From positions 96,641 through 160,640 of the forward strand of contig CALFVX010000001.1 of NCBI GenBank assembly GCA_937928765.1: a DNA stretch of 64,000 nucleotides. The letters are read 5' to 3'. The stretch is from an uncultured Endomicrobiia bacterium. Its GTDB lineage: Bacteria; Elusimicrobiota; Endomicrobiia; DTEH01. Shown in pieces: positions 1-64,000 of this stretch (its first letter is position 1; each line of letters opens with the position of its first letter). The notes below the pieces were generated by a model. It had not been told where the DNA came from, searched no databases, and worked only from the letters and a program-made list of their open reading frames with translations. The position numbers and the translations under genes were made by a program.

Positions 1-1
1 T

Positions 2-3000
2 CCACAGACAACTCTAACTGATGGTCATACTTATGATATCAAAGCACGTGCATACGATGCTGCTAACAATTTAAGTGGAGAATCAAACATACGAAGGTTC
101 TTCCAGGATACTTCATATCCTTATTCAGCAGTTTTACCACCACCTGCAAACAATGCTTATTATCGTGAAATAACAACAATTTCAGGGACAAGTTATGATG
201 ATACTGCAGGTGTAGAGACAGTAGAGATTGGTCTACAGCGGTTAGATAACAACCAATGGTGGAACAATACATTACAAGCATGGGATGTTAACCCGCAATG
301 GATACCTGCAACTGTAGGAGGTAGTGTTGGTGATAAAGTTCGTAGCTGGAGTGTTTCCATAGCAACCTCAGCATGGGCACATGGGTTATCTTATAGATTA
401 AGAACACGGGCTAAAGATTATGTTGCTAACTTTACTCATTACGAAGGTGGCACTGCTGACGGCGTAATAAGAGTTGAACCTTTCTATTGTGATAAAGAAG
501 CACCACTGTTTGCTACCGTAGTGCCACAAAATAATACAAGGTATAGAGCATTACCTACAATCTCAGGTACTGCGACTGATACACCTGCAGGTGTTAACCT
601 TGTTGAAATTGCAGTGTATCGGCTTGATTTTAATGATTACTGGGACGCTTCTGTAAACGACTGGAAGGGTGCACCTTCAAATATCTGGGATATAACTAAT
701 CTTATTGGCTCAACCTGGACATATACAAAGATTGCTGATAACAACAAATGGACAAGCGGTGCAAGGTATCATATATATGTGCGGGCAATAGATAACGCAG
801 GAAACATCACACCACATACCACAACCTGGGTACAACTTGACTGGGCACCACCGGTGTCAAGAATTACCGAGCCAGGTCCGGGTGATGTGGTCTATAGAAA
901 TATCGTAATACCTACAATCTCGGGTACAGCACAGGATATAACCCCTGGAACAGGAATATCAGAAGTAAGGATAAGAATACAACGTTCCGACGGTGCCTGG
1001 TTTGACGGTTTAGCATGGTCAGGGACTGAAAATACATGGTTGCTTGCTGATGAACTTATCCCAGGAACACCGTATCAATGGCGTAAACTAAATATGTCAG
1101 ATAAATGGACTTCTGGGTACTCTTACAAGATAAACTCGCGTGCTAAAGATGCTGTCCAGGTACCACCAGATGAAAATAAAGAAATTAATTTCTCAACAGT
1201 AACTTATTATTACGATACAACAGCACCAACTTCAAAAATAAACCTTCCTGAAAATAATGCCTGGAGAAATACTTTGACACAAATCACAGGTACTGCTACC
1301 GACCCAACGATTATATTAGGTGGTGCGCCATCTAACATAGACAAAGTAGAAATTTCAATCCAGCGTCTATCCGACGGATATTATTGGTACGGCTCTTCGT
1401 TCTCTGCAGGAACAGTTCATTGGGCAACAACTACTATCACTGAAGTTCAACCAACTTCGTGGACTTTCACATATTCAATGCTTGATTCCTACTGGACTGA
1501 TAACACATCTTACACAATTGTATGTCGTGCGTATGACCGTGCAACGAACCTTGCCTGGGGGACAACGAATTATTTCATATTTGATACTTCAGCACCAACT
1601 TCAGCAATAACTTACGGTGGTCCTGTGGACGAAGTTAACAATCCAATTGGATACTTACCAAATTATCCTGTAAGAACAGTGCTTACAATTATCACAGGGA
1701 CAGCTGCGGATTACGGTTTAGGTAAACCTGATAAAATACAACTACAGGTTCGTCGTATTAATCCTACACCGGTTAAATATCTTGCAAACGATTTAACATT
1801 TGTAGATTACACAACCTGGGTTGTTGTAAATGTAGGTCCTGACGGTATCTGGAATTTTAACACTTCAGCAGTAGGATGGTTATCGTTCTCAGATTACGAG
1901 ATGCAATCCCGTGCTATAGATAAAGCAGGAAATGTTGAACCTGTATGGTCTACTGTTAGAACATTCAGGATGGAACCTGAACGTGCAAGGTCGGTCATTA
2001 CATCAGTTGAAAACGGTAAGTTCTATCAATCAGTTTCTGCTATTGGTGGAACAGCAACACAGAATCCTTTAACTGAACGGCTGGATTTAAGAATAAAACG
2101 TGAAACTGACGGATATTATTGGTCAGATTCTTTAGGCAGTTGGGTTAACTTCTCAACCTGGGTTGTAATTTTATCGCCTACATTACCTAACTGGTCATAT
2201 TCACATCCTAACTTACAATTTGTCCACGGGTCAAGTTATACCGTAGCATCAAAAGCATGGAGATTATCACCACTTGTTGCTGAATATGATACCGAACCGC
2301 CAGGACCACCACCGAATGTAATGCCAACATTCTGGATTGACAATGTTGCACCGTCTGCAGGTATCACTTTACCAAATAAAGCATATGTTAATAACTTACC
2401 GACAATTTCAGGTACTGCAACAGACGGATTATCCGGTATAAACAGAGTAGAACTCTATATCCGTGACACATTACAAGGTCCTAATACTTATTGGTCTCAA
2501 TATTCACAACAATGGGTGAATTATACTACAGCATGTATACCTTCATATTCCGCAGGTGAATGGATATTCATAGGTTCAACACCAACATGGCAGAATTTAA
2601 CAACTTACGGGTTAAAAGTAAAAGCATACGATAACTCAATTCCTGCTAACACTTACGAAACTTCAGAATTTATCTTCACTTATGATTTAGTCCCTCCTAC
2701 TGCAACAATAACTTCACCGGTACACGGCTCAACTATGTCTTTTGTTAATGTGATTTCAGGCAATTATTATGAACTACCGACACCACAAGTTAATTCAATT
2801 GATAAAATAGAAATAAGGATACAAGCACTTGGTGGTTCACAAGCAGGCAGGTACTGGCGTGATTCACCAGCAGGATGGACTCTGTCAGAAACCTGGAACT
2901 CAAGCACAGAGACTGTAAAAATTTATCCCTCTTCATGGACATATATCAAGCCCACAGCACTTAACTGGGAACACAATGTTTGGTATTCAATAGTAGTCCG

Positions 3001-6000
3001 TGCTAAAGATATTGCAGGTAATCAGCAATCTATATTTAATCTCGGTATATCATCAATTACATTCCTATTTGATGCTCAACCGCCGATAACTAATGTCACA
3101 ACGCCTGGACAGACATATCTTAATGCTCCACCAATCAACTTCACAGGTAATTTAACTGATGAACTCTCAGGTGCTGCAACCGTATATCTGAAGTTATATC
3201 TGTGGCTACCCGATGGAACAACATATTACTGGACAGGTGTTGCATGGTCTTCAACAGTTGTTGATGCTACAGCTATACCTACGGAAGAACTCGCACCAAA
3301 ATATTCACCACCGTCAGCTGTGTGGTCACATCCGTTCCCTGCCGGACTGACATTCGCTTCAATTGGCGGATATACAGATAAGAAATATAACCTCAAAGTC
3401 CAAGGTATAGACGGTGCACAACCTTATGGAAACATAGAACCCTGGGATGCAGGATTTGATTTCTATATAGACACAACACCTCCAAGGTCTTATATTGGAT
3501 ATCCACAAAATAATGCTAAGTTGAATTCATTAACTTTGATCTCAGGTACTGCTAACGGTTTCTATTCAGGATTACAAACTGTTGATATACAAATCTCTTC
3601 ATGGACAGGTACAAGTTGGTCAATTGTACAAGATTGGACATCAGTAGATAACGATACTTCAACGCCGGGTGATATAACTGTTGTCTGGAGTAAAACATCA
3701 GGGTTACCAACATGGCAGGATGGTGTGAACTACAGAATAATTTCTCGGGCAAGAGATAATGCTGGGAATTACGAAGTTGTATTATCTACTGTAGAGTTCT
3801 TGTACGATATCACACCGCCTGATGTTTATATCCAGAACCCGCCACAAGGTGTGTATTCATACCGTGGTCCTTCTACATCTTTAAATCCTTTGCCAACCAT
3901 CTCAGGGACTGCAAGTGATACTTTGACTGATATTGTAAAAGTTGAGATAAGGATTAAAGATAACACTGACGGATTATATTACGATGGTTCAAACTGGGTG
4001 AATAACCCGAGCACATGGGTTGTATGTACAGGAACTTCGCCATGGATATATGTTTCACCAGTATGGGAAAATGGTAAAGAATATATAATCAACGCGCGTG
4101 CAGTTGACAGCGCAGGGAACTTAACTCCAATGACAACGGCAACATTCTTGTTTGATTCAACATTGCCGACAATTTCATTAAAAGACCCGAACGCTGAGTT
4201 TGAACGTTCATTACCTACAATTTCAGGTACTGCTCAAGATTCAGACCCTGACGGTGCTGGACCTTTGAAGAGGTCAGGGATTCAAACTGTCCAGGTAGCA
4301 ATTTATAGTTATACTGATGGAAGTTGGTGGAACAATACTGCAAAAGTGTTCAATATTACAAACGAATCTGATGCTTATTATCCTGTCAGTGGCCCTTCAC
4401 CACTACCTGTTGACTTTGTCAACTGGTATGTAACAGATGTTGATACACCAACATGGATGAATAACCAGAGGTATAAAGTTAAATGTCGTGTTATAGACCG
4501 TTCAGGAAACATTTCTACAATGACTGTGCTTGAACAGATATTTGTATACGATATTTCGCCACCGGATTCTATTATCCGTTTACCTGAATTAAGTTATTAC
4601 AACTACTTACCAACAATCTCTGGTACATCGCAAGATACAAATTCAGAAGGTGAAATACAAAAAGTTGAAGTCCGTGTGTGGAATTATACATTAACACAAT
4701 TTGTTAATCCTCAAGGTGAAGGGGTCGGAACAAATCCTGATACTTCATGGTTTGTCACACAGACAACAACATCATGGCAGATATGGTTTAATCCGTGGAC
4801 GTTTACAAGCGGAACTAAATACAGAATAGAATCTCGTGCACAGGATAAAGCAGGAAATTATCAAGTGAATTATTCAACCAAATCCTTCAGATACGATACC
4901 GAGATACCGAATTCATATGTCACATTCCCTGCTAATGCAACATTTAGAAGAACATTGCCAATTATCTCAGGTACAGCAATAGATATCCCACCTGTAGCAA
5001 CAGGTGACGGTTATGGCGGTAGTGGTCTTGCACAAATACAGGTCGCTATACAGAATAAGATGACAGGTTTGTGGTGGGACGGTTCAGGATTTAACCTTTC
5101 AGGACCTGCAGGGTTTAATTATAGTGGTTCATTATCACCTGAACCCGTAACTTGGGATTATACAGGACTTCCAGAAACTGCGTTACAAAGCGGTGCTTCA
5201 TATTATATCACTTCAAGAACAAGAGATAATGCTGCTAACCAAGAGGAATTCTTTAACATCCGTGGGTCAACATTTGTCTGGGACAATACTCCGCCAGTAG
5301 CTTCAATACTTATCCCTGCTACACCTGAACAGTTCTATTCATCATTACCAACTATAACAGGAACCTGTGCTGACTTACCGCCACAACAAGGGTTACTTTC
5401 AGCAGGAATAAGGACTGTTGAACTTACAATACAAGATATAACACCTTATGTACCTGAAACAGATAAATACTGGACAGGGAATAGTTGGACTGGTGTCACA
5501 CCTACTACATTTACTGCATTAACAACTGATAACTGGCAAACTTGGTACTCAACTGCTGTTCCGAATACTGCATGGATACAAGGGCATAGATACAAAATTA
5601 AAGCATGGGCATATGATAATTCATTGCCACTGCCAGGTAACCAGCAAACACCAACCGAATCGTATTTCAAATTTGAATCTTCAGCACCAGTAGTTTCGTT
5701 CACTAATATCACACATAACAATTATTATAGAACATTACCACAGATTTCAGGGACAGCAGTTGATTACCCATTAACACCATTGTATCGTTCCGGAATGCAA
5801 AAAGTAGAAGTTTTGATAAAAGACAATCAAGCCAATAAATTCTGGGATGGCACATACTGGCAATCTTATGAACCTTTAGATTGGCCTGATGCAAGTTTTG
5901 TCTCAGGTTATAATCCACAAACTGTTGTAGATTGGTATTTTAACTCACCAAGTTATGAAAGTGGTAAGGATTATAACATCACAGCAAAACCTGTTGACCA

Positions 6001-9000
6001 ACTCAATATTTCTGGTTTATCTATAACTTATACAATCACTTACGATACTCATCCACCAGTTTCAAATATTGTTCGTCCTGAAGAAAACAAAGGATACTCT
6101 ACAGCTGACCCGTTAACAACAATAAGCGGTATTTCCGAAGATTATATGCCATATGTGGGATTTAAATATTCAAACATAACTTCTGCTAATGATATCCTTG
6201 TAACACTTCGTCTTGATGAACCACCGTATGACCCGTTAACTCCAAGTTCACTTGATAAATGGTGGAAATGGTGGGGTTCTTCAGGTTCTTGGGTTTCGGC
6301 ATCAAATTATTCCGAGTCAGATGTATGGTTCCCTGTGGATACAATTTATCAACAGATTGATAATGTCTCTTATTGGAGAATATACGAGAAAGTACCTGGT
6401 AATAGCACAGGGTCGGATAACTGGGTTTCAGGCAAAATCTACCGTTTCCGTGTGAAATCACAGGATAGAGTGGGTAATGTTGAAACTGTAGTTTCAACAC
6501 GCACATTCTCAGTTGATATCCAACCGCCAGTATCACGTTCTGTAAGACCGCAAGATGGTGGGTTCTACAACGCCACTACAAATATATTGACTACATTGTC
6601 AGGTACAGCAATTGATGATTTGCCCGATAATGTGAAACGTACCGATATAAGGATAAGATATGAAGAAGGTGGTAATGTTTACTACTGGAACGGTTCAATC
6701 TGGCAGCTTGGTGTTTCAAGCTGGCTTGCATGTGTCAATTTAACACCTGGTGGTACTTGGTGGGCATATATACCAGGTGTTTCAGGTAGCACAGTCGCAT
6801 GGGTCTCAGGTAAAACATACTATATGAACACAAAATCAATAGATAACGCCGATAACGTTGAGTTGGCATTTTCAACAATTTCATTCCAGGTAGATTCCTT
6901 ACCGCCATCAACAACAATACAGCAACCTGTCCATTTAGCAGGTTATTCACCATCACAGCCATTGCCGAGGTTTGAAGGTATCTGTTCTGATGATTTCAGC
7001 GGTGTAAAGAATGTAAAGATAGCGCTTCAGAGGTTATCCGATGGTTTATGGTGGCAAGGTGGTGCTGCTTGGGGTTCACAGGTGTGGTTTGATCTAACAA
7101 CTGCAAATGGTTATTTATCTTCAGGTGCCACATGGTGGTATTATCCTAAACCAACATTTACAAGTGGGCAACGATATATGTTAATAGCTTACGGGATTGA
7201 TAATGCTGACAATCCACAAACTGAATTCATAGTTGGTGTATCATCAAACATTTTCTCTTATGATGATATACCTCCAACAAGTGGTGTAGTGATACCTGCT
7301 AATGACGAAGCGTATTCAACTAACAAACCGTTAACTACAATCTCAGGCACGGCTGAGGATGATTTTAGTGGCGTAACCGGTGGCAAGATTAAGATATGGT
7401 TCCTGGGAGATCAAAATGATTGGAGTTTACCCGGTGGTACCTCTTACTACTGGACAGGTGTAGTTTGGAGTTCAGTTCAGGTTTATGAATTGAATGTATC
7501 TTCATTAACTTCTGACTGGTCCTGGTGGTATTATACAGCAGCATTTGATTGGAAGAATGGTAAAGAACATTATGTTAACATAAGAATGCGCGACCTTGCA
7601 GGTAACTGGCAGACAATAGGTGTAACTAATAAGTTCAAATATGATACAACATCTCCAGCTGTTACAATTTCAGTTCCACAGCCAGCTTCATTCTGGGGTC
7701 CTGCAAATAATTTGCCTACGCTCTCAGGTCAAGCAACAGATGAATTCTCAGGTGTATCCCGTGTATTGATACAGATTAAAAACGAAACCGATTCAACATA
7801 CTGGAATGGTTCAGAGTTCACAGCACATTCTACAAATTATGTATTAGCAACCCTTGTCTCACCGGGTGCGTTATCTACAGAATGGCGTGTTATATTCCCA
7901 ACACAATCCTGGATAACTGATAAATATTATTCAGTTCTGGCTAAGTCCTATGATAAAGCAGAAAATGTTTCAACTGATGCACAGAATACATTCACTCATG
8001 ATTCAACCTTACCGAGAACTGCGTTCTATATTCCATCACAACCATTCTATAATTACTTGACAACAATCTCAGGCACTGCATGGGAAGAAGGACCACCTGC
8101 ACCCGCAAGGTCAAGATTAAAAGAAGTTCGTGTTGCTATACAAAATGACCCAACAATAAACAATCTCTGGTGGGATGGTTCAGGGTTCAATTCTGTCTCA
8201 CCTGTATGGTTACTTTGTAGTGGCACAATTGAAGGTCAGGATTCGGCAAGCTTCTATTTCACAGGGTCAACACCTACCTGGGTTGATGGGAAAACATATC
8301 TGGTCCAAGCAAGAGCACAAGATAGAGCACTTAATTATCAATCTCCAATAACTACATTCTCGTTCACATACGATATTACAAAACCGACCGTGAGATTAAA
8401 GATACCTGATGAAGGTTCAGGATATAGATATAATTTATTACCTACAATTTCAGGTACTGCTTTTGATACTTCACCAGGACAATTAGCATCTGTTTATTTA
8501 AGAATAAAAGAACAAACAGGACTTTATAGATATTGGAATAACAATACACAACAATTTGATAGTGACCTTCCTGCAGAATCAGCCTGGTTCTTAGCAGTTA
8601 CAACAGTTACACCTCAGTGGACAATATGGTTTGCTACATTTACAACATTACCATGGCAGGATGGTATTTCATACTCAGTTGAAGCAAAATCTTATGATAT
8701 GGCAACTAACTTGTGTGTGAGTTATTCAACAAGTGTATTCACATACGATATATCTTACCCACACTCATATGTAGTACTTCCTCAAACAGGAACATATAGA
8801 AGACAACTTACGCAACTAACAGGTACTGCAACGGATATCGCCGGTGGTACTGTTACAGATGTTAAAGTTTATGTCCAGAGATTAACCGATGGCAGATGGT
8901 GGGCAACTGCAGGTAACTGGGTAACAGTTGAGACAGCGCTGCCGATAACACAACTTGTGGTTATATCGCCTGGTGTATGGGAATGGCAACGAAACGATAC

Positions 9001-12000
9001 TGAATTAGCAAGTTATTTAACAAGCGGTACATCATATTATGTCTACACTCGGGCATTTGATAACGCAACAAACATAGAACCTTTACCCGGTGCTGGTCCT
9101 TCAGTGTTTGTCTGGGATGTGACATCACCAACTTCTACTGTTACATACCCACAAGATGGCGGATATTATAATACATTATCAGTGATCTCAGGAACACAGG
9201 TTGATGTTGTCCCGTTTGCTGGTGCACGTGTAGCCGGAGTTCCTGCAATAACAGGTGCAGTAAAAGTTTCAATACAAGATTTAACTTATCCATCAACATA
9301 CTGGAATGCTTCGTTATCGCAATGGGTAGAAACCGAAGTGTTTAATGATGCGGTTGTATATCCTTCATCCTGGGTATTCACTAACCTTCCAACATTTGAA
9401 ACTGGAAAAAGATATAGAATAAGTTCTCGTGCTTATGATGCAGCGTTGCCTTCCGGTAATGACCAGTATACACAATTCCCACAAGCAGGGTACACAATTT
9501 TATTTGATACTAATCCGCCAATAGCAACTGTGACCTATCCTCCAAATAATTCAATCATAAACTTTGTTCCAACGATTACAGGTCAGGCATCAGACCAACC
9601 AACATTGAATTCTGGTATAGATAAAGTATTTGTAGCAATCCGCGAGATAGAGCCTGTAGGTTTATGGTGGGATCCCGCAACTTCGTCATTCACTTCCACA
9701 GTACCTATTTGGTCAACAGCAACTTGGATTTCAGGTCCACCAGCAAGATGGGAATGGCAAAATTCAGGATTAGTTTTAAGAGATGGATACAGATATTATG
9801 TACAATGTTATTCAAGGGACAGAGCTGGCAATGACGGGCCAACTTCAACACCGTTACTATTTAGATACGATACCACACCACCATCTGTTGGCATCACATT
9901 ACCTTACAAATCTTGGCATACTGCTTTAACCACTGTATCAGGTACTGCTGTTGATAGTGGTTATACAGGTGCTTCAATAAGCGAAGTTAAAGTAACATAT
10001 CAACATAATCCGCCTGGAGGTTTATGGTGGGACGGGACAACATTTAGTCAAGGTACAATAGAGAACGCATATTGGGAAACAGCAGATATTTCTTCACTAC
10101 CTACATGGTGGCGTAGTCCTACACCAAACTGGGCAACTGGTGAGACTTACAAAGTTGTAGCAAAGGCAAAAGATTTAGCAGGGAACTGGAGCACAATTTC
10201 GGAAAAAATATTCGCTATTGATGTAACGCCACCTTTGTCTGCTGTTACATTACCACAGTCTGGTAATTACTATAGCAGTGTCTCACAAATTAGTGGAACT
10301 TGTTACGATGCACACAGCGGAATTGAAAAAGTTGAAATAAGGTTAATAAATGTAACAGACAACTTAGGTTGGGATGGTAGTCAATGGGTTGTTGGGTTAT
10401 CAAGTTGGGTTGCGGTTAACAATGTGTATCAATCAAGCTGGAGTTATACAATATCAGTACCATTTACAACTGGCAAGAGGTACGAAGTAACAAGCAGGGC
10501 ATGGGATGTCGCAGGTTCATCTGAAACTGTAAGTGAGATACCTACATATGATATTTACTTTATGTACGACATAGACGCGCCAGTTTCACAAATTCAGCAA
10601 CCATATCAACCGTCAGGTTCTGAAGTTAAATACTATCGTTATCTACCAATAATCTCAGGAACAGCAGCTGATGTTCCAACAGAACCTGCAGGTTCAGGTA
10701 TTGATGAAGTTAAAATCGCTATTCAGGATAAAACCAGCGGTTTATGGTGGGGCGGTTCTGCGTTTGACCAAGAAACACCTTGGTGGGGTACAGTTGTTAC
10801 CGGTTCAACTTCTTGGAACGCTTCGTTCAGTGATTCCAACTGGGTTGATGGTAAGACATATTTAGTTATAAGCAAAGCATATGACAAAGCAATACCTCGG
10901 AATGAACAGACAACATTTAATGTTGTTGTTAATTCTGTGACATTTATTTGCGATAAATCCACTCCTACATCAAGAATCACATGGCCGATTGATTTCTTGG
11001 TAACAAATAACCTCACTACAATTTCAGGAACTTCACAAGATGTTTTAGTTTTAGGTAATGCAAGCGGGATACAGAAGACGGAAGTTTCAATATATTGTGT
11101 TTCACCTTCAACTGGCTGGTGGAATGGGACAGATTTTACGGGAACTTCACAACAATGGTTTGTAGCAACTAATCTAACACCTGCTAACACATCCTGGATA
11201 TACACGGGCTTTGCAGGTGCACTTATAACTCATTCAACTTATGTTGTATATTCACGCACATTTGATAATTCACTTCCTACACCTGGGAATTACGAAACAA
11301 CCTATAGTTCAAAAACTTTTGTATACGATGTTACAAAACCTACTTCTGTGATTAACCTTCCAACTTTAGCATATTACACTAACAGGCCTGACGCATCGCC
11401 AATGTATCAACTTCCGTTGATAAGCGGTACTGCGTTTGACCGGTTTGGTATTTCAAAAGTTGAAGTTTTGGTTCGTGATTTAACTTCAGGAACTACTTAC
11501 TGGACAGGGAACAGTTGGGTAGATTTTGTTCCTTCTGACTGGCCTGACGCTTCTGGAACAAGTTTGTGGCAGTTTACTTCAACACCTACCTGGCAGTCAG
11601 GTAGACAATATAGAGTTTATACAAAAGCAACTGACATTGCAGGAAATGTTGAAGACCGTGGTCCTGCGTTACCATCTGTTTATGACAAAACCTTTATATT
11701 TGACAACACACCGCCTGTATCACGAGTAACATATCCTCAAAACGGTGGTTATTACAACTCACCGTCAGTACTTTCAGGTACTGCACAAGACCCAACACCG
11801 GATACTGGGAATAATAAATCTGGAATTATGTATGTGAAAGTGCTCATTAAACGGCTTGATACTAACCAGTACTGGGACGGGACAGGTTGGAGTTCTACAA
11901 AACAAGAGTTAGATACTGTCTGGGTACAACAAGAAAGCAGGTGGTACAGGTCAACAGGGTTACCTAATTGGGAAGATGGTGTAAGTTATCAGATACAATC

Positions 12001-13668
12001 TCGTGCATATGACAACGCTACAAATCCTGAAGAAGAACCGTTACATCCGGGTTCTACTTGGACTTGTGATAAAACTTCGCCACTTGTATACTTACTTGCT
12101 CCAGTTCATAGTTTAACCATGCCACCGAATAAATATTACAATACCCTTGCTACAGTTTCAGGTACTGCTTCTGACCAAAACCCACTTTCACAAGTAGAAG
12201 TTAGAATTTACAGTTATATAGACGGTGGCTGGTGGGATGGTAGTTCTTGGAACATGGGTCTTTCGCCTGACGATGCATGGTTTGTTAGTTCATCAACTAC
12301 GAACTGGAGTTTATGGTATACAACATTTACAGCGTGGCAGTCAGGATATGTTTACAAAGTTGAATCCAGAGCTAAAGATGTTGCAAACAACTATTCTACT
12401 GAATATTCTACATCTATCTTTAGATACGATACTACAAAACCTGAAACTTATGTTTCCTTCCCGCCGAATGGTGTGTATATTGCTGAGTTAACTACTATCT
12501 CAGGTACAGCAAAAGATTTACCTGAACCTTCTGGTGCGTATTATGGTCCATCAGGGCTTTATAATGTAAGGATTGCTGTAAGAAATAACCAGACAGGTTA
12601 TTGGTGGTCAGGTACAGGATTTACTGCGGGAAGTTTAACTGAACGGCCAGTATCAGGTCTTGCAAGTTGGATATTTACAGAAATAAATACTCAATCGTTA
12701 CAATCAGGCGTGTCGTATTATATCACAGCACGGGCTGAAGATAACGCTGGTAACCCACAAGCAAGTATTACTTCACCTGGCAACCGTGAAGATTGGTACA
12801 ACATCCGCGGTTCTACATTTATTTTTGACAACACACCGCCTGTGTCAAGAATAGAATTTCCTGCTAACAACGGTGCATATAACACAGCGTTTACTATTAT
12901 TTCAGGTACTTCAGTAGATTTAACTGCCGGGGTTAATAAAGTAGAAATTTCTATCCAGAACCTTACTGATTCAGGAACACCATATTGGAACCACAACTTA
13001 AACATCTGGGAATCAAACGCTCCTCAAGAAAGATGGATAACTATTTCAACCTCAGCCCCCGGTGGACAAATAGTCAACTGGGTGTACCAAAATGCGTCAA
13101 TATACTGGACCGATGGCAGGATATATCGTGTGCGTGTCCGAGGATATGACAATGTTACAATACCGCAGGCAAATGTAGAAACTGAGCCAAATATATCATC
13201 TCATACATTTATCTACGATATTACAAAACCTACTTCTACGGTGTTACAGGTTCGTGTAGGTGGCGAATGGAGAAACATTGAAGAGTTATATTTTGAAAAT
13301 GTGGAATACATTGGCGGTTCTGCAGCAGACAATGCTCATCCGTTAAACAACAGTGGTATAGTGCCAAACAGCGGTGTAAAAATATGTCTTCTCCGTGACG
13401 AGAACGAAAACGAAATAATTGATACTAACGGTGCTGACCTTATCTGGGACTTTGTAAACTCTACCTGGACTGCTTATTATGGTAGTGTAGGTATGAACAA
13501 CTTAGGTGTGTGTACAGGCGGTGAACCCTCCTGGCAGTCACCTGCGTTCTCTACTGCTACTTGGAAATCAGGTAAACTTTATTTTGTAAGGTCGCAAGCT
13601 ACTGACCGTGCAGGGAATGTTCAAGATTATGATGTTTCAAACTGGAAGAGATTTTATGTCACCCTTCC
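2..13668 (+). repeat. Repeat family A: about 36 tandem Ig-like domains
   Basis: Each copy of roughly 120-130 residues shows, in order, a 'LPTISGTA.D' strand, a 'V...I......YW.G..W' tract, a late 'Y.I..RA.D.AGN' strand, and the linker 'F.YD...P.S.I..P' leading into the next copy. I counted about 36 ISGT-like motifs by eye, including the one before base 521. This is the pattern of bacterial Ig-like domains in large adhesins. The copies have diverged: some have lost the SGT motif (GNYYELP, FTGNLTD, FEGICSD), and length varies through inserted Gly/Pro loops. The last copy (near 13240-13668) carries an acidic, calcium-loop-like 'DENENEIIDTNGAD' insertion. Confidence 0.85.
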
Positions 13669-16600
13669 TGCAAATTCGTTTGTTGTCACACCACAGTTTA
13701 ATACAGTTTCTGCAGGGACAAAAATGCAAGTTACAGTAAAAGCCGTGGATATAAACGGTGATACTGCTAAGAATTATATCGGAAGAATAAGGTTCACAGT
13801 TGACGGGTTATATCCTTCAGGTGCAGGACCTGAATATAAATGGACTAATAGAACATATCAACCAGAAGAAGGATGGTTGCCTGACGATTATACCTTTACT
13901 TTACAGGACAAAGGTGTGAAAACTTTCTATTTAGTATCAGTTGATTCTGAAGCAGTTAATTTAGTGAAATCTGGTGTAAGAACACTAAGAGTTACAGATA
14001 TTCCGGGAGATGGGATAGGTAGAGATAACATTACCGGTGTAGCAAATATAACAGTTCTTCCTGTGACACCTGAGAAGTTAAGAATAGTAGTTCCTGGTAT
14101 GTCACGTGCACCTGGTATAGTTGGCGGGTTAACTGGTGTACCAGATACACAAACTGCTGGTGTGAACTTTGAAGTGAAAGTTGACGCTTGTGATAGATAC
14201 TGGAACATAGTTTCTACTTCTACCGAGGTAAGATTAAGGTCTACTGCTGGTTCTGACCCGTATACTACAGCGTTGCCACAACAAAAACAACTTTTAGACG
14301 GTTCAGGGTTACCTCAAGGGACTACTACTTTTATTATCCATTTTGTCCAACGAGGTAACCAACGGCTTACTGCTGAAGATTTAGGTCCTACTTCATGGTT
14401 ATCTCATACTATACCATTACCTATCCCTGTGAACCCAGCAGTTGCAGTAAAACTTCAGGTTATACTTCCTGGCGAAACTGCAGAATGGGGTAAACCACCG
14501 TATGACAGTCCTTCCGGCGGTAAACTTGGTAATCCACAAACACAAGTTGCAGGACAAAGTTTTGATGTTCAGGTTAACGCTTGTGACAATTTCTGGAACA
14601 GAAATGATAATGTAAATCCTACAGTAAAAATTATCACTTCGGACAACTACGATGTTGAACCTGCAACACAAACTTTATCCGGTGGGACTGCAACTTTCCC
14701 TGTAACATTAATCACTGCAGCAACTGTTTACAACAACATAATGTATTCTGGGACAACACATTATATATATGCTACAGTTTATGAAGGCGTGAATTTGTCT
14801 ACTGGAATTTCTTCTGGCGTATATGTAATTCCTACTTCAGCAGAAAAACTTTTAGTAATTTTACCTGGTGAAACACCACAACCTGGTTCTTCCACAGGTA
14901 AGACAGGTTCACCACAGACACTTACCGCTGGTGTTACAGCATATGTAGATGTCTACCTTGTTGACCAGTACTGGAACAGACATTCTACAGCTACACAACC
15001 CGTGGTGTTGTTAGATATATCACCATATCCTAACCCTCAACAATCAATAGAAACAAACCCGGCTGAAGCACAACTTGTTACAGGGTATAGACAATATTCA
15101 GTAGTGTTCAAAGTTGCAACTGGACAAACTAACGGTCCATCACAAAGAAATATTTCCGCAACTGACACTGGTGGTTCAGGGACAAATTATACAGGATATA
15201 CCACAGCTGCAATATATGTTTCACCAGCAGAGATTGAAAAATTACAACTTGTAGTTCCTGGTGAAACGGTACAACCTGGTATACCTGAAGGTAAAACTGG
15301 TTCTCCAACAACACGTACTGCAGGTGTATCGTTTAATGTAATGGTACGTTCCTGTGACAGGTTCTGGAACCATAACACTTACGGGACAATGGAAGTAAAA
15401 CTTCTAACTTCAGACCCGTACGATACAGAACCTACATTCAACCTTGTCTCAGGACAAAGGATACAATCGTTGACTTTAAGACAAGCACGGCCTACCGGGA
15501 ATACTTTAGGTAATGTTTATGTTTCAATTACAGCAGTTGAAACTTCAACTTCGCCTGTAACATCTTCGCAGACAGTTTCTGGCATTCTTGTTGTCCCGAA
15601 CAATGCTGTGAGGTTACAGTTAATCCTTCCTGGTGAGACAGCAGAACCTGGCCATCCTGAAGGTAAAACAGGCGAAATTTCGCCTATCACTGCAGGGACA
15701 CCGTTTAGTGTAGTTGTAAACCTTACTGACAATTGGTACAACAGAGTTGCGTTAGACGAACCTGTGGTAAAAGTTCAAACTCCAAACGATCCTTACGATG
15801 TAGAACCTTCAACACAGGCATTAATTGCAGGACAGTATGTGTTCACAAACGCTTTATCTATAGTTCGTGCAGGGACACATACTGTTGTTGTAGAAGATGT
15901 TGACGGTATACCTCCGTTGTATATCTCTACAACATCAAGAAGTTTCTATGTCTCAGCAAAACCTGCATCACAATTACAAGTTTTAGTTCCCAACCAGCAG
16001 AACCTTGCAGGGAACTGGTCAGGTTCGCCTAACGGTCAAGTTCCTTACGGGAAAAATACTGCTGTCACACAGACACAAACTGCAGGTGTAGCGTTTACTG
16101 TAACAGTTAACGCTTGTGATACATACTGGAACATCACTGCTACAAACACTGTAGTATGGATAAATGTTATGAAGACAGCAGTTGAAATTGACCCGTATGC
16201 TGAAGTTTATCCTTCTTCAACTACTTTAATAACAACTTCAACATTTACAGTTATAGTAAAAACAGCACAGGCACGAAGGATAAAAGTTTCCGATGGCGAA
16301 TTTGGTCTTTTAGACCAGTTAGGCGAAGTGTTCAATGTTAACCCGAACATACCGTCAAAAATATTTGTAGTTTTACCTGGTGAGATAGCAGTTCCAGGTT
16401 CGCCTACAGGTAAAACTGGTACACCGTCGTGGCAAGAAGCAGGGTATTCGTTTATGCCTACTATAAGGTTAGTAGATGATTATTACAACCCAACACCTGC
16501 ACCACAGGATATAACAGTGAGACTTACAACTGAAGATCCGTATGATAGTTACACTTATGGTGAATACATTGATTATACAATTCCTGCAAACAACACTGAC

Positions 16601-19600
16601 GGAACTTCTTCTGAATATCCTACATTGATTACTGCAACAACTTCAGGTTGGAAATTAACTGCAGACGATGTTTCACCAAACATTTACGCTACTTATATTA
16701 CTGACGGTGTAAAAGTTAAACCTCGTAGGGATGAACCAGGGTATGAACGTAAACTTCTTGTAACTCTACCTGGTGAGACACATGTCTGGGGTAAACCACC
16801 ATATAACACTAATACTGGTGGGAAGCAAGGTGTAGCACAAATTATTACTGCAGGGTTAACTTTCCAAGTTACTGCTTATGCATGCGACTATTACTGGAAC
16901 AGGATTGATGATACACTTTTTGGTAACAATCCTCCTGAAGGCAACCCTCTGACAAAAATTGAAACTTCAGACCCGTATGATACAGAACCGTCACCAGAAC
17001 AACTTGTTGACGGAAGAAAAGTGTTTAATATAACACTTGTAAAAGCAGGAACGTTTACTATTACTGCTTCTGACATTGACGGTGTTGGTATTTATTACCA
17101 GCCGTATCAAACAATAGTTGCAACTTGTCAAGCAAATGTTGCAGTAAAACTTTTAGCAGTATTGCCCGGTGAGACATATCTTCCAGGTTCGTCTACAGGG
17201 AAAACTGGTACACCACAACAGTTTGTTGCTGGTGTGCCGTTTAATATTACAGTTTATGGTTGTGATAATTACTGGAATTTACAACCTAAAGCTGTAGCGT
17301 TAGTAAGACTAACAGATTCTGATGTATACAACTCAACACCTACAGCAACATCTTTAGTCCAAGGACAGGCTACAATACAACATACTTTTGTAACTGCAAC
17401 TACACATTATATAACTGTTGAAGATATAGACAGCGAGCCACTTTCAAGTTATACAGTTTATGGTGTAACAGTTACACCAAATGTGCCAACAAAACTTCTC
17501 GCAGTTCTTCCTGGTGAAACTTATGTACCTGGGAAATACAACATTGTTCCTTATGGTAAACAAGGAACACCACAAACACAAACTGCAGGTGTTCAGTTTA
17601 ATGTTACAGTTTACGGTACTGACGAGTATTACAACCGTACATCTACATTTGTAGCTTGCTGGGTAACTTCACAGGATCCTTACGATGTAGAACCTTCCAC
17701 ACTTACACTTATTAACGGTAGCACTGTTTTTGTGTTAAATTTTGTTTCAGCAACTGACGGTTTAAACTGGAACAATTCTGGCTGGAGTATAAATGTTTAT
17801 TCACAAGGTAGTATGCAAACATACACTTCTGCAGGTGTCCCTGTACAACCTAACCCGTCTACTTTAAACGATAGAATACAACTTTTACTTCCTAACGAAG
17901 TAAGAAAACCCGGTAAACCACCGTATACAGATTCTACAGGTGGTAAAGAAGGTACGGTAGAAACAAAAATTGCTGGAGAGAATGTTTTAGCAAGAATATA
18001 TATCACAGATTATTATTGGAACAGAAGAACTGATAATGTTTCAAATATAAACTTATCCTGTATAGGATTCCAGGATTACGAAGGTGATGGGTTAACACCA
18101 AAATTTGTTACACTTACTGCTGGTACATCGGATTATTATTTAACTTTCTATACTACCGGTAGTTGGAGTATAACTGCTACACATCCTGATTATCTTTCTT
18201 ACACTTCTTCGTTGATCACAATCCAGCCTGCATCGCCAGTAAAACTTTTAGTTGTTTTACCACAACAAGAAATTTCGCCGTTATCTGTTTCAGGCCGTAG
18301 TGGGACACCTGCAAACGCTACTGCTGGTGTAGGATATAATGTTACAGTTTACGCTTGTGACGCGTATTACAATTATCAACCTGTAGAAACTTCTTCTTCT
18401 ACGGTCAAACTTACAACTTCGGACTTGTTTGACCAAGAACCTCAAAACCTCATTTTACAAAACGGTACTACAGTGTTTGTTATTGTCCCGGTTACTGCAG
18501 GGACACAAACTGTTACAGCAGAAGATTTAACTCCGCCTATTATGGCTGCTAACACTTCTTCAGTGTTCACAGTTGTACCAAACAATCCTGCACGGTTGCT
18601 TGTCACAGTTCCCGGAGAGACAATATTACCCGGGTCACATAAAGGAAAACAAGGCACAGCACAAATACAAACCGCAGGTATATCTTTTGGTTGCACCGTT
18701 TACGCTACAGATATGTATTTTAACCCAACAAATGATACATCTTTTGTAAGAATTGAAACTTCAGACAAATGGGATATCCATCCGTCAACACAACAACTTG
18801 TTTTTGGCACTACAGTGTTTTATGTCACACTTGTTACTGCAGGAGAACAATATATTTATGCAATTGACACTGACGCACCGTATTTATGGACTTCTACAAG
18901 TTCTGCAGTAACTGTACAACCTAAGATAGACGTGTTGTCCGAACTTAAACTGCATATAATAGTTCCGGGCGAAACTTACGAACCTGGTAAATGGAACAAC
19001 GGTGTAAACCCAGCACCGTTTGGTAAACAAGGTTCACCACAAGCACAAACCGCAGGGAACAACTTTAATGTAGACGTCTACCTCGTGGACAAATTCTTTA
19101 ACCGGGTATACACAGGTGTTTCTATGCCATGGGTACAACTTGTCAAAGTAGGCGATTACGACCCGTATGCAATCTATCCGTCGTCAGCACAACTTATCTT
19201 GGGTGCGACAAGTTTCGTAGTACAGTTTAGAACTTCAGGTTGGGCAATAAACCCGTCAAGTTGGACAATAACAGTCCGTGATGTTGACGGTATAGACCCG
19301 TTGTTCCCGGACGCTGTATCGCCAAAAATTACAGTGTTGCCTAATATAGCAAAGAAGTTGCAGATTATACTACCGGGTGAAACTTGGCTACCGGGTTCTT
19401 CTGAAGGTAAAACAGGTGTTCCTGAAAGTTGGGTTGTAGATTCTACACGAACTATTACAGTACAGGTTTGTGACGATTACTGGAATGTTACAAATACTAC
19501 TATAACTGCTACGCTTACTACTGAAGATCCGAACGATACACCAGACCCGCAATCGTTAGGTATCACTCAAGGTAGAATCTATGTTGACAGAAACTTAGTT

Positions 19601-22600
19601 ACTGCTACAACTGATGGTTGGCGGATAACAGTCAGCGCTTCTGGTCTTATAGAATATGTATCACCTAAGATTGTAGTCAATCCTGGCCCACCAGTGAAAC
19701 TTTTAGCATTAGTACCGAACGAGACTCATAACCCAGGTTCGTCAACAGGTAAGTCAGGAAGTGTTGTTTCACAACAAGCCGGTGTAGCGTTCACAGTTAC
19801 AGTTTTGATCACAGACAGTAGATGGAACTTAGTAAGTTCAACTTCTGCATTACTCAGTGTTACAACTGAAGATCCATATGATGTCCATCCTGCAACAAAA
19901 TCTACTACGAACGGTGTGGCTACGTTTGATATAGAATTTCGTCGTGGAGTAGGCGAAGCTTACAGAATAACAGTTGCAACTGCTGCAGGGAACGAACTAC
20001 AACCGTATATCACACCAGCAATACAGTCAAACTATGGTAGTGCAACTAAATTACAGATACTTGTCCCGGGTGAAACTGCAGTACCTGGAAGATGGTATAC
20101 AAACGGTAAAGATGGTACACCTACAGCTTGGTATTCTGGCGATTTGTATCCCGTAGTAGTAAATGTAGTAGACAAATATTGGAACCCAGTACCTACGGTG
20201 AACACTACAGTCCGACTTTCTGCTACAGACCCGTATTACCAACCGCCACAGGATGCGCCAACTAATATGGGTACTGTGACAATTTATACAAGTTTAGTTA
20301 CAGCAACTACTACAGGCTGGCGGATAACAGCTTCTACAGCGCCAGGTGCTGCAAACACCTATTTACAGTCAGATACTTCGCCTAATGTTAAAGTTTTACC
20401 TGGAAGACCAGTTAAACTTTTAGTTTTAGCCCCGGGTGAACAACCACTACCAGGTTCTTCTTCAGGTAAACAAGGTACAGCACAAACACAAGTTGCAGGT
20501 TCGTCGTTTACAATAACAGTTCATGCTACTGACGCTAACTGGAACATAGCAGAATCTTCACATGTTGTAAAAATCACAACTGATGATTTATACGATACAG
20601 AACCCTCAACGAAAACTTTAATTAAAACACAAGAATATTTAAGTATTGCTACATTTACTTTAGTACTTATTACAGCAAACCAAGGTTCGCTTAACCCTGC
20701 CAACAGAAATACTGTTGTTACAGCAGAAGATGTAACTTTAGATATTCCACCAAACGAAAAACTTGCCAATGGTCAAACTACAGTGCCTGTAACACCACAA
20801 ACTGCACAGTATTTAATGTTATTAGTTCCTGGTGAGACACATGTTCCTGGTAAACCTCCGTATTATCCACAGGTTGGTGGTAAAACAGGTTCTCCACAAA
20901 CACTTACCGCGGGTGTTACATACTGGGTTACAGTAGCAGCATGCGATCTTTACTGGAATATAAATCCTAACCACAACCCTGTGGTAAAAGTTTGGACTTC
21001 AGACCCGTACGATACTGATCCTACGCCGTTAGGTCTTGAAAACGGTATGAAATCTTTCCCGATAAACTTAAGACGAGCAACATTGTACCAAGGAATACAA
21101 GAATCGCTTACTGTATACGCACAACACAATGCTGACCCGCAACAGTACACAGCAGCGTTTGTTGGTGGGATAACTGTTTCACCCGAACCTAATGCTATAC
21201 AGTTGTTAATTTTGGTTCCTAACGAACAACATGTACCTGGTTCGCCTTCAGGAAAAGAAGGTACTGTTGCGCAACAAACTGCAGGGTTATGGTTTAATGT
21301 TACAGTACATTGTGTTGACAGGTTTAACAACATAGTACCTACAGCACAGCCTGGTGTTACACTTACTTCTTCAGACCAGAATGATGCTGTTGATGCAGAG
21401 ACAGGTATAGGTTGGGATCCTGCATACCAGCCGCTAATCAACGGAACTACGGTTTATAGAATCGCACTTGTTACAGCATCAACTTGGCATTATTTAACTG
21501 CAGAAGATACTGATGGTAACCCACCGTATTATGGTAGACGAGATTCTTCTTTAATCTGGGTAAACCCAGGTCCACCAGTAAAGTTACAATGTTTGCTTCC
21601 AGGTGAGATACCACGACCTAACACTACTAAAGGTAAAGAAGGAATGCCAGATACACAGGTTGCAGGACAAGTGTTTAATGTAAATGTTAAAATTACGGAC
21701 ATTTTATGGAACTTGGTTCCTACTGCAGGCGCTAATGTAAAACTTATCACTCCGTACGACGAATATGATACTGAACCTTTACAGTCAACAGTAAATGGCG
21801 AAGTTGTAATAGAAAAAACTATTTACACTGCCTCACAGGAACGAACTGATACTAACCCGCCATACTGGGAACCGTTTAAATATCATATAATAATTGCTTC
21901 TGACACTGGCGGGTTGTATTTGTCAAATGTATCTTCAACTTTTACAGTAACTTCTTCTTCGTTTACAAGGTTGCATATAATACTTCCTGGCGAAAGTTAT
22001 ATCCCTGGCAAACCGCCATACGACGGTACAGGCGGCAAAGAAGGTACACCTATAATACAAACCGCAGGTATACCTATTTCCGGCGGTACAATAATTAAAA
22101 TTGGAACCACAATATACTTCAATGTTGCAGTGTTTGCAGTAGACAATTATTACAACCTTGTATATTCAGGCCAACTTGTGACACTTACTACACAAGATCC
22201 ATATGATACACATCCTTCACCACAAGCGTTGAACCAAGGATATATAAACTTTACAAATGTAGCAATGGTTACTTCCTCTACCTGGACTATTACAGCACAA
22301 GCCTCGGGTGTCAATCCTGGCGTGTCATCTCCTGTATACATCAAACCAAACGTTCCTACACGGTTAGCAATTTATGCTCCTGGTGAAATACCTACACCAG
22401 GTTATACTGCAGGACGGGGTAGGACAGGAATACCGCAAGTACAAACAGCAGGATTAAGTTTTGGCCTTACTGTATACGCTTGCGATGCTTACTATAACCA
22501 AACCGTTGCATCACCTACGGTAACAGTTTTAATTGACGACTGGGATATAGATTACGAAGTCTACCGTATATCACGAACTAAAGAACTTATAAATGGTACG

Positions 22601-25600
22601 ACTATTTTCTTTGTACGATTTGCAGCAGCGAAAGTGTCTGTAGCATCTGCTACTGCCGCAGGGTATATTTCTGACTACACTGGCGGTATTTCTGTAAATC
22701 CTTCTACACCATATCGGCTTTTAATTTTACCTCCAGGTGTTGCTTCAGTACCTGGTAAACCACCGTATGTAAGTTCAGAAACTGTTACTACTGGTGGTAT
22801 AACAGGCACTCCAGCAGAACAAACAGCAGGTGTATCGTTCAATATTACAGTTCGTGCAGTAGATCAGTGGTGGAACAAAACTTCTGTTCAACCTATAGTG
22901 ACATTAGAATCTAACGACCCGTGGGATTATCCTGACCAAAAACAAGTTCAACTTTCAAACGGTGAATATACACTTTCTTGGACACTGGTTACACGGAATA
23001 ATACAGGATGGTATATTAGAACAGCAAACTCTGTTTCACCTACGCTTGTAAACTATAGAACTGCAAATATACCTGTTAATTCTAACATTGCAACTTCGCT
23101 TAAGATTTATCTTCTCGGAGAGACACCGGAATGGGGTGAAACTTCTCAACATCCAAACGCTACAGTTCCTTACGGTATAAATGGTAGTCCAACAAACTGG
23201 ACTGCAGGTATACCTAACAGTATCATAGTTAACGCTGTGGATAATTACAACAACAGGCAGGATTCGGATGTTTCCCCAGTAAAAGTTACACCTACAGACA
23301 TCTTTGTCTCAGCACAAACTTATGGGTTAGAAAACGGGTCTAAAACTTACACATTTACCTTAGTTACTGCAGGCACACATACTTTCTTAGCTGAAGACCA
23401 AGAAGCTCCGCTTTTAAGTTCTTACCGTTCTTCAGTGTTCACTGTAAATGTTTCCACCTGGGGAAAACAACTGCATATTACACTTCCTGGTGAAACTTAT
23501 TTTCCTGGTCAACCACCGTACGATGTTGATGAAACAAGTGGTATAGGTGGTAGTGGTGGTAAAACAGGTGCACCTATAGTTCAAACCGCAGGTGTACCGT
23601 TTGTAATAACAGTACGTGCAGTAGATTCGTTCTACAACCTGTTGAATGACGAAGTTTCGTTGGTAAGAATTACACCGTCTATCACTGCATACAGTCCTGA
23701 TATAGGCCAACCGTATGAAGGATGGTTAGTAGAACCTTCTGAAGCATCGCTTGTAGGTGGTGTATCAACTTTCACAGTAACACTTTTAACTGCACATTCT
23801 ACTTGGACACTTACTGCTGAAGATGTAGATGCTACACCTACGCTTATAAAAGGTAAAACAAAAGTTTATGTAAAACCTAACAATCCAACAAAACTTCAAG
23901 TTATTGTACCAGACGAAGTTGAACACCCGGGTTCATCTTTCGGAAGGATAGGAAATGTTAAAACACAGACTGCAGGTGTAGGGTTTACAATAAAAGTTAA
24001 TTTATGTGACAACTATTGGAACCGAGTTAAAGAAGGTTCTATGCCGCTTGTTTCTGTTTGGACTTCGGATACCTACGATACCCATCCTACAGCGTTAACT
24101 TTGGTTAACGGACAAAGATTATTTAACTTAACTTTAGTGACAGCTTCGTCAGTAACAGTTACAGCATCAGGTGGTGGCTATAGTATAGGTGTATCTTCTG
24201 CAATACCTGTTATACCGAATGTACCTACAAAACTTCTTGTAGTTGTCCCACCTCAACAACAAGTTAACGGTAAATGGAACATAGAACCTGTTGGTAGGAC
24301 AAATGTTGCTGTTACTACACAAACTGCTGGTGTGCCGTTGCAGGTTACGGTATACGCTGTAGACAACTGGTACAATTTTGTCTCAACTGTTACACAAACT
24401 ATAACTGTTACAACTTCTGACGATTACGATACAGACCCTGGTAATATTACAATGGTAGGCGGTGTTGCAAGTTGTAGCGTAGATTTCAGGACTGCAAAAT
24501 TGCAAACAGTTACTGCGTTAGACAACGATCCTAACAGTCCAAGTTTGCAATCACATACTTCTTCGTTGATACCAGTACAAGCAAACGTTCCTAAGAAACT
24601 TCACATTTGTGCTCCGGGCGAAATTTACGACCCTGGCAGACCACCGTATGTACCAGCATCGCCTATAGGTGGTAAACAGGGAACACCTGCTAACCAAACT
24701 GCAGGGACAAGTTTTAATGTTGTATTAAGGATTACTGACGATTATTGGAACTTAACTTCAATCTTACCTTATGGCGCTACTGTACAGGTTAACACAAATG
24801 ATCCATATAGTCCATCAAATAACACACAACTTGTTGTTTATTCTTCAGCTGTAGTAAGTATAACTTTAGTTTCAGCATCTTCTGCTACTGCAGACAAAGT
24901 TGTTTATTTTGAAGACATAGACGCTGTAGAGCCAACCTTGTCTTTAGGTAGGACACAGAACATTTTCGTAGCTCCGGGGACACCTACTAAACTTTTACTT
25001 GTCTTACCTGGGCAGACGCTTGTAGGTGGACATCCACGAGGTAAAACTGGTATACCGAATGTAATGGTTGCAGGACAACAGTTTACAGTAACCTGTGCTA
25101 TAACTGACGCGTATTTCAACCCAACACCGAATGTTTCAGTAACATTGCAGGCAGATTCGCCATTGGATAGTTACGATACTGAACCTCAAGCAAGAGATGT
25201 AGATTTACCTACAGGAAGACAATATTTTGATTTCACTTTGGTTACTGCAGCAACACATTATTTAAGAGTTCGTGATGTAGACGGTGTACCACCACTTTAT
25301 CAAGAATATCCTGCAAATCCGCAAGACCTCGCTGTGACAACTTTCACAGTTACACATGCTAACCCAGTAAAGTTACAGTTGGTCCTTCCTGGTGAGACAC
25401 CAGTTCCTGGGAAATACAATGTTTTACCTTATGGTAAAACAGGGTATCCTTTAAACCGTACAGCAGGCGAGTTGTGGTACGCTACAGTAAGGTTAGTAGA
25501 CGCGTATTACAACCTTGTAGCTGATGTAAGTCCACAACCACAGGTTGCAATCTATACGGCTGACCCGTTTGATATTGAACCTTCAACAGAACCGTTAACT

Positions 25601-28600
25601 TATGGTCAAGGTATATTCCCGATAGTTTTAAGGACAGCAGCTACCTGGCATTATCTTGTTGCTGAAGATGTGGATGGTATAGAGCCACAGTATAGTTCAG
25701 ATACTTCGCCAATGTTTACAGTTAATCCTTCCACACCTACAAGACTGCTTGTTGTAGTACCAAACGAAACTTTTGTCCAAGGTTCACCGTACGGTAAGAC
25801 AGGGACAGTACAAGATTATATTGCAGGACAAAGTTTTGTTGCTTTAGTATATCTTGTAGATGATTACAACAACCGTGTAAGGTCAGGTTGGCCCATGCCA
25901 AATGTAGCTGTTACAACTTGGGATCCGAAAGATTCAGAACCTGCAGCTAAAACTTTAATTGACGGAGCGAACAATTTTACTTTAGTACCGTTACATGCAA
26001 CTTCTTCTTGGACATTGACTGCGATAGATGTTGACAGTGAATTGCCAGAATATTCTTCAGGAACATCTTCTTTAATTCGTATATGGCCGAATTTTGTACA
26101 TCATATGCATATTGTGGATTATCCTTCGCAAGTGGTTGCAGGGACAGGATTCTCATGTAAAGTACAACTTAGAGACCAGTATGACAATTTAGTTTCTACA
26201 GGGCCAAACTGGGATAATTATGCTAACGCTGGCTATAAAGTAAAATTTGAAGGTGAATACTTCCCGCCACCGCAAACGCCTGAATTACCTTCAGAATATG
26301 ACTGGGTTATAACTGACTATGGTGAACGAGTGTTCACAGGTATTGTATTAAAGAAAGCAGGACAGAGATGGATCAAAGCTTATCAGACAAACCCTTTGAA
26401 TACAACTATTTCTTCTGAACGTTCTTGTGATCCTAATCCTAACTTGTCAGGTGAAGAAGGTGAACATGGGCCACTTTATACCTATATCAATGTTTTACCA
26501 GGCCCGCCTGCAAGTTTCTTTGTAGTAGAATCTACTGTTACTGCAGGAACTGAGTTTTATACATACGAAGTAAAAGTTCCCGCAGGAACACGATCTGACT
26601 GGGGGAAATTACAGGTAATTGCTTATCTATCAGACGCGTATGCGAACATTGTTCCGTCAAGCGGTGTTCCTGCAAGTATTGAAGTTGTAGAAGTTGTAGG
26701 TTCTACAGGTGTTGTATCTTACACATCACAAGCGTCAGATTCTACACCGCCAGAACCTGTATATTACGCAGTGACAGATTCTTCAGGTGCGATAGGGTTA
26801 ACTTCGCCACTTTATTATTATGGTTCACGCACACTTGACGATTCTGCTAAGGTTAAATTTTCTACTGGAAGTATCGTAGGTGTGACAAGGAAAATTTCTA
26901 CTATAGGAGGTACACCTTACAGGTTAGTAGCACTTAACCCGCCTAACGAACTTGTTGCAGGTAATGAAACACCGTATATTGTTATCCAACGTAGGGACGA
27001 GTTTGACAATCCTACATACCAAGGTGATACTTGGGCACAACTTGTTAGCAACTCGCTTGCTAAAAATCAACAACCACAACGTCAATGGGATTTCAGGTCA
27101 GCACCTGGTGCTGATAATACTTTAGGGCCTGACTATGTTATATGGTTTTACAACTCTATCAAATCAACTTCTGTTGCTATAATCTATTATGATGAAATGT
27201 CTTCTACACCAGAAGGTGAAGATGGCAGAACCTCTTCAGGGAAATGGATGATACAAGCACAAGCGTTTGGTAATGAACCTTCACGATGGGCACAGTTTGA
27301 GTTGTTGGTGAACCCTGACGAAATAACTAAAGCTGCGTTTGACAATCCACAACGACGTCTTACTGCAGGTTTGCCTAAGGAATATACATCTATTGGTCCC
27401 GGACCGAACAGTTTAGAGTTTGAAGTTGAACTACAGGATAGATGGGACAATCCTGTAAGAACAACCTATCCTGTAGTAGTTTTACTTTCTGCTACTCGTC
27501 AACCTTCAAGATATAACGATTCGTATTCGTTCTCGTTATCAAGCCGTGTTGTAGGCGGTCCTGCTTATGGTACACCACCTGTGTTTGAAACACCTATAAC
27601 TTCTTTCACTATAGAAGCAAATGAGTATTATAAACAATTCTATTATCTTGATACAAACGCGTCTGAAAACTATGCTGTTCAACAGACAACTTATCCGATA
27701 ATCACTGCTACACCTTTAGGACAGAAAGGTGATGGTACACCATGGGCTGCTGCACAACAGTCGGTAATAATTATGCCAGACAGAATAAGAAGGTTAGGAG
27801 TTTATGCTACATACTCAATCCCGCCACAACCTGAGTATTTGCAGACACTTACTGCAGGGGTAACATCACAAATATTTATGCTTACTACTGAAGATTTTTA
27901 TGGCAACATTGCGCCTATACTTGAAGCAGACCTTTCAGGAGATAATCCAAGACGGATAAGGATTGTTTCCACATCCACTGGTAATGTAAAGTTTGCAATA
28001 GGTTCTACTACTACCTGGGCACAGAACGAAGGTATAGCATACTTTAGGTTAGGTGATAGAACTACTACATTTTATCTTATTGACACACTTGCTTCTGTAA
28101 GATACGGTGTGTACGATACTACACATACTTTGTATGCGAATACTATTGTAAACCCTGGCATGTGGACTGTAGGTGTCCGACCTTACAAGGTCTTGCCTAA
28201 CATACCACACCATTTTGTTATAACCACACCGTCACGACGACTTATTGCAGGAACTACTATACAGTTTGACGGTTCAGGTAGTGATACTTCTACAACTACA
28301 GTTTCTGCCAAAGGTGGTCCTATGGTGATAACAAAAAATGGTGAACCTGTTTTTGCCGGTATAACCGTACAAATAAAAGACGAGTTTGAAAATGTAACAA
28401 TTTCTACTGAAAATGTTATACTTTCTGTAGAAGTTATAGATTCACCACAGGCTTATGGGTCTATAGATCCATCAAAAGATCTTGACGGTGCCGGTTGGAC
28501 ACTTATGACTGGCGGTGGTAATATTTTAAGTGTGCTTATTCCTGCAAACAACGATTCAGGGACTTTCTATTATTTTGATACAATTACAGGGTCACATACG

Positions 28601-31600
28601 ATGAAAGTTTCTGGTAGAACAGCTTCGGGTCAAGAAATACTTCCTATGTATCAACAACATTATATTACCCCAGCGCCTATACGATATTTCACAATACATC
28701 ATCCGTTTAATATTTCTTCACCGTTGAGAGTACACGAACCTGGTCTTTTAGCCGTTAAAGCAAGAGATAGGTACGGAAATATTACTTCTGGTGATAGTGT
28801 TAACGGCCAGTGGTATGAAGGAACAATCGTATTTTCACATTCTGGCACGCCGGATAAAGTGTCTCTAAAAGATGCAGTTGGTCTTACAACTTACTACACT
28901 TTTGTAAAACAAGATGCTGGTGTGTATAACAGGTTACAAATAATTGATCAAATACAGGAAACACTTAAAGTTTTTGTTACTGACTATGCAACAATAGAGT
29001 TGCCTGAGGAAGATCCGAACAAGATTTATGGTTACACTGGAGATACTTTTAGAGAAGTGCCGGTACATTCCGATGGTGATGTAGTCACCTGTGGTATAGT
29101 GGTAGAACCTGCAGATTTAGCGCCGGTGCCTTATGGTGATCCTGATAACCCAGAATCTACCTGTGACGATAGTTATACTAAAAAACAAGAGTTGCTTGAA
29201 GGAACTATATACCAAGGTAAAACAGCACTTTTCCAAGGCGATGGTAACACTGTAGAAAAACCTGCCCCTGTTCCTATGTTGAGGTTAAACTTAAGAGTTC
29301 TGCCACAACAAGTTGCAGAAGCTGCTACTTGGACACAACTTAGAGTGGATAAAAAAGGCACTGCATTACCACAAGATGTATGGATTGGTCTTTATTATGA
29401 TGCAAACGGTGATGGTAAATTCCAAGGTGAGACAGTTTTTGGTGGTAGTTCTCCTGACCCGTTAGTAAAAGTTGGCGAGTTTGATCCTATTTCAGGTGCG
29501 TGGAATTTTACTGGAATGAACGAGTATATATCCAATGTTTCTAAAAACTATTTCTTATGTGTCCGTATATCTACAGTAGCACAACACGGAACTTACTTAG
29601 GTTTAGAAATAAACAACCACAACTATTTTACAATGATAGGAGTAGCACGTGTTGCTGCAAACAATTTCAGAATCTTTACTGATACATCGGCTATCAAAAG
29701 AGAAGAAGCAAAAGTTTACTGTGTAGCAGAAGATATTGCATCGTCAGTAGAAACTACACGTTCTACCACGGTATACCAAGGCCAGCCTAATGCTGGAATG
29801 TTAAGAATTAAAATATGGACAAAAGAATACATTGCTTACCTTAACGGGTTCAAGATTACTCGTACAGGGACAGGGAATGATACTGATGTTCGTGGTGTAG
29901 CATTGTTCTTAGATGACAACGGTACTGGTGATCCTAGACAAGGAGATGGTCTGTTCCAGCCAGCGTTGGATACAAGAGTTTCTGGCTGGGTTGTATTTTC
30001 CACCCGTGCTGCAGTGGTGTATTTAAACTCGCCTGCGGAAATTTCTCCATCTACAAAGACATATTTTGTTTCTTACAAAATTGAAGATTCTGCGTATGTT
30101 GGTAAGACACACGGTGCTGCTATAATGGACGCTTCAGATATTCGTTTAGGTGAAGGTGTAGTTTTACCTATCCCTGGATATTACTCTACATTGGTAACAG
30201 TTATACCTACTTCAGACGAAATGACACTTGTGGATTATAACAAAACACAACCTAATAACTTCTCAGTACCTAGTGCTGCAACACAAGGTGATAAAGATGT
30301 GGTTGTTGCAAGATTGACATTACAAACAATGCAACGTACTGCTATATGGACAGGACTTAAACTTGACCGTTACAATCCTAACAAAGTTAACCAACCTGAA
30401 GATATAGAAAACATAAAAGTATGGTATGATGCTAACAATAACGGGTTGTTTGACAAATCTTCAGATACACTTGTTTCACCTACAGATAAAAAATTTACCT
30501 TTCCTGTGACAACACTTCGAGTAGATGTTTCAACTACATCAGATGTTATATATGTTGAGGATGTATCTAAACTTGTTTTATCTCCACAGACAGATTTCTC
30601 GCCGTTTTCTGAAACACCAGGAAGAGTTGTGCTTTCTGACGGTTCTGAAAACCTTGAAGTTGTATATTTCACAGGTGTAGATAGACAACACAACGCGTTA
30701 ACAGGATGTCTACGTGGTCAGGAAGGAACAACTGCAAGGTTCCATCCACAAGGTGCTAAAGTTTCAGGTCAAGCGATAATATGGATACTTGGAAACTATT
30801 ACGATTTAGGTCCGTACCGTGTAGGACAAGAAATTGTCTCTGAATATCCTAAAGATTATTTTGTTACTGTAGATTTAAACTATCTTGCAAAAGTTCATGA
30901 AGCGTCACAACTTGGGATTTCTATAAGAACTACTGATTATTTCAAAGTTGTAGAACCAGATTTTGTTTCAAACAGGTTCGGTATAATAGGACCAAAACCT
31001 CAAGGTAAGTCAGAGTCAGGTATTCCTACAATTATAGAATATCCAGATAAGGTGACATTTAGGTTTATTGATATTTCTACCGAAGTTGTTTCATATTTAC
31101 AACAAGGTAAAGAAAATCTGCCTGTTGCTTCATTGATAGTTTATACAGATCAGGCAGAAGCCTGGTGGCAACAGATAAATGTTTATGGCATAGGAAGTGC
31201 TGCTGATAACAATTTACTTTATGACGATATAAAATATGTTAAAATTTGGTATGATGTAAACAATAATGGTGCACTTAATGCTGATGTAGATATCTGTATT
31301 GCAACAGTAACATTTGGAAATGTAGGTAGGCCTTTGATGGCACAAGTTGTACTACCTTCGCAACCAAAAATTATAACCCAATCTATGGCACAAACAGAAA
31401 AAGTTTCTCAAAGATATTTCATATCAGTAGATATACAAGAAGATGCATTTCCTGAACAAACATTTGGTGTTTCTATAAAATTGCCTACAGATTTGGTAGT
31501 TTCAGCGCCAAATACTGTGGACATTTCTTCTTCTACAATACCTTTTGATAGTGTATTAAGAACAATTATACCATCTCCGAGAAAAGTTACAGTAGATACT

Positions 31601-34600
31601 GAAACTATGTTTTTAAATAACAATGGCGAGGTTGTTGTAGGAACTATAAAACTTGCAGATGCCATATCTTCAACTGATATGTTTATACCACTTAATATTT
31701 CACCTATTTTATATAAACTTCCTACTGAGGGCTATGCAATTATTAACAACGAGATAATAAAATACACAGCTTTAACAACAAACGGCCTTGTAGTAGAGCA
31801 ACGAGGTGCAGTTGGTTCTTTTGCTAGCGCGCATTCTTCAGGAAGTTTTGTAGGTTTTACTGCAACACAAGGATTAAAAAATTTGCCATTGTTAAAATTA
31901 TCTATGTATTGTAGCGGATTCCAAGTACAACTACCATCTATAAAAGTAGCAAGAACACAACCTTCACCTCTAAACGGTGATGATTCAGATATTTCTTTAA
32001 TTAAAGTTTGGAAAGATAATGGTGATGGTGTACTTAACCGCGATCCACAAACAGGATATATATCTTCAGATGTAGAAGTTTTATTAGGACAAGCACGATT
32101 TGGTAGCGGTTTTGATCCTGCAAGTATTGCGACAATATTGCTTAATGATCCTTATTACAACAAAGGATATGCTTTAATTACTACAACTCCAACAATATAT
32201 TGGATTACTGCAGATATATCACCATCAGCAAAGTTTACCCATCCACAGATAATTAATTTAAACGAAGTTTTTGGCATAAATATCTCATTACCTTTAAACT
32301 TTAATTTAGCACCAAAAGAAGCAGGGCATTGGGTTTCTACTTCTACTACACAAGGAACTCCAGCATTTCCAATAAATTCTTTAGTTTCAGTTATAACTCC
32401 AACCGTTGATACTTTAATTGTGGAAGGTGAAAGTATTCTGCCACCAGGAGTTTACCAGAATCAACAGAATGTTGGTGTTCTAAGGTTAAACTTAAGGACC
32501 AACAAAAATACTGTTACTGTAAAAAAGATAAAAATAGATATGACTGGCACAGCAGTTGATGGTGATATTGCATTAGTAAAGATATGGAAAGATTTAAACA
32601 ATAACGGAATTTTTGATGTATCAGATACAACAAGAACTTCAACTGGTGAATATCCAGGGCTTATTTCTTTTGGTACTGAGAGATTTTCTGACAAAACTGT
32701 AGAGATTCAGCTTAAAGAACCGCAAGTTATAGATGATAGAATTGGCGGAGTTAACATCTTTGTTTCTTTTGATATTGCAGAGTTTGCACAATTGTTTAAA
32801 AAATTTGCTGCAGAAATTGTAGACGAAAGTTATATCACAGTAGAAGTGCCTGATAATGTTAATTTTAGTATAAAACCGATACAAAGTGCAGAATCTACAA
32901 TTTATGAAGCAACTTCAAAAGTTATAGCTAAAGTATACGATTACGCAAAAGATATAGCATTAGTTGGCGGTACATATCAATCAGAGAAAAATGTTCCTAT
33001 TTTGAGATTAAGGTTAAGAACAGATTTTTCTCAGGCTAAATGGACAAAAATAAGGTTAGAAAAAACCGGTGCTTCAACAGATCCGAGTTATCCTTATGGA
33101 AGAAATTTTGATGTAGGATATATAAAGATATATAAAGATGTGAATTTCAATAATCAACTAGATTCAGCAGATGTACTATTAAACGAGATAGAGACAGAGT
33201 TAATTTCTGAAATACCTTCAAATATAGCTGCACCATTTATTATGGTTATCAACTCTACAGTTTCTTCAGTTGGATATTTTCCACAGAACCAGCCACAGTT
33301 ATGGCTAAAAGTTAACAATGAAATTTTTGAATACACACATATAACAACTGCTACTGTTGATGGGAAAATTTATCCTGCGTTGTATATAACAAGACGTGCA
33401 CATATAGGCACCCAGCCAGCACATCATCCTAAAGGAAGTAAAGTTAGAAAGTGTGATATGTTTTATTTAAACGATGATTTAAATAGACAAAAAGAAATTT
33501 CTTTGATACAACCACAGCTTATTTCTCCAACACAACAAACATATTTTATTGCATACGATATTAGTGAGAAAGCTATTGCTGGTAATGCTTTAGGTTGTAA
33601 ACTTATAGGTAAAGAAGCAATAACTATTGAATATCCAAACGAAAATTCTCAAGAATTAGAGATAGAACAAGATTTTCAAGGTGCAAATATCACATTAAGT
33701 TTTTATCCATATGAGTCATCTTTAATAAAAATAAATCCAGTAATACTTACAATTACTGCGCAGTCTGTTTCACCAGTACAAGTTCCACAAAGAACTGTAA
33801 ATGTGCCATTACTTATGGTTTCTATGAAGACAAATAGAAACTATATATATGTTAGAGAAATTTATATTAAACAAACAGGAACAGTACAAACGCATGGTGC
33901 AATAGGAGGATATGGCCAAGGAGATTTATCTGCAATTTCTATATGGTTAGATAACGGAGATGGTTTCTTCTCATCAGCATTAGATACTTTTATAAGTTCT
34001 GTAACTCATCCTACAGTAAAATTTTCTGCAGGAGCTGCAAGAATTGAATTGCCAGGTTATGGGCTTTTTGTTTCAACCTCAACAGTGAGGTTCTTTATAT
34101 TAGGTGATATTGGCAAGACAGATCTTGCAGGAATTTCTACAAAAGATCATTATGTTGGTGTGGAAATAACAAACTACAAATCCTTTGGTTTAACACCACA
34201 AACTGCAGAATCAGATCTTACAAACCAGTTCCCGTTAAGGTCCTCGCTTGTTTTAATATTAGACGAATATGCACCTACTGTTATGCCTAAATGGGTTGTA
34301 TTAGCTGATCGTAAAATATGGGCAAATCCGTTTGGGGATGGATATCCTGCAGTAGATATAGATGGTGATGGTTTGCCTGATAGAGTTATACGCGATGGAG
34401 TTGTTTTCGTAGATGTGGACAACGATGGTGAAAATGATTTAGAAGATTTAAATGGTGATGGTATAGCAAACGAGATAGATTTAGTAGGCGATGGCAAACC
34501 TGCTATAGATATTACTGCTGACGGATTTTTAGATGTAGACTTTAACTGTGACGGAAAACCTGACAGCGTTATACCTGATATCAATGGTGATGGTATACCA

Positions 34601-35827
34601 GAGATAGATTTGTCTCGAGATGGTGTAATAGATTGGGGATATGTACCAGAACGATGGACTGACAGAGCAACACAGCTTTATGCAAAATGGAAGAAAGTTT
34701 TAACTGCTCAGGATTACAGAGTTGGCGTAGGAAATGTGGCTAATATTAACAATCTAACATTATCATTTGCACCTGGTGGATGGTTGTCAACAAATAATAA
34801 AACAAAGTTCACAATAACTAATCTATCTTTGCAAGCAGCAAAAGTTACACAACTTGTTAAATCAGTCTCAAGATTAGATACCCCACCATTTGATTTGTTT
34901 GTAGAATCTACAGAAGGATTTCCGCCGGAAAAGTCTGATATTTATATAGGTGGAGAAATTATGTATTATGAAACAAAATCACAAAATTCTTTTAGAATCA
35001 CTCAAAGAGCAAAATATGACACACTTGCACAGGACCATCCTACATATACAAAAGTTACAAACCAAGGTAGTTACTATCGTGTTTATGCGGTAGGACCACA
35101 AGGAATTTCAGGACCTGCTATATCTGTAATGATGTATAGAGTAGATGTAACACCGCCGTCTGCTCCATCTAAAATAATAACCGATGCAGACAGATTGATG
35201 CGCGAGATTCAAGAAGGTGTTTATACTATAGAATGGTCTCCATCAACAGATCTAGAATCTGGAGTTATGGGATATGAAATACAAGAACGAGTTGATACAA
35301 ATCCTGTTTGGAAAACTATAAGATTTGTTGCAGGAAGTAGAACATCTTTTGTTGTTGGCAATTCTGATACACCAGATAACACTCCACGACCTAAAGGTCA
35401 TTTCTATTATTATAGAATAAGAGCAAAAAATTATGCAGGAACAAATTCGTTATGGTCAGAGGTATCAAATCCTGTATGCACAGGATTACCTCAAGAGGTT
35501 ATTTCACAAGTATCAAATTATCCTAATCCAGTAGATATACGTCTTGGTGGAGAACAAGGCAAGACATATATTGTTTATGTTTTAAATCAAGATGCTGAAG
35601 TTACAATAACGCTATACGATTTGTTAGGATATAAAGTTCAAGAATGGACATTTAAACCTGGCCAAGAAGGGGGTAGAAGAGGTGCAAATAAAGTACCTCC
35701 AGAAGGGTGGGATGGGACAAATCAAGCTGGTCAAAAAGTTGCCAAAGGTGGATATATCGCACAGATTAAAGTAAAATCTTCTAAAGGCATTGTTACCACA
35801 ATAAGAAAAATTGGTGTTATAAGATAA
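2..35827 (+). CDS. Giant multidomain Ig-repeat surface protein (5' partial)
   Basis: One frame is open from base 2 to the TAA at 35825-35827, giving at least 11,941 residues; the start codon and any signal peptide lie left of the window. The ORF track begins at a GTG (521) inside the frame, but bases 2-520 translate in the same frame into another copy of the same Ig repeat, with motifs such as TTISGT and RAKDYVAN, so 521 is not the start. The order is: about 36 Ig-like repeats, 32 PGET/TAG repeats, about 7 looser Ig repeats, 8 EF-hand-loop repeats, a DxDxDG cassette, an Fn3-like domain and a FlgD-like Ig C terminus. No transmembrane helix, LPXTG motif or enzymatic domain was seen. The content suggests an exported, calcium-stabilised, very long surface or matrix protein, for adhesion, sheath or predation; the role is inference. 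GC is higher in the first 31 kb than in the 3' end and the downstream genes. Confidence 0.93.
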   Translation, partial: PQTTLTDGHTYDIKARAYDAANNLSGESNIRRFFQDTSYPYSAVLPPPANNAYYREITTISGTSYDDTAGVETVEIGLQRLDNNQWWNNTLQAWDVNPQWIPATVGGSVGDKVRSWSVSIATSAWAHGLSYRLRTRAKDYVANFTHYEGGTADGVIRVEPFYCDKEAPLFATVVPQNNTRYRALPTISGTATDTPAGVNLVEIAVYRLDFNDYWDASVNDWKGAPSNIWDITNLIGSTWTYTKIADNNKWTSGARYHIYVRAIDNAGNITPHTTTWVQLDWAPPVSRITEPGPGDVVYRNIVIPTISGTAQDITPGTGISEVRIRIQRSDGAWFDGLAWSGTENTWLLADELIPGTPYQWRKLNMSDKWTSGYSYKINSRAKDAVQVPPDENKEINFSTVTYYYDTTAPTSKINLPENNAWRNTLTQITGTATDPTIILGGAPSNIDKVEISIQRLSDGYYWYGSSFSAGTVHWATTTITEVQPTSWTFTYSMLDSYWTDNTSYTIVCRAYDRATNLAWGTTNYFIFDTSAPTSAITYGGPVDEVNNPIGYLPNYPVRTVLTIITGTAADYGLGKPDKIQLQVRRINPTPVKYLANDLTFVDYTTWVVVNVGPDGIWNFNTSAVGWLSFSDYEMQSRAIDKAGNVEPVWSTVRTFRMEPERARSVITSVENGKFYQSVSAIGGTATQNPLTERLDLRIKRETDGYYWSDSLGSWVNFSTWVVILSPTLPNWSYSHPNLQFVHGSSYTVASKAWRLSPLVAEYDTEPPGPPPNVMPTFWIDNVAPSAGITLPNKAYVNNLPTISGTATDGLSGINRVELYIRDTLQGPNTYWSQYSQQWVNYTTACIPSYSAGEWIFIGSTPTWQNLTTYGLKVKAYDNSIPANTYETSEFIFTYDLVPPTATITSPVHGSTMSFVNVISGNYYELPTPQVNSIDKIEIRIQALGGSQAGRYWRDSPAGWTLSETWNSSTETVKIYPSSWTYIKPTALNWEHNVWYSIVVRAKDIAGNQQSIFNLGISSITFLFDAQPPITNVTTPGQTYLNAPPINFTGNLTDELSGAATVYLKLYLWLPDGTTYYWTGVAWSSTVVDATAIPTEELAPKYSPPSAVWSHPFPAGLTFASIGGYTDKKYNLKVQGIDGAQPYGNIEPWDAGFDFYIDTTPPRSYIGYPQNNAKLNSLTLISGTANGFYSGLQTVDIQISSWTGTSWSIVQDWTSVDNDTSTPGDITVVWSKTSGLPTWQDGVNYRIISRARDNAGNYEVVLSTVEFLYDITPPDVYIQNPPQGVYSYRGPSTSLNPLPTISGTASDTLTDIVKVEIRIKDNTDGLYYDGSNWVNNPSTWVVCTGTSPWIYVSPVWENGKEYIINARAVDSAGNLTPMTTATFLFDSTLPTISLKDPNAEFERSLPTISGTAQDSDPDGAGPLKRSGIQTVQVAIYSYTDGSWWNNTAKVFNITNESDAYYPVSGPSPLPVDFVNWYVTDVDTPTWMNNQRYKVKCRVIDRSGNISTMTVLEQIFVYDISPPDSIIRLPELSYYNYLPTISGTSQDTNSEGEIQKVEVRVWNYTLTQFVNPQGEGVGTNPDTSWFVTQTTTSWQIWFNPWTFTSGTKYRIESRAQDKAGNYQVNYSTKSFRYDTEIPNSYVTFPANATFRRTLPIISGTAIDIPPVATGDGYGGSGLAQIQVAIQNKMTGLWWDGSGFNLSGPAGFNYSGSLSPEPVTWDYTGLPETALQSGASYYITSRTRDNAANQEEFFNIRGSTFVWDNTPPVASILIPATPEQFYSSLPTITGTCADLPPQQGLLSAGIRTVELTIQDITPYVPETDKYWTGNSWTGVTPTTFTALTTDNWQTWYSTAVPNTAWIQGHRYKIKAWAYDNSLPLPGNQQTPTESYFKFESSAPVVSFTNITHNNYYRTLPQISGTAVDYPLTPLYRSGMQKVEVLIKDNQANKFWDGTYWQSYEPLDWPDASFVSGYNPQTVVDWYFNSPSYESGKDYNITAKPVDQLNISGLSITYTITYDTHPPVSNIVRPEENKGYSTADPLTTISGISEDYMPYVGFKYSNITSANDILVTLRLDEPPYDPLTPSSLDKWWKWWGSSGSWVSASNYSESDVWFPVDTIYQQIDNVSYWRIYEKVPGNSTGSDNWVSGKIYRFRVKSQDRVGNVETVVSTRTFSVDIQPPVSRSVRPQDGGFYNATTNILTTLSGTAIDDLPDNVKRTDIRIRYEEGGNVYYWNGSIWQLGVSSWLACVNLTPGGTWWAYIPGVSGSTVAWVSGKTYYMNTKSIDNADNVELAFSTISFQVDSLPPSTTIQQPVHLAGYSPSQPLPRFEGICSDDFSGVKNVKIALQRLSDGLWWQGGAAWGSQVWFDLTTANGYLSSGATWWYYPKPTFTSGQRYMLIAYGIDNADNPQTEFIVGVSSNIFSYDDIPPTSGVVIPANDEAYSTNKPLTTISGTAEDDFSGVTGGKIKIWFLGDQNDWSLPGGTSYYWTGVVWSSVQVYELNVSSLTSDWSWWYYTAAFDWKNGKEHYVNIRMRDLAGNWQTIGVTNKFKYDTTSPAVTISVPQPASFWGPANNLPTLSGQATDEFSGVSRVLIQIKNETDSTYWNGSEFTAHSTNYVLATLVSPGALSTEWRVIFPTQSWITDKYYSVLAKSYDKAENVSTDAQNTFTHDSTLPRTAFYIPSQPFYNYLTTISGTAWEEGPPAPARSRLKEVRVAIQNDPTINNLWWDGSGFNSVSPVWLLCSGTIEGQDSASFYFTGSTPTWVDGKTYLVQARAQDRALNYQSPITTFSFTYDITKPTVRLKIPDEGSGYRYNLLPTISGTAFDTSPGQLASVYLRIKEQTGLYRYWNNNTQQFDSDLPAESAWFLAVTTVTPQWTIWFATFTTLPWQDGISYSVEAKSYDMATNLCVSYSTSVFTYDISYPHSYVVLPQTGTYRRQLTQLTGTATDIAGGTVTDVKVYVQRLTDGRWWATAGNWVTVETALPITQLVVISPGVWEWQRNDTELASYLTSGTSYYVYTRAFDNATNIEPLPGAGPSVFVWDVTSPTSTVTYPQDGGYYNTLSVISGTQVDVVPFAGARVAGVPAITGAVKVSIQDLTYPSTYWNASLSQWVETEVFNDAVVYPSSWVFTNLPTFETGKRYRISSRAYDAALPSGNDQYTQFPQAGYTILFDTNPPIATVTYPPNNSIINFVPTITGQASDQPTLNSGIDKVFVAIREIEPVGLWWDPATSSFTSTVPIWSTATWISGPPARWEWQNSGLVLRDGYRYYVQCYSRDRAGNDGPTSTPLLFRYDTTPPSVGITLPYKSWHTALTTVSGTAVDSGYTGASISEVKVTYQHNPPGGLWWDGTTFSQGTIENAYWETADISSLPTWWRSPTPNWATGETYKVVAKAKDLAGNWSTISEKIFAIDVTPPLSAVTLPQSGNYYSSVSQISGTCYDAHSGIEKVEIRLINVTDNLGWDGSQWVVGLSSWVAVNNVYQSSWSYTISVPFTTGKRYEVTSRAWDVAGSSETVSEIPTYDIYFMYDIDAPVSQIQQPYQPSGSEVKYYRYLPIISGTAADVPTEPAGSGIDEVKIAIQDKTSGLWWGGSAFDQETPWWGTVVTGSTSWNASFSDSNWVDGKTYLVISKAYDKAIPRNEQTTFNVVVNSVTFICDKSTPTSRITWPIDFLVTNNLTTISGTSQDVLVLGNASGIQKTEVSIYCVSPSTGWWNGTDFTGTSQQWFVATNLTPANTSWIYTGFAGALITHSTYVVYSRTFDNSLPTPGNYETTYSSKTFVYDVTKPTSVINLPTLAYYTNRPDASPMYQLPLISGTAFDRFGISKVEVLVRDLTSGTTYWTGNSWVDFVPSDWPDASGTSLWQFTSTPTWQSGRQYRVYTKATDIAGNVEDRGPALPSVYDKTFIFDNTPPVSRVTYPQNGGYYNSPSVLSGTAQDPTPDTGNNKSGIMYVKVLIKRLDTNQYWDGTGWSSTKQELDTVWVQQESRWYRSTGLPNWEDGVSYQIQSRAYDNATNPEEEPLHPGSTWTCDKTSPLVYLLAPVHSLTMPPNKYYNTLATVSGTASDQNPLSQVEVRIYSYIDGGWWDGSSWNMGLSPDDAWFVSSSTTNWSLWYTTFTAWQSGYVYKVESRAKDVANNYSTEYSTSIFRYDTTKPETYVSFPPNGVYIAELTTISGTAKDLPEPSGAYYGPSGLYNVRIAVRNNQTGYWWSGTGFTAGSLTERPVSGLASWIFTEINTQSLQSGVSYYITARAEDNAGNPQASITSPGNREDWYNIRGSTFIFDNTPPVSRIEFPANNGAYNTAFTIISGTSVDLTAGVNKVEISIQNLTDSGTPYWNHNLNIWESNAPQERWITISTSAPGGQIVNWVYQNASIYWTDGRIYRVRVRGYDNVTIPQANVETEPNISSHTFIYDITKPTSTVLQVRVGGEWRNIEELYFENVEYIGGSAADNAHPLNNSGIVPNSGVKICLLRDENENEIIDTNGADLIWDFVNSTWTAYYGSVGMNNLGVCTGGEPSWQSPAFSTATWKSGKLYFVRSQATDRAGNVQDYDVSNWKRFYVTLPANSFVVTPQFNTVSAGTKMQVTVKAVDINGDTAKNYIGRIRFTVDGLYPSGAGPEYKWTNRTYQPEEGWLPDDYTFTLQDKGVKTFYLVSVDSEAVNLVKSGVRTLRVTDIPGDGIGRDNITGVANITVLPVTPEKLRIVVPGMSRAPGIVGGLTGVPDTQTAGVNFEVKVDACDRYWNIVSTSTEVRLRSTAGSDPYTTALPQQKQLLDGSGLPQGTTTFIIHFVQRGNQRLTAEDLGPTSWLSHTIPLPIPVNPAVAVKLQVILPGETAEWGKPPYDSPSGGKLGNPQTQVAGQSFDVQVNACDNFWNRNDNVNPTVKIITSDNYDVEPATQTLSGGTATFPVTLITAATVYNNIMYSGTTHYIYATVYEGVNLSTGISSGVYVIPTSAEKLLVILPGETPQPGSSTGKTGSPQTLTAGVTAYVDVYLVDQYWNRHSTATQPVVLLDISPYPNPQQSIETNPAEAQLVTGYRQYSVVFKVATGQTNGPSQRNISATDTGGSGTNYTGYTTAAIYVSPAEIEKLQLVVPGETVQPGIPEGKTGSPTTRTAGVSFNVMVRSCDRFWNHNTYGTMEVKLLTSDPYDTEPTFNLVSGQRIQSLTLRQARPTGNTLGNVYVSITAVETSTSPVTSSQTVSGILVVPNNAVRLQLILPGETAEPGHPEGKTGEISPITAGTPFSVVVNLTDNWYNRVALDEPVVKVQTPNDPYDVEPSTQALIAGQYVFTNALSIVRAGTHTVVVEDVDGIPPLYISTTSRSFYVSAKPASQLQVLVPNQQNLAGNWSGSPNGQVPYGKNTAVTQTQTAGVAFTVTVNACDTYWNITATNTVVWINVMKTAVEIDPYAEVYPSSTTLITTSTFTVIVKTAQARRIKVSDGEFGLLDQLGEVFNVNPNIPSKIFVVLPGEIAVPGSPTGKTGTPSWQEAGYSFMPTIRLVDDYYNPTPAPQDITVRLTTEDPYDSYTYGEYIDYTIPANNTDGTSSEYPTLITATTSGWKLTADDVSPNIYATYITDGVKVKPRRDEPGYERKLLVTLPGETHVWGKPPYNTNTGGKQGVAQIITAGLTFQVTAYACDYYWNRIDDTLFGNNPPEGNPLTKIETSDPYDTEPSPEQLVDGRKVFNITLVKAGTFTITASDIDGVGIYYQPYQTIVATCQANVAVKLLAVLPGETYLPGSSTGKTGTPQQFVAGVPFNITVYGCDNYWNLQPKAVALVRLTDSDVYNSTPTATSLVQGQATIQHTFVTATTHYITVEDIDSEPLSSYTVYGVTVTPNVPTKLLAVLPGETYVPGKYNIVPYGKQGTPQTQTAGVQFNVTVYGTDEYYNRTSTFVACWVTSQDPYDVEPSTLTLINGSTVFVLNFVSATDGLNWNNSGWSINVYSQGSMQTYTSAGVPVQPNPSTLNDRIQLLLPNEVRKPGKPPYTDSTGGKEGTVETKIAGENVLARIYITDYYWNRRTDNVSNINLSCIGFQDYEGDGLTPKFVTLTAGTSDYYLTFYTTGSWSITATHPDYLSYTSSLITIQPASPVKLLVVLPQQEISPLSVSGRSGTPANATAGVGYNVTVYACDAYYNYQPVETSSSTVKLTTSDLFDQEPQNLILQNGTTVFVIVPVTAGTQTVTAEDLTPPIMAANTSSVFTVVPNNPARLLVTVPGETILPGSHKGKQGTAQIQTAGISFGCTVYATDMYFNPTNDTSFVRIETSDKWDIHPSTQQLVFGTTVFYVTLVTAGEQYIYAIDTDAPYLWTSTSSAVTVQPKIDVLSELKLHIIVPGETYEPGKWNNGVNPAPFGKQGSPQAQTAGNNFNVDVYLVDKFFNRVYTGVSMPWVQLVKVGDYDPYAIYPSSAQLILGATSFVVQFRTSGWAINPSSWTITVRDVDGIDPLFPDAVSPKITVLPNIAKKLQIILPGETWLPGSSEGKTGVPESWVVDSTRTITVQVCDDYWNVTNTTITATLTTEDPNDTPDPQSLGITQGRIYVDRNLVTATTDGWRITVSASGLIEYVSPKIVVNPGPPVKLLALVPNETHNPGSSTGKSGSVVSQQAGVAFTVTVLITDSRWNLVSSTSALLSVTTEDPYDVHPATKSTTNGVATFDIEFRRGVGEAYRITVATAAGNELQPYITPAIQSNYGSATKLQILVPGETAVPGRWYTNGKDGTPTAWYSGDLYPVVVNVVDKYWNPVPTVNTTVRLSATDPYYQPPQDAPTNMGTVTIYTSLVTATTTGWRITASTAPGAANTYLQSDTSPNVKVLPGRPVKLLVLAPGEQPLPGSSSGKQGTAQTQVAGSSFTITVHATDANWNIAESSHVVKITTDDLYDTEPSTKTLIKTQEYLSIATFTLVLITANQGSLNPANRNTVVTAEDVTLDIPPNEKLANGQTTVPVTPQTAQYLMLLVPGETHVPGKPPYYPQVGGKTGSPQTLTAGVTYWVTVAACDLYWNINPNHNPVVKVWTSDPYDTDPTPLGLENGMKSFPINLRRATLYQGIQESLTVYAQHNADPQQYTAAFVGGITVSPEPNAIQLLILVPNEQHVPGSPSGKEGTVAQQTAGLWFNVTVHCVDRFNNIVPTAQPGVTLTSSDQNDAVDAETGIGWDPAYQPLINGTTVYRIALVTASTWHYLTAEDTDGNPPYYGRRDSSLIWVNPGPPVKLQCLLPGEIPRPNTTKGKEGMPDTQVAGQVFNVNVKITDILWNLVPTAGANVKLITPYDEYDTEPLQSTVNGEVVIEKTIYTASQERTDTNPPYWEPFKYHIIIASDTGGLYLSNVSSTFTVTSSSFTRLHIILPGESYIPGKPPYDGTGGKEGTPIIQTAGIPISGGTIIKIGTTIYFNVAVFAVDNYYNLVYSGQLVTLTTQDPYDTHPSPQALNQGYINFTNVAMVTSSTWTITAQASGVNPGVSSPVYIKPNVPTRLAIYAPGEIPTPGYTAGRGRTGIPQVQTAGLSFGLTVYACDAYYNQTVASPTVTVLIDDWDIDYEVYRISRTKELINGTTIFFVRFAAAKVSVASATAAGYISDYTGGISVNPSTPYRLLILPPGVASVPGKPPYVSSETVTTGGITGTPAEQTAGVSFNITVRAVDQWWNKTSVQPIVTLESNDPWDYPDQKQVQLSNGEYTLSWTLVTRNNTGWYIRTANSVSPTLVNYRTANIPVNSNIATSLKIYLLGETPEWGETSQHPNATVPYGINGSPTNWTAGIPNSIIVNAVDNYNNRQDSDVSPVKVTPTDIFVSAQTYGLENGSKTYTFTLVTAGTHTFLAEDQEAPLLSSYRSSVFTVNVSTWGKQLHITLPGETYFPGQPPYDVDETSGIGGSGGKTGAPIVQTAGVPFVITVRAVDSFYNLLNDEVSLVRITPSITAYSPDIGQPYEGWLVEPSEASLVGGVSTFTVTLLTAHSTWTLTAEDVDATPTLIKGKTKVYVKPNNPTKLQVIVPDEVEHPGSSFGRIGNVKTQTAGVGFTIKVNLCDNYWNRVKEGSMPLVSVWTSDTYDTHPTALTLVNGQRLFNLTLVTASSVTVTASGGGYSIGVSSAIPVIPNVPTKLLVVVPPQQQVNGKWNIEPVGRTNVAVTTQTAGVPLQVTVYAVDNWYNFVSTVTQTITVTTSDDYDTDPGNITMVGGVASCSVDFRTAKLQTVTALDNDPNSPSLQSHTSSLIPVQANVPKKLHICAPGEIYDPGRPPYVPASPIGGKQGTPANQTAGTSFNVVLRITDDYWNLTSILPYGATVQVNTNDPYSPSNNTQLVVYSSAVVSITLVSASSATADKVVYFEDIDAVEPTLSLGRTQNIFVAPGTPTKLLLVLPGQTLVGGHPRGKTGIPNVMVAGQQFTVTCAITDAYFNPTPNVSVTLQADSPLDSYDTEPQARDVDLPTGRQYFDFTLVTAATHYLRVRDVDGVPPLYQEYPANPQDLAVTTFTVTHANPVKLQLVLPGETPVPGKYNVLPYGKTGYPLNRTAGELWYATVRLVDAYYNLVADVSPQPQVAIYTADPFDIEPSTEPLTYGQGIFPIVLRTAATWHYLVAEDVDGIEPQYSSDTSPMFTVNPSTPTRLLVVVPNETFVQGSPYGKTGTVQDYIAGQSFVALVYLVDDYNNRVRSGWPMPNVAVTTWDPKDSEPAAKTLIDGANNFTLVPLHATSSWTLTAIDVDSELPEYSSGTSSLIRIWPNFVHHMHIVDYPSQVVAGTGFSCKVQLRDQYDNLVSTGPNWDNYANAGYKVKFEGEYFPPPQTPELPSEYDWVITDYGERVFTGIVLKKAGQRWIKAYQTNPLNTTISSERSCDPNPNLSGEEGEHGPLYTYINVLPGPPASFFVVESTVTAGTEFYTYEVKVPAGTRSDWGKLQVIAYLSDAYANIVPSSGVPASIEVVEVVGSTGVVSYTSQASDSTPPEPVYYAVTDSSGAIGLTSPLYYYGSRTLDDSAKVKFSTGSIVGVTRKISTIGGTPYRLVALNPPNELVAGNETPYIVIQRRDEFDNPTYQGDTWAQLVSNSLAKNQQPQRQWDFRSAPGADNTLGPDYVIWFYNSIKSTSVAIIYYDEMSSTPEGEDGRTSSGKWMIQAQAFGNEPSRWAQFELLVNPDEITKAAFDNPQRRLTAGLPKEYTSIGPGPNSLEFEVELQDRWDNPVRTTYPVVVLLSATRQPSRYNDSYSFSLSSRVVGGPAYGTPPVFETPITSFTIEANEYYKQFYYLDTNASENYAVQQTTYPIITATPLGQKGDGTPWAAAQQSVIIMPDRIRRLGVYATYSIPPQPEYLQTLTAGVTSQIFMLTTEDFYGNIAPILEADLSGDNPRRIRIVSTSTGNVKFAIGSTTTWAQNEGIAYFRLGDRTTTFYLIDTLASVRYGVYDTTHTLYANTIVNPGMWTVGVRPYKVLPNIPHHFVITTPSRRLIAGTTIQFDGSGSDTSTTTVSAKGGPMVITKNGEPVFAGITVQIKDEFENVTISTENVILSVEVIDSPQAYGSIDPSKDLDGAGWTLMTGGGNILSVLIPANNDSGTFYYFDTITGSHTMKVSGRTASGQEILPMYQQHYITPAPIRYFTIHHPFNISSPLRVHEPGLLAVKARDRYGNITSGDSVNGQWYEGTIVFSHSGTPDKVSLKDAVGLTTYYTFVKQDAGVYNRLQIIDQIQETLKVFVTDYATIELPEEDPNKIYGYTGDTFREVPVHSDGDVVTCGIVVEPADLAPVPYGDPDNPESTCDDSYTKKQELLEGTIYQGKTALFQGDGNTVEKPAPVPMLRLNLRVLPQQVAEAATWTQLRVDKKGTALPQDVWIGLYYDANGDGKFQGETVFGGSSPDPLVKVGEFDPISGAWNFTGMNEYISNVSKNYFLCVRISTVAQHGTYLGLEINNHNYFTMIGVARVAANNFRIFTDTSAIKREEAKVYCVAEDIASSVETTRSTTVYQGQPNAGMLRIKIWTKEYIAYLNGFKITRTGTGNDTDVRGVALFLDDNGTGDPRQGDGLFQPALDTRVSGWVVFSTRAAVVYLNSPAEISPSTKTYFVSYKIEDSAYVGKTHGAAIMDASDIRLGEGVVLPIPGYYSTLVTVIPTSDEMTLVDYNKTQPNNFSVPSAATQGDKDVVVARLTLQTMQRTAIWTGLKLDRYNPNKVNQPEDIENIKVWYDANNNGLFDKSSDTLVSPTDKKFTFPVTTLRVDVSTTSDVIYVEDVSKLVLSPQTDFSPFSETPGRVVLSDGSENLEVVYFTGVDRQHNALTGCLRGQEGTTARFHPQGAKVSGQAIIWILGNYYDLGPYRVGQEIVSEYPKDYFVTVDLNYLAKVHEASQLGISIRTTDYFKVVEPDFVSNRFGIIGPKPQGKSESGIPTIIEYPDKVTFRFIDISTEVVSYLQQGKENLPVASLIVYTDQAEAWWQQINVYGIGSAADNNLLYDDIKYVKIWYDVNNNGALNADVDICIATVTFGNVGRPLMAQVVLPSQPKIITQSMAQTEKVSQRYFISVDIQEDAFPEQTFGVSIKLPTDLVVSAPNTVDISSSTIPFDSVLRTIIPSPRKVTVDTETMFLNNNGEVVVGTIKLADAISSTDMFIPLNISPILYKLPTEGYAIINNEIIKYTALTTNGLVVEQRGAVGSFASAHSSGSFVGFTATQGLKNLPLLKLSMYCSGFQVQLPSIKVARTQPSPLNGDDSDISLIKVWKDNGDGVLNRDPQTGYISSDVEVLLGQARFGSGFDPASIATILLNDPYYNKGYALITTTPTIYWITADISPSAKFTHPQIINLNEVFGINISLPLNFNLAPKEAGHWVSTSTTQGTPAFPINSLVSVITPTVDTLIVEGESILPPGVYQNQQNVGVLRLNLRTNKNTVTVKKIKIDMTGTAVDGDIALVKIWKDLNNNGIFDVSDTTRTSTGEYPGLISFGTERFSDKTVEIQLKEPQVIDDRIGGVNIFVSFDIAEFAQLFKKFAAEIVDESYITVEVPDNVNFSIKPIQSAESTIYEATSKVIAKVYDYAKDIALVGGTYQSEKNVPILRLRLRTDFSQAKWTKIRLEKTGASTDPSYPYGRNFDVGYIKIYKDVNFNNQLDSADVLLNEIETELISEIPSNIAAPFIMVINSTVSSVGYFPQNQPQLWLKVNNEIFEYTHITTATVDGKIYPALYITRRAHIGTQPAHHPKGSKVRKCDMFYLNDDLNRQKEISLIQPQLISPTQQTYFIAYDISEKAIAGNALGCKLIGKEAITIEYPNENSQELEIEQDFQGANITLSFYPYESSLIKINPVILTITAQSVSPVQVPQRTVNVPLLMVSMKTNRNYIYVREIYIKQTGTVQTHGAIGGYGQGDLSAISIWLDNGDGFFSSALDTFISSVTHPTVKFSAGAARIELPGYGLFVSTSTVRFFILGDIGKTDLAGISTKDHYVGVEITNYKSFGLTPQTAESDLTNQFPLRSSLVLILDEYAPTVMPKWVVLADRKIWANPFGDGYPAVDIDGDGLPDRVIRDGVVFVDVDNDGENDLEDLNGDGIANEIDLVGDGKPAIDITADGFLDVDFNCDGKPDSVIPDINGDGIPEIDLSRDGVIDWGYVPERWTDRATQLYAKWKKVLTAQDYRVGVGNVANINNLTLSFAPGGWLSTNNKTKFTITNLSLQAAKVTQLVKSVSRLDTPPFDLFVESTEGFPPEKSDIYIGGEIMYYETKSQNSFRITQRAKYDTLAQDHPTYTKVTNQGSYYRVYAVGPQGISGPAISVMMYRVDVTPPSAPSKIITDADRLMREIQEGVYTIEWSPSTDLESGVMGYEIQERVDTNPVWKTIRFVAGSRTSFVVGNSDTPDNTPRPKGHFYYYRIRAKNYAGTNSLWSEVSNPVCTGLPQEVISQVSNYPNPVDIRLGGEQGKTYIVYVLNQDAEVTITLYDLLGYKVQEWTFKPGQEGGRRGANKVPPEGWDGTNQAGQKVAKGGYIAQIKVKSSKGIVTTIRKIGVIR
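13669..14069 (+). other. Linker Ig-like domain between repeat families A and B
   Basis: About 130 residues start with 'FVVTPQFNTVSAGTKMQV' and contain 'KAVDINGDTAKNYIG' and 'GVKTFYLVSV'. This is an invasin/Big-like Ig pattern (AGT...VTV.A.D..G), resembling family C rather than A or B. It marks the switch between the two long arrays. Confidence 0.6.
14070..26098 (+). repeat. Repeat family B: 32 tandem PGET/GKTG/TAG repeats
   Basis: I counted 32 copies by eye, averaging about 125 residues. Each begins 'KLLVVLPGET.VPG', continues with a variable Gly/Pro loop ending 'GKTGTPQTQTAG', then 'V.FNVTVYACD.YWN', 'V.LTTSDPYDTEPST..L..G...F', 'VTLVTA.T..ITA.D.D', and a linker 'V.PN.PT'. The loop varies: short (PGSSTGKTG), medium (PGKYNIVPYGKTG) or long (PGKPPY...GGKTG). 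The second half looks like an invasin-type Ig strand pattern, and the PGET segment looks like an added hairpin between domains. Similar strings occur in large proteins of candidate-phylum genomes, from memory only; I know no function. Confidence 0.85.
26099..28990 (+). repeat. Repeat family C: about seven looser invasin-like Ig repeats
   Basis: Copies of 110-190 residues share 'AGT.....V.L.D.Y.N', as in QVVAGTGFSCKVQLRDQYDN, NELVAGNETPYIVIQRRDEF and LIAGTTIQF followed by VQIKDEFEN. They lack the PGET/GKTG preface of family B but match its second half, suggesting B is a C-type domain with an added segment. Longer inserts rich in Ser, Thr and Pro separate the copies. Confidence 0.65.
30510..30775 (+). 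other. Inserted RG/H module, copy 1
   Basis: Inside family D copy 3, right after its D.N.NG loop, the protein reads 'GRVVLSDGSENLEVVYFTGV', then 'LTGCLRGQEGTTARFHPQGA'. The pattern (small hydrophobic strand, E..YT turn, LTG.RG..GT.A..H..G..V) recurs three more times below. The host repeat resumes afterwards with 'WILGNYYDLG'. I recall similar short modules in phage structural and large surface proteins, but the function is unknown to me. Confidence 0.6.
31640..31870 (+). other. Inserted RG/H module, copy 2
   Basis: At the head of family D copy 5 the protein reads 'GYAIINNEIIKYTALTTNGL', then 'VEQRGAVGSFASAHSSGSFV'. It aligns with copy 1 at the E-I..YT turn, the RG dipeptide, the A..H pair and the terminal G..V. 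Confidence 0.6.
33233..33460 (+). other. Inserted RG/H module, copy 3
   Basis: Placed after the EF-hand-like loop of family D copy 7, the same site as copy 1. It reads 'LWLKVNNEIFEYTHITTATV' and 'ITRRAHIGTQPAHHPKGSKV'. The RG dipeptide is RA here, but GT.PAHH..G..V is kept. Confidence 0.6.
34348..34641 (+). other. DxDxDG calcium-binding cassette
   Basis: About 98 residues contain repeated D-x-D-x-D-G or D-x-N-x-D-G strings: VDIDGDGLPD, VDVDNDGEND, EDLNGDGIAN, VDFNCDGKPD, PDINGDGIPE. The spacing resembles thrombospondin type 3 or dockerin calcium loops packed end to end. It separates the family D array from the Fn3/FlgD-like C terminus and is probably a calcium-rigidified stalk. The opposite-strand ORF in the track (34174-34584) is the shadow of this low-complexity stretch. 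Confidence 0.8.
34864..35070 (+). other. Inserted RG/H module, copy 4
   Basis: Reads 'KSDIYIGGEIMYYETKSQNS', then 'RITQRAKYDTLAQDHPTYTK'. It interrupts a domain that resumes with 'YYRVYAVGPQGISGPA', so it sits in a loop of an Fn3-like domain rather than in family D. It is the most diverged copy but keeps the E-I..Y turn, QR and H. Confidence 0.5.
35143..35490 (+). other. Fibronectin type III-like domain
   Basis: Starts 'VTPPSAPSKI', then 'YTIEWSPSTDLESGVMGYEI' and 'FYYYRIRAKNYAGTNSLWSE'. The tryptophan in the early strand, the Y-E-I strand and the Y.Y.IRA.N..G ending are the Fn3 signature. It directly precedes the C-terminal FlgD-like domain, a frequent combination in exported proteins of candidate phyla. 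Confidence 0.8.
35491..35824 (+). other. C-terminal FlgD-like Ig domain
   Basis: Starts 'VSNYPNPVDI', followed by 'VTITLYDLLGYKVQEW', 'GWDGTNQAGQKVAKGGYIAQ' and the terminus 'TTIRKIGVIR'. YPNP, the LYD..G..V strand, WDG.N..G..V..G.Y and a basic end are typical of FlgD Ig-like and type IX secretion-like C-terminal domains. A role in export or surface attachment is inferred from position; no secretion gene is present in the window. Confidence 0.85.
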
Positions 35828-35881
35828 AATTTTTGTATTAGTTTTTCTTGCCACTTCTTATTTTTATTCTTCATCTAAATA

Positions 35882-35910
35882 TTGAAGTATATCTTTAAAT
35901 TATATAAAAT
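35882..35910 (+). promoter_or_regulatory. Candidate sigma70-like promoter for dnaJ
   Basis: TTGAAG, a 17-base spacer and TAAAAT (4/6 and 5/6 matches) lie about 95 bases upstream of dnaJ in the 176-base gap after the giant gene. No CIRCE inverted repeat is visible, so HrcA control is not supported. AT-rich background makes chance matches likely. Confidence 0.3.
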
Positions 35911-36003
35911 ACTCGTATAACTTTTTTGGCAAATTTTTATAAGAACAAATAATTTTTATATTATTTTTATTTCAAAGTTGAATTTTGAAAAAAAGGAGAA
36001 GAT

Positions 36004-37098
36004 ATGACAGTAAAAAAAGATTATTATGAAATTTTAGGTGTTCCAAAAAATGCTTCTCAAAAAGAAATTGAAGAAGTATACAGACGCCTAGCAATACAAT
36101 ATCATCCAGACCGCCATCCGCCTGAAAAAAAAGATGAGATGCGCGAAAAATTTAAAGAAATTTCAGAAGCATATGCTATACTTTCAGATCCTAAAAAAAG
36201 AAAACAATATGATATGTACGGCCATGCAGGTATTGACAGTTCTTATACTGCTGAAGATATTTTCTCAGGAGTAGATTTTAGCAGTGTATTTAGAGACATA
36301 GGAGATTTTGGTAGTGTATTTGAAGATTTGTTTGATTTTTTTGGTGTAAGAGAAAAAAAAAGAGGTCCTCAACGTGGTGCAGATCTTGAAGTACCTTTGA
36401 ATATTACACTTGAAGAAGCATTTCATGGTACAGAAAAACCTTTAAGTTTTTATCATACTGTAATATGTCCTGTATGCAAGGGTAGTGGTGCTAAATTAGG
36501 TAGTTCAAAAAAAGTTTGTCCTAAATGTAAAGGGTCTGGAAGTATAAATTATTCTAGAGGATTTTTTAGCATAAGAGAAACCTGTCCTAGATGTAGAGGA
36601 AAAGGTGAGGTTGTAGATATACCTTGTGATAAGTGTGGTGGTACAGGAAAAATAAAACAACAAGAAAATATAGTTGTAAAAATTCCAGCAGGTGTTGATA
36701 ATGGGACTTCAATAAGAATTAAGGGCAAAGGAGAAGCAGGTACTGAAGGAGCACCTTCAGGCGACCTTTATGTTTCTATAAGAATTCAACCACATTCAAT
36801 TTTTGTTCGTCAAGGAGATGATCTTGTAAGCAAAATAGAAATTCCTTATCCTATTGCAGTTTTAGGTGGTGAAGTTGAAGTTCCTACTATAGAGGGAAGT
36901 AAAATAAAGATATCCATTCCTTCAGGAACACAACCTAAAAAAGTTTTCAGAGTAAAATCTAAAGGTATGCCTGATTTACATACTGGCAAACGTGGTGATT
37001 TGTATATCGAAATAGAGATACAAATACCAACAAAACTTGATGAAAAACAAAAAAGAGCATTAAAAGAATATGCAAAAACTTTAGGAATTGATATATAA
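36004..37098 (+). CDS. dnaJ: Chaperone protein DnaJ
   Basis: Hsp40 co-chaperone that stimulates DnaK ATPase and delivers unfolded clients in the cytoplasm. The N-terminal J domain (residues 4-70) has the HPD motif at about 34-36. A Phe/Asp-rich segment replaces a typical Gly/Phe linker. The zinc-binding region (about 154-225) has four CxxCxGxG-type motifs: [32 protein letters not shown]. The C-terminal substrate-binding beta domains follow. At 364 residues it is close to normal length. The start is supported by an AAAGGAG ribosome site just upstream. dnaK, grpE and hrcA are not in the window, but rsmE and mtaB follow as in the Firmicutes dnaK locus. Confidence 0.97.
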
Positions 37099-37113
37099 CC
37101 TTAGATTAATTTT

Positions 37114-37836
37114 ATGACACAATTTTATATTCCTCAACTCAAAGATTTAAAAAAAGAAGTAGTTATCAATTCAATTAATGAAATAAGACATATTAAGAAA
37201 TCGTTTAGGGCTAAAGTTGGAGATTTATTACAATTGTTTGATGGTAAAGGTTGTGTCGTGAAAGCAAAAATTAAAAAAATTGCTGATCACAGTATATTTT
37301 TAGATATTGTAGAAAAAAATTTTTTCCACAAAAAAGATTTTGAGCTTATAGTTTGTCAAGGATTAATAAAAATTGATAGGTTTGAATTATTTTTAGAAAA
37401 ATCTACAGAAATAGGTGTAGATAAAATTTTTCCTTTAGAATTAGAAAATAGTGTAGTTAAAAAAGAAAAATTTGTAAAAAAATATGAAAGATTTAAAAAA
37501 ATAGTTTTAGAATCAGCAAAACAATCTAACAGAATTTTTTTACCAGAAATAAATGATGTTGTGTATTTAGAAGAAGTTTTTTTAGATTATAATGATGGTT
37601 TTAATATAATACTTTATAAAAATTCTATAAAAAAATTAAAAGATATAGAAGATAAAATTACCTCTTGTAATAAAATAAAAATTTTCGTAGGACCCGAAGG
37701 CGATTTTTCAAAAAAAGAAATAGAATTTTTGCAGCGACAAAATAACACATATTTTGTAAATATAAGCGAAAATATTTTAAGGGCAGAAACAGCTGCGATA
37801 GTAGCTTGTGGGATAATTTTGCAGTTTAAGATATGA
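37114..37836 (+). CDS. rsmE: 16S rRNA (uracil-1498-N3)-methyltransferase RsmE
   Basis: SPOUT-class methyltransferase that uses SAM to methylate U1498 of 16S rRNA. Visible family signatures are the N-terminal PUA-like segment ('INEIRHIKKSFRAKVGDLL'), the SAM-knot motif 'VGPEGDFSKKEIEFL' and the terminal 'LRAETAAIVACGIILQ'. Length (240 residues) is normal for the family. It starts 15 bases after dnaJ with no obvious Shine-Dalgarno site, so translational coupling or leader-independent initiation is likely. The next gene, mtaB, follows after 9 bases. prmA, which sits between dnaJ and rsmE in Bacillus, is absent. Confidence 0.94.
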   Translation: MTQFYIPQLKDLKKEVVINSINEIRHIKKSFRAKVGDLLQLFDGKGCVVKAKIKKIADHSIFLDIVEKNFFHKKDFELIVCQGLIKIDRFELFLEKSTEIGVDKIFPLELENSVVKKEKFVKKYERFKKIVLESAKQSNRIFLPEINDVVYLEEVFLDYNDGFNIILYKNSIKKLKDIEDKITSCNKIKIFVGPEGDFSKKEIEFLQRQNNTYFVNISENILRAETAAIVACGIILQFKI

Positions 37837-37845
37837 GAATATGAT

Positions 37846-38958
37846 ATGAAACAAAAATATTTTATTAGAACATTTGGATGTAAAACAAACCAGTATGAAT
37901 CACATTTTATAAAAGAGCTTGTAGAGAAAAGTGGAAATTTTGTTTCTGAAGAATACCGCGATGCAGATGTGGTGGTTATAAACAGTTGCGCAGTAACACA
38001 ACCTGCAGAAAGAGATGTTTACAAATTTATCCGTAGAGTTTACCGAGAAAGTAGAAATTTTAAAAAGGTTATTCTTACAGGATGTTACGCAGAATATATA
38101 AAACTTAATAATTTGGAAGAAAAATTTTTTTCAAGACTTGGGGTTAATATAAAGATTGAATTTCTTGGTAATAATGAAAAATATTATTTTATAAAAGGGC
38201 CTTATGGAGTAGAAGAGTTTATAACAAAATTTTTTGGCCACAAAAGAGCATATTTAAAAATTCAAGATGGCTGTGACAATTTTTGTAGTTATTGTGTAGT
38301 CCCTTACCTAAGAAGCAAATTATACAGTAAGCCTAAGGATGTGGTTTTAAAAGAAGTAGAGTCACTTTTAGAAAACGGATACGATGAGATATATCTTGTT
38401 GGCACAAACATAGGAAAATATTCATATTTTTGCAATAACAAAAAATATGATTACATTGATTTATCAAAAGAAATATTAGACAACTTCAGAAAAATTATTT
38501 TAATCTACTCTTCTTTAGAAGTAATAGATTTAAATTCTAAATTTTTTTCTTTCCTTGAAGAACATAAAGATAAGATTTTTCCTCATTTCCATATTCCGTT
38601 GCAATCTGCTGACGATAAAATTCTTACTTCGATGAGAAGAAGGTATTCGGCAGAATTTTATGTAGATAGAATTAATAAACTAAGAAAAATCGTGCCTGAG
38701 GTGATAATTTCGTGCGACTTAATTGTAGGATATCCTCAAGAAACAAAAGAGAGTTTTTTAAAAACTTTAGATTTTATTAAAAAAGTGAGGTTTAACTGGG
38801 TACATGTATTTCCATACTCTCCACGAGAAAGCACTGAAAGTTATAAAAAATATGGTAATTTTGTGTGTTATGATGCAAAACAAAGAGTTAGAGAGGTAAA
38901 TCTATTAAATAAATATTTAGGAGAAAAATATTTTAAAGAAGTTTGTAAAGTAAAATAA
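37846..38958 (+). CDS. mtaB: Radical SAM methylthiotransferase, MtaB-type
   Basis: MiaB/MtaB-family enzyme, predicted to convert t6A37 to ms2t6A37 in tRNAs reading ANN codons, using two 4Fe-4S clusters and SAM. The N-terminal UPF0004 domain has its three cluster cysteines in FGCKTNQ (about residue 11), NSCAVTQ and TGCYAEY. The radical SAM CxxxCxxC reads 'CDNFCSYC' at about 143-150, followed by 'PYLRSK'. At 370 residues it is shorter than many relatives and ends soon after the radical SAM barrel, with no clear TRAM RNA-binding domain. The 'CAVTQPAERD' string and the dnaJ-rsmE context favour MtaB over MiaB or RimO. Confidence 0.88.
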   Translation: MKQKYFIRTFGCKTNQYESHFIKELVEKSGNFVSEEYRDADVVVINSCAVTQPAERDVYKFIRRVYRESRNFKKVILTGCYAEYIKLNNLEEKFFSRLGVNIKIEFLGNNEKYYFIKGPYGVEEFITKFFGHKRAYLKIQDGCDNFCSYCVVPYLRSKLYSKPKDVVLKEVESLLENGYDEIYLVGTNIGKYSYFCNNKKYDYIDLSKEILDNFRKIILIYSSLEVIDLNSKFFSFLEEHKDKIFPHFHIPLQSADDKILTSMRRRYSAEFYVDRINKLRKIVPEVIISCDLIVGYPQETKESFLKTLDFIKKVRFNWVHVFPYSPRESTESYKKYGNFVCYDAKQRVREVNLLNKYLGEKYFKEVCKVK

Positions 38959-39032
38959 ACATTTTTATCTGCTTGATTAATAAATTTTATTTTTGTAAAT
39001 AAATCCTAAACTTTATTAAGGAGGCAAATATT

Positions 39033-39356
39033 ATGTATGCAGTAGCAGAAATTGGTGGAAAACAATATATCTTAGAAAAAGGTGATACTATTGTAGTGGA
39101 AAAAATTCCTAAAGATGTAAATTCTGAGATTGTGATAGATAAAGTGCTGCTTTACAGAGCAGATGATGAGAGTGATATAAAAATTGGTTTTCCATATTTA
39201 GAAAATGTTAGGATTGAAGCAGAAATAATAAATCAAATTAAAAGTGAAAAAATAATTGTTTTGCGTAAAGGTAATGCGAAAAAAAATTGGCGCAGAAAAT
39301 ATGGTCACAGGCAACAATTAACTATATTGAAGATAAAAGACATAGTTTTAAGTTAG
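39033..39356 (+). CDS. rplU: 50S ribosomal protein L21
   Basis: Structural protein of the large ribosomal subunit, next to L20 in the assembled particle. It begins with the family hallmark 'MYAVAEIGGKQYILEKGD' and ends with the conserved basic 'WRRKYGHRQQLTILKIKDI'. Length (107 residues) is normal. A strong AAGGAGG ribosome site precedes the ATG. rplU-rpmA-obgE is the standard bacterial order and is kept here. Confidence 0.98.
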   Translation: MYAVAEIGGKQYILEKGDTIVVEKIPKDVNSEIVIDKVLLYRADDESDIKIGFPYLENVRIEAEIINQIKSEKIIVLRKGNAKKNWRRKYGHRQQLTILKIKDIVLS

Positions 39357-39417
39357 TTATTATTATTTTAACTTTTGCTATTTAAGTTAAGAAAATTATA
39401 AATTAAAATAATGTTTT

Positions 39418-39423
39418 GGAGGA
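39418..39423 (+). promoter_or_regulatory. Ribosome binding site that sets the rpmA start
   Basis: GGAGGA lies seven bases before the ATG at 39431. The ORF track instead begins at a TTG at 39416, which overlaps this site and would add EELK residues with no family support. Confidence 0.85.
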
Positions 39424-39430
39424 ATTAAAA

Positions 39431-39679
39431 ATGGCACATGCAACTAATGGTAGAGATAGTAATCCAAAATATTTAGGTGTAAAAGTTCTTGGTTCGCAGA
39501 TGGTTAAAAAAGGACAGATAATTTTAAAGCAAAGAGGAACAAGATTCTTGCCGGGCAATAACACTTATCTTAGTAAAGATTTTACTATTCATGCTAAAAT
39601 AGGTGGTAGGGTGAATTTTAAATATTTAAATAAAAATAAAAAAGTTGTAGAGGTTGTACCTATCTATAATAAAAATTAA
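39431..39679 (+). CDS. rpmA: 50S ribosomal protein L27
   Basis: Large-subunit protein whose N-terminal tail reaches toward the peptidyl-transferase centre. The conserved body 'NGRDSNPKYLGVK', 'GQIILKQRGTRFLPG' and 'HAKIGGRVNF' is clear. The start is the ATG at 39431 (82 residues) rather than the TTG at 39416, because a GGAGGA site sits just upstream. The tail reads MAHATNGRDS, against MAHKKAGGSTRNGRDS in E. coli, so about six residues including the tail lysines are missing. There is no Firmicutes-style cleaved extension. It follows rplU after 74 bases. Confidence 0.96.
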   Translation: MAHATNGRDSNPKYLGVKVLGSQMVKKGQIILKQRGTRFLPGNNTYLSKDFTIHAKIGGRVNFKYLNKNKKVVEVVPIYNKN

Positions 39680-39703
39680 CTAAACTTACCCATATTATCA
39701 TTT

Positions 39704-40990
39704 ATGTTCATAGACAAGGTAAAAATTTTTGTAGAAGCAGGTAAAGGTGGTAATGGTTGTGTAAGTTTTAGAAGAGAAAAATTTGTTGCTTATGGTGGAC
39801 CTGATGGTGGTGATGGTGGGGATGGTGGTAATGTATATCTTAGATCAAATCCAGAAATAACAACACTATACGATTTCAAATTAAAACCACATTTTAAAGC
39901 ACAAGATGGTAGCCATGGTAAAGGTAAAAATATGTATGGTAAAAATGGTGAAGATCTATATGTTGATGTTCCATGTGGATGTGTTGTTTATAAATTAGAT
40001 GACGAAGGTAAAAATATTTTTATAGAAGATTTAAAGGAACCTTATATGACAATAATGGTAGCAAAAGGTGGTAAAGGTGGTAGAGGCAATGCTTCATTTA
40101 AATCTTCAACTAATCGTGCACCTAAAATTGCAGAAATGGGGCTTCCAGGAGAAAAAGTTACATTAGTTTTAGAGTTAAAACTTATTGCTGATGTAGGTAT
40201 TATTGGATTACCTAATTGTGGGAAGTCAACTTTGTTATCTGTTTTAACTTCAGCAAAACCAAAAATTGCTGATTACCCATTTACAACACTATCACCTAAT
40301 TTAGGTGTTTGTGTTTATAAGAATTTTAAATTTGTCCTATCTGATATACCAGGACTTATTGAAGATGCACATAAAGGAAAAGGTTTAGGTATAGAATTTT
40401 TAAGACACATAGAAAGAACAAAAATTTTGCTTCATTTAATAGATATAAGCAGTAAAGATATTAGAAGTATTTTAAGAAACTATATAATAATAAATAACGA
40501 ATTAAAAAATTATTCAAAAAAATTGTTAGAAAGGCCAACCATAATAGTGCTTACCAAAATTGATACATTAAAAGAAGATGAAATAGAAAATATAACTAAA
40601 AAATTTATAAAAGAAATAAAAAACAAATATACAGTTATACCAATCTCTGCAGTTAAAAAGCAAAATCTTGAATTATTAATAAAAAAAATTGTAAATTTAT
40701 TAAACAAAGTTAAAAAAGAAAAAACAACTGATATAGATGGAATAAAAAAAATAAAGAATTTTATATATGAACAGGATCTATCAGTTGAAAGAAAAGATAA
40801 TTTGTTTATAGTAAAAAATAAAAAAATTGAAGAAGCAGTTTTAAAAACAAACTTTTCTATTAAAGAAAGTGTGATAAGATTGCAAAAAATACTAAAAAAA
40901 TTAGGAGTTGAAAAATTATTAAAAAAATATGGGATAAAACAAGGAGATAAAGTTAGTATTGCAGGAGTAGAATTTGAATATTATGAATAA
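39704..40990 (+). CDS. obgE: GTPase Obg
   Basis: Ribosome-associated GTPase involved in 50S maturation and stress signalling. The glycine-rich Obg fold covers residues 1-157 ('GGPDGGDGGDGGNVYLRS', 'AKGGKGGRGNASF'). The G domain has G1 'GLPNCGKST' at about 168, G2 'YPFTTLSPNLG', G3 'DIPGLIEDAHKGKGLG' and G4 'LTKID'. A C-terminal OCT domain is present (about 350-428, ending 'GDKVSIAGVEFEYYE'). Length 428 is normal. It follows rpmA by 24 bases and ends three bases before a tRNA-Thr gene. Confidence 0.97.
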   Translation: MFIDKVKIFVEAGKGGNGCVSFRREKFVAYGGPDGGDGGDGGNVYLRSNPEITTLYDFKLKPHFKAQDGSHGKGKNMYGKNGEDLYVDVPCGCVVYKLDDEGKNIFIEDLKEPYMTIMVAKGGKGGRGNASFKSSTNRAPKIAEMGLPGEKVTLVLELKLIADVGIIGLPNCGKSTLLSVLTSAKPKIADYPFTTLSPNLGVCVYKNFKFVLSDIPGLIEDAHKGKGLGIEFLRHIERTKILLHLIDISSKDIRSILRNYIIINNELKNYSKKLLERPTIIVLTKIDTLKEDEIENITKKFIKEIKNKYTVIPISAVKKQNLELLIKKIVNLLNKVKKEKTTDIDGIKKIKNFIYEQDLSVERKDNLFIVKNKKIEEAVLKTNFSIKESVIRLQKILKKLGVEKLLKKYGIKQGDKVSIAGVEFEYYE

Positions 40991-40993
40991 AAT

Positions 40994-41065
40994 GCCGGTG
41001 TAACTCAGCGGTAGAGTACCCGCCTTGTAAGCGGGAAGGCGAGGGTTCGAATCCCTCCGCCGGCT
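40994..41065 (+). tRNA. tRNA-Thr (anticodon TGT)
   Basis: A full cloverleaf can be drawn: acceptor GCCGGTG with CGCCGGC (one T-G wobble), D stem, anticodon stem CCCGC/GCGGG with loop CTTGTAA, and T arm GAGGG-TTCGAAT-CCCTC. The discriminator is T, and CCA is not encoded. It lies between obgE and a diguanylate cyclase gene. Confidence 0.97.
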
Positions 41066-41073
41066 AAGTTTTT

Positions 41074-42486
41074 ATGAAAAATTTTTTTCTTGCCTTATGT
41101 GAAATAATAGTTTTAATATCTTACCCTTTTATTGCATGGTTGATGGTAAAATTCCCTAATTATATAGTATTTATTTATTCATTATTTATAATTAATATAA
41201 TATTATTTCATTTTTTAAAATCTTCTTTTCTGGAAGTATTGACTTTGGTGTTAAGTATTTTCATTGGTATAGCTACAATTTTACTTATGCCAGAAGAATA
41301 TAATATTGACAGAATAATAGTTTCTTTTGAAATGGTTGGCTTTGTTTTTAGTTATTTTGTGCTTTTAAAACTTGATAGAATGTATGAAAGACAAAAAACT
41401 TTGTGGGTAGAAAAAAAAGAAAATTTTGAAAAAGAAGTTACTTTGCTAAAAATAGATTTAGAAAAAATTCAAGAAGAAATTTATAATAATATAATCCGTA
41501 TACAAAATTATAAATATTTGGAAGAAATTGTAAGTAAATTATCATCATTTAATGAAATAAAACAACTTAAAAAATTTTTAAATGAAGTTTTTAAAAATTT
41601 ATTACCAAATTCTTTTGTCAAGTTATACTTATCTGAAGAAATTATAGAAGATGAGCAGAATGTAGATAATATTTTAATTAATTATTGTATTAAAGAAGGA
41701 GGATTATTTTATTTACCAATAACAATTGAATGGGTTGAAAGATGTGAAAACTTACAACTAAAAAAATATTTACAAAAACTAAAAATTATAAAGTCAATTT
41801 TTTGTATAAAATTAGAAAGTACTAATGAACAAAAAGTTTTAGGATATATAGTTGGGTATTCTGAAAATTATATTTCAGAAGATAAACTAAGATTAATTTC
41901 TTTATTGTCTACATATATAAGTATTTCAATTTCTAATATTTATCTTATTAAATATATGCAAGAATTAGCTATTACAGATTCGTTAACGGGATTGTATGTG
42001 CAAAGATATTTTAAAGAGTTATTAGAAGAAGAGATAAAAATTGCAAGATATTACAATAGAGAACTATCTTTAGCAATATTTGATTTAGATAATTTTAAAC
42101 ATATTAATGATACTTATGGGCATAATGCAGGTGATGAAGTTTTGGTTAGGTTTGCAAATATTTTGAAGTCTAGATTAAGAGAAACTGATATTATTTCTCG
42201 TTATGGAGGGGATGAGTTTGCTGTAATTTTTCCTGATACGGAGAATAAAACTGCAGCAAAAATTTGTGAAGAAATAAGAAATATAGTAGAAAATGAAATC
42301 GTCATACCTAAAGAGTTTATTAAAAAAGAAAAAAAGCTTGGCTCTGCAAGAATAAAATTTTTTATATCTTGTGGGGTTTGTGGATTTTTTGATAAATTTA
42401 ACTCAGCAACAGAATTTTTTAATTATGTAGACAGTCTTTTGTATAAAGCAAAAAAAACAGGTAAGAATAAGGTGGTTGTATGTTAG
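41074..42486 (+). CDS. Membrane diguanylate cyclase (GGDEF) with intact I-site
   Basis: Predicted to make cyclic di-GMP from two GTP. Residues 1-105 hold about four hydrophobic helices, then a coiled-coil-like charged stretch (about 108-150) and a probable GAF-like sensor region (about 150-295). The GGDEF domain starts at 'DSLTGLYVQRYFKELL' and has 'DNFKHINDTYGHNAGDEVL' and the active-site YGGDEF at about 377-382. The inhibitory I-site RETD lies five residues before GGDEF, so product feedback should work. The start is eight bases after tRNA-Thr. Its 3' end overlaps the next cyclase gene by seven bases, indicating co-translation. The signal sensed cannot be read from the sequence. Confidence 0.9.
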   Translation: MKNFFLALCEIIVLISYPFIAWLMVKFPNYIVFIYSLFIINIILFHFLKSSFLEVLTLVLSIFIGIATILLMPEEYNIDRIIVSFEMVGFVFSYFVLLKLDRMYERQKTLWVEKKENFEKEVTLLKIDLEKIQEEIYNNIIRIQNYKYLEEIVSKLSSFNEIKQLKKFLNEVFKNLLPNSFVKLYLSEEIIEDEQNVDNILINYCIKEGGLFYLPITIEWVERCENLQLKKYLQKLKIIKSIFCIKLESTNEQKVLGYIVGYSENYISEDKLRLISLLSTYISISISNIYLIKYMQELAITDSLTGLYVQRYFKELLEEEIKIARYYNRELSLAIFDLDNFKHINDTYGHNAGDEVLVRFANILKSRLRETDIISRYGGDEFAVIFPDTENKTAAKICEEIRNIVENEIVIPKEFIKKEKKLGSARIKFFISCGVCGFFDKFNSATEFFNYVDSLLYKAKKTGKNKVVVC

Positions 42487-43739
42487 GAAAAATAATTTAT
42501 ATTTTATCTATAAATTTATTACCTTTAATGTTTTATAGTAGTATACAAATTGATAAGTTTAAAACTTTATACTATAAAAAAGAAATAATTTTTGTTTTAT
42601 ACACTACATTTTTCTTAATTTTAGGTTATATCTTATTACCACGGGAGATATTTTTAATAGTTATAATTTTAGATATTTTTCTTTGGATGATTGTATTTGA
42701 CTTATATTATCATAAAGTTCAAAAAATATCAAAAGAATTTGTAAGACATATAGAAGATTTGGTTTTACAAAAAAGTACACTTCAAGAAAGAGTTACTAAA
42801 GTAGGAAAACAAGCAGAAGAATATCAAAAACAACTTAATAGATACAATAACTTATTTAGAATTGTGCAAGAGATTAATGAAAATGTGGAACTTAACAAGA
42901 TAATAAAAGAATTTTATATAAAAATTGTGAATTATTTTGGTCAAGAAAAAATTTCTTATTTAGCATTAGTCGTTTATAAGAAAAAAGATACAATTAATAT
43001 TATAGACTATCCTACAAATAGAAAAGATATTACAAGCTCAATAAAAAATTACCTCATAGAGAAAACAAATTTTGATTATTCTGAAACAAGTAGTAATCTT
43101 TTATTTTATGATTTATATTCTAACAAGAATAATTATATGGTGGTAATAGAATATTTTAAAGATGAAGAAATTTGTTCAGAACTAAATTTTTTTCTTTCAG
43201 AGACAAAGATAGGTTTTGTAAGAAGTATTCTTTTTAGCGAAGTTGAAAATCTCGCACGTATTGATGGATTAACAGAGTTGTATTTAAGAAGATTTTTTAT
43301 TAGTAGGTTAAATGAAGAATTATTACGTGCTATTAGATATAATACAAAGTTTTCTTTAATAATGTTAGATATAGATTTCTTTAAAAAAATAAATGATACT
43401 TATGGACATATTGCTGGAGATTTTGTGTTGAAAAGATTAGCGAAAGTAATAAAAGATATAGTAGCAGACCAAGGATTATGTTGTCGTTGGGGAGGAGAGG
43501 AGTTTTTAATATTTATTCCTTACCAGTCACAAGATTCTGTAAAAAACCTTTCTGAAGAATTGAGACAGAAAATAGAAGTTATGAACTTTATTTATGAGAA
43601 TAAAATTATAAAATTAACCATTAGTTGTGGGATAAGTTTCTTTCCAGAAGAGGCTAAAGATATAACTAATTTAATAGAAATAGCAGATAAGAAATTGTAT
43701 CAAGCAAAACAATCAGGAAGAAATAAAGTTATATCATAA
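42480..43739 (+). CDS. Membrane diguanylate cyclase (GGEEF) lacking the I-site
   Basis: Second cyclic di-GMP synthase in the pair. Residues 1-80 form about three hydrophobic helices, then a coiled coil (about 85-130), a region resembling a GAF sensor (about 135-255) and the GGDEF domain ('DGLTELYLRRFFISRL', 'DIDFFKKINDTYGHIAGDFV', WGGEEF at about 337-342). The position where the first cyclase has RETD reads ADQG here, so allosteric product inhibition is probably absent. The ATG overlaps the stop region of the upstream gene by seven bases. The two proteins share domain order and are likely ancient paralogues with diverged sensors. Confidence 0.9.
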   Translation: MLGKIIYILSINLLPLMFYSSIQIDKFKTLYYKKEIIFVLYTTFFLILGYILLPREIFLIVIILDIFLWMIVFDLYYHKVQKISKEFVRHIEDLVLQKSTLQERVTKVGKQAEEYQKQLNRYNNLFRIVQEINENVELNKIIKEFYIKIVNYFGQEKISYLALVVYKKKDTINIIDYPTNRKDITSSIKNYLIEKTNFDYSETSSNLLFYDLYSNKNNYMVVIEYFKDEEICSELNFFLSETKIGFVRSILFSEVENLARIDGLTELYLRRFFISRLNEELLRAIRYNTKFSLIMLDIDFFKKINDTYGHIAGDFVLKRLAKVIKDIVADQGLCCRWGGEEFLIFIPYQSQDSVKNLSEELRQKIEVMNFIYENKIIKLTISCGISFFPEEAKDITNLIEIADKKLYQAKQSGRNKVIS

Positions 43740-43757
43740 AATCTTTTCTTTAATTTT

Positions 43758-44675
43758 ATGTTTAAAAAAGCTTTAAGATTAATAATTATCTTATCGATTT
43801 TTATACTCTTTTGTGTATTATATGCAGATAAATTAGAATATTTGTTGCCAGAAGAATACAAGATATCTGATAAAGATCTAGAAATTATTTTTATAGATGT
43901 TGGTCAAGGAGATTCTACACTAGTTATTACTCCTAATAAGAAAACAATTTTAATAGATGCCCCAGGCATACCATATTGGTCAAAAATATATTCTTTAGAA
44001 CCTGCTGAAAATATAGTTTTGGATTATTTATATTCAAGAAATATTAACAAATTAGATTTTATTATAGTTTCTCATCCACACGGAGATCATTTTGGTGGCA
44101 TGTTTGATATCTTAAATTCTTTAAAAATAGAAAATTTTATTGATAACGGATATGTGGAAGGTGACCCTAACTATGTTAATTTGTTAGAGATAGTTGATAA
44201 AAAAGAAATTCCTTATGATCAGTTAAAAGAAGGTGATTTTTTAGAAATAGATAATGAAGTTTTTATTAAAGTATTTTTTCCACCTAAAAAAGGCTTTATC
44301 TTTGAAGGAGCAAATAATTCATCGTTAGTTTTTAAATTGTTGTATGGAAATTTTTCTATTTTGTTTACAGCAGATATTGAAGTAGAGGTTGAAAATTATC
44401 TTTGTTCAAAATATAAAAAAGAAATAAAAAGTGTAGTTTTAAAAGTACCACATCATGGTTCAAGAACTTCTTCAAGTAGTAGGTTTATTAAAACTGTATC
44501 TCCAGAAGCAGCAGTAATAATGTGTGCAAAAAACAATCCTTTTGGTCATCCACATCAGGAAGTAATAAGCAGATATTTGAAATTTAAAATAGAACTTTAT
44601 AGAACAGATATAGATGGTGATATAAAAATTTTGACTAACGGAAAACAATATACAATAATTCCAAATTTAAAGTGA
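43758..44675 (+). CDS. ComEC-like metallo-beta-lactamase hydrolase, membrane-anchored or secreted
   Basis: Stand-alone homologue of the ComEC C-terminal MBL domain. An N-terminal hydrophobic helix (residues 5-23) suggests a signal anchor or uncleaved signal, placing the enzyme outside the cytoplasmic membrane. The fold starts 'LEIIFIDVGQGDSTLVITP'. The metal motif HxHxDH reads 'SHPHGDHFGG' at about 104-113, followed by 'FTADIEVEVENYL' and 'VLKVPHHGSRTSSSSRFI'. Its 305 residues match single-domain relatives, and the Competence transmembrane domain is absent. Possible substrates are DNA or phosphodiesters; this is unproven. It sits 18 bases after the cyclase pair and may share their transcript. 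Confidence 0.87.
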   Translation: MFKKALRLIIILSIFILFCVLYADKLEYLLPEEYKISDKDLEIIFIDVGQGDSTLVITPNKKTILIDAPGIPYWSKIYSLEPAENIVLDYLYSRNINKLDFIIVSHPHGDHFGGMFDILNSLKIENFIDNGYVEGDPNYVNLLEIVDKKEIPYDQLKEGDFLEIDNEVFIKVFFPPKKGFIFEGANNSSLVFKLLYGNFSILFTADIEVEVENYLCSKYKKEIKSVVLKVPHHGSRTSSSSRFIKTVSPEAAVIMCAKNNPFGHPHQEVISRYLKFKIELYRTDIDGDIKILTNGKQYTIIPNLK

Positions 44676-44694
44676 TTATTTTGTTTTTAAACTA

Positions 44695-44721
44695 TTGAAA
44701 TTTTTTTTAATAAATTATAAA
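44695..44721 (+). promoter_or_regulatory. Candidate promoter for the tRNA cluster
   Basis: TTGAAA and TATAAA are separated by 15 bases, about 55 bases before tRNA-Lys. The short spacer and AT-rich context make this a weak call. Confidence 0.25.
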
Positions 44722-44776
44722 AAATTAAAAATATAGTATTTTTTAATAACAAAAATTTTTCAACCAAATTTTTTAT

Positions 44777-44849
44777 GGGCCCGTAGCTCAGCTGGCAGAG
44801 CACCGGCCTTTTAAGCCGGGTGTCGAGAGTTCGAATCTCTCCGGGCTCA
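44777..44849 (+). tRNA. tRNA-Lys (anticodon TTT)
   Basis: Acceptor GGGCCCG pairs with CGGGCTC (one G-T), the anticodon stem is CCGGC/GCCGG with loop CTTTTAA, the T loop is TTCGAAT and the discriminator is A. CCA is not encoded. First of four closely spaced tRNAs. Confidence 0.97.
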
Positions 44850-44865
44850 GTTTTTTGTAGAGCAT

Positions 44866-44940
44866 GGTGGTTGTAGCTCAACCGGATAGAGCACCTGGCT
44901 GTGGCCCAGGTTGTTGCGGGTTCGACTCCCGTCAACCACC
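44866..44940 (+). tRNA. tRNA-His (anticodon GTG)
   Basis: Acceptor GTGGTTG pairs with CAACCAC. An extra 5' G opposite the C discriminator gives the G-1 identity element of tRNA-His. Anticodon stem CCTGG/CCAGG with loop CTGTGGC; T arm GCGGG-TTCGACT-CCCGT. Confidence 0.96.
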
Positions 44941-44964
44941 CAAAAAATTAAGCTTGCAATTAAT

Positions 44965-45036
44965 GGGCGGTTAGCTCAGCGGGAGAGCGCCCGGTTTACA
45001 CCCGGAAGGTCAGAGGTTCAAATCCTCTACCGCCCA
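44965..45036 (+). tRNA. tRNA-Val (anticodon TAC)
   Basis: Acceptor GGGCGGT pairs fully with ACCGCCC; discriminator A. The anticodon loop is TTTACAC. The anticodon stem has four clean pairs plus a C-A mismatch at its outer position. T arm AGAGG-TTCAAAT-CCTCT. CCA is not encoded. Confidence 0.95.
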
Positions 45037-45067
45037 GATTTAAAATGCAAATTTTAAAAAATTATGT

Positions 45068-45143
45068 GGGCTCGTGGTGTAGCTTGGTTTAACACACTGG
45101 CCTGTCAAGCCAGAGATCGCGGGTTCAAATCCCGTCGGGCCCG
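45068..45143 (+). tRNA. tRNA-Asp (anticodon GTC)
   Basis: Acceptor GGGCTCG pairs with CGGGCCC (one T-G), anticodon stem CTGGC/GCCAG with loop CTGTCAA, T arm GCGGG-TTCAAAT-CCCGT and the expected G discriminator for Asp. Last of the four-tRNA cluster, 22 bases before the ABC ATPase gene. Confidence 0.96.
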
Positions 45144-45165
45144 TATTTTATAAAGGAGAAGTTTT

Positions 45166-46269
45166 ATGGCAGAAGTAATTTTAGAAAATGTAGTAAAAAG
45201 ATTTGACAATACCACTGTAGTAAAAAATATTAGTTTAGAGATAAAAGATAAAGAATTTGCTATTTTAGTAGGACCTTCTGGTTGTGGAAAAACTACTACA
45301 TTGCGAATGATTGCTGGTCTTGAGTATATTACTGAAGGAAAGATTTATATTGATGGTAAACTTGTAAATAATGTCCCACCTAAAGATAGAGATATTGCTA
45401 TGGTGTTTCAAAACTATGCTTTATATCCCCATATGAAAGTTTATGATAATATGGCATTTGGGCTGAAAATTCGTGGATATTCGAAGAAAGAAATTTATCA
45501 ACGTGTTTGTGAAGCAGCAGAAATTTTGGGTATTACCCATCTTTTAAATAGATACCCAAAAGAACTTTCTGGTGGGCAAAGACAGAGAGTTGCTGTTGGA
45601 CGTGCAATTGTAAGAAAACCTAAAGTTTTTTTATTTGACGAACCGTTGTCAAACTTAGACGCAAAACTTAGAGTACAAATGCGTGCTGAACTTAAAAAAT
45701 TACACGAACGTCTACAAACTACAATAATCTATGTAACACATGATCAGATTGAAGCAATGACTATGGGAAGTAAAATTTGTGTTATGAAAGATGGAGTAAT
45801 ACAACAAGTTGATTCTCCTATTAATTTATATGATTATCCTAAAAATAAATTTGTAGCTGGTTTTATAGGAACTCCACCAATGAATTTTGTTGAAGTTAAT
45901 GTTGTTAAAGAAAACGGTGGCATTTATTTTGATGAAGGAAATTTTAAATTAAAGTGTCCACAAAATTATGAAAATAAATTACTAAATTATGTAGATAAAA
46001 AAATAATTTTAGGTATAAGAGCCGAACATATATATGATAAACTTTTCTATAATAATCCAGTAAAAGAAGGCACTGTTGCGACATTAACTGTTGATCTTAT
46101 TGAACCTATGGGTTCAGAAACTTATCTTCATCTAAATAGCGGTAAAAATATTTTTGTTGTTAAGGCTGACCCACACAATACAGCAAAAACTAATCAAGTA
46201 ATAGAGGTTGTCTTTAATATAGACAAAACACATTTATTTGATATAGAAACAGAACAAAGGATAAATTAG
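45166..46269 (+). CDS. ABC transporter ATP-binding protein, MalK/UgpC/MsmX type
   Basis: ATPase subunit of the CUT1 family that energises sugar, oligosaccharide or glycerol-phosphate importers. Walker A 'GPSGCGKTT' is at about 36-44, the Q-loop in 'VFQNYALYPHM', signature LSGGQRQRVAVGRA at about 133, Walker B 'VFLFDEPLSNLDAKLR', and the H-loop in 'YVTHDQIEAMT'. A C-terminal TOBE/OB regulatory domain (about 240-367) is present. Length 367 is normal. A good AAAGGAG site precedes the ATG. No permease or solute-binding genes are adjacent, so it may serve several importers in trans, as MsmX does in Bacillus. It is convergent with the DUF6485 gene, three bases away. Confidence 0.93.
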   Translation: MAEVILENVVKRFDNTTVVKNISLEIKDKEFAILVGPSGCGKTTTLRMIAGLEYITEGKIYIDGKLVNNVPPKDRDIAMVFQNYALYPHMKVYDNMAFGLKIRGYSKKEIYQRVCEAAEILGITHLLNRYPKELSGGQRQRVAVGRAIVRKPKVFLFDEPLSNLDAKLRVQMRAELKKLHERLQTTIIYVTHDQIEAMTMGSKICVMKDGVIQQVDSPINLYDYPKNKFVAGFIGTPPMNFVEVNVVKENGGIYFDEGNFKLKCPQNYENKLLNYVDKKIILGIRAEHIYDKLFYNNPVKEGTVATLTVDLIEPMGSETYLHLNSGKNIFVVKADPHNTAKTNQVIEVVFNIDKTHLFDIETEQRIN

Positions 46270-46272
46270 TTA

Positions 46273-46473
46273 TTATTTTTGTATAGAGATAAAATATTCT
46301 ATACTTCTGTTATATATCTTTTCTTTATCTTTTGAAAAAAAACATCCAGGCAGTTCATTGTTTTTTCTGTGATAAACTACACATTCACAACATTTACCTT
46401 TTCTTGTACAAGGTTCATAAGTACAACTACAAAAGTTTAAATTTTTTTGTATATTACAATTTTGTTGTAACAT
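46273..46473 (-). CDS. Small Cys-rich DUF6485 family protein
   Basis: A 66-residue protein with the family pattern 'CSCTYEPCTRKGKCCECVVY' followed by 'HRKNNELPGCFFSKDKEK' and 'YNRSIEYFI'. Eight or so cysteines in CxC, CxxxxxCC.C spacing suggest zinc or an iron-sulfur cluster; the function is unknown. The recognisable family string and a GTGAGG ribosome site eight bases upstream of the ATG support it as a real gene rather than a shadow. It reads in the same direction as the YfhO-like gene but is separated from its stop by about 106 bases. Confidence 0.82.
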   Translation of the reverse strand: MLQQNCNIQKNLNFCSCTYEPCTRKGKCCECVVYHRKNNELPGCFFSKDKEKIYNRSIEYFISIQK

Positions 46474-46579
46474 TTTTTATACCTCACATAATATAAGTTT
46501 TTTAAATTTTTTAGTTAATTTAATTATGTGTTAAGAAAAATTTATTTATTAATTATTTTTTATGACTTAAAAATTTTTG

Positions 46580-48733
46580 TTAATTTTGGTTTTCAAACAA
46601 ATACAAAATTATAAATAACAAAGATAATAATGTTAAAATACATCCAATTTTAAAACTTATAGGATCATAAAACAAATATATATAATTTTCACCTTGAGGA
46701 AGATAAATACCGCTCATAAAAATGTTACAGTGAAAAATTTTTGTTTTTTTATTATTTATAAAACATTTCCATCCAGGATAATAATTTTGTGAAATAACTA
46801 AAAATTGGGGATTAGAATTTGTAATCTTTGCAAAGATTTTGTTATAGACAAAACTTGAATAATGTATGATGAAATTATCTTTTTGACTTGAATTATTTTG
46901 TGAAAAAATAAGACTTTCTATTTTTTTCCCGTTATAAGAATGTATTATTGCTGTTTTCATAACTTCAAAATTTAAATTTTGAAGAATCTTTAAAGATTTT
47001 TCTATATCAGATTCAAAAATTATTTTTTCTGCTGGATATAATCGTGGCAGTACATATAAGTTTTCATAAATTTTTATATCATTAGTTTCTTTTTCTAATT
47101 TCCAATATTTTGTTTTATATTTTATTGCTGAAAGAACATATTTTGTATTTGCAATAGCAAAAAACACTGCTGAATCATCTAAAGAATTTCTTTTATAAAC
47201 GAAATCCATAAATTTAAAAAAATTTCTTAATTCTATATCTTGACCTCTAAAATTAGGTATTTTGTATTCTAAATTTATGTTGGAAAGCATATTGTCACGA
47301 AATTTAGTAAATCCGGAGTATAAATCTTTTCCTTTAAAAGCCATTGTTAGAATCTGTGTTAAAGGAGTATGAGCAATACGATAGCTGTAGTTATCTTCAA
47401 GATTTTTCTTAATAATAAAATTTATTGTTTCTGATTTCTCATCTAATATAGATTTAGGTAGCAACATACTTATCTTTGTATTATAAAAATAAAGTTCTGA
47501 AAAACAAATAAAAAATATAATATATGATATTTTTTTGTTGTGTTTTAAGGATTTTAAAAAAAAATGAACTCCATAAGAAGAAAACAAACTTAAGATGAAG
47601 ACATTTATGTAAACTATAGTAGATGGGAAACGAAAAATTCTTATTAATGGAAATATTTTATAAATCAATTTGTAAAAAAACGAGTTATCTCCCATCGCGA
47701 ACATTAAAACAAAAATAAAAGTTGTTAAGTAAAAAATTTTTTCTTTAAGGTTTTTGTTTGTAATTATTCCTAATGCTGATAGTAGCATTGCTACAAATCC
47801 AATATAAAAAGTATACAACCAATAATTAGTTAATGCAGGATATTTTTTAAAATCAAATTGCCAAAAATATGGATAAAAAAAGTTTAAAAAATCTTTGATA
47901 TTTAAAGAACCTAAAATTGTTGTATCTTTGTATTTCATGCCAAATTGAGAAAAACTTTTTATTTCTTCTCCTGAACGAGTAGTGTTATAGATAAATTCTA
48001 ATGTTGGCAAAAATTGTATTGCAGCAATAATTAGCGAAAATAAAATTGAAACTGAATATATTTTTATTGGCAAAAAAGATTTTTCTTCATACGATTTAAA
48101 TAATGAATAAAATAATAGAAATATTCCAGAATAAAACCACATTTGTGTATGCCCAGCAAGAAATTGTATTGCAATAGCTAAAGATAAAAAAATTATTTTT
48201 TTGTATTTAAAATTTTTAACAGCTAAGTGAAATAGAAGAAAGACAAATGGCAACCATATAATTGTAGCTAATACACTTAAAAATTCTACTCTACTTACCA
48301 TAAATCCGTTAAACGACCAAATAATACTTCCTAAAATAGAAGAGATTAAACTTAATTTTTTGGTTCTCAATAATAAAAACATAAATAGCATTGAAAGAAA
48401 AAAATGTGTTATTATAAAAATTTTATATGCACAAGCAAAATCTTTTACAATAATAAATATTATACTAAAAGGATAAAATACCTGAGATTGTATATTAGCC
48501 ATAAAAGGTGCTCCACAATGGTTATAATGATTCCATAGAGGTAAAAAATCTAAATAATAAGAACTGTTTTTAATGTTAGATAAAAAATAGTTAATAAAAA
48601 ATTTCCATGGTTTAAACTGAAGTGTTATATCTCTTTGAAAATATGTGAGATTTGTAAAAACAATTTTGTTAAAAAAAGTTATAACTAAAAATAATAAAAC
48701 GAAATAGATAATTATATTACTTACTTTTTTCAT
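46580..48733 (-). CDS. YfhO-like polytopic membrane protein
   Basis: A 717-residue membrane protein with about a dozen hydrophobic helices over residues 1-430, a soluble C-terminal domain (about 440-690) and a final helix near the C terminus ('IGCILTLLSLLFIILYLF'). Family-like landmarks are 'FFNKIVFTNLTYFQRD' near the start, 'PLWNHYNHCGAPFMANIQS' in the first loop and 'ISQNYYPGWKCFINNKK' before the last helix, which match the bacterial YfhO family of GT-C-fold proteins linked to cell-envelope or teichoic-acid glycosylation. The substrate is unknown. Its start overlaps the tatD-like gene by 17 bases, implying one transcript. Confidence 0.82.
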   Translation of the reverse strand: MKKVSNIIIYFVLLFLVITFFNKIVFTNLTYFQRDITLQFKPWKFFINYFLSNIKNSSYYLDFLPLWNHYNHCGAPFMANIQSQVFYPFSIIFIIVKDFACAYKIFIITHFFLSMLFMFLLLRTKKLSLISSILGSIIWSFNGFMVSRVEFLSVLATIIWLPFVFLLFHLAVKNFKYKKIIFLSLAIAIQFLAGHTQMWFYSGIFLLFYSLFKSYEEKSFLPIKIYSVSILFSLIIAAIQFLPTLEFIYNTTRSGEEIKSFSQFGMKYKDTTILGSLNIKDFLNFFYPYFWQFDFKKYPALTNYWLYTFYIGFVAMLLSALGIITNKNLKEKIFYLTTFIFVLMFAMGDNSFFYKLIYKIFPLIRIFRFPSTIVYINVFILSLFSSYGVHFFLKSLKHNKKISYIIFFICFSELYFYNTKISMLLPKSILDEKSETINFIIKKNLEDNYSYRIAHTPLTQILTMAFKGKDLYSGFTKFRDNMLSNINLEYKIPNFRGQDIELRNFFKFMDFVYKRNSLDDSAVFFAIANTKYVLSAIKYKTKYWKLEKETNDIKIYENLYVLPRLYPAEKIIFESDIEKSLKILQNLNFEVMKTAIIHSYNGKKIESLIFSQNNSSQKDNFIIHYSSFVYNKIFAKITNSNPQFLVISQNYYPGWKCFINNKKTKIFHCNIFMSGIYLPQGENYIYLFYDPISFKIGCILTLLSLLFIILYLFENQN

Positions 48734-49505
48734 TATTTTGAAAACTATCTTTTAAAAATAGCCTTATTGCATTTTTGTCTAAAATATCTTCTAAAACATT
48801 AATATCTATTTTTTTAATTTCAGAAATTTTTTCTAACACATAATATAAGTTCAAAGGAGTATTGATTTTACCTCTTAGAGGTTGTGGGGATAAGTAAGGA
48901 GTATCTGTTTCTATTAAAATTTTTTCTACAGGAACATATTTTATAGTTTCCAAAATTACATTACTATTTTTAAAAGTTATTATACCAGTAAAACCCAAAT
49001 ACAAATCCAACTCTAAAATTTTATTTGCAAAATCATGTTTACTGCTAAAACAGTGAATTACGCCGTTTGAAACATTATTTTCTTTTAAAATGTTATAAAT
49101 TTCTTCTTCGCTATTTCGTGAATGAATTATAAGTGGCAAATTTTTTTCTTTTGCAAAATATATATGAGTTAAAAAGCAATTTATCTGCTTGTCTTTTGGT
49201 GATAAGTTATAATAGAAATCTAATCCTGTTTCTCCTATAGCTATTAACCTTCCTGTTAAATAAAGTTGATCATACATATCTATAAGATTTTTTTTACTGA
49301 AATTTTTAGAATTATGTGGATGTGTCCCTAAGCAAGCATATAAAAAATCATAAAGTTTATAATATTTCAAAAATAGGTCTACTTCTTGTTGAGTTTCACA
49401 TATACATAAAACACCTTTAAATCTATGATCTTTCAATTTTTCAAGTATATCCTTTATTTCAGGCAAAAGTCTTATATCAAAAAGATGAGTGTGCGTATCA
49501 AACAT
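48717..49505 (-). CDS. TatD family metal-dependent hydrolase
   Basis: TIM-barrel metallo-hydrolase of the TatD/YcfH group, associated with 3'-5' DNase activity and DNA quality control. Metal ligands are visible: 'DTHTHLFD' at residues 3-10, 'IGETGLDFYY' (Glu), 'LIIHSRNSEEE' (His), 'GVIHCFSS' (His) and 'IETDTPYLSP' (Asp). Length 262 is normal. It overlaps the upstream radical SAM gene by eight bases and the downstream YfhO-like gene by 17, so the three are translationally coupled. The physiological substrate is not determined by the sequence. Confidence 0.93.
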   Translation of the reverse strand: MFDTHTHLFDIRLLPEIKDILEKLKDHRFKGVLCICETQQEVDLFLKYYKLYDFLYACLGTHPHNSKNFSKKNLIDMYDQLYLTGRLIAIGETGLDFYYNLSPKDKQINCFLTHIYFAKEKNLPLIIHSRNSEEEIYNILKENNVSNGVIHCFSSKHDFANKILELDLYLGFTGIITFKNSNVILETIKYVPVEKILIETDTPYLSPQPLRGKINTPLNLYYVLEKISEIKKIDINVLEDILDKNAIRLFLKDSFQNNEKSK

Positions 49506-50844
49506 GTTCCACCATCTTTTTTTTAGAATTTAATTCTCTTACATAATCTTTTAGTTTTACAAATTCATCATAGCTACACCAAGCAGGAATTTTGCCTGGT
49601 ATACCGTTAAATAAAAATATTGAATTGTTGTATAAAAGCGGGTCTATACTTTCATCCAATCCTAATTTGTAGAACAATTTAGTTTTTGGAACTATAGATA
49701 GTTCGCACAATCTTATTCTTAAATTGTATCTTGAAATATAGTTTATTGAATTGTAAACATCTTCAACAGTTTCTGTTGACAAACCAGCAAGAATATATAC
49801 AGAGATTTCTTGTGGTTTATATCCTGCATATAATAAATTTTCTAAACCGTACTCAAATTCTTTTAGAGTTATTTTTTTATCAACTTTAGAATGTGTTAAA
49901 TCTGAGATTGTTTCTAAGCTTAATCTTGGATCTAAAAAATTAAGTTCTTTCATTAAAATTGCTAATTCTCTGTCTATAAATTTTGGATTTATTCCATTTG
50001 GTGTGTAAAATTTAAGCTTTAGATCTAATTTTGATATTTCTTTAAACAATTTTTTTATTAAATCTATATTTTTATGGTTAAATAAAGCATCGTCATAAAA
50101 AACGATATTTTTAGATCCAGTAGAAAAAGATAAAAATTTAATTTCTTCAATAAATTTATTTATCTCTTTATTTTCATATTTTGCTGTAATACTTTTAGAT
50201 GCACAATAATCACAGTTATAAAAACAACCGTAAGAGAATCTGGTTACAATGTAGTATACTTTTTTATAATAAGAATAATCAGGTGATGGAAAATTTTTAA
50301 AGTAATTATATTTTTTTATATTTTCAATATTTAAGTACTCTAATAATTCGTAAAAAAAACTTCTTTTAAATATCAAATCAACTTTATCAGCAAAAGTTTT
50401 TTCTGCATGCAGTGGAAGCAATATAGGGTAGTTTCCTCCAAGAAAAATTTTGCTTTTTGGTAAAATTTGTTTTACAAAATCCACAATTTCTTTAATGGCT
50501 TGGTACCAATATGTCATTGAAGATGTTATAACTACATAGTTAGCATCTTGATGGTTAAATAAAAAATTTTTTATTTTGTTTTCATCGATACCGTATCTTC
50601 TATAATTTATTGGAATATTTTTTAAAATTTCAGGTTTAGGAATTATCTTTGATGGAAACTTGCCGGTTCCATCTTGTTTAGCAGGCAGTTCTTCAAAATA
50701 ATTTCTGTCTAAACAATCAAGTAAAAAAACTTCAAAATTGTAATTTTTTAATATATTTGATAAATACAAAATTCCTAATGGTTTTAACCAAACATCGTAT
50801 GCACTAAAATCGTATATAGGAGGATTAATCAGAATAATTTTCAT
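49498..50844 (-). CDS. B12-binding-domain radical SAM protein
   Basis: N-terminal cobalamin-binding-like Rossmann domain (residues 1-170, starting 'MKIILINPPIYDFSAYDVW'), then a radical SAM domain with CxxxCxxC as 'CFYNCDYCASKS' at about 207-218 and the AdoMet-binding Gly-rich strand. The C-terminal 'GYKPQEISVYILAGLSTETV' and 'IVPKTKLFYKLGL' are frequent in class B radical SAM methyltransferases and related enzymes. I do not recognise a subfamily, so the reaction is unassigned. It is the first gene of a minus-strand set with tatD and yfhO, transcribed divergently from gmhA across a 114-base gap. Confidence 0.85.
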   Translation of the reverse strand: MKIILINPPIYDFSAYDVWLKPLGILYLSNILKNYNFEVFLLDCLDRNYFEELPAKQDGTGKFPSKIIPKPEILKNIPINYRRYGIDENKIKNFLFNHQDANYVVITSSMTYWYQAIKEIVDFVKQILPKSKIFLGGNYPILLPLHAEKTFADKVDLIFKRSFFYELLEYLNIENIKKYNYFKNFPSPDYSYYKKVYYIVTRFSYGCFYNCDYCASKSITAKYENKEINKFIEEIKFLSFSTGSKNIVFYDDALFNHKNIDLIKKLFKEISKLDLKLKFYTPNGINPKFIDRELAILMKELNFLDPRLSLETISDLTHSKVDKKITLKEFEYGLENLLYAGYKPQEISVYILAGLSTETVEDVYNSINYISRYNLRIRLCELSIVPKTKLFYKLGLDESIDPLLYNNSIFLFNGIPGKIPAWCSYDEFVKLKDYVRELNSKKKMVEHV

Positions 50845-50958
50845 AAAATGAAAATTTACAAAAAAACTTTGTTTATTTCAACATAATGATTACTCTTTAA
50901 ATTTTTGTATAAATTTTGTAAAAATTAAAAAATTTTTATTTTTAGGAGAAAAGTTTTT

Positions 50959-51531
50959 ATGAAAGAAAAAATTATAAATTTGTTAAATGAAAGTATTAAA
51001 GTAAAACAACTCTATGTTCAAAATGAAATACAGCTTGATGTCCTTTTTAAAGTTATAGAAAAAATAATAGATTGTTATAAAAAAAATAAGAAACTTATAG
51101 TATTTGGCAATGGTGGTTCTGCTGCAGACGCACAACATTTTGTTGCAGAACTTATAGGTAGATTTAAGAAAGAAAGAAAGCCTCTTAAAGCTATTTCTTT
51201 AACAACAAATACTTCTACTATAACTGCTTTATCTAACGATTATGGTTATGATATTTCTTTTAGTAGACAACTAGAAGCCTTTGCTGAAGAAGGTGATGTA
51301 GTTGTTGGGATTTCAACAAGTGGTAATGCAATAAATGTTTTAAGAGCCATAGAATTAGCAAAAAGTTTAGGTTGTATAACAGTTGGGTTAACTGGTGAAA
51401 AAGGAGGAAAACTTAAAGATATTGTTGATTATTGTATTAATGTTCCAACAAATGATACTCCAAGGATACAGGAGCTACATATTACGATAATACATATAAT
51501 ATGTGATATAGTAGAACAAAAAATTTTTTGA
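50959..51531 (+). CDS. gmhA: D-sedoheptulose-7-phosphate isomerase GmhA
   Basis: First enzyme of ADP-heptose synthesis, converting sedoheptulose 7-phosphate to heptose 7-phosphate. A single SIS domain with 'VFGNGGSAADAQHFVAELIG' at about 49-68, 'SLTTNTSTITALSNDYGYD', 'VVVGISTSGNAINVLRAIE' and the catalytic-helix 'DTPRIQELHITIIHIICD'. Length 190 is normal. AGGAG precedes the ATG. rfaE2 follows ten bases later; the kinase (hldA/rfaE1) and phosphatase (gmhB) are not in the window. The product points to LPS inner core or a heptose-containing surface glycan. Confidence 0.95.
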   Translation: MKEKIINLLNESIKVKQLYVQNEIQLDVLFKVIEKIIDCYKKNKKLIVFGNGGSAADAQHFVAELIGRFKKERKPLKAISLTTNTSTITALSNDYGYDISFSRQLEAFAEEGDVVVGISTSGNAINVLRAIELAKSLGCITVGLTGEKGGKLKDIVDYCINVPTNDTPRIQELHITIIHIICDIVEQKIF

Positions 51532-51540
51532 TAAATTATT

Positions 51541-52050
51541 ATGATTGTATCATTAAAAAAATTAAAAAAAATATTGTATAAATTAAAAAAAATAAAAAAG
51601 GAAATAGTTTTTACTAACGGATGTTTTGACATAATTCATTTAGGCCACATTACTTTACTTAAAAAAGCAAAAAGTTGTGGTGATGTTTTAATAGTAGGAC
51701 TAAACAGTGATAGTTCTGTAAAAAAATTAAAAGGTAAAAAACGGCCTATACTTCCACAGTATGAACGAGCAAGAATTATTGATAGTATAAGATATGTTGA
51801 CTATGTTATTATTTTTGACGAATTAACTCCTTATAAATTAATAACAGAACTTAAACCAGATATTTTAGTAAAAGGTGGAGATTATAAATTAAAAGATATA
51901 GTAGGTTGGGGGATAGTTCCTAAAATTATAAGAGTAAAGTTAGTTAAGAACAAATCTACAACTAATATTTTAGAAAAAATTAAAAAAATGTATTTAAAAG
52001 GTAAGAAAAATGGAATATGTAAAAGAGAAATGGTCAACAGAAGTTTTTAG
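51541..52050 (+). CDS. rfaE2: Heptose 1-phosphate adenylyltransferase (RfaE2/HldE C-terminal type)
   Basis: Nucleotidyltransferase that makes ADP-D-glycero-D-manno-heptose from heptose 1-phosphate and ATP. The cytidylyltransferase signature 'FTNGCFDIIHLGHITLL' contains the HxGH active site at about 34-37, followed by 'VGLNSDSSVKKLKG' and 'LVKGGDYKLKDIVGWGIV'. It is a stand-alone domain of 169 residues without the N-terminal kinase of fused HldE. Its last 13 codons overlap the acsD start by 41 bases, and those residues look like read-through rather than a conserved tail. Confidence 0.94.
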   Translation: MIVSLKKLKKILYKLKKIKKEIVFTNGCFDIIHLGHITLLKKAKSCGDVLIVGLNSDSSVKKLKGKKRPILPQYERARIIDSIRYVDYVIIFDELTPYKLITELKPDILVKGGDYKLKDIVGWGIVPKIIRVKLVKNKSTTNILEKIKKMYLKGKKNGICKREMVNRSF

Positions 52051-52957
52051 TCTAGTAATAGGTGCGACAAAAGATAATGGTGGAACAAGAAATAAAGTTT
52101 TAAAAATAGGTGGACAAAAAACACTAGCATTTTTAAAATTTGAAGGAGAAACACCAAATAAACCTATAGTTTTAGCTGAAGTTTTAGATTTTTTACCTGA
52201 AGATTTGTGGCCTACTTTTTATAAAAAATTTGAAAATATAGTGAAAGAACCATTGTTGTGGATAAAAGAAATAGAAAGTTCAAATCCTGATGGTATATGT
52301 ATTCGTCTTTTATCTTGTCATCCAGATATGAAGAATAATTCTAAAGAGTATCTAAAAAAATTTATTCCTGAAGTTTTAAAAACAACAAAGTTGCCACTTA
52401 TAATTTTAGGCAGCGGACATATTGAAAAAGATGCTGAAATTTTACCTTTTGTAGCTGAACTTACTAAAGGAGAAAAAATTCTTCTTGGCATGGCAGTAAA
52501 AGAAAATTATAAAACAATAATATCTTCATTAATTAATTTTGATCATTCAATTATTGTAGAGACACCACTTGATATAAATTTAGCTAAACAACTTAATATT
52601 CTGGTTACTGATTTAGGATTTCCATTAGATAGAATTGTTATGCATCATACTACTGGCGGGCTAGGATACGGATTTGAATATTGTTATTCTATAATTGAAA
52701 GATGTCGCTTAGCTGCTTTACAAGGAGATAAAGTTATGTCAACACCTATAATAAATTTGATTTCAGAAGAAACATGGAAAACAAAAGAAGCAAAATCAGC
52801 TGAAGATCTCTCTTGGGGAGAAGATGAGATAAAAAGAGCAATAATATGGGAAATTACTACAGCATTAGGATATTTACATGCAGGGACCGATATTTTAGTT
52901 CTAGCTCATCCTGAGAGTATTAGAAAAGTTAAAAGTATAATAGATCAAATAGAATAA
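52010..52957 (+). CDS. acsD: Acetyl-CoA decarbonylase/synthase delta subunit (corrinoid/Fe-S protein small subunit)
   Basis: Small subunit of the corrinoid iron-sulfur protein, which passes a methyl group to acetyl-CoA synthase in the Wood-Ljungdahl pathway. The TIM-barrel family signature is clear: 'KWSTEVFSLVIGATKDNGGT' near the start, 'PNKPIVLAEVLDFLPEDLWP', 'PLIILGSGHIEKDAEILP', 'MHHTTGGLGYGFEYCYSIIE' and 'EITTALGYLHAGTDILVLAHPES'. Length 315 is normal for bacterial AcsD. The ATG at 52010 is chosen because the conserved region begins only six residues later, even though it overlaps rfaE2 by 41 bases. No acsA, acsB, acsC, acsE or cooC is in the window, so the gene is separated from its usual cluster. 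Confidence 0.9.
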   Translation: MEYVKEKWSTEVFSLVIGATKDNGGTRNKVLKIGGQKTLAFLKFEGETPNKPIVLAEVLDFLPEDLWPTFYKKFENIVKEPLLWIKEIESSNPDGICIRLLSCHPDMKNNSKEYLKKFIPEVLKTTKLPLIILGSGHIEKDAEILPFVAELTKGEKILLGMAVKENYKTIISSLINFDHSIIVETPLDINLAKQLNILVTDLGFPLDRIVMHHTTGGLGYGFEYCYSIIERCRLAALQGDKVMSTPIINLISEETWKTKEAKSAEDLSWGEDEIKRAIIWEITTALGYLHAGTDILVLAHPESIRKVKSIIDQIE

Positions 52958-53028
52958 ATTTTTAACATATAAAAAAATATTGTGTTTTTGTTGAATTTAA
53001 TGTTGTAAAGTTTATAAAAAACAAGTTT

Positions 53029-53661
53029 ATGGAACGAAGATATTTAAAAGGCATAATAGAAACCTTACTTTTTATCACAGACAAACCTTTAAGTAAACAA
53101 AAAATTGTTGAACTAATAGATGACAAAGAAACTACAATAGAAGTTGTCTCTGAACTATTAGACGAACTTATTACAGATTATCTAAAATATTCTTCACTGG
53201 AAATAAGACAAGTAGCTGAAGGATACCAGATTGCAACAAAACCAGAATTTGCAGAATATGTAAGAAAATTGTATAAAGAAAGAACATTATTAAAATTATC
53301 ACCTGCTGCTGTTGAAACATTAGCTATTATAGCATATCGTCAACCTGTTACAAAAGCAGAGATTGAAGAAACACGCGGTGTTGACAGCACAGCTGTTATA
53401 GAAACATTACTTGAAAGAAAACTTATAAAAATAGTAGGTAGAAAAGAAGTAATAGGAAGACCTCTTATTTATGCAACTACACAAGAATTTTTAAAATATT
53501 TCGGATTAAATTCATTGTCAGATCTTCCTCCTATAGATCAGTTTATAGAAGAAAATACAGAAAATGAACAACAGGAAAATTTTCAAGAAAGTATTTCTGA
53601 AGTTATTAATGATGAACAAATAACTAACCATGATATAGTTGAAAATAAAGAAAATAATTAA
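53029..53661 (+). CDS. scpB: Segregation and condensation protein B
   Basis: Kleisin-associated winged-helix protein that binds ScpA and SMC to compact and segregate the chromosome. Two winged-helix regions are seen: residues 1-80 ('KGIIETLLFITDKPLSKQKI') and 85-165 ('LSPAAVETLAIIAYRQPVTK', 'RGVDSTAVIETLLERKLIK', 'GRPLIYATTQEFLKYFGL'). The acidic, low-complexity tail (about 176-210) is typical. Length 210 is normal. scpA is not adjacent. The ATG has no clear ribosome site; the next gene starts five bases after the stop. Confidence 0.95.
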   Translation: MERRYLKGIIETLLFITDKPLSKQKIVELIDDKETTIEVVSELLDELITDYLKYSSLEIRQVAEGYQIATKPEFAEYVRKLYKERTLLKLSPAAVETLAIIAYRQPVTKAEIEETRGVDSTAVIETLLERKLIKIVGRKEVIGRPLIYATTQEFLKYFGLNSLSDLPPIDQFIEENTENEQQENFQESISEVINDEQITNHDIVENKENN

Positions 53662-53666
53662 AATTT

Positions 53667-54593
53667 ATGAATTTAGGAATATCTACTATATATTTTTCTA
53701 AAGATATTATTAATAGAAAAATTTCATGGGATGTATTAATTGACAATTTGAAAAATTTAGAGATAAATTGTGTAGAACTAAATACAGATATTCCTGTTGA
53801 TTGGATGAAATATATTTATAAAAGTGTAAAAAATAAAGAAGTAAAAGTTTTGTCTTTACACAATTTCTGTCCTGCTGTAGAAAATATTCCAAAAGGTAAG
53901 TTTGGATTTAATGTTTATTCTTTAACTTCTGATGACGAAAATGAAAGAAATCTTGCGTTAGAATACACTCTTAGAACTATTAGTTATGCTTTAGAACTTA
54001 ATGCTGAAGTTGTAGTTTTACACTTAGGTGAAATTAAAACAGAACCATCAGCTGAAGAGTTTTATAAATTTGTATTAAATTTTGGGATAGGTTCAAAATT
54101 GTATATTCATTATAAAAATTCTCTTATTAAAACAAGGCAAATAAATAAACAAAAATATTTTGATTTACTCTATTTTTCTTTAGATAAAATAATAAAATAT
54201 GCTGAAGATAATGATGTTAAATTAGGTATAGAAACAAGATTTTATCCTAATGAAATACCAAATTTTTTAGAGATAAAAGAGATAATTGATCATTATAAAA
54301 GCAAAATTTTATTTTATTGGCATGATTTTGGCCATGCAGAAGTTCAAACAAAGTTGGGTTTTATAGAAACACATAAAAAATATTTTGAAGAATATAGTGA
54401 TAAATTAATTGGATATCACATACATAATTTAATAGGATATAAAGACCATTTTTCTCCAATCAACGGAGAAATTAAATTTGAAGAGTTATTAAGTTACAAA
54501 AAAGATAAAATTTATATTTTAGAAGTGCATAGTAAAGAAAATTTTGAAAATTTTAAAAATGGAATAAAATTTATAAAAAATATCTTAAAATAA
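53667..54593 (+). CDS. TIM-barrel sugar isomerase/AP endonuclease 2-like protein
   Basis: A 308-residue protein of the xylose-isomerase-like TIM barrel family, a divalent-metal fold. Visible strands and ligands include 'MNLGISTIYFSKD' at the N terminus, 'VKVLSLHNFCPAV', 'AEVVVLHLGEIKTE', 'VKLGIETRFYPNEIPNF', 'LFYWHDFGHAEVQ', 'LIGYHIHNLIGYKDHFSPIN' and 'IYILEVHS'. The His/Glu pattern (IETR, HDFGHAE, HIHN, LEVHS) matches sugar phosphate isomerases/epimerases better than DNA repair Nfo. The substrate is not known; placement before galT suggests carbohydrate metabolism. Confidence 0.83.
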   Translation: MNLGISTIYFSKDIINRKISWDVLIDNLKNLEINCVELNTDIPVDWMKYIYKSVKNKEVKVLSLHNFCPAVENIPKGKFGFNVYSLTSDDENERNLALEYTLRTISYALELNAEVVVLHLGEIKTEPSAEEFYKFVLNFGIGSKLYIHYKNSLIKTRQINKQKYFDLLYFSLDKIIKYAEDNDVKLGIETRFYPNEIPNFLEIKEIIDHYKSKILFYWHDFGHAEVQTKLGFIETHKKYFEEYSDKLIGYHIHNLIGYKDHFSPINGEIKFEELLSYKKDKIYILEVHSKENFENFKNGIKFIKNILK

Positions 54594-54603
54594 GGAAAGA
54601 TTT

Positions 54604-55599
54604 ATGAGAGAATTTCGTAGAGATCCTGTTATAGGAAGGTGGGTAATAATTTCTTCTGAACGTGCAAAGCGTCCTTTTGCATTTTCAAAATATGAACGAG
54701 AAAAAAATAATATAGAAGAATGTCCATTTTGTTGGGGAAACGAAAAATTTACCCCGCCAGAGATTGTTTCTTACAGACAACAAGGAACTCAAAAAGATAC
54801 TCCAGGTTGGTGGATAAGAGTTATACCTAACAAATATCCTGCATTACGTATTGAAGGTGAAGTTATAAGACAAGCAGAAGGTATATATGATAAGATTACT
54901 GGCATAGGCGCTCACGAAGTTATAATAGAAACACAGCATCATGATAAAGACATATACGAATTAGAATTGCAATATGTTGAAGATATTTTTAAAATTTATA
55001 GAGACAGAATTTTAGATTTAAAACGAGACATACGATTTGAATATATTTTAATATTTAAAAATTGTGGATATCAAGCAGGAGCAACATTGTCTCATCCGCA
55101 TTCACAGCTTATTGCAATGCCTATGGTACCAGTAAGAATTAAACAAGAAATATTTGGTGCTTTGAAATATTACGAATACAAGGAAAGATGTGTTTTTTGT
55201 GATATTATAAATTATGAACTACAACAAGGATCAAGAGTTGTTATAGAAAACAACGATTTTGTTGCAATATGTCCTTATGCAAGTAGATTTCCTTTTGAAG
55301 TGTGGGTCTTACCTAAAAGGCACGACCCTATATATGAAGATATCCATTCTGACGAATTAAAAAATTTAGCTACTATTATGCAAATAATAAATAAAAAATT
55401 AAACTTAGCATTAGATAATCCTCCTTATAATTATTTGTTACATACTTCTCCACTTAAAGAATTAAATCTTAAACATTACCATTGGCATTTTGAAATAATA
55501 CCAAAACTTTCAGGTGTTGGCGGATTTGAATGGGGGACAGGATTTTATATTAATCCTGTACCTCCAGAAGAAGCAGCAAAGTTTTTAATAGAAGTATGA
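54604..55599 (+). CDS. galT: Galactose-1-phosphate uridylyltransferase-like protein
   Basis: HIT-superfamily enzyme of the Leloir pathway, exchanging UDP between UDP-glucose and galactose 1-phosphate. Zinc-binding 'CPFCWGNEKFTPPE' is at about 40, the N-terminal 'RDPVIGRWVIISSERAKRP' is diagnostic, the nucleophilic histidine motif reads 'SHPHSQ' at about 162-167, and the second half has 'CVFCDI' and 'HWHFEIIPKL'. Length 331 is normal for the bacterial type. AAGGAAAG precedes the ATG. It overlaps the HEAT-repeat gene by four bases (ATGA), so the two are coupled. A related ADP-glucose phosphorylase activity cannot be excluded. Confidence 0.92.
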   Translation: MREFRRDPVIGRWVIISSERAKRPFAFSKYEREKNNIEECPFCWGNEKFTPPEIVSYRQQGTQKDTPGWWIRVIPNKYPALRIEGEVIRQAEGIYDKITGIGAHEVIIETQHHDKDIYELELQYVEDIFKIYRDRILDLKRDIRFEYILIFKNCGYQAGATLSHPHSQLIAMPMVPVRIKQEIFGALKYYEYKERCVFCDIINYELQQGSRVVIENNDFVAICPYASRFPFEVWVLPKRHDPIYEDIHSDELKNLATIMQIINKKLNLALDNPPYNYLLHTSPLKELNLKHYHWHFEIIPKLSGVGGFEWGTGFYINPVPPEEAAKFLIEV

Positions 55600-57812
55600 A
55601 TCAACAAAATAATTCTTCTAAAATTGATAATTTTTTAAAATTTTTAAGGTTATATCTTACAAATATAAAAATTTATCCTCTCACAAGTCCGTTAGTAGAA
55701 TCGCAAGTTAATCAATTATATTCTTTGATAAAAAAATTGTTAGAAGAATATGAATACATTTCAATTTCTGAAATTGATGGCAAAATTTTTATTAATTCAG
55801 AAGAATATATATCTAAAGATCCGACTTCAATTTCTAACACTTTGTTTTTGTCAAAATTTTTTACTCAATCAGGAATAAAAAATATTACTTTTAAAAAAGA
55901 TGTTAATTTAGAAGAAATAAAAGATGTATTGGTAGCACTGAGTTCTAAAAAACAAAAATTGACTACTAAAGAAATAGTTCAACAACTTTTGAAAGAAAAA
56001 AACATTCAAAGTATTGTAATAGATGAAGTAGAATTTATCAGTGTGTTAAAATCAGACCAAAACATTAAGTCTATTATTAGAATGATTTCTACTAAAGCTT
56101 CAAGTTTGCCTGAACTTATGGATATATTAGCTAAAGTAGTAAATGAACTAGATAAAATTCAGAATGAAAATACAAAAACACAGCTGTTAAATACTATATC
56201 AAAATATGTTTCGTCTTTAGATATGCAAATTGTAAAAGAATTATTTATTCAGCAACTACCTCCTAAGATTGAACAATTAGGTATTAAAAAGAATATTTTT
56301 AATAATTTAACTAAACAAAGTGTAGAAGAAATATTCAATGAAATAATTAAATGGTGCAAACAAATTAATTTGGAGTCAAAAGATGAAACAGAGTATTTAG
56401 ACAGGTTACAGAATTTAAAAGAATTTATAAAATTAGTAGTTAACTCACCTGTTAGTAAACTTGTCCCAGTAGAAATTATTGAAGAACTTTTTAAGATAGG
56501 TTTAATTGATGTATTACCAGATTGGGCTAAAGAAAAAAAAGAAGAAAAACCGTGGATACTTGAGCTTGATGAAATTTTAAATAAAAACGACCCCGTTATA
56601 CTCTTACAAGAAAAATTTTTATCATCTTTGAAAGAAAATATAGAAAAACTTTGTATTATAGGATTAGATGATAAAATAGAAAAATTTTCTGTTTTAATGA
56701 CAGAGAATCTTTATAACCCAGTTGTTAAATTAAGACAACTTGCTTTAAATGCACTTGATGATATAATTTCTGAAATTATAAAATACAATAAAGTAGGAAT
56801 AATTAAAAATATAGCATTTAAGGTTTTACAATATTTTTTTAGAGAACAGAGTCAAGAAGTTATTGAACAATATAAACAAATTTTCTCTCAAATAACTGAA
56901 AGTTTAGTTTTATCAAAACAATACAATACATTTGTTTCTTTTAGTAAACAAATTTTAAAATTTGCTGAAGAAATAAAAGATGTTAACCAGCAAAAATATA
57001 GCATAATAAATTCTGTGTTAGAAAAAACATTTGCAACTTCTAAAGACTATATTTTTGATGATATAATAAAAAAAGAAACTCAATATTTTGATGATATCAT
57101 ATGGTTTTTAAACTATATTTCAGAAAAATCAATTAATCTGATGATAGATGTTATAATTAACTCTAACGATTTGGATACAAGAAGTTTTTTATCACATATA
57201 TTGTTAAAACAAAAAAAACAAGATTTAATTATAAATACTATAATTAGATATTTAAAACCAGAAATTTCTTATATTTCTCTTTCAAGAATCTTAGAATTAA
57301 TAAGAAAAGTTAATTATGATTTTTCTTCATATTTAATAGAAATATATAAATATGTAAATTATGCTAACAAAATAGGAATAATAAACTATATCTATCAAAG
57401 ATTTCCTACTGAAGAAAACATTAATTGGCTTATTTCTTTGTTAGAGTATGAAGATACACAAATTATACAATATATTGTAGATGTTATAATAGTATTAGAA
57501 TATAAACCAGCAACAAAAAAGTTAATAAAATTATTAAATACAAAAAATTATGAGTTAAAAAAACGTGTTTGTATTGCTTTGGGTGTATTAAAAGAGATTG
57601 ATGCAATTAAACATTTAAAAAAAATTTTGTTTTCTAAACCTAAGCTTTTTGGTTTAATCAAGGCTGAAAATTTAGAAGTAAGATTGGCATCATGTTGGGC
57701 TTTAAAGAATTTTATTAGCCTGCCTGAAATAAAAAGAATGTTTGAAAAACTTGCTAAAAGTAAAGAAAAAACAATTTCTGATACTGCAAAAGAAATTTTA
57801 CAACAAAAATAA
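55596..57812 (+). CDS. Large helical HEAT-repeat-like protein, function unknown
   Basis: A 738-residue, Lys/Ile-rich, mostly helical protein without membrane segments. The N-terminal region (about 1-125) resembles a module seen before HEAT or HD-GYP domains: 'FLRLYLTNIKIYPLTSPLVE', then a hydrophobic core 'ISISEIDGKIFINSEEY' and 'GIKNITFKKDVNLEEIKDVL'. The middle (150-560) is helical and unassigned. The C terminus (about 600-735) has HEAT-type pairs such as 'LKKRVCIALGVLKEIDAIKH' and 'EVRLASCWALKNF'. It is probably a cytoplasmic scaffold. It shares an ATGA overlap with galT, but no functional tie is evident. Confidence 0.7.
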   Translation: MNQQNNSSKIDNFLKFLRLYLTNIKIYPLTSPLVESQVNQLYSLIKKLLEEYEYISISEIDGKIFINSEEYISKDPTSISNTLFLSKFFTQSGIKNITFKKDVNLEEIKDVLVALSSKKQKLTTKEIVQQLLKEKNIQSIVIDEVEFISVLKSDQNIKSIIRMISTKASSLPELMDILAKVVNELDKIQNENTKTQLLNTISKYVSSLDMQIVKELFIQQLPPKIEQLGIKKNIFNNLTKQSVEEIFNEIIKWCKQINLESKDETEYLDRLQNLKEFIKLVVNSPVSKLVPVEIIEELFKIGLIDVLPDWAKEKKEEKPWILELDEILNKNDPVILLQEKFLSSLKENIEKLCIIGLDDKIEKFSVLMTENLYNPVVKLRQLALNALDDIISEIIKYNKVGIIKNIAFKVLQYFFREQSQEVIEQYKQIFSQITESLVLSKQYNTFVSFSKQILKFAEEIKDVNQQKYSIINSVLEKTFATSKDYIFDDIIKKETQYFDDIIWFLNYISEKSINLMIDVIINSNDLDTRSFLSHILLKQKKQDLIINTIIRYLKPEISYISLSRILELIRKVNYDFSSYLIEIYKYVNYANKIGIINYIYQRFPTEENINWLISLLEYEDTQIIQYIVDVIIVLEYKPATKKLIKLLNTKNYELKKRVCIALGVLKEIDAIKHLKKILFSKPKLFGLIKAENLEVRLASCWALKNFISLPEIKRMFEKLAKSKEKTISDTAKEILQQK

Positions 57813-58992
57813 ATTTTCTTCGTTTTTATATATTTCTCTTTTCTTTTTAAAAGATTTAATTAGAATAATAAAGTTAAGAATTGAAAGGTATAATTTTATA
57901 TTTAAAGTTGTTCAAAAGTTTATTTTTTTAATAATAATATTGATATTTATTTTGATTTATATTCCTACAACTTTGTGGCACTTTCCTGATGGTATAGGAT
58001 ATTATTCATATCTTCCTGCAGTATTTAAAAATTATAATTTTTATGATATATTTAAAAGTTATACTTCTGGAATAATTGGTACAACAAAAAGTGGATTTGT
58101 AATAAATGACTTTGATATATGATTTAGCGTTGTATAGTTTTTTGTATATTATATCTCGATGTTGTTTGAAAAAGAAACAATTTCTATACTTTTTGTTAAT
58201 TTTTTTCTTCAGTTTTTGGTATTGTTGGATTAATTATACTTTTTAAATTTCTTGTTGAAAAATTAAATTTTTCTAAAAACAATTCCATCTTTATCTGTTT
58301 AAGTTTACTTTTAGGAACACCTTTATTGTTTTATATTTATTCTATACCTCAGAATCCGCATAATACTTCATATTTTCTATTTAGTTTATATTTTTTATTT
58401 CGGTTTGCACAAAAAAAATAGTAAGGTATTATTTTCTTTTAAAGTTATAATTTTTTTATATAACTTTTTGAGTTTTATTTTTGTTGACAACTAGTGGTAA
58501 GATTGATCTTATTGAGGTTTACAGTGTAAAAGATTTTTTCTTAAATGTATTTTTTAGTATAAAAAATTTTAAATTAAGTTTAAAGCCAAGATACTACGCT
58601 GAAGTGGAAATTTATATATTTTTAATTTTTGTTTTTACAATTTTTATAAATAAAAAAATATTTAAAATTTTATCTGCCACAAAAGATAACATGATTTGGT
58701 TGATGATAATATTTTTATCTTTATATTTGTTATACTTTGATACAAACTTGATATATGCAGGAATTTTTAAACGTGTATTATATAAAAAAGAAGTTTTTGA
58801 AAATTCATTAAACGAAGAAGATTATAAAAAATTTTTTAATTTTGCAGCAATCAAAGTAAGGTTTAAATATTATTCCTTAACAAAACAACAAAAAAATATA
58901 AATTTTTTTTAACATTAAAAGAAAAATACTTACCTAAAAGCTATTTAGGTAAAAAAGTTTGTAGAAATTTTTATAGAAAGATAAAACTTTAA
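57813..58992 (+). pseudogene. Decayed polytopic membrane glycosyltransferase-like gene
   Basis: Protein-like fragments continue across three frames. Frame 1 (to 58122) has a hydrophobic helix and 'TTLWHFPDGIGYYSYLPAVF'. Frame 3 (about 58200-58424) has 'LSLLLGTPLLFYIYSIPQNP' and then HNTSYFLFSLYFLF. Frame 2 (58481-58912) has further helices. Frame 1 resumes at 58912 with 'TLKEKYLPKSYLGKKVCRNF' and a stop at 58990-58992. The order and the D-x-x-x-YYSYLPA and LGTPL motifs look like one dolichyl-phosphate-mannose-type membrane protein broken by several frameshifts, some at homopolymer runs, and shortened near 58122-58200. Two track ORFs (57742-58122, 58481-58912) are pieces of it. Sequencing error is the alternative for single-base shifts. 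Confidence 0.75.
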
Positions 58993-59861
58993 ATTTTAAA
59001 CCCAATATTGTCAATTAATCTTGTGGAACCTATAAATACAGCTACAAAAATTCTTAATTCTGTTTTTGGAGAGATTTTAGATATATCATCATTTACAATG
59101 TTTAAGTTTGTATCATAAATTTCAAAATATTGGATTTTATGTTTTATTTCAGACAAAAGAGTTGATAGATATTCTTTGGATTTTTTTATGCACTTTTTAA
59201 TATTCCATTTTTTCTTTAATATTAAATCTTTACAATATAAAAGAGATTTATATAAAGAATTTGCTACTTTATATTCAGAAGACGATAAATAAGAATTTCT
59301 ACTTGAACATGCTAGTCCACTTTCTTCTCTCAATGTAGCTACAGGTACTATTTCTGTATCAAAATTTAAATCTTTAACTATTTGTTGAATTATTTTTAAT
59401 TGTTGATAGTCTTTTTCTCCAAAATATGCTTTGTGTGGTTTTATAATGTTAAAAAGCTTTACTACTACAGTGGCTACTCCACGAAAATGGCCAGGCCTAT
59501 ATTTTCCACAAAGAATGTATTGAAGTTTACTTACTTCTACATATGTGAGATTTTCTCTGTAGGGATACATTTCTTCAGCTGATGGATAAAATACAAAATC
59601 AACTTTTTCATCTCTACATATTTTTAAATCTTTTGTTATAGGTCGTGGATATTTTTTATAATCTTCTTTTGGACCAAATTGTAAAGGATTTACAAATATT
59701 GAAACTACTACTATATCATTTTCTTTTTTTGCCTTTCTTATAAGCTCTATATGTCCCTTATGTAGTGCGCCCATTGTAGCAACAAAACCTATAGATTTTC
59801 CTTCACACCTTAGTTTATCAACAGTTTTTTGCATTAAAGAAATTTTTTTTACAACTTTCAT
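58989..59861 (-). CDS. panC: Pantothenate synthetase
   Basis: Condenses pantoate and beta-alanine with ATP to form pantothenate, the precursor of coenzyme A. The HIGH-like motif is 'TMGALHKGHIELI' at about 29-41, followed by 'SIFVNPLQFGPKEDYKKYPR', 'PGHFRGVATVVVKLFNI', 'AYFGEKDYQQLKII' and the KMSKS-like 'REESGLACSSRNSYLS'. Length 290 is normal. The gene follows trxA on the minus strand after five bases, so the two probably share a transcript. panB and panD are not present. Its 3' end meets the pseudogene remnant, overlapping by a few bases. Confidence 0.97.
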   Translation of the reverse strand: MKVVKKISLMQKTVDKLRCEGKSIGFVATMGALHKGHIELIRKAKKENDIVVVSIFVNPLQFGPKEDYKKYPRPITKDLKICRDEKVDFVFYPSAEEMYPYRENLTYVEVSKLQYILCGKYRPGHFRGVATVVVKLFNIIKPHKAYFGEKDYQQLKIIQQIVKDLNFDTEIVPVATLREESGLACSSRNSYLSSSEYKVANSLYKSLLYCKDLILKKKWNIKKCIKKSKEYLSTLLSEIKHKIQYFEIYDTNLNIVNDDISKISPKTELRIFVAVFIGSTRLIDNIGFKI

Positions 59862-59866
59862 ATTTT

Positions 59867-60187
59867 TTATAAAACATTTTTGATCATTTTTTCAAAATCT
59901 GATTTTGGTCTTACACCTGTGATTTGTTCAAAAGGTTTTCCATCTTTAAATATTATTACAGTAGGGATAGCCATAATAGCATATTTTGCTGCTATTTTAG
60001 GATTTTCATCTACATTTATTTTACAAATTTTTATTTGTTGTTCTGAATATAATTTTGAAAGTTGTTCTATTATAGGAGCGAGCATTCTACAAGGACCACA
60101 CCATTCTGCCCAAAAATCTACTAATACCGGAACTTTTGAATTTAAAACTTCTTGCTCAAAATTACTTTCATTTATTTCCTTTATCAT
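59867..60187 (-). CDS. trxA: Thioredoxin
   Basis: Small cytoplasmic disulfide reductant. The active site WCGPC has its cysteines at residues 30 and 33, within 'VDFWAEWCGPCRMLAP'; the cis-Pro loop is 'AIMAIPTVIIFKDGKP'. Length 106 is normal. A strong AAAGGAGG site lies upstream of the ATG. It is the first gene of the trxA-panC pair and is divergent from comF. The opposite-strand ORF in the track (59880-60191) is its shadow. Confidence 0.97.
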   Translation of the reverse strand: MIKEINESNFEQEVLNSKVPVLVDFWAEWCGPCRMLAPIIEQLSKLYSEQQIKICKINVDENPKIAAKYAIMAIPTVIIFKDGKPFEQITGVRPKSDFEKMIKNVL

Positions 60188-60440
60188 ATAGTTTTATGCC
60201 TCCTTTTTATTTAGTTTTTTAAAATACATTTATTTTATGTATAAGTCCATTTATCACATATTGATACAATAAAATATTATGTGGTTATTAAACTAATTAA
60301 TATTCTAAATAAAAAGTTAATTTAATTATTAGATGTAAAATTTATGAAAAAGTTTCTTTAAAATATAGGTTGTATTGATAAAAATATTTTTATATAAAAA
60401 TATAAATTTAAAAATATTTTTTCAACAAAAAGAAATAACC

Positions 60441-61178
60441 ATGAATTTAATCAACAAATTTCTTAATGTTTTAATATATAGTTTCTTCCCAAAAATATGT
60501 TTTTATTGTAAAAAACCATTAGATTATTTTGCTGTAGAACCTTTATGTGATTTATGTTTAAAAAAAATAAAATTTATAGAAGGATTATTTTGTGAGAGGT
60601 GTGGTTTACCTTTATATAGTGGAGGTGAGTATTGTTATAACTGTAAAAGATTAGACAGAAAGTTATATTTTGATAATATCCGGGCAGTGGTTGAATATGT
60701 AGAACCAATAAAAACTCTTATTCATGAATATAAGTATAACCAAAAAATTTTTCTTGAAAACTTTTTGGGTGATCTTTTAGCAAAATGGTTTGATAAAAAT
60801 TTTTTAAATTACAAAAATATAGATATAGTTTGTTGTGTTCCCATGAATCCAATAAAGAAGTTTTTCCGTGGATACAATCAATCAGAACTTTTAGCAAAAA
60901 AATTAGCAGAAAAGTTTAAGTTAAATTTTATACCAAATCTGTTAAAGAGAATAAAACTTACAAAATCACAATTTAAACTTTCAAAAGAAAAAAGGTTGAA
61001 AAATCTCAACGGAGCTTTTGCTGTTAATAAAAATTTTTTAGATAAAGTCAAAAATAAAAATATTCTTATCGTAGATGATGTTTGCACTACAGCAGAGACA
61101 ATCAATCAGTGTGCTAAAGTTTTAAAAAACTTTTCAGCAAACAAAATTTTTGGTCTTGTTTTAGCACGAGATATATGA
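60441..61178 (+). CDS. comF: ComF family phosphoribosyltransferase-like protein
   Basis: Member of the ComF/GntX family, needed for DNA uptake in competent bacteria and otherwise a PRTase-fold protein of unclear reaction. An N-terminal zinc-finger-like region holds 'CFYCKKPL', 'CDLCLKKI', 'CERCGLPL' and 'CYNCKR'. The PRTase domain has 'DIVCCVPMNPIKKFFRGYNQ' and the PRPP loop 'ILIVDDVCTTAETI'. I start it at the ATG at 60441 (245 residues), because the 22 residues added by the track's TTG at 60375 are low-complexity and lie outside the family pattern. The only other competence-like gene here is the distant ComEC-like hydrolase. Confidence 0.9.
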   Translation: MNLINKFLNVLIYSFFPKICFYCKKPLDYFAVEPLCDLCLKKIKFIEGLFCERCGLPLYSGGEYCYNCKRLDRKLYFDNIRAVVEYVEPIKTLIHEYKYNQKIFLENFLGDLLAKWFDKNFLNYKNIDIVCCVPMNPIKKFFRGYNQSELLAKKLAEKFKLNFIPNLLKRIKLTKSQFKLSKEKRLKNLNGAFAVNKNFLDKVKNKNILIVDDVCTTAETINQCAKVLKNFSANKIFGLVLARDI

Positions 61179-61199
61179 TCTAAAAATTTTTTCTATGTA

Positions 61200-61227
61200 T
61201 TGAAAGATTTTTTTTATTTTATATTAT
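61200..61227 (+). promoter_or_regulatory. Candidate promoter for fur-feoAB
   Basis: TTGAAA (61200-61205), 16 bases and TATTAT (61222-61227) give 5/6 matches at -10, starting about 70 bases before the fur ATG. The TTG used as start in the ORF track is the first part of this -35 box. The palindrome below overlaps the -10. Confidence 0.45.
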
Positions 61228-61244
61228 TGATAAAGATTATCAAT
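61226..61244 (+). promoter_or_regulatory. Candidate Fur operator (perfect 8-3-8 palindrome)
   Basis: ATTGATAA-AGA-TTATCAAT is a perfect inverted repeat of 19 bases, the length of a classical Fur box, rich in the GATAA/TTATC half-site. It sits over the -10 and likely start site of the candidate promoter, 24 bases before the fur ATG, the position expected for autorepression. Binding is inference. Confidence 0.55.
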
Positions 61245-61268
61245 ATCATAAACATAGAAAATTTTTTT

Positions 61269-61715
61269 ATGAAAAATTTAGATGTAAAAAGTATAGAAAA
61301 AGAAATAAGATATATACTAAAAAATAAAAAATTAAGAAATACAAAACAAAGACAGAAAATATTAAAAATTTTTTGTTTTAAGAAAGGACATATTAGTGTG
61401 GATGATTTATATGTAGCTATTAGAGTGAAATATCCTAATATAGGTTATGCAACAGTTTATAGAACTTTAAAACTTTTTAAAAAAATAGGTATCGCTGAAG
61501 AAATAAAAATTGGTAATCAAAAAGTGCTTTACGAAAATAAATATAAAAATAGACACCATGACCATTTAGTATGCATAAAATGTGGTAAGTTGATAGAGAT
61601 TTCTTCTGAAGAGCTTGAATATTCACAGGAAAAATTAGCTAAAAAAAATAATTTTAAAGTTTTAGATCACAAATTGATACTTTATGGTATTTGTAAAGAA
61701 TGTAATAATATATAG
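61269..61715 (+). CDS. fur: Fur family metal-responsive regulator
   Basis: Dimeric metal-sensing repressor. The winged helix covers residues about 20-85 ('LRNTKQRQKILKIF', 'ISVDDLYVAI', 'IGYATVYRTLKLFKKIGI'). The dimer/metal domain has 'RHHDHLVCIKCGKLIEI' and a second 'CKEC' pair for structural zinc. I start at the ATG 61269 (148 residues), not the track's TTG at 61200, because the extra 23 residues are hydrophobic and cover the promoter and palindrome. Adjacent feoA and feoB favour iron sensing, though PerR or Zur type cannot be excluded. It may repress its own operon through the palindrome. Confidence 0.92.
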   Translation: MKNLDVKSIEKEIRYILKNKKLRNTKQRQKILKIFCFKKGHISVDDLYVAIRVKYPNIGYATVYRTLKLFKKIGIAEEIKIGNQKVLYENKYKNRHHDHLVCIKCGKLIEISSEELEYSQEKLAKKNNFKVLDHKLILYGICKECNNI

Positions 61716-61726
61716 AAAAAAATCTT

Positions 61727-61954
61727 ATGAAAAAATGTGTTACTCAACTTCAAGAAAAACAAAAAGGTGTAGTAGTAGAAATTTTAGGCGGTCTGTTTTT
61801 ACAGAAAAGACTGGATGCTATGGGAATTAGAGTAGGAGTAGAAATTATCAGAGTTTCTTTGCCTTCTTTTAAAGGTCCTGTAATAGTAAGTGTTGGCAAT
61901 AGTCAGTTTGCTTTAGGTTATAATTTGGCAAAAAAGATTATTGTAGAAATATAA
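61727..61954 (+). CDS. feoA: Ferrous iron transport protein A
   Basis: Small cytoplasmic SH3-like protein that assists FeoB. The family pattern is visible as 'GVVVEILGGLFLQKRLDAMG' then 'IRVGVEIIRVSLPSFKGPVI' and 'GNSQFALGYNLAKKIIVEI'. Length 75 is typical. It lies 11 bases after fur and 33 before feoB in the same direction, forming an iron-uptake operon. Confidence 0.94.
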   Translation: MKKCVTQLQEKQKGVVVEILGGLFLQKRLDAMGIRVGVEIIRVSLPSFKGPVIVSVGNSQFALGYNLAKKIIVEI

Positions 61955-61987
61955 CTTTTTATGTAAGAAAGATTTAAAATATATTTT

Positions 61988-63721
61988 ATGAGAAGAATAT
62001 TACTAATAGGCAATCCTAATGTAGGTAAAAGCGTAATTTTTTCACATTTAACAGGAGTAGATGTTATTTCTTCTAATTACCCAGGCACAACAGTTGAATT
62101 TGTAAAAGGATATCTAAAAATTAAAAATGAAACATATGAAGTAATTGATCTTCCAGGGATATATTCATTAGAACCAACTACAAAAGCAGAAGAAGTTGCA
62201 ATTAAAATATTAGAGGAAACTTTAGATTCAAAAAAACTGTATGTCGTAGTAAATATATTAGATGCTACAAATCTTGAACGAAATTTGAATCTTACATTAC
62301 AGCTTATTAAAAAAAGGCTTCCTATCATTTTGGTTTTAAATTTCTGTGACGAAATTAAACACAGAGGTATTTCAATTGATTATGATAAACTTCAAAAAAT
62401 TTTAGATGTTCCTTTAGTTTTTAGCTGTGCACGTAGTGGTGAAGGGATAAAAGATTTAATAACTAAATTAAACACATCTAAAATTTCTAATTTTGATTTT
62501 AACTTAGAAAAAAAATGGGATAAAATTGGTGATATTATAACGCAAGTACAAAAAATTACTCATAAACATCATACATTCGCTGATATAATTTCAGAGATCT
62601 CAATTCATCCTTTTTTTGGATTGATTATAGCATTTATAGTTTTAGTTTTATCATCTTTGGCTACAAGATTTATTGCAGAAAGTTTAATATCGTATATTTT
62701 AGATCCTTTATTTAACAATTTATATTTAGTTTTTTTAGAAAATATATTTTTAAATTTTCCTAAAATTATTAGAGATATTTTTTTAGGCAAAGATCCACAA
62801 CCTATGGCTTCTTTTGGAATTCTTACAACTGGAGTTTATATTCCTATAGTAGTTGTGCTACCTTATATTTTATCTTTCTATTTTATTTTGAGCATATTAG
62901 AAGATATAGGGTATCTACCAAGATTAGCCGTTATGTTAGACAATTTTTTACATAAGTTAGGTGTTCACGGATATACATCTGTAGCTATACTTTTAGGTTT
63001 TGGTTGTAAAGTTCCTGCTTTATTAGCTACAAGAATCTTGGAGACCAAAAGAGAAAAATTTATAGCAGCAGTTTTAGTTTTAATGATAGCACCGTGTATG
63101 CCACAGACAGCAATGATTATAAGTTTAGTTTCACCTTATGGTATAAAGTATGTTTTTTTAATTTTTCTTATTATATTTTTAAATGCTATATTTATTTCTT
63201 TTTTATTAAACAATTTTATTATGAAAGGTGAAATACCTGAGTTGTTTTTAGAAATCCCACCATATAGAATGATACATCTTAAAACATTGACTAAAAAAGT
63301 TTATATTAGAATAAAAGAATTTTTTTTTGACGCAGTGCCACTTATTTTTTTAGGTATAGTTATAATCAATATTTTTGAGCTTTTTAGTTTAGATAGATTA
63401 ATAACATCAAGTTTTGGGAAAATTTTTATGCCAATTTTAGGTTTACCATATGAAGTATCCTCTATTGTTGTATTAGGTTTTTTAAGAAAAGATGTTTCTA
63501 TTGCTTTACTTAAACCATTTGGTTTAGATATAAATCAGGTGATTGTTGCATCAGTATTTATGGTTTTGTATTTACCTTGTGTTTCAACATTTTTTATTTT
63601 GTTAAAAGAACATAGTATTAAAACAACTTTAAAAATAATTTCACTAATGTTTTTTGTAGGAGTTTTGTTGGGATTTATAGTTAGAAATATTATTTCTTTA
63701 AAAATATTGACTTGGTTTTAA
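61988..63721 (+). CDS. feoB: Ferrous iron transporter B
   Basis: Inner-membrane Fe(II) permease with an N-terminal GTPase. G1 'GNPNVGKSVIF' is at 8-18, G2 'NYPGTTVEF', G3 'DLPGIYSLEP' and G4 'NFCDE'. A helical spacer follows, then a polytopic core (about 215-577) with two Gate-like repeats around 'LPRLAVMLDNFLHKLGVHGY' and 'GFGCKVPALLATRILE', and a later 'GFLRKDVSIALLKPFG'. At 577 residues it is shorter than many homologues (about 650-770), mainly through compact loops and the missing C-terminal extension. Both catalytic and transport landmarks are intact. feoC is absent. Confidence 0.95.
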   Translation: MRRILLIGNPNVGKSVIFSHLTGVDVISSNYPGTTVEFVKGYLKIKNETYEVIDLPGIYSLEPTTKAEEVAIKILEETLDSKKLYVVVNILDATNLERNLNLTLQLIKKRLPIILVLNFCDEIKHRGISIDYDKLQKILDVPLVFSCARSGEGIKDLITKLNTSKISNFDFNLEKKWDKIGDIITQVQKITHKHHTFADIISEISIHPFFGLIIAFIVLVLSSLATRFIAESLISYILDPLFNNLYLVFLENIFLNFPKIIRDIFLGKDPQPMASFGILTTGVYIPIVVVLPYILSFYFILSILEDIGYLPRLAVMLDNFLHKLGVHGYTSVAILLGFGCKVPALLATRILETKREKFIAAVLVLMIAPCMPQTAMIISLVSPYGIKYVFLIFLIIFLNAIFISFLLNNFIMKGEIPELFLEIPPYRMIHLKTLTKKVYIRIKEFFFDAVPLIFLGIVIINIFELFSLDRLITSSFGKIFMPILGLPYEVSSIVVLGFLRKDVSIALLKPFGLDINQVIVASVFMVLYLPCVSTFFILLKEHSIKTTLKIISLMFFVGVLLGFIVRNIISLKILTWF

Positions 63722-64000
63722 TTATATAGTAAAAATACAAAACTTAAATTTTGATTTTTCTAATAATTTGAAAAGCAAGTAAGATTTATTAGTTTCTATT
63801 TTTTTATTGTTCTTTTAATATTATTTTTAATTCACTTAAATTAATAATAAATACATTTAATTAATTTCTCACCTTAGTTAAATTAAAAATAGAGAAATAC
63901 TTTTCTTAGTGTCTTTTTATAGAATAGATTTTTTGAAAAAAATTCTACTTCAATAAAGAAAGATTATAATATTAATTTTTAGTTATTTATTTGAATAGAA
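63722..64000. other. AT-rich intergenic tail, no gene seen
   Basis: The last 279 bases contain no long ORF, no tRNA-like fold and no GC-rich hairpin on either strand. They are homopolymer-rich AT sequence downstream of feoB and possibly upstream of a gene beyond the window. Confidence 0.6.

Follow-up and report, generated by a model that had tools for sequence, protein, structure and literature searches.

The corrinoid iron-sulfur protein (CoFeSP) is usually regarded as the methyl donor of acetyl-CoA synthase (ACS), and the occurrence of the gene for its small (delta) subunit, acsD, behind a pair of ADP-heptose genes raises the question whether the Wood-Ljungdahl pathway is intact in the organism concerned, or whether AcsD is redundant, a remnant or repurposed. 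The gene lies in a window of 64,000 nucleotides (the whole stretch of DNA analysed; bases 96641-160640 of contig C1) of G000, a draft metagenome-assembled genome (MAG) of the Endomicrobia (Elusimicrobiota), which comprises 1.54 Mb in 47 contigs and is 96.5% complete with 0.18% contamination. Evidence on this genome comes from named profile searches and from parts of C1 and of those contigs on which its acs and folate genes lie; its relatives include G008 (SKYB98) and G009 (SKYB53), both in the same genus, and G006, in another genus of the same family. Over half of the window (positions 1-35827; C1 74403-132467, continuing upstream) is occupied by a giant open frame of about 19,350 uninterrupted codons; it begins with a segment resembling a signal peptide, includes at least one bacterial Ig domain (PF17957) and is probably the gene of a secreted protein.

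The acsD open reading frame (positions 52010-52957, forward strand) encodes 315 aa and scores 348.4 bits against NF003376, the NCBIfam model of the acetyl-CoA decarbonylase/synthase delta subunit (cut-off 280), and 267.8 bits against the solved CoFeSP small subunit 4djd_D, the match spanning residues 6-314, that is, a member of the subfamily over its full length. Six relatives have start codons in line with its own at 52010, and the motif AAAAGGT (51996-52002, forward strand), 8-14 bases upstream of the ATG and within the tail of the preceding gene, may be its ribosome-binding site. Those relatives of this acsD that bear a name are Endomicrobia and Elusimicrobia MAGs. It is a single-copy gene: PF03599 matches just two proteins in G000, namely AcsC, the large subunit, and the AcsD of the window. 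A second acsD, or a complete acs cluster elsewhere with an acsD of its own, which would have made this copy redundant, was looked for by the same search and is absent.

Upstream on the same strand lie a gmhA-like sedoheptulose-7-phosphate isomerase gene (50959-51531; TIGR00441, 202.2 bits, cut-off 209.45) and rfaE2, the gene of heptose-1-phosphate adenylyltransferase (51541-52050; TIGR02199, 181.4 bits, cut-off 181.5, residues 14-149 of 169), which form the new upstream neighbourhood of acsD; with scores about at the cut-offs, the heptose assignment of the pair may be called fair. The open reading frame list and the sequence bear out the 41-base overlap described in the first-pass annotation: the end of rfaE2 and the start of acsD share positions 52010-52050 of the forward strand in different frames. 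There is no stop in rfaE2 ahead of acsD, into which it runs out of frame, and its last 20 or so residues (150-169), the whole overlap included, lie beyond the family model and are unconserved. The overlap can be read as a side effect of the new junction, where rfaE2 has no stop of its own, and acsD may be co-transcribed with rfaE2 and translationally coupled to it.

That the junction is new follows from the gene order of the relatives. The gene before acsD is folD in both G008 and G009 and rfaE2 in G000. On the other side of acsD, scpB (53029-53661, forward strand; PF04079, 183.1 bits), a TIM-barrel protein gene and a galT-like gene (together 53667-55599, forward strand) stand in the same order as in G008, and this side of the breakpoint is intact. 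Two G008 contigs, C71 and C25, have the same 141 bp of metF at their ends and can therefore be joined into a single row, acsB-rnfC2-metV-metF-fchA-...-folD-acsD-scpB. The left part of this row is found in G000 on contig C12 as fhs-[spacer]-rnfC2-metV-metF-fchA-...-folD, with thiamine genes (identified by eye) behind it; the right part, from acsD and scpB onwards, is found in the window. Gene order thus places the breakpoint between folD and acsD and shows the junction to be a rearrangement. The displacement suspected in the first-pass annotation is thus upheld; its recency is not, for what the nearest genomes show is that they lack the junction, which gives it no date.

The acs and folate genes of G000 lie dispersed, at four sites distributed among three contigs. 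The gene acsC (L003:11804-13141; NF003195, 470.3 bits, cut-off 306) supplies the partner large subunit, with an intact N-terminal FeS cysteine motif, and is adjoined on contig C15 by acsV, the gene of the CoFeSP reactivator (NF040756, 608.5 bits). The methyltransferase gene acsE is on C12 (279.6 bits, cut-off 259; 233 bits to the solved methyltransferase 2yci), where fhs, rnfC2-like, metV-like, metF, fchA and folD genes are also present and intact, so that a full methyl branch (Fhs, FchA, FolD and MetF together with AcsE) is encoded. The arrangement of MetF, MetV and RnfC2 is like that of A. woodii. At L071:4714-7309 an RnfC2-like protein of 662 aa, the N-terminal part of which also has a MetV-type domain (PF12225), stands beside a separate MetV-like gene; in this MTHFR complex MetV has apparently undergone both duplication and fusion. 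It may be added that acsV adjoins a branched-chain aminotransferase gene in four genomes of the family (L003:8925-11794, L068:365-3165, L069:6619-9433 and L070:9960-13103). Near the acs and folate genes no riboswitch hinting at control by methionine or B12 was found, only tRNAs.

The picture is different for the carbonyl half. No match to PF03598 was found in G000, this model covering only AcsB residues 325-484, so that a C-terminal fragment like the one of G006 (see below) would escape it; the same search recovers AcsB in G007, G008 and G009 (E<=1e-47) and in six further genomes of the class. Likewise, PF03063 (CooS/AcsA) has no match in G000, G006, G008 or G009; its one clear match, in G007, is the only CooS among the five genomes of the family. 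In G008 acsB lies before rnfC2; in G000 this place, between fhs and rnfC2, is a non-coding spacer of 839 bp (L071:3875-4713) with 16% GC and no open reading frame longer than 90 aa, and no acsB remnant is discernible in it, the best AcsB match, 18.5 bits, falling within the range of shuffled spacers (15.8-21.2). Judging from these searches, G000 is apparently without acetyl-CoA synthase. Hence the Wood-Ljungdahl pathway is not intact, and the separation of acsD from acsABCE, as first described, holds for acsC and acsV on C15 and for acsE on C12, whereas neither AcsB nor CooS came up in the searches. Genes for a NikR-like regulator, a TonB-type receptor and a metal-type ABC transporter, recognised by eye at L020:351-3676, may point to uptake of nickel, even though the two nickel enzymes, ACS and CODH, are missing from the genome.

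A second genus of the family presents a similar case. G006 has no PF03598 match either; upstream of its acsD there is an acsB fragment (L013:6814-7368, the same as L066:8166-8720) corresponding to AcsB residues 553-738 only, which is 51-54% identical to intact AcsB, is interrupted by two in-frame stops, lacks one codon and has the A-cluster motif CGC changed to CIC, about 550 residues having been lost. Its acsD, acsC and acsV are full length, the latter two lying away from acsD. Going by genus classification, the ACS losses in G000 and G006 are independent, since the genus of G000 contains two AcsB-bearing genomes; the acs gene tree, with support values of 38-46, leaves this unsettled.

Is AcsD, then, a remnant? 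The G000 protein is full length, and residues that ACS-bearing relatives conserve are retained in it. In codon models of acsD, acsC and acsV from seven genomes, the omega of the G000 terminal branch is 0.011, 0.075 and 0.036, respectively, values that are rough because synonymous sites are saturated, and neutral evolution of this branch is rejected for all three genes (2dlnL 12.1, 8.9 and 19.4), even if the selection recorded may predate the loss of acsB. A two-ratio test detects no change of omega in acsD (2dlnL 0.01). The remnant option is therefore not supported, and AcsD may have been repurposed: apparently it is neither redundant nor decaying, and its predicted place is in a methyl-transfer module lacking its usual acceptor.

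It might still be argued that ACS was lost so recently that the leftover acsC, acsD, acsE and acsV are functionless and their decay has yet to begin. In keeping with this, AcsD has somewhat longer branches in G000 and G006 (protein distances of 0.27 and 0.36, against 0.12-0.17 in ACS-bearing relatives), and the omega of acsC is slightly raised when both branches are taken jointly (2dlnL 10.5), features that could reflect a first relaxation or, alternatively, release from contact with ACS. Nevertheless, had acsC, acsD and acsV of G006 decayed at the pace of its acsB fragment, they should contain about 15 stops, and none is observed; moreover, the genes have been kept in two genera, and nothing of acsB is left at the syntenic spot in G000. 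A recent loss with inert leftovers is thus unlikely.

Somewhat less likely is that acsB, and perhaps cooS, moved from its place before rnfC2 into an unassembled or unbinned part of the genome and that acetyl-CoA is still made or cleaved. G000 and its relatives are all draft MAGs, in which acsB or a methionine synthase may sit in missing sequence (G000 being in 47 contigs and 96.5% complete), and in G007-G009 acsB is on a contig other than that of acsC or acsD, the contigs being short in G008 and G009. Yet the place that acsB occupies in G008 is contiguous in G000 and lies empty between fhs and rnfC2; CooS went undetected in four of the five family genomes, and in G006 acsB can be seen decayed within its own genome.

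The reading preferred here, which is fairly probable, is that G000 lost the carbonyl half of the pathway (AcsB, CooS) and keeps the methyl half, methyl-AcsCD serving an acceptor other than ACS. Plausibly, on the gene content, formate would be carried to methyl-THF by Fhs, FchA (cyclodeaminase), FolD and MetF with its MetV and RnfC2-like subunits, and thence to the cobalt of AcsCD; AcsE would methylate this cobalt, AcsV would re-reduce it upon oxidation, and methyl-AcsCD would donate the methyl group to an acceptor that is not ACS. A module running in reverse for energy, from an outside methyl donor to AcsCD through an unrecognised methyltransferase, to THF through AcsE and on to formate through MetF, FolD, FchA and Fhs, is very unlikely, for although every folate step from methyl-THF to formate is encoded, including an RnfC2-type MetF complex, the stretches read showed no recognisable donor-specific methyltransferase beside the module genes, and CoFeSP is not known to accept methyl groups from such enzymes.

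For a methyl half running towards methyl-AcsCD, the likeliest candidate acceptor would be homocysteine, through a methionine synthase outside the models searched. G000 has no match to MetH (PF02574). It has none to the MetE-type or core synthase model PF01717, which is also silent in Methanosarcina acetivorans, so that divergent core synthases can escape it, and none to the PRK06052-type model NF004712, which gave no match either in the Dehalococcoidia genome taken as a potential positive control, its sensitivity for MesB being thereby unproven. A core methionine synthase gene, as MesB-type CoFeSP-dependent methionine synthesis would need, was accordingly not found by these models in G000; the sister genome G009 carries an ordinary MetE. 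As no MetH, MetE-type or PRK06052-type synthase was detected, it is reasonable to regard the feeding of an unrecognised methionine synthase as the simplest useful role that the module could have, methionine auxotrophy of G000 being another possibility.

Compared with the CODH/ACS system of acetogens such as Moorella (AcsABCDE plus AcsV), AcsC, AcsD, AcsE and AcsV of G000 are of the same families and the folate branch is complete, but AcsB and CooS are lacking, therefore acetyl-CoA would be neither synthesised nor cleaved, and the genes are scattered. The partial pathway of Dehalococcoides mccartyi includes AcsBCD without CODH and the core methionine synthase MesB, and CoFeSP has been proposed as its methyl source for methionine (PMC7005905, PMC7857596). 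Both organisms thus have a truncated pathway without CO dehydrogenase, yet the truncations are opposite: Dehalococcoides has AcsB and is without AcsE and MetF, whereas G000 has AcsE and MetF, is without AcsB and yielded no MesB-like gene. A role of CoFeSP apart from ACS is also implied by the core methionine synthases MesB and MesC, predicted users of methyl-CoFeSP (PMC7857596), from which G000 differs in having no PF01717 or NF004712 match.

In the literature searched, a limited collection, no case came up in which CoFeSP is retained while AcsB is missing. One may tentatively go further and suggest, with considerable doubt, that a free-standing folate-to-corrinoid system of AcsE, AcsCD and AcsV has outlived ACS at least twice in Endomicrobia and feeds a methyltransferase not yet described, perhaps a methionine synthase of a new class. 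Be that as it may, ACS-less genomes, one of them with an acsB pseudogene, that keep the parts for loading and repairing CoFeSP open a way to ask for its other methyl targets. Moreover, the Wood-Ljungdahl pathway may here be seen in stepwise dismantling within one family, from G007 with ACS and CODH, through G008 and G009 with ACS and no detected CODH, to G000 and G006, with neither a functional ACS nor a detected CODH, in which the corrinoid protein has been kept.
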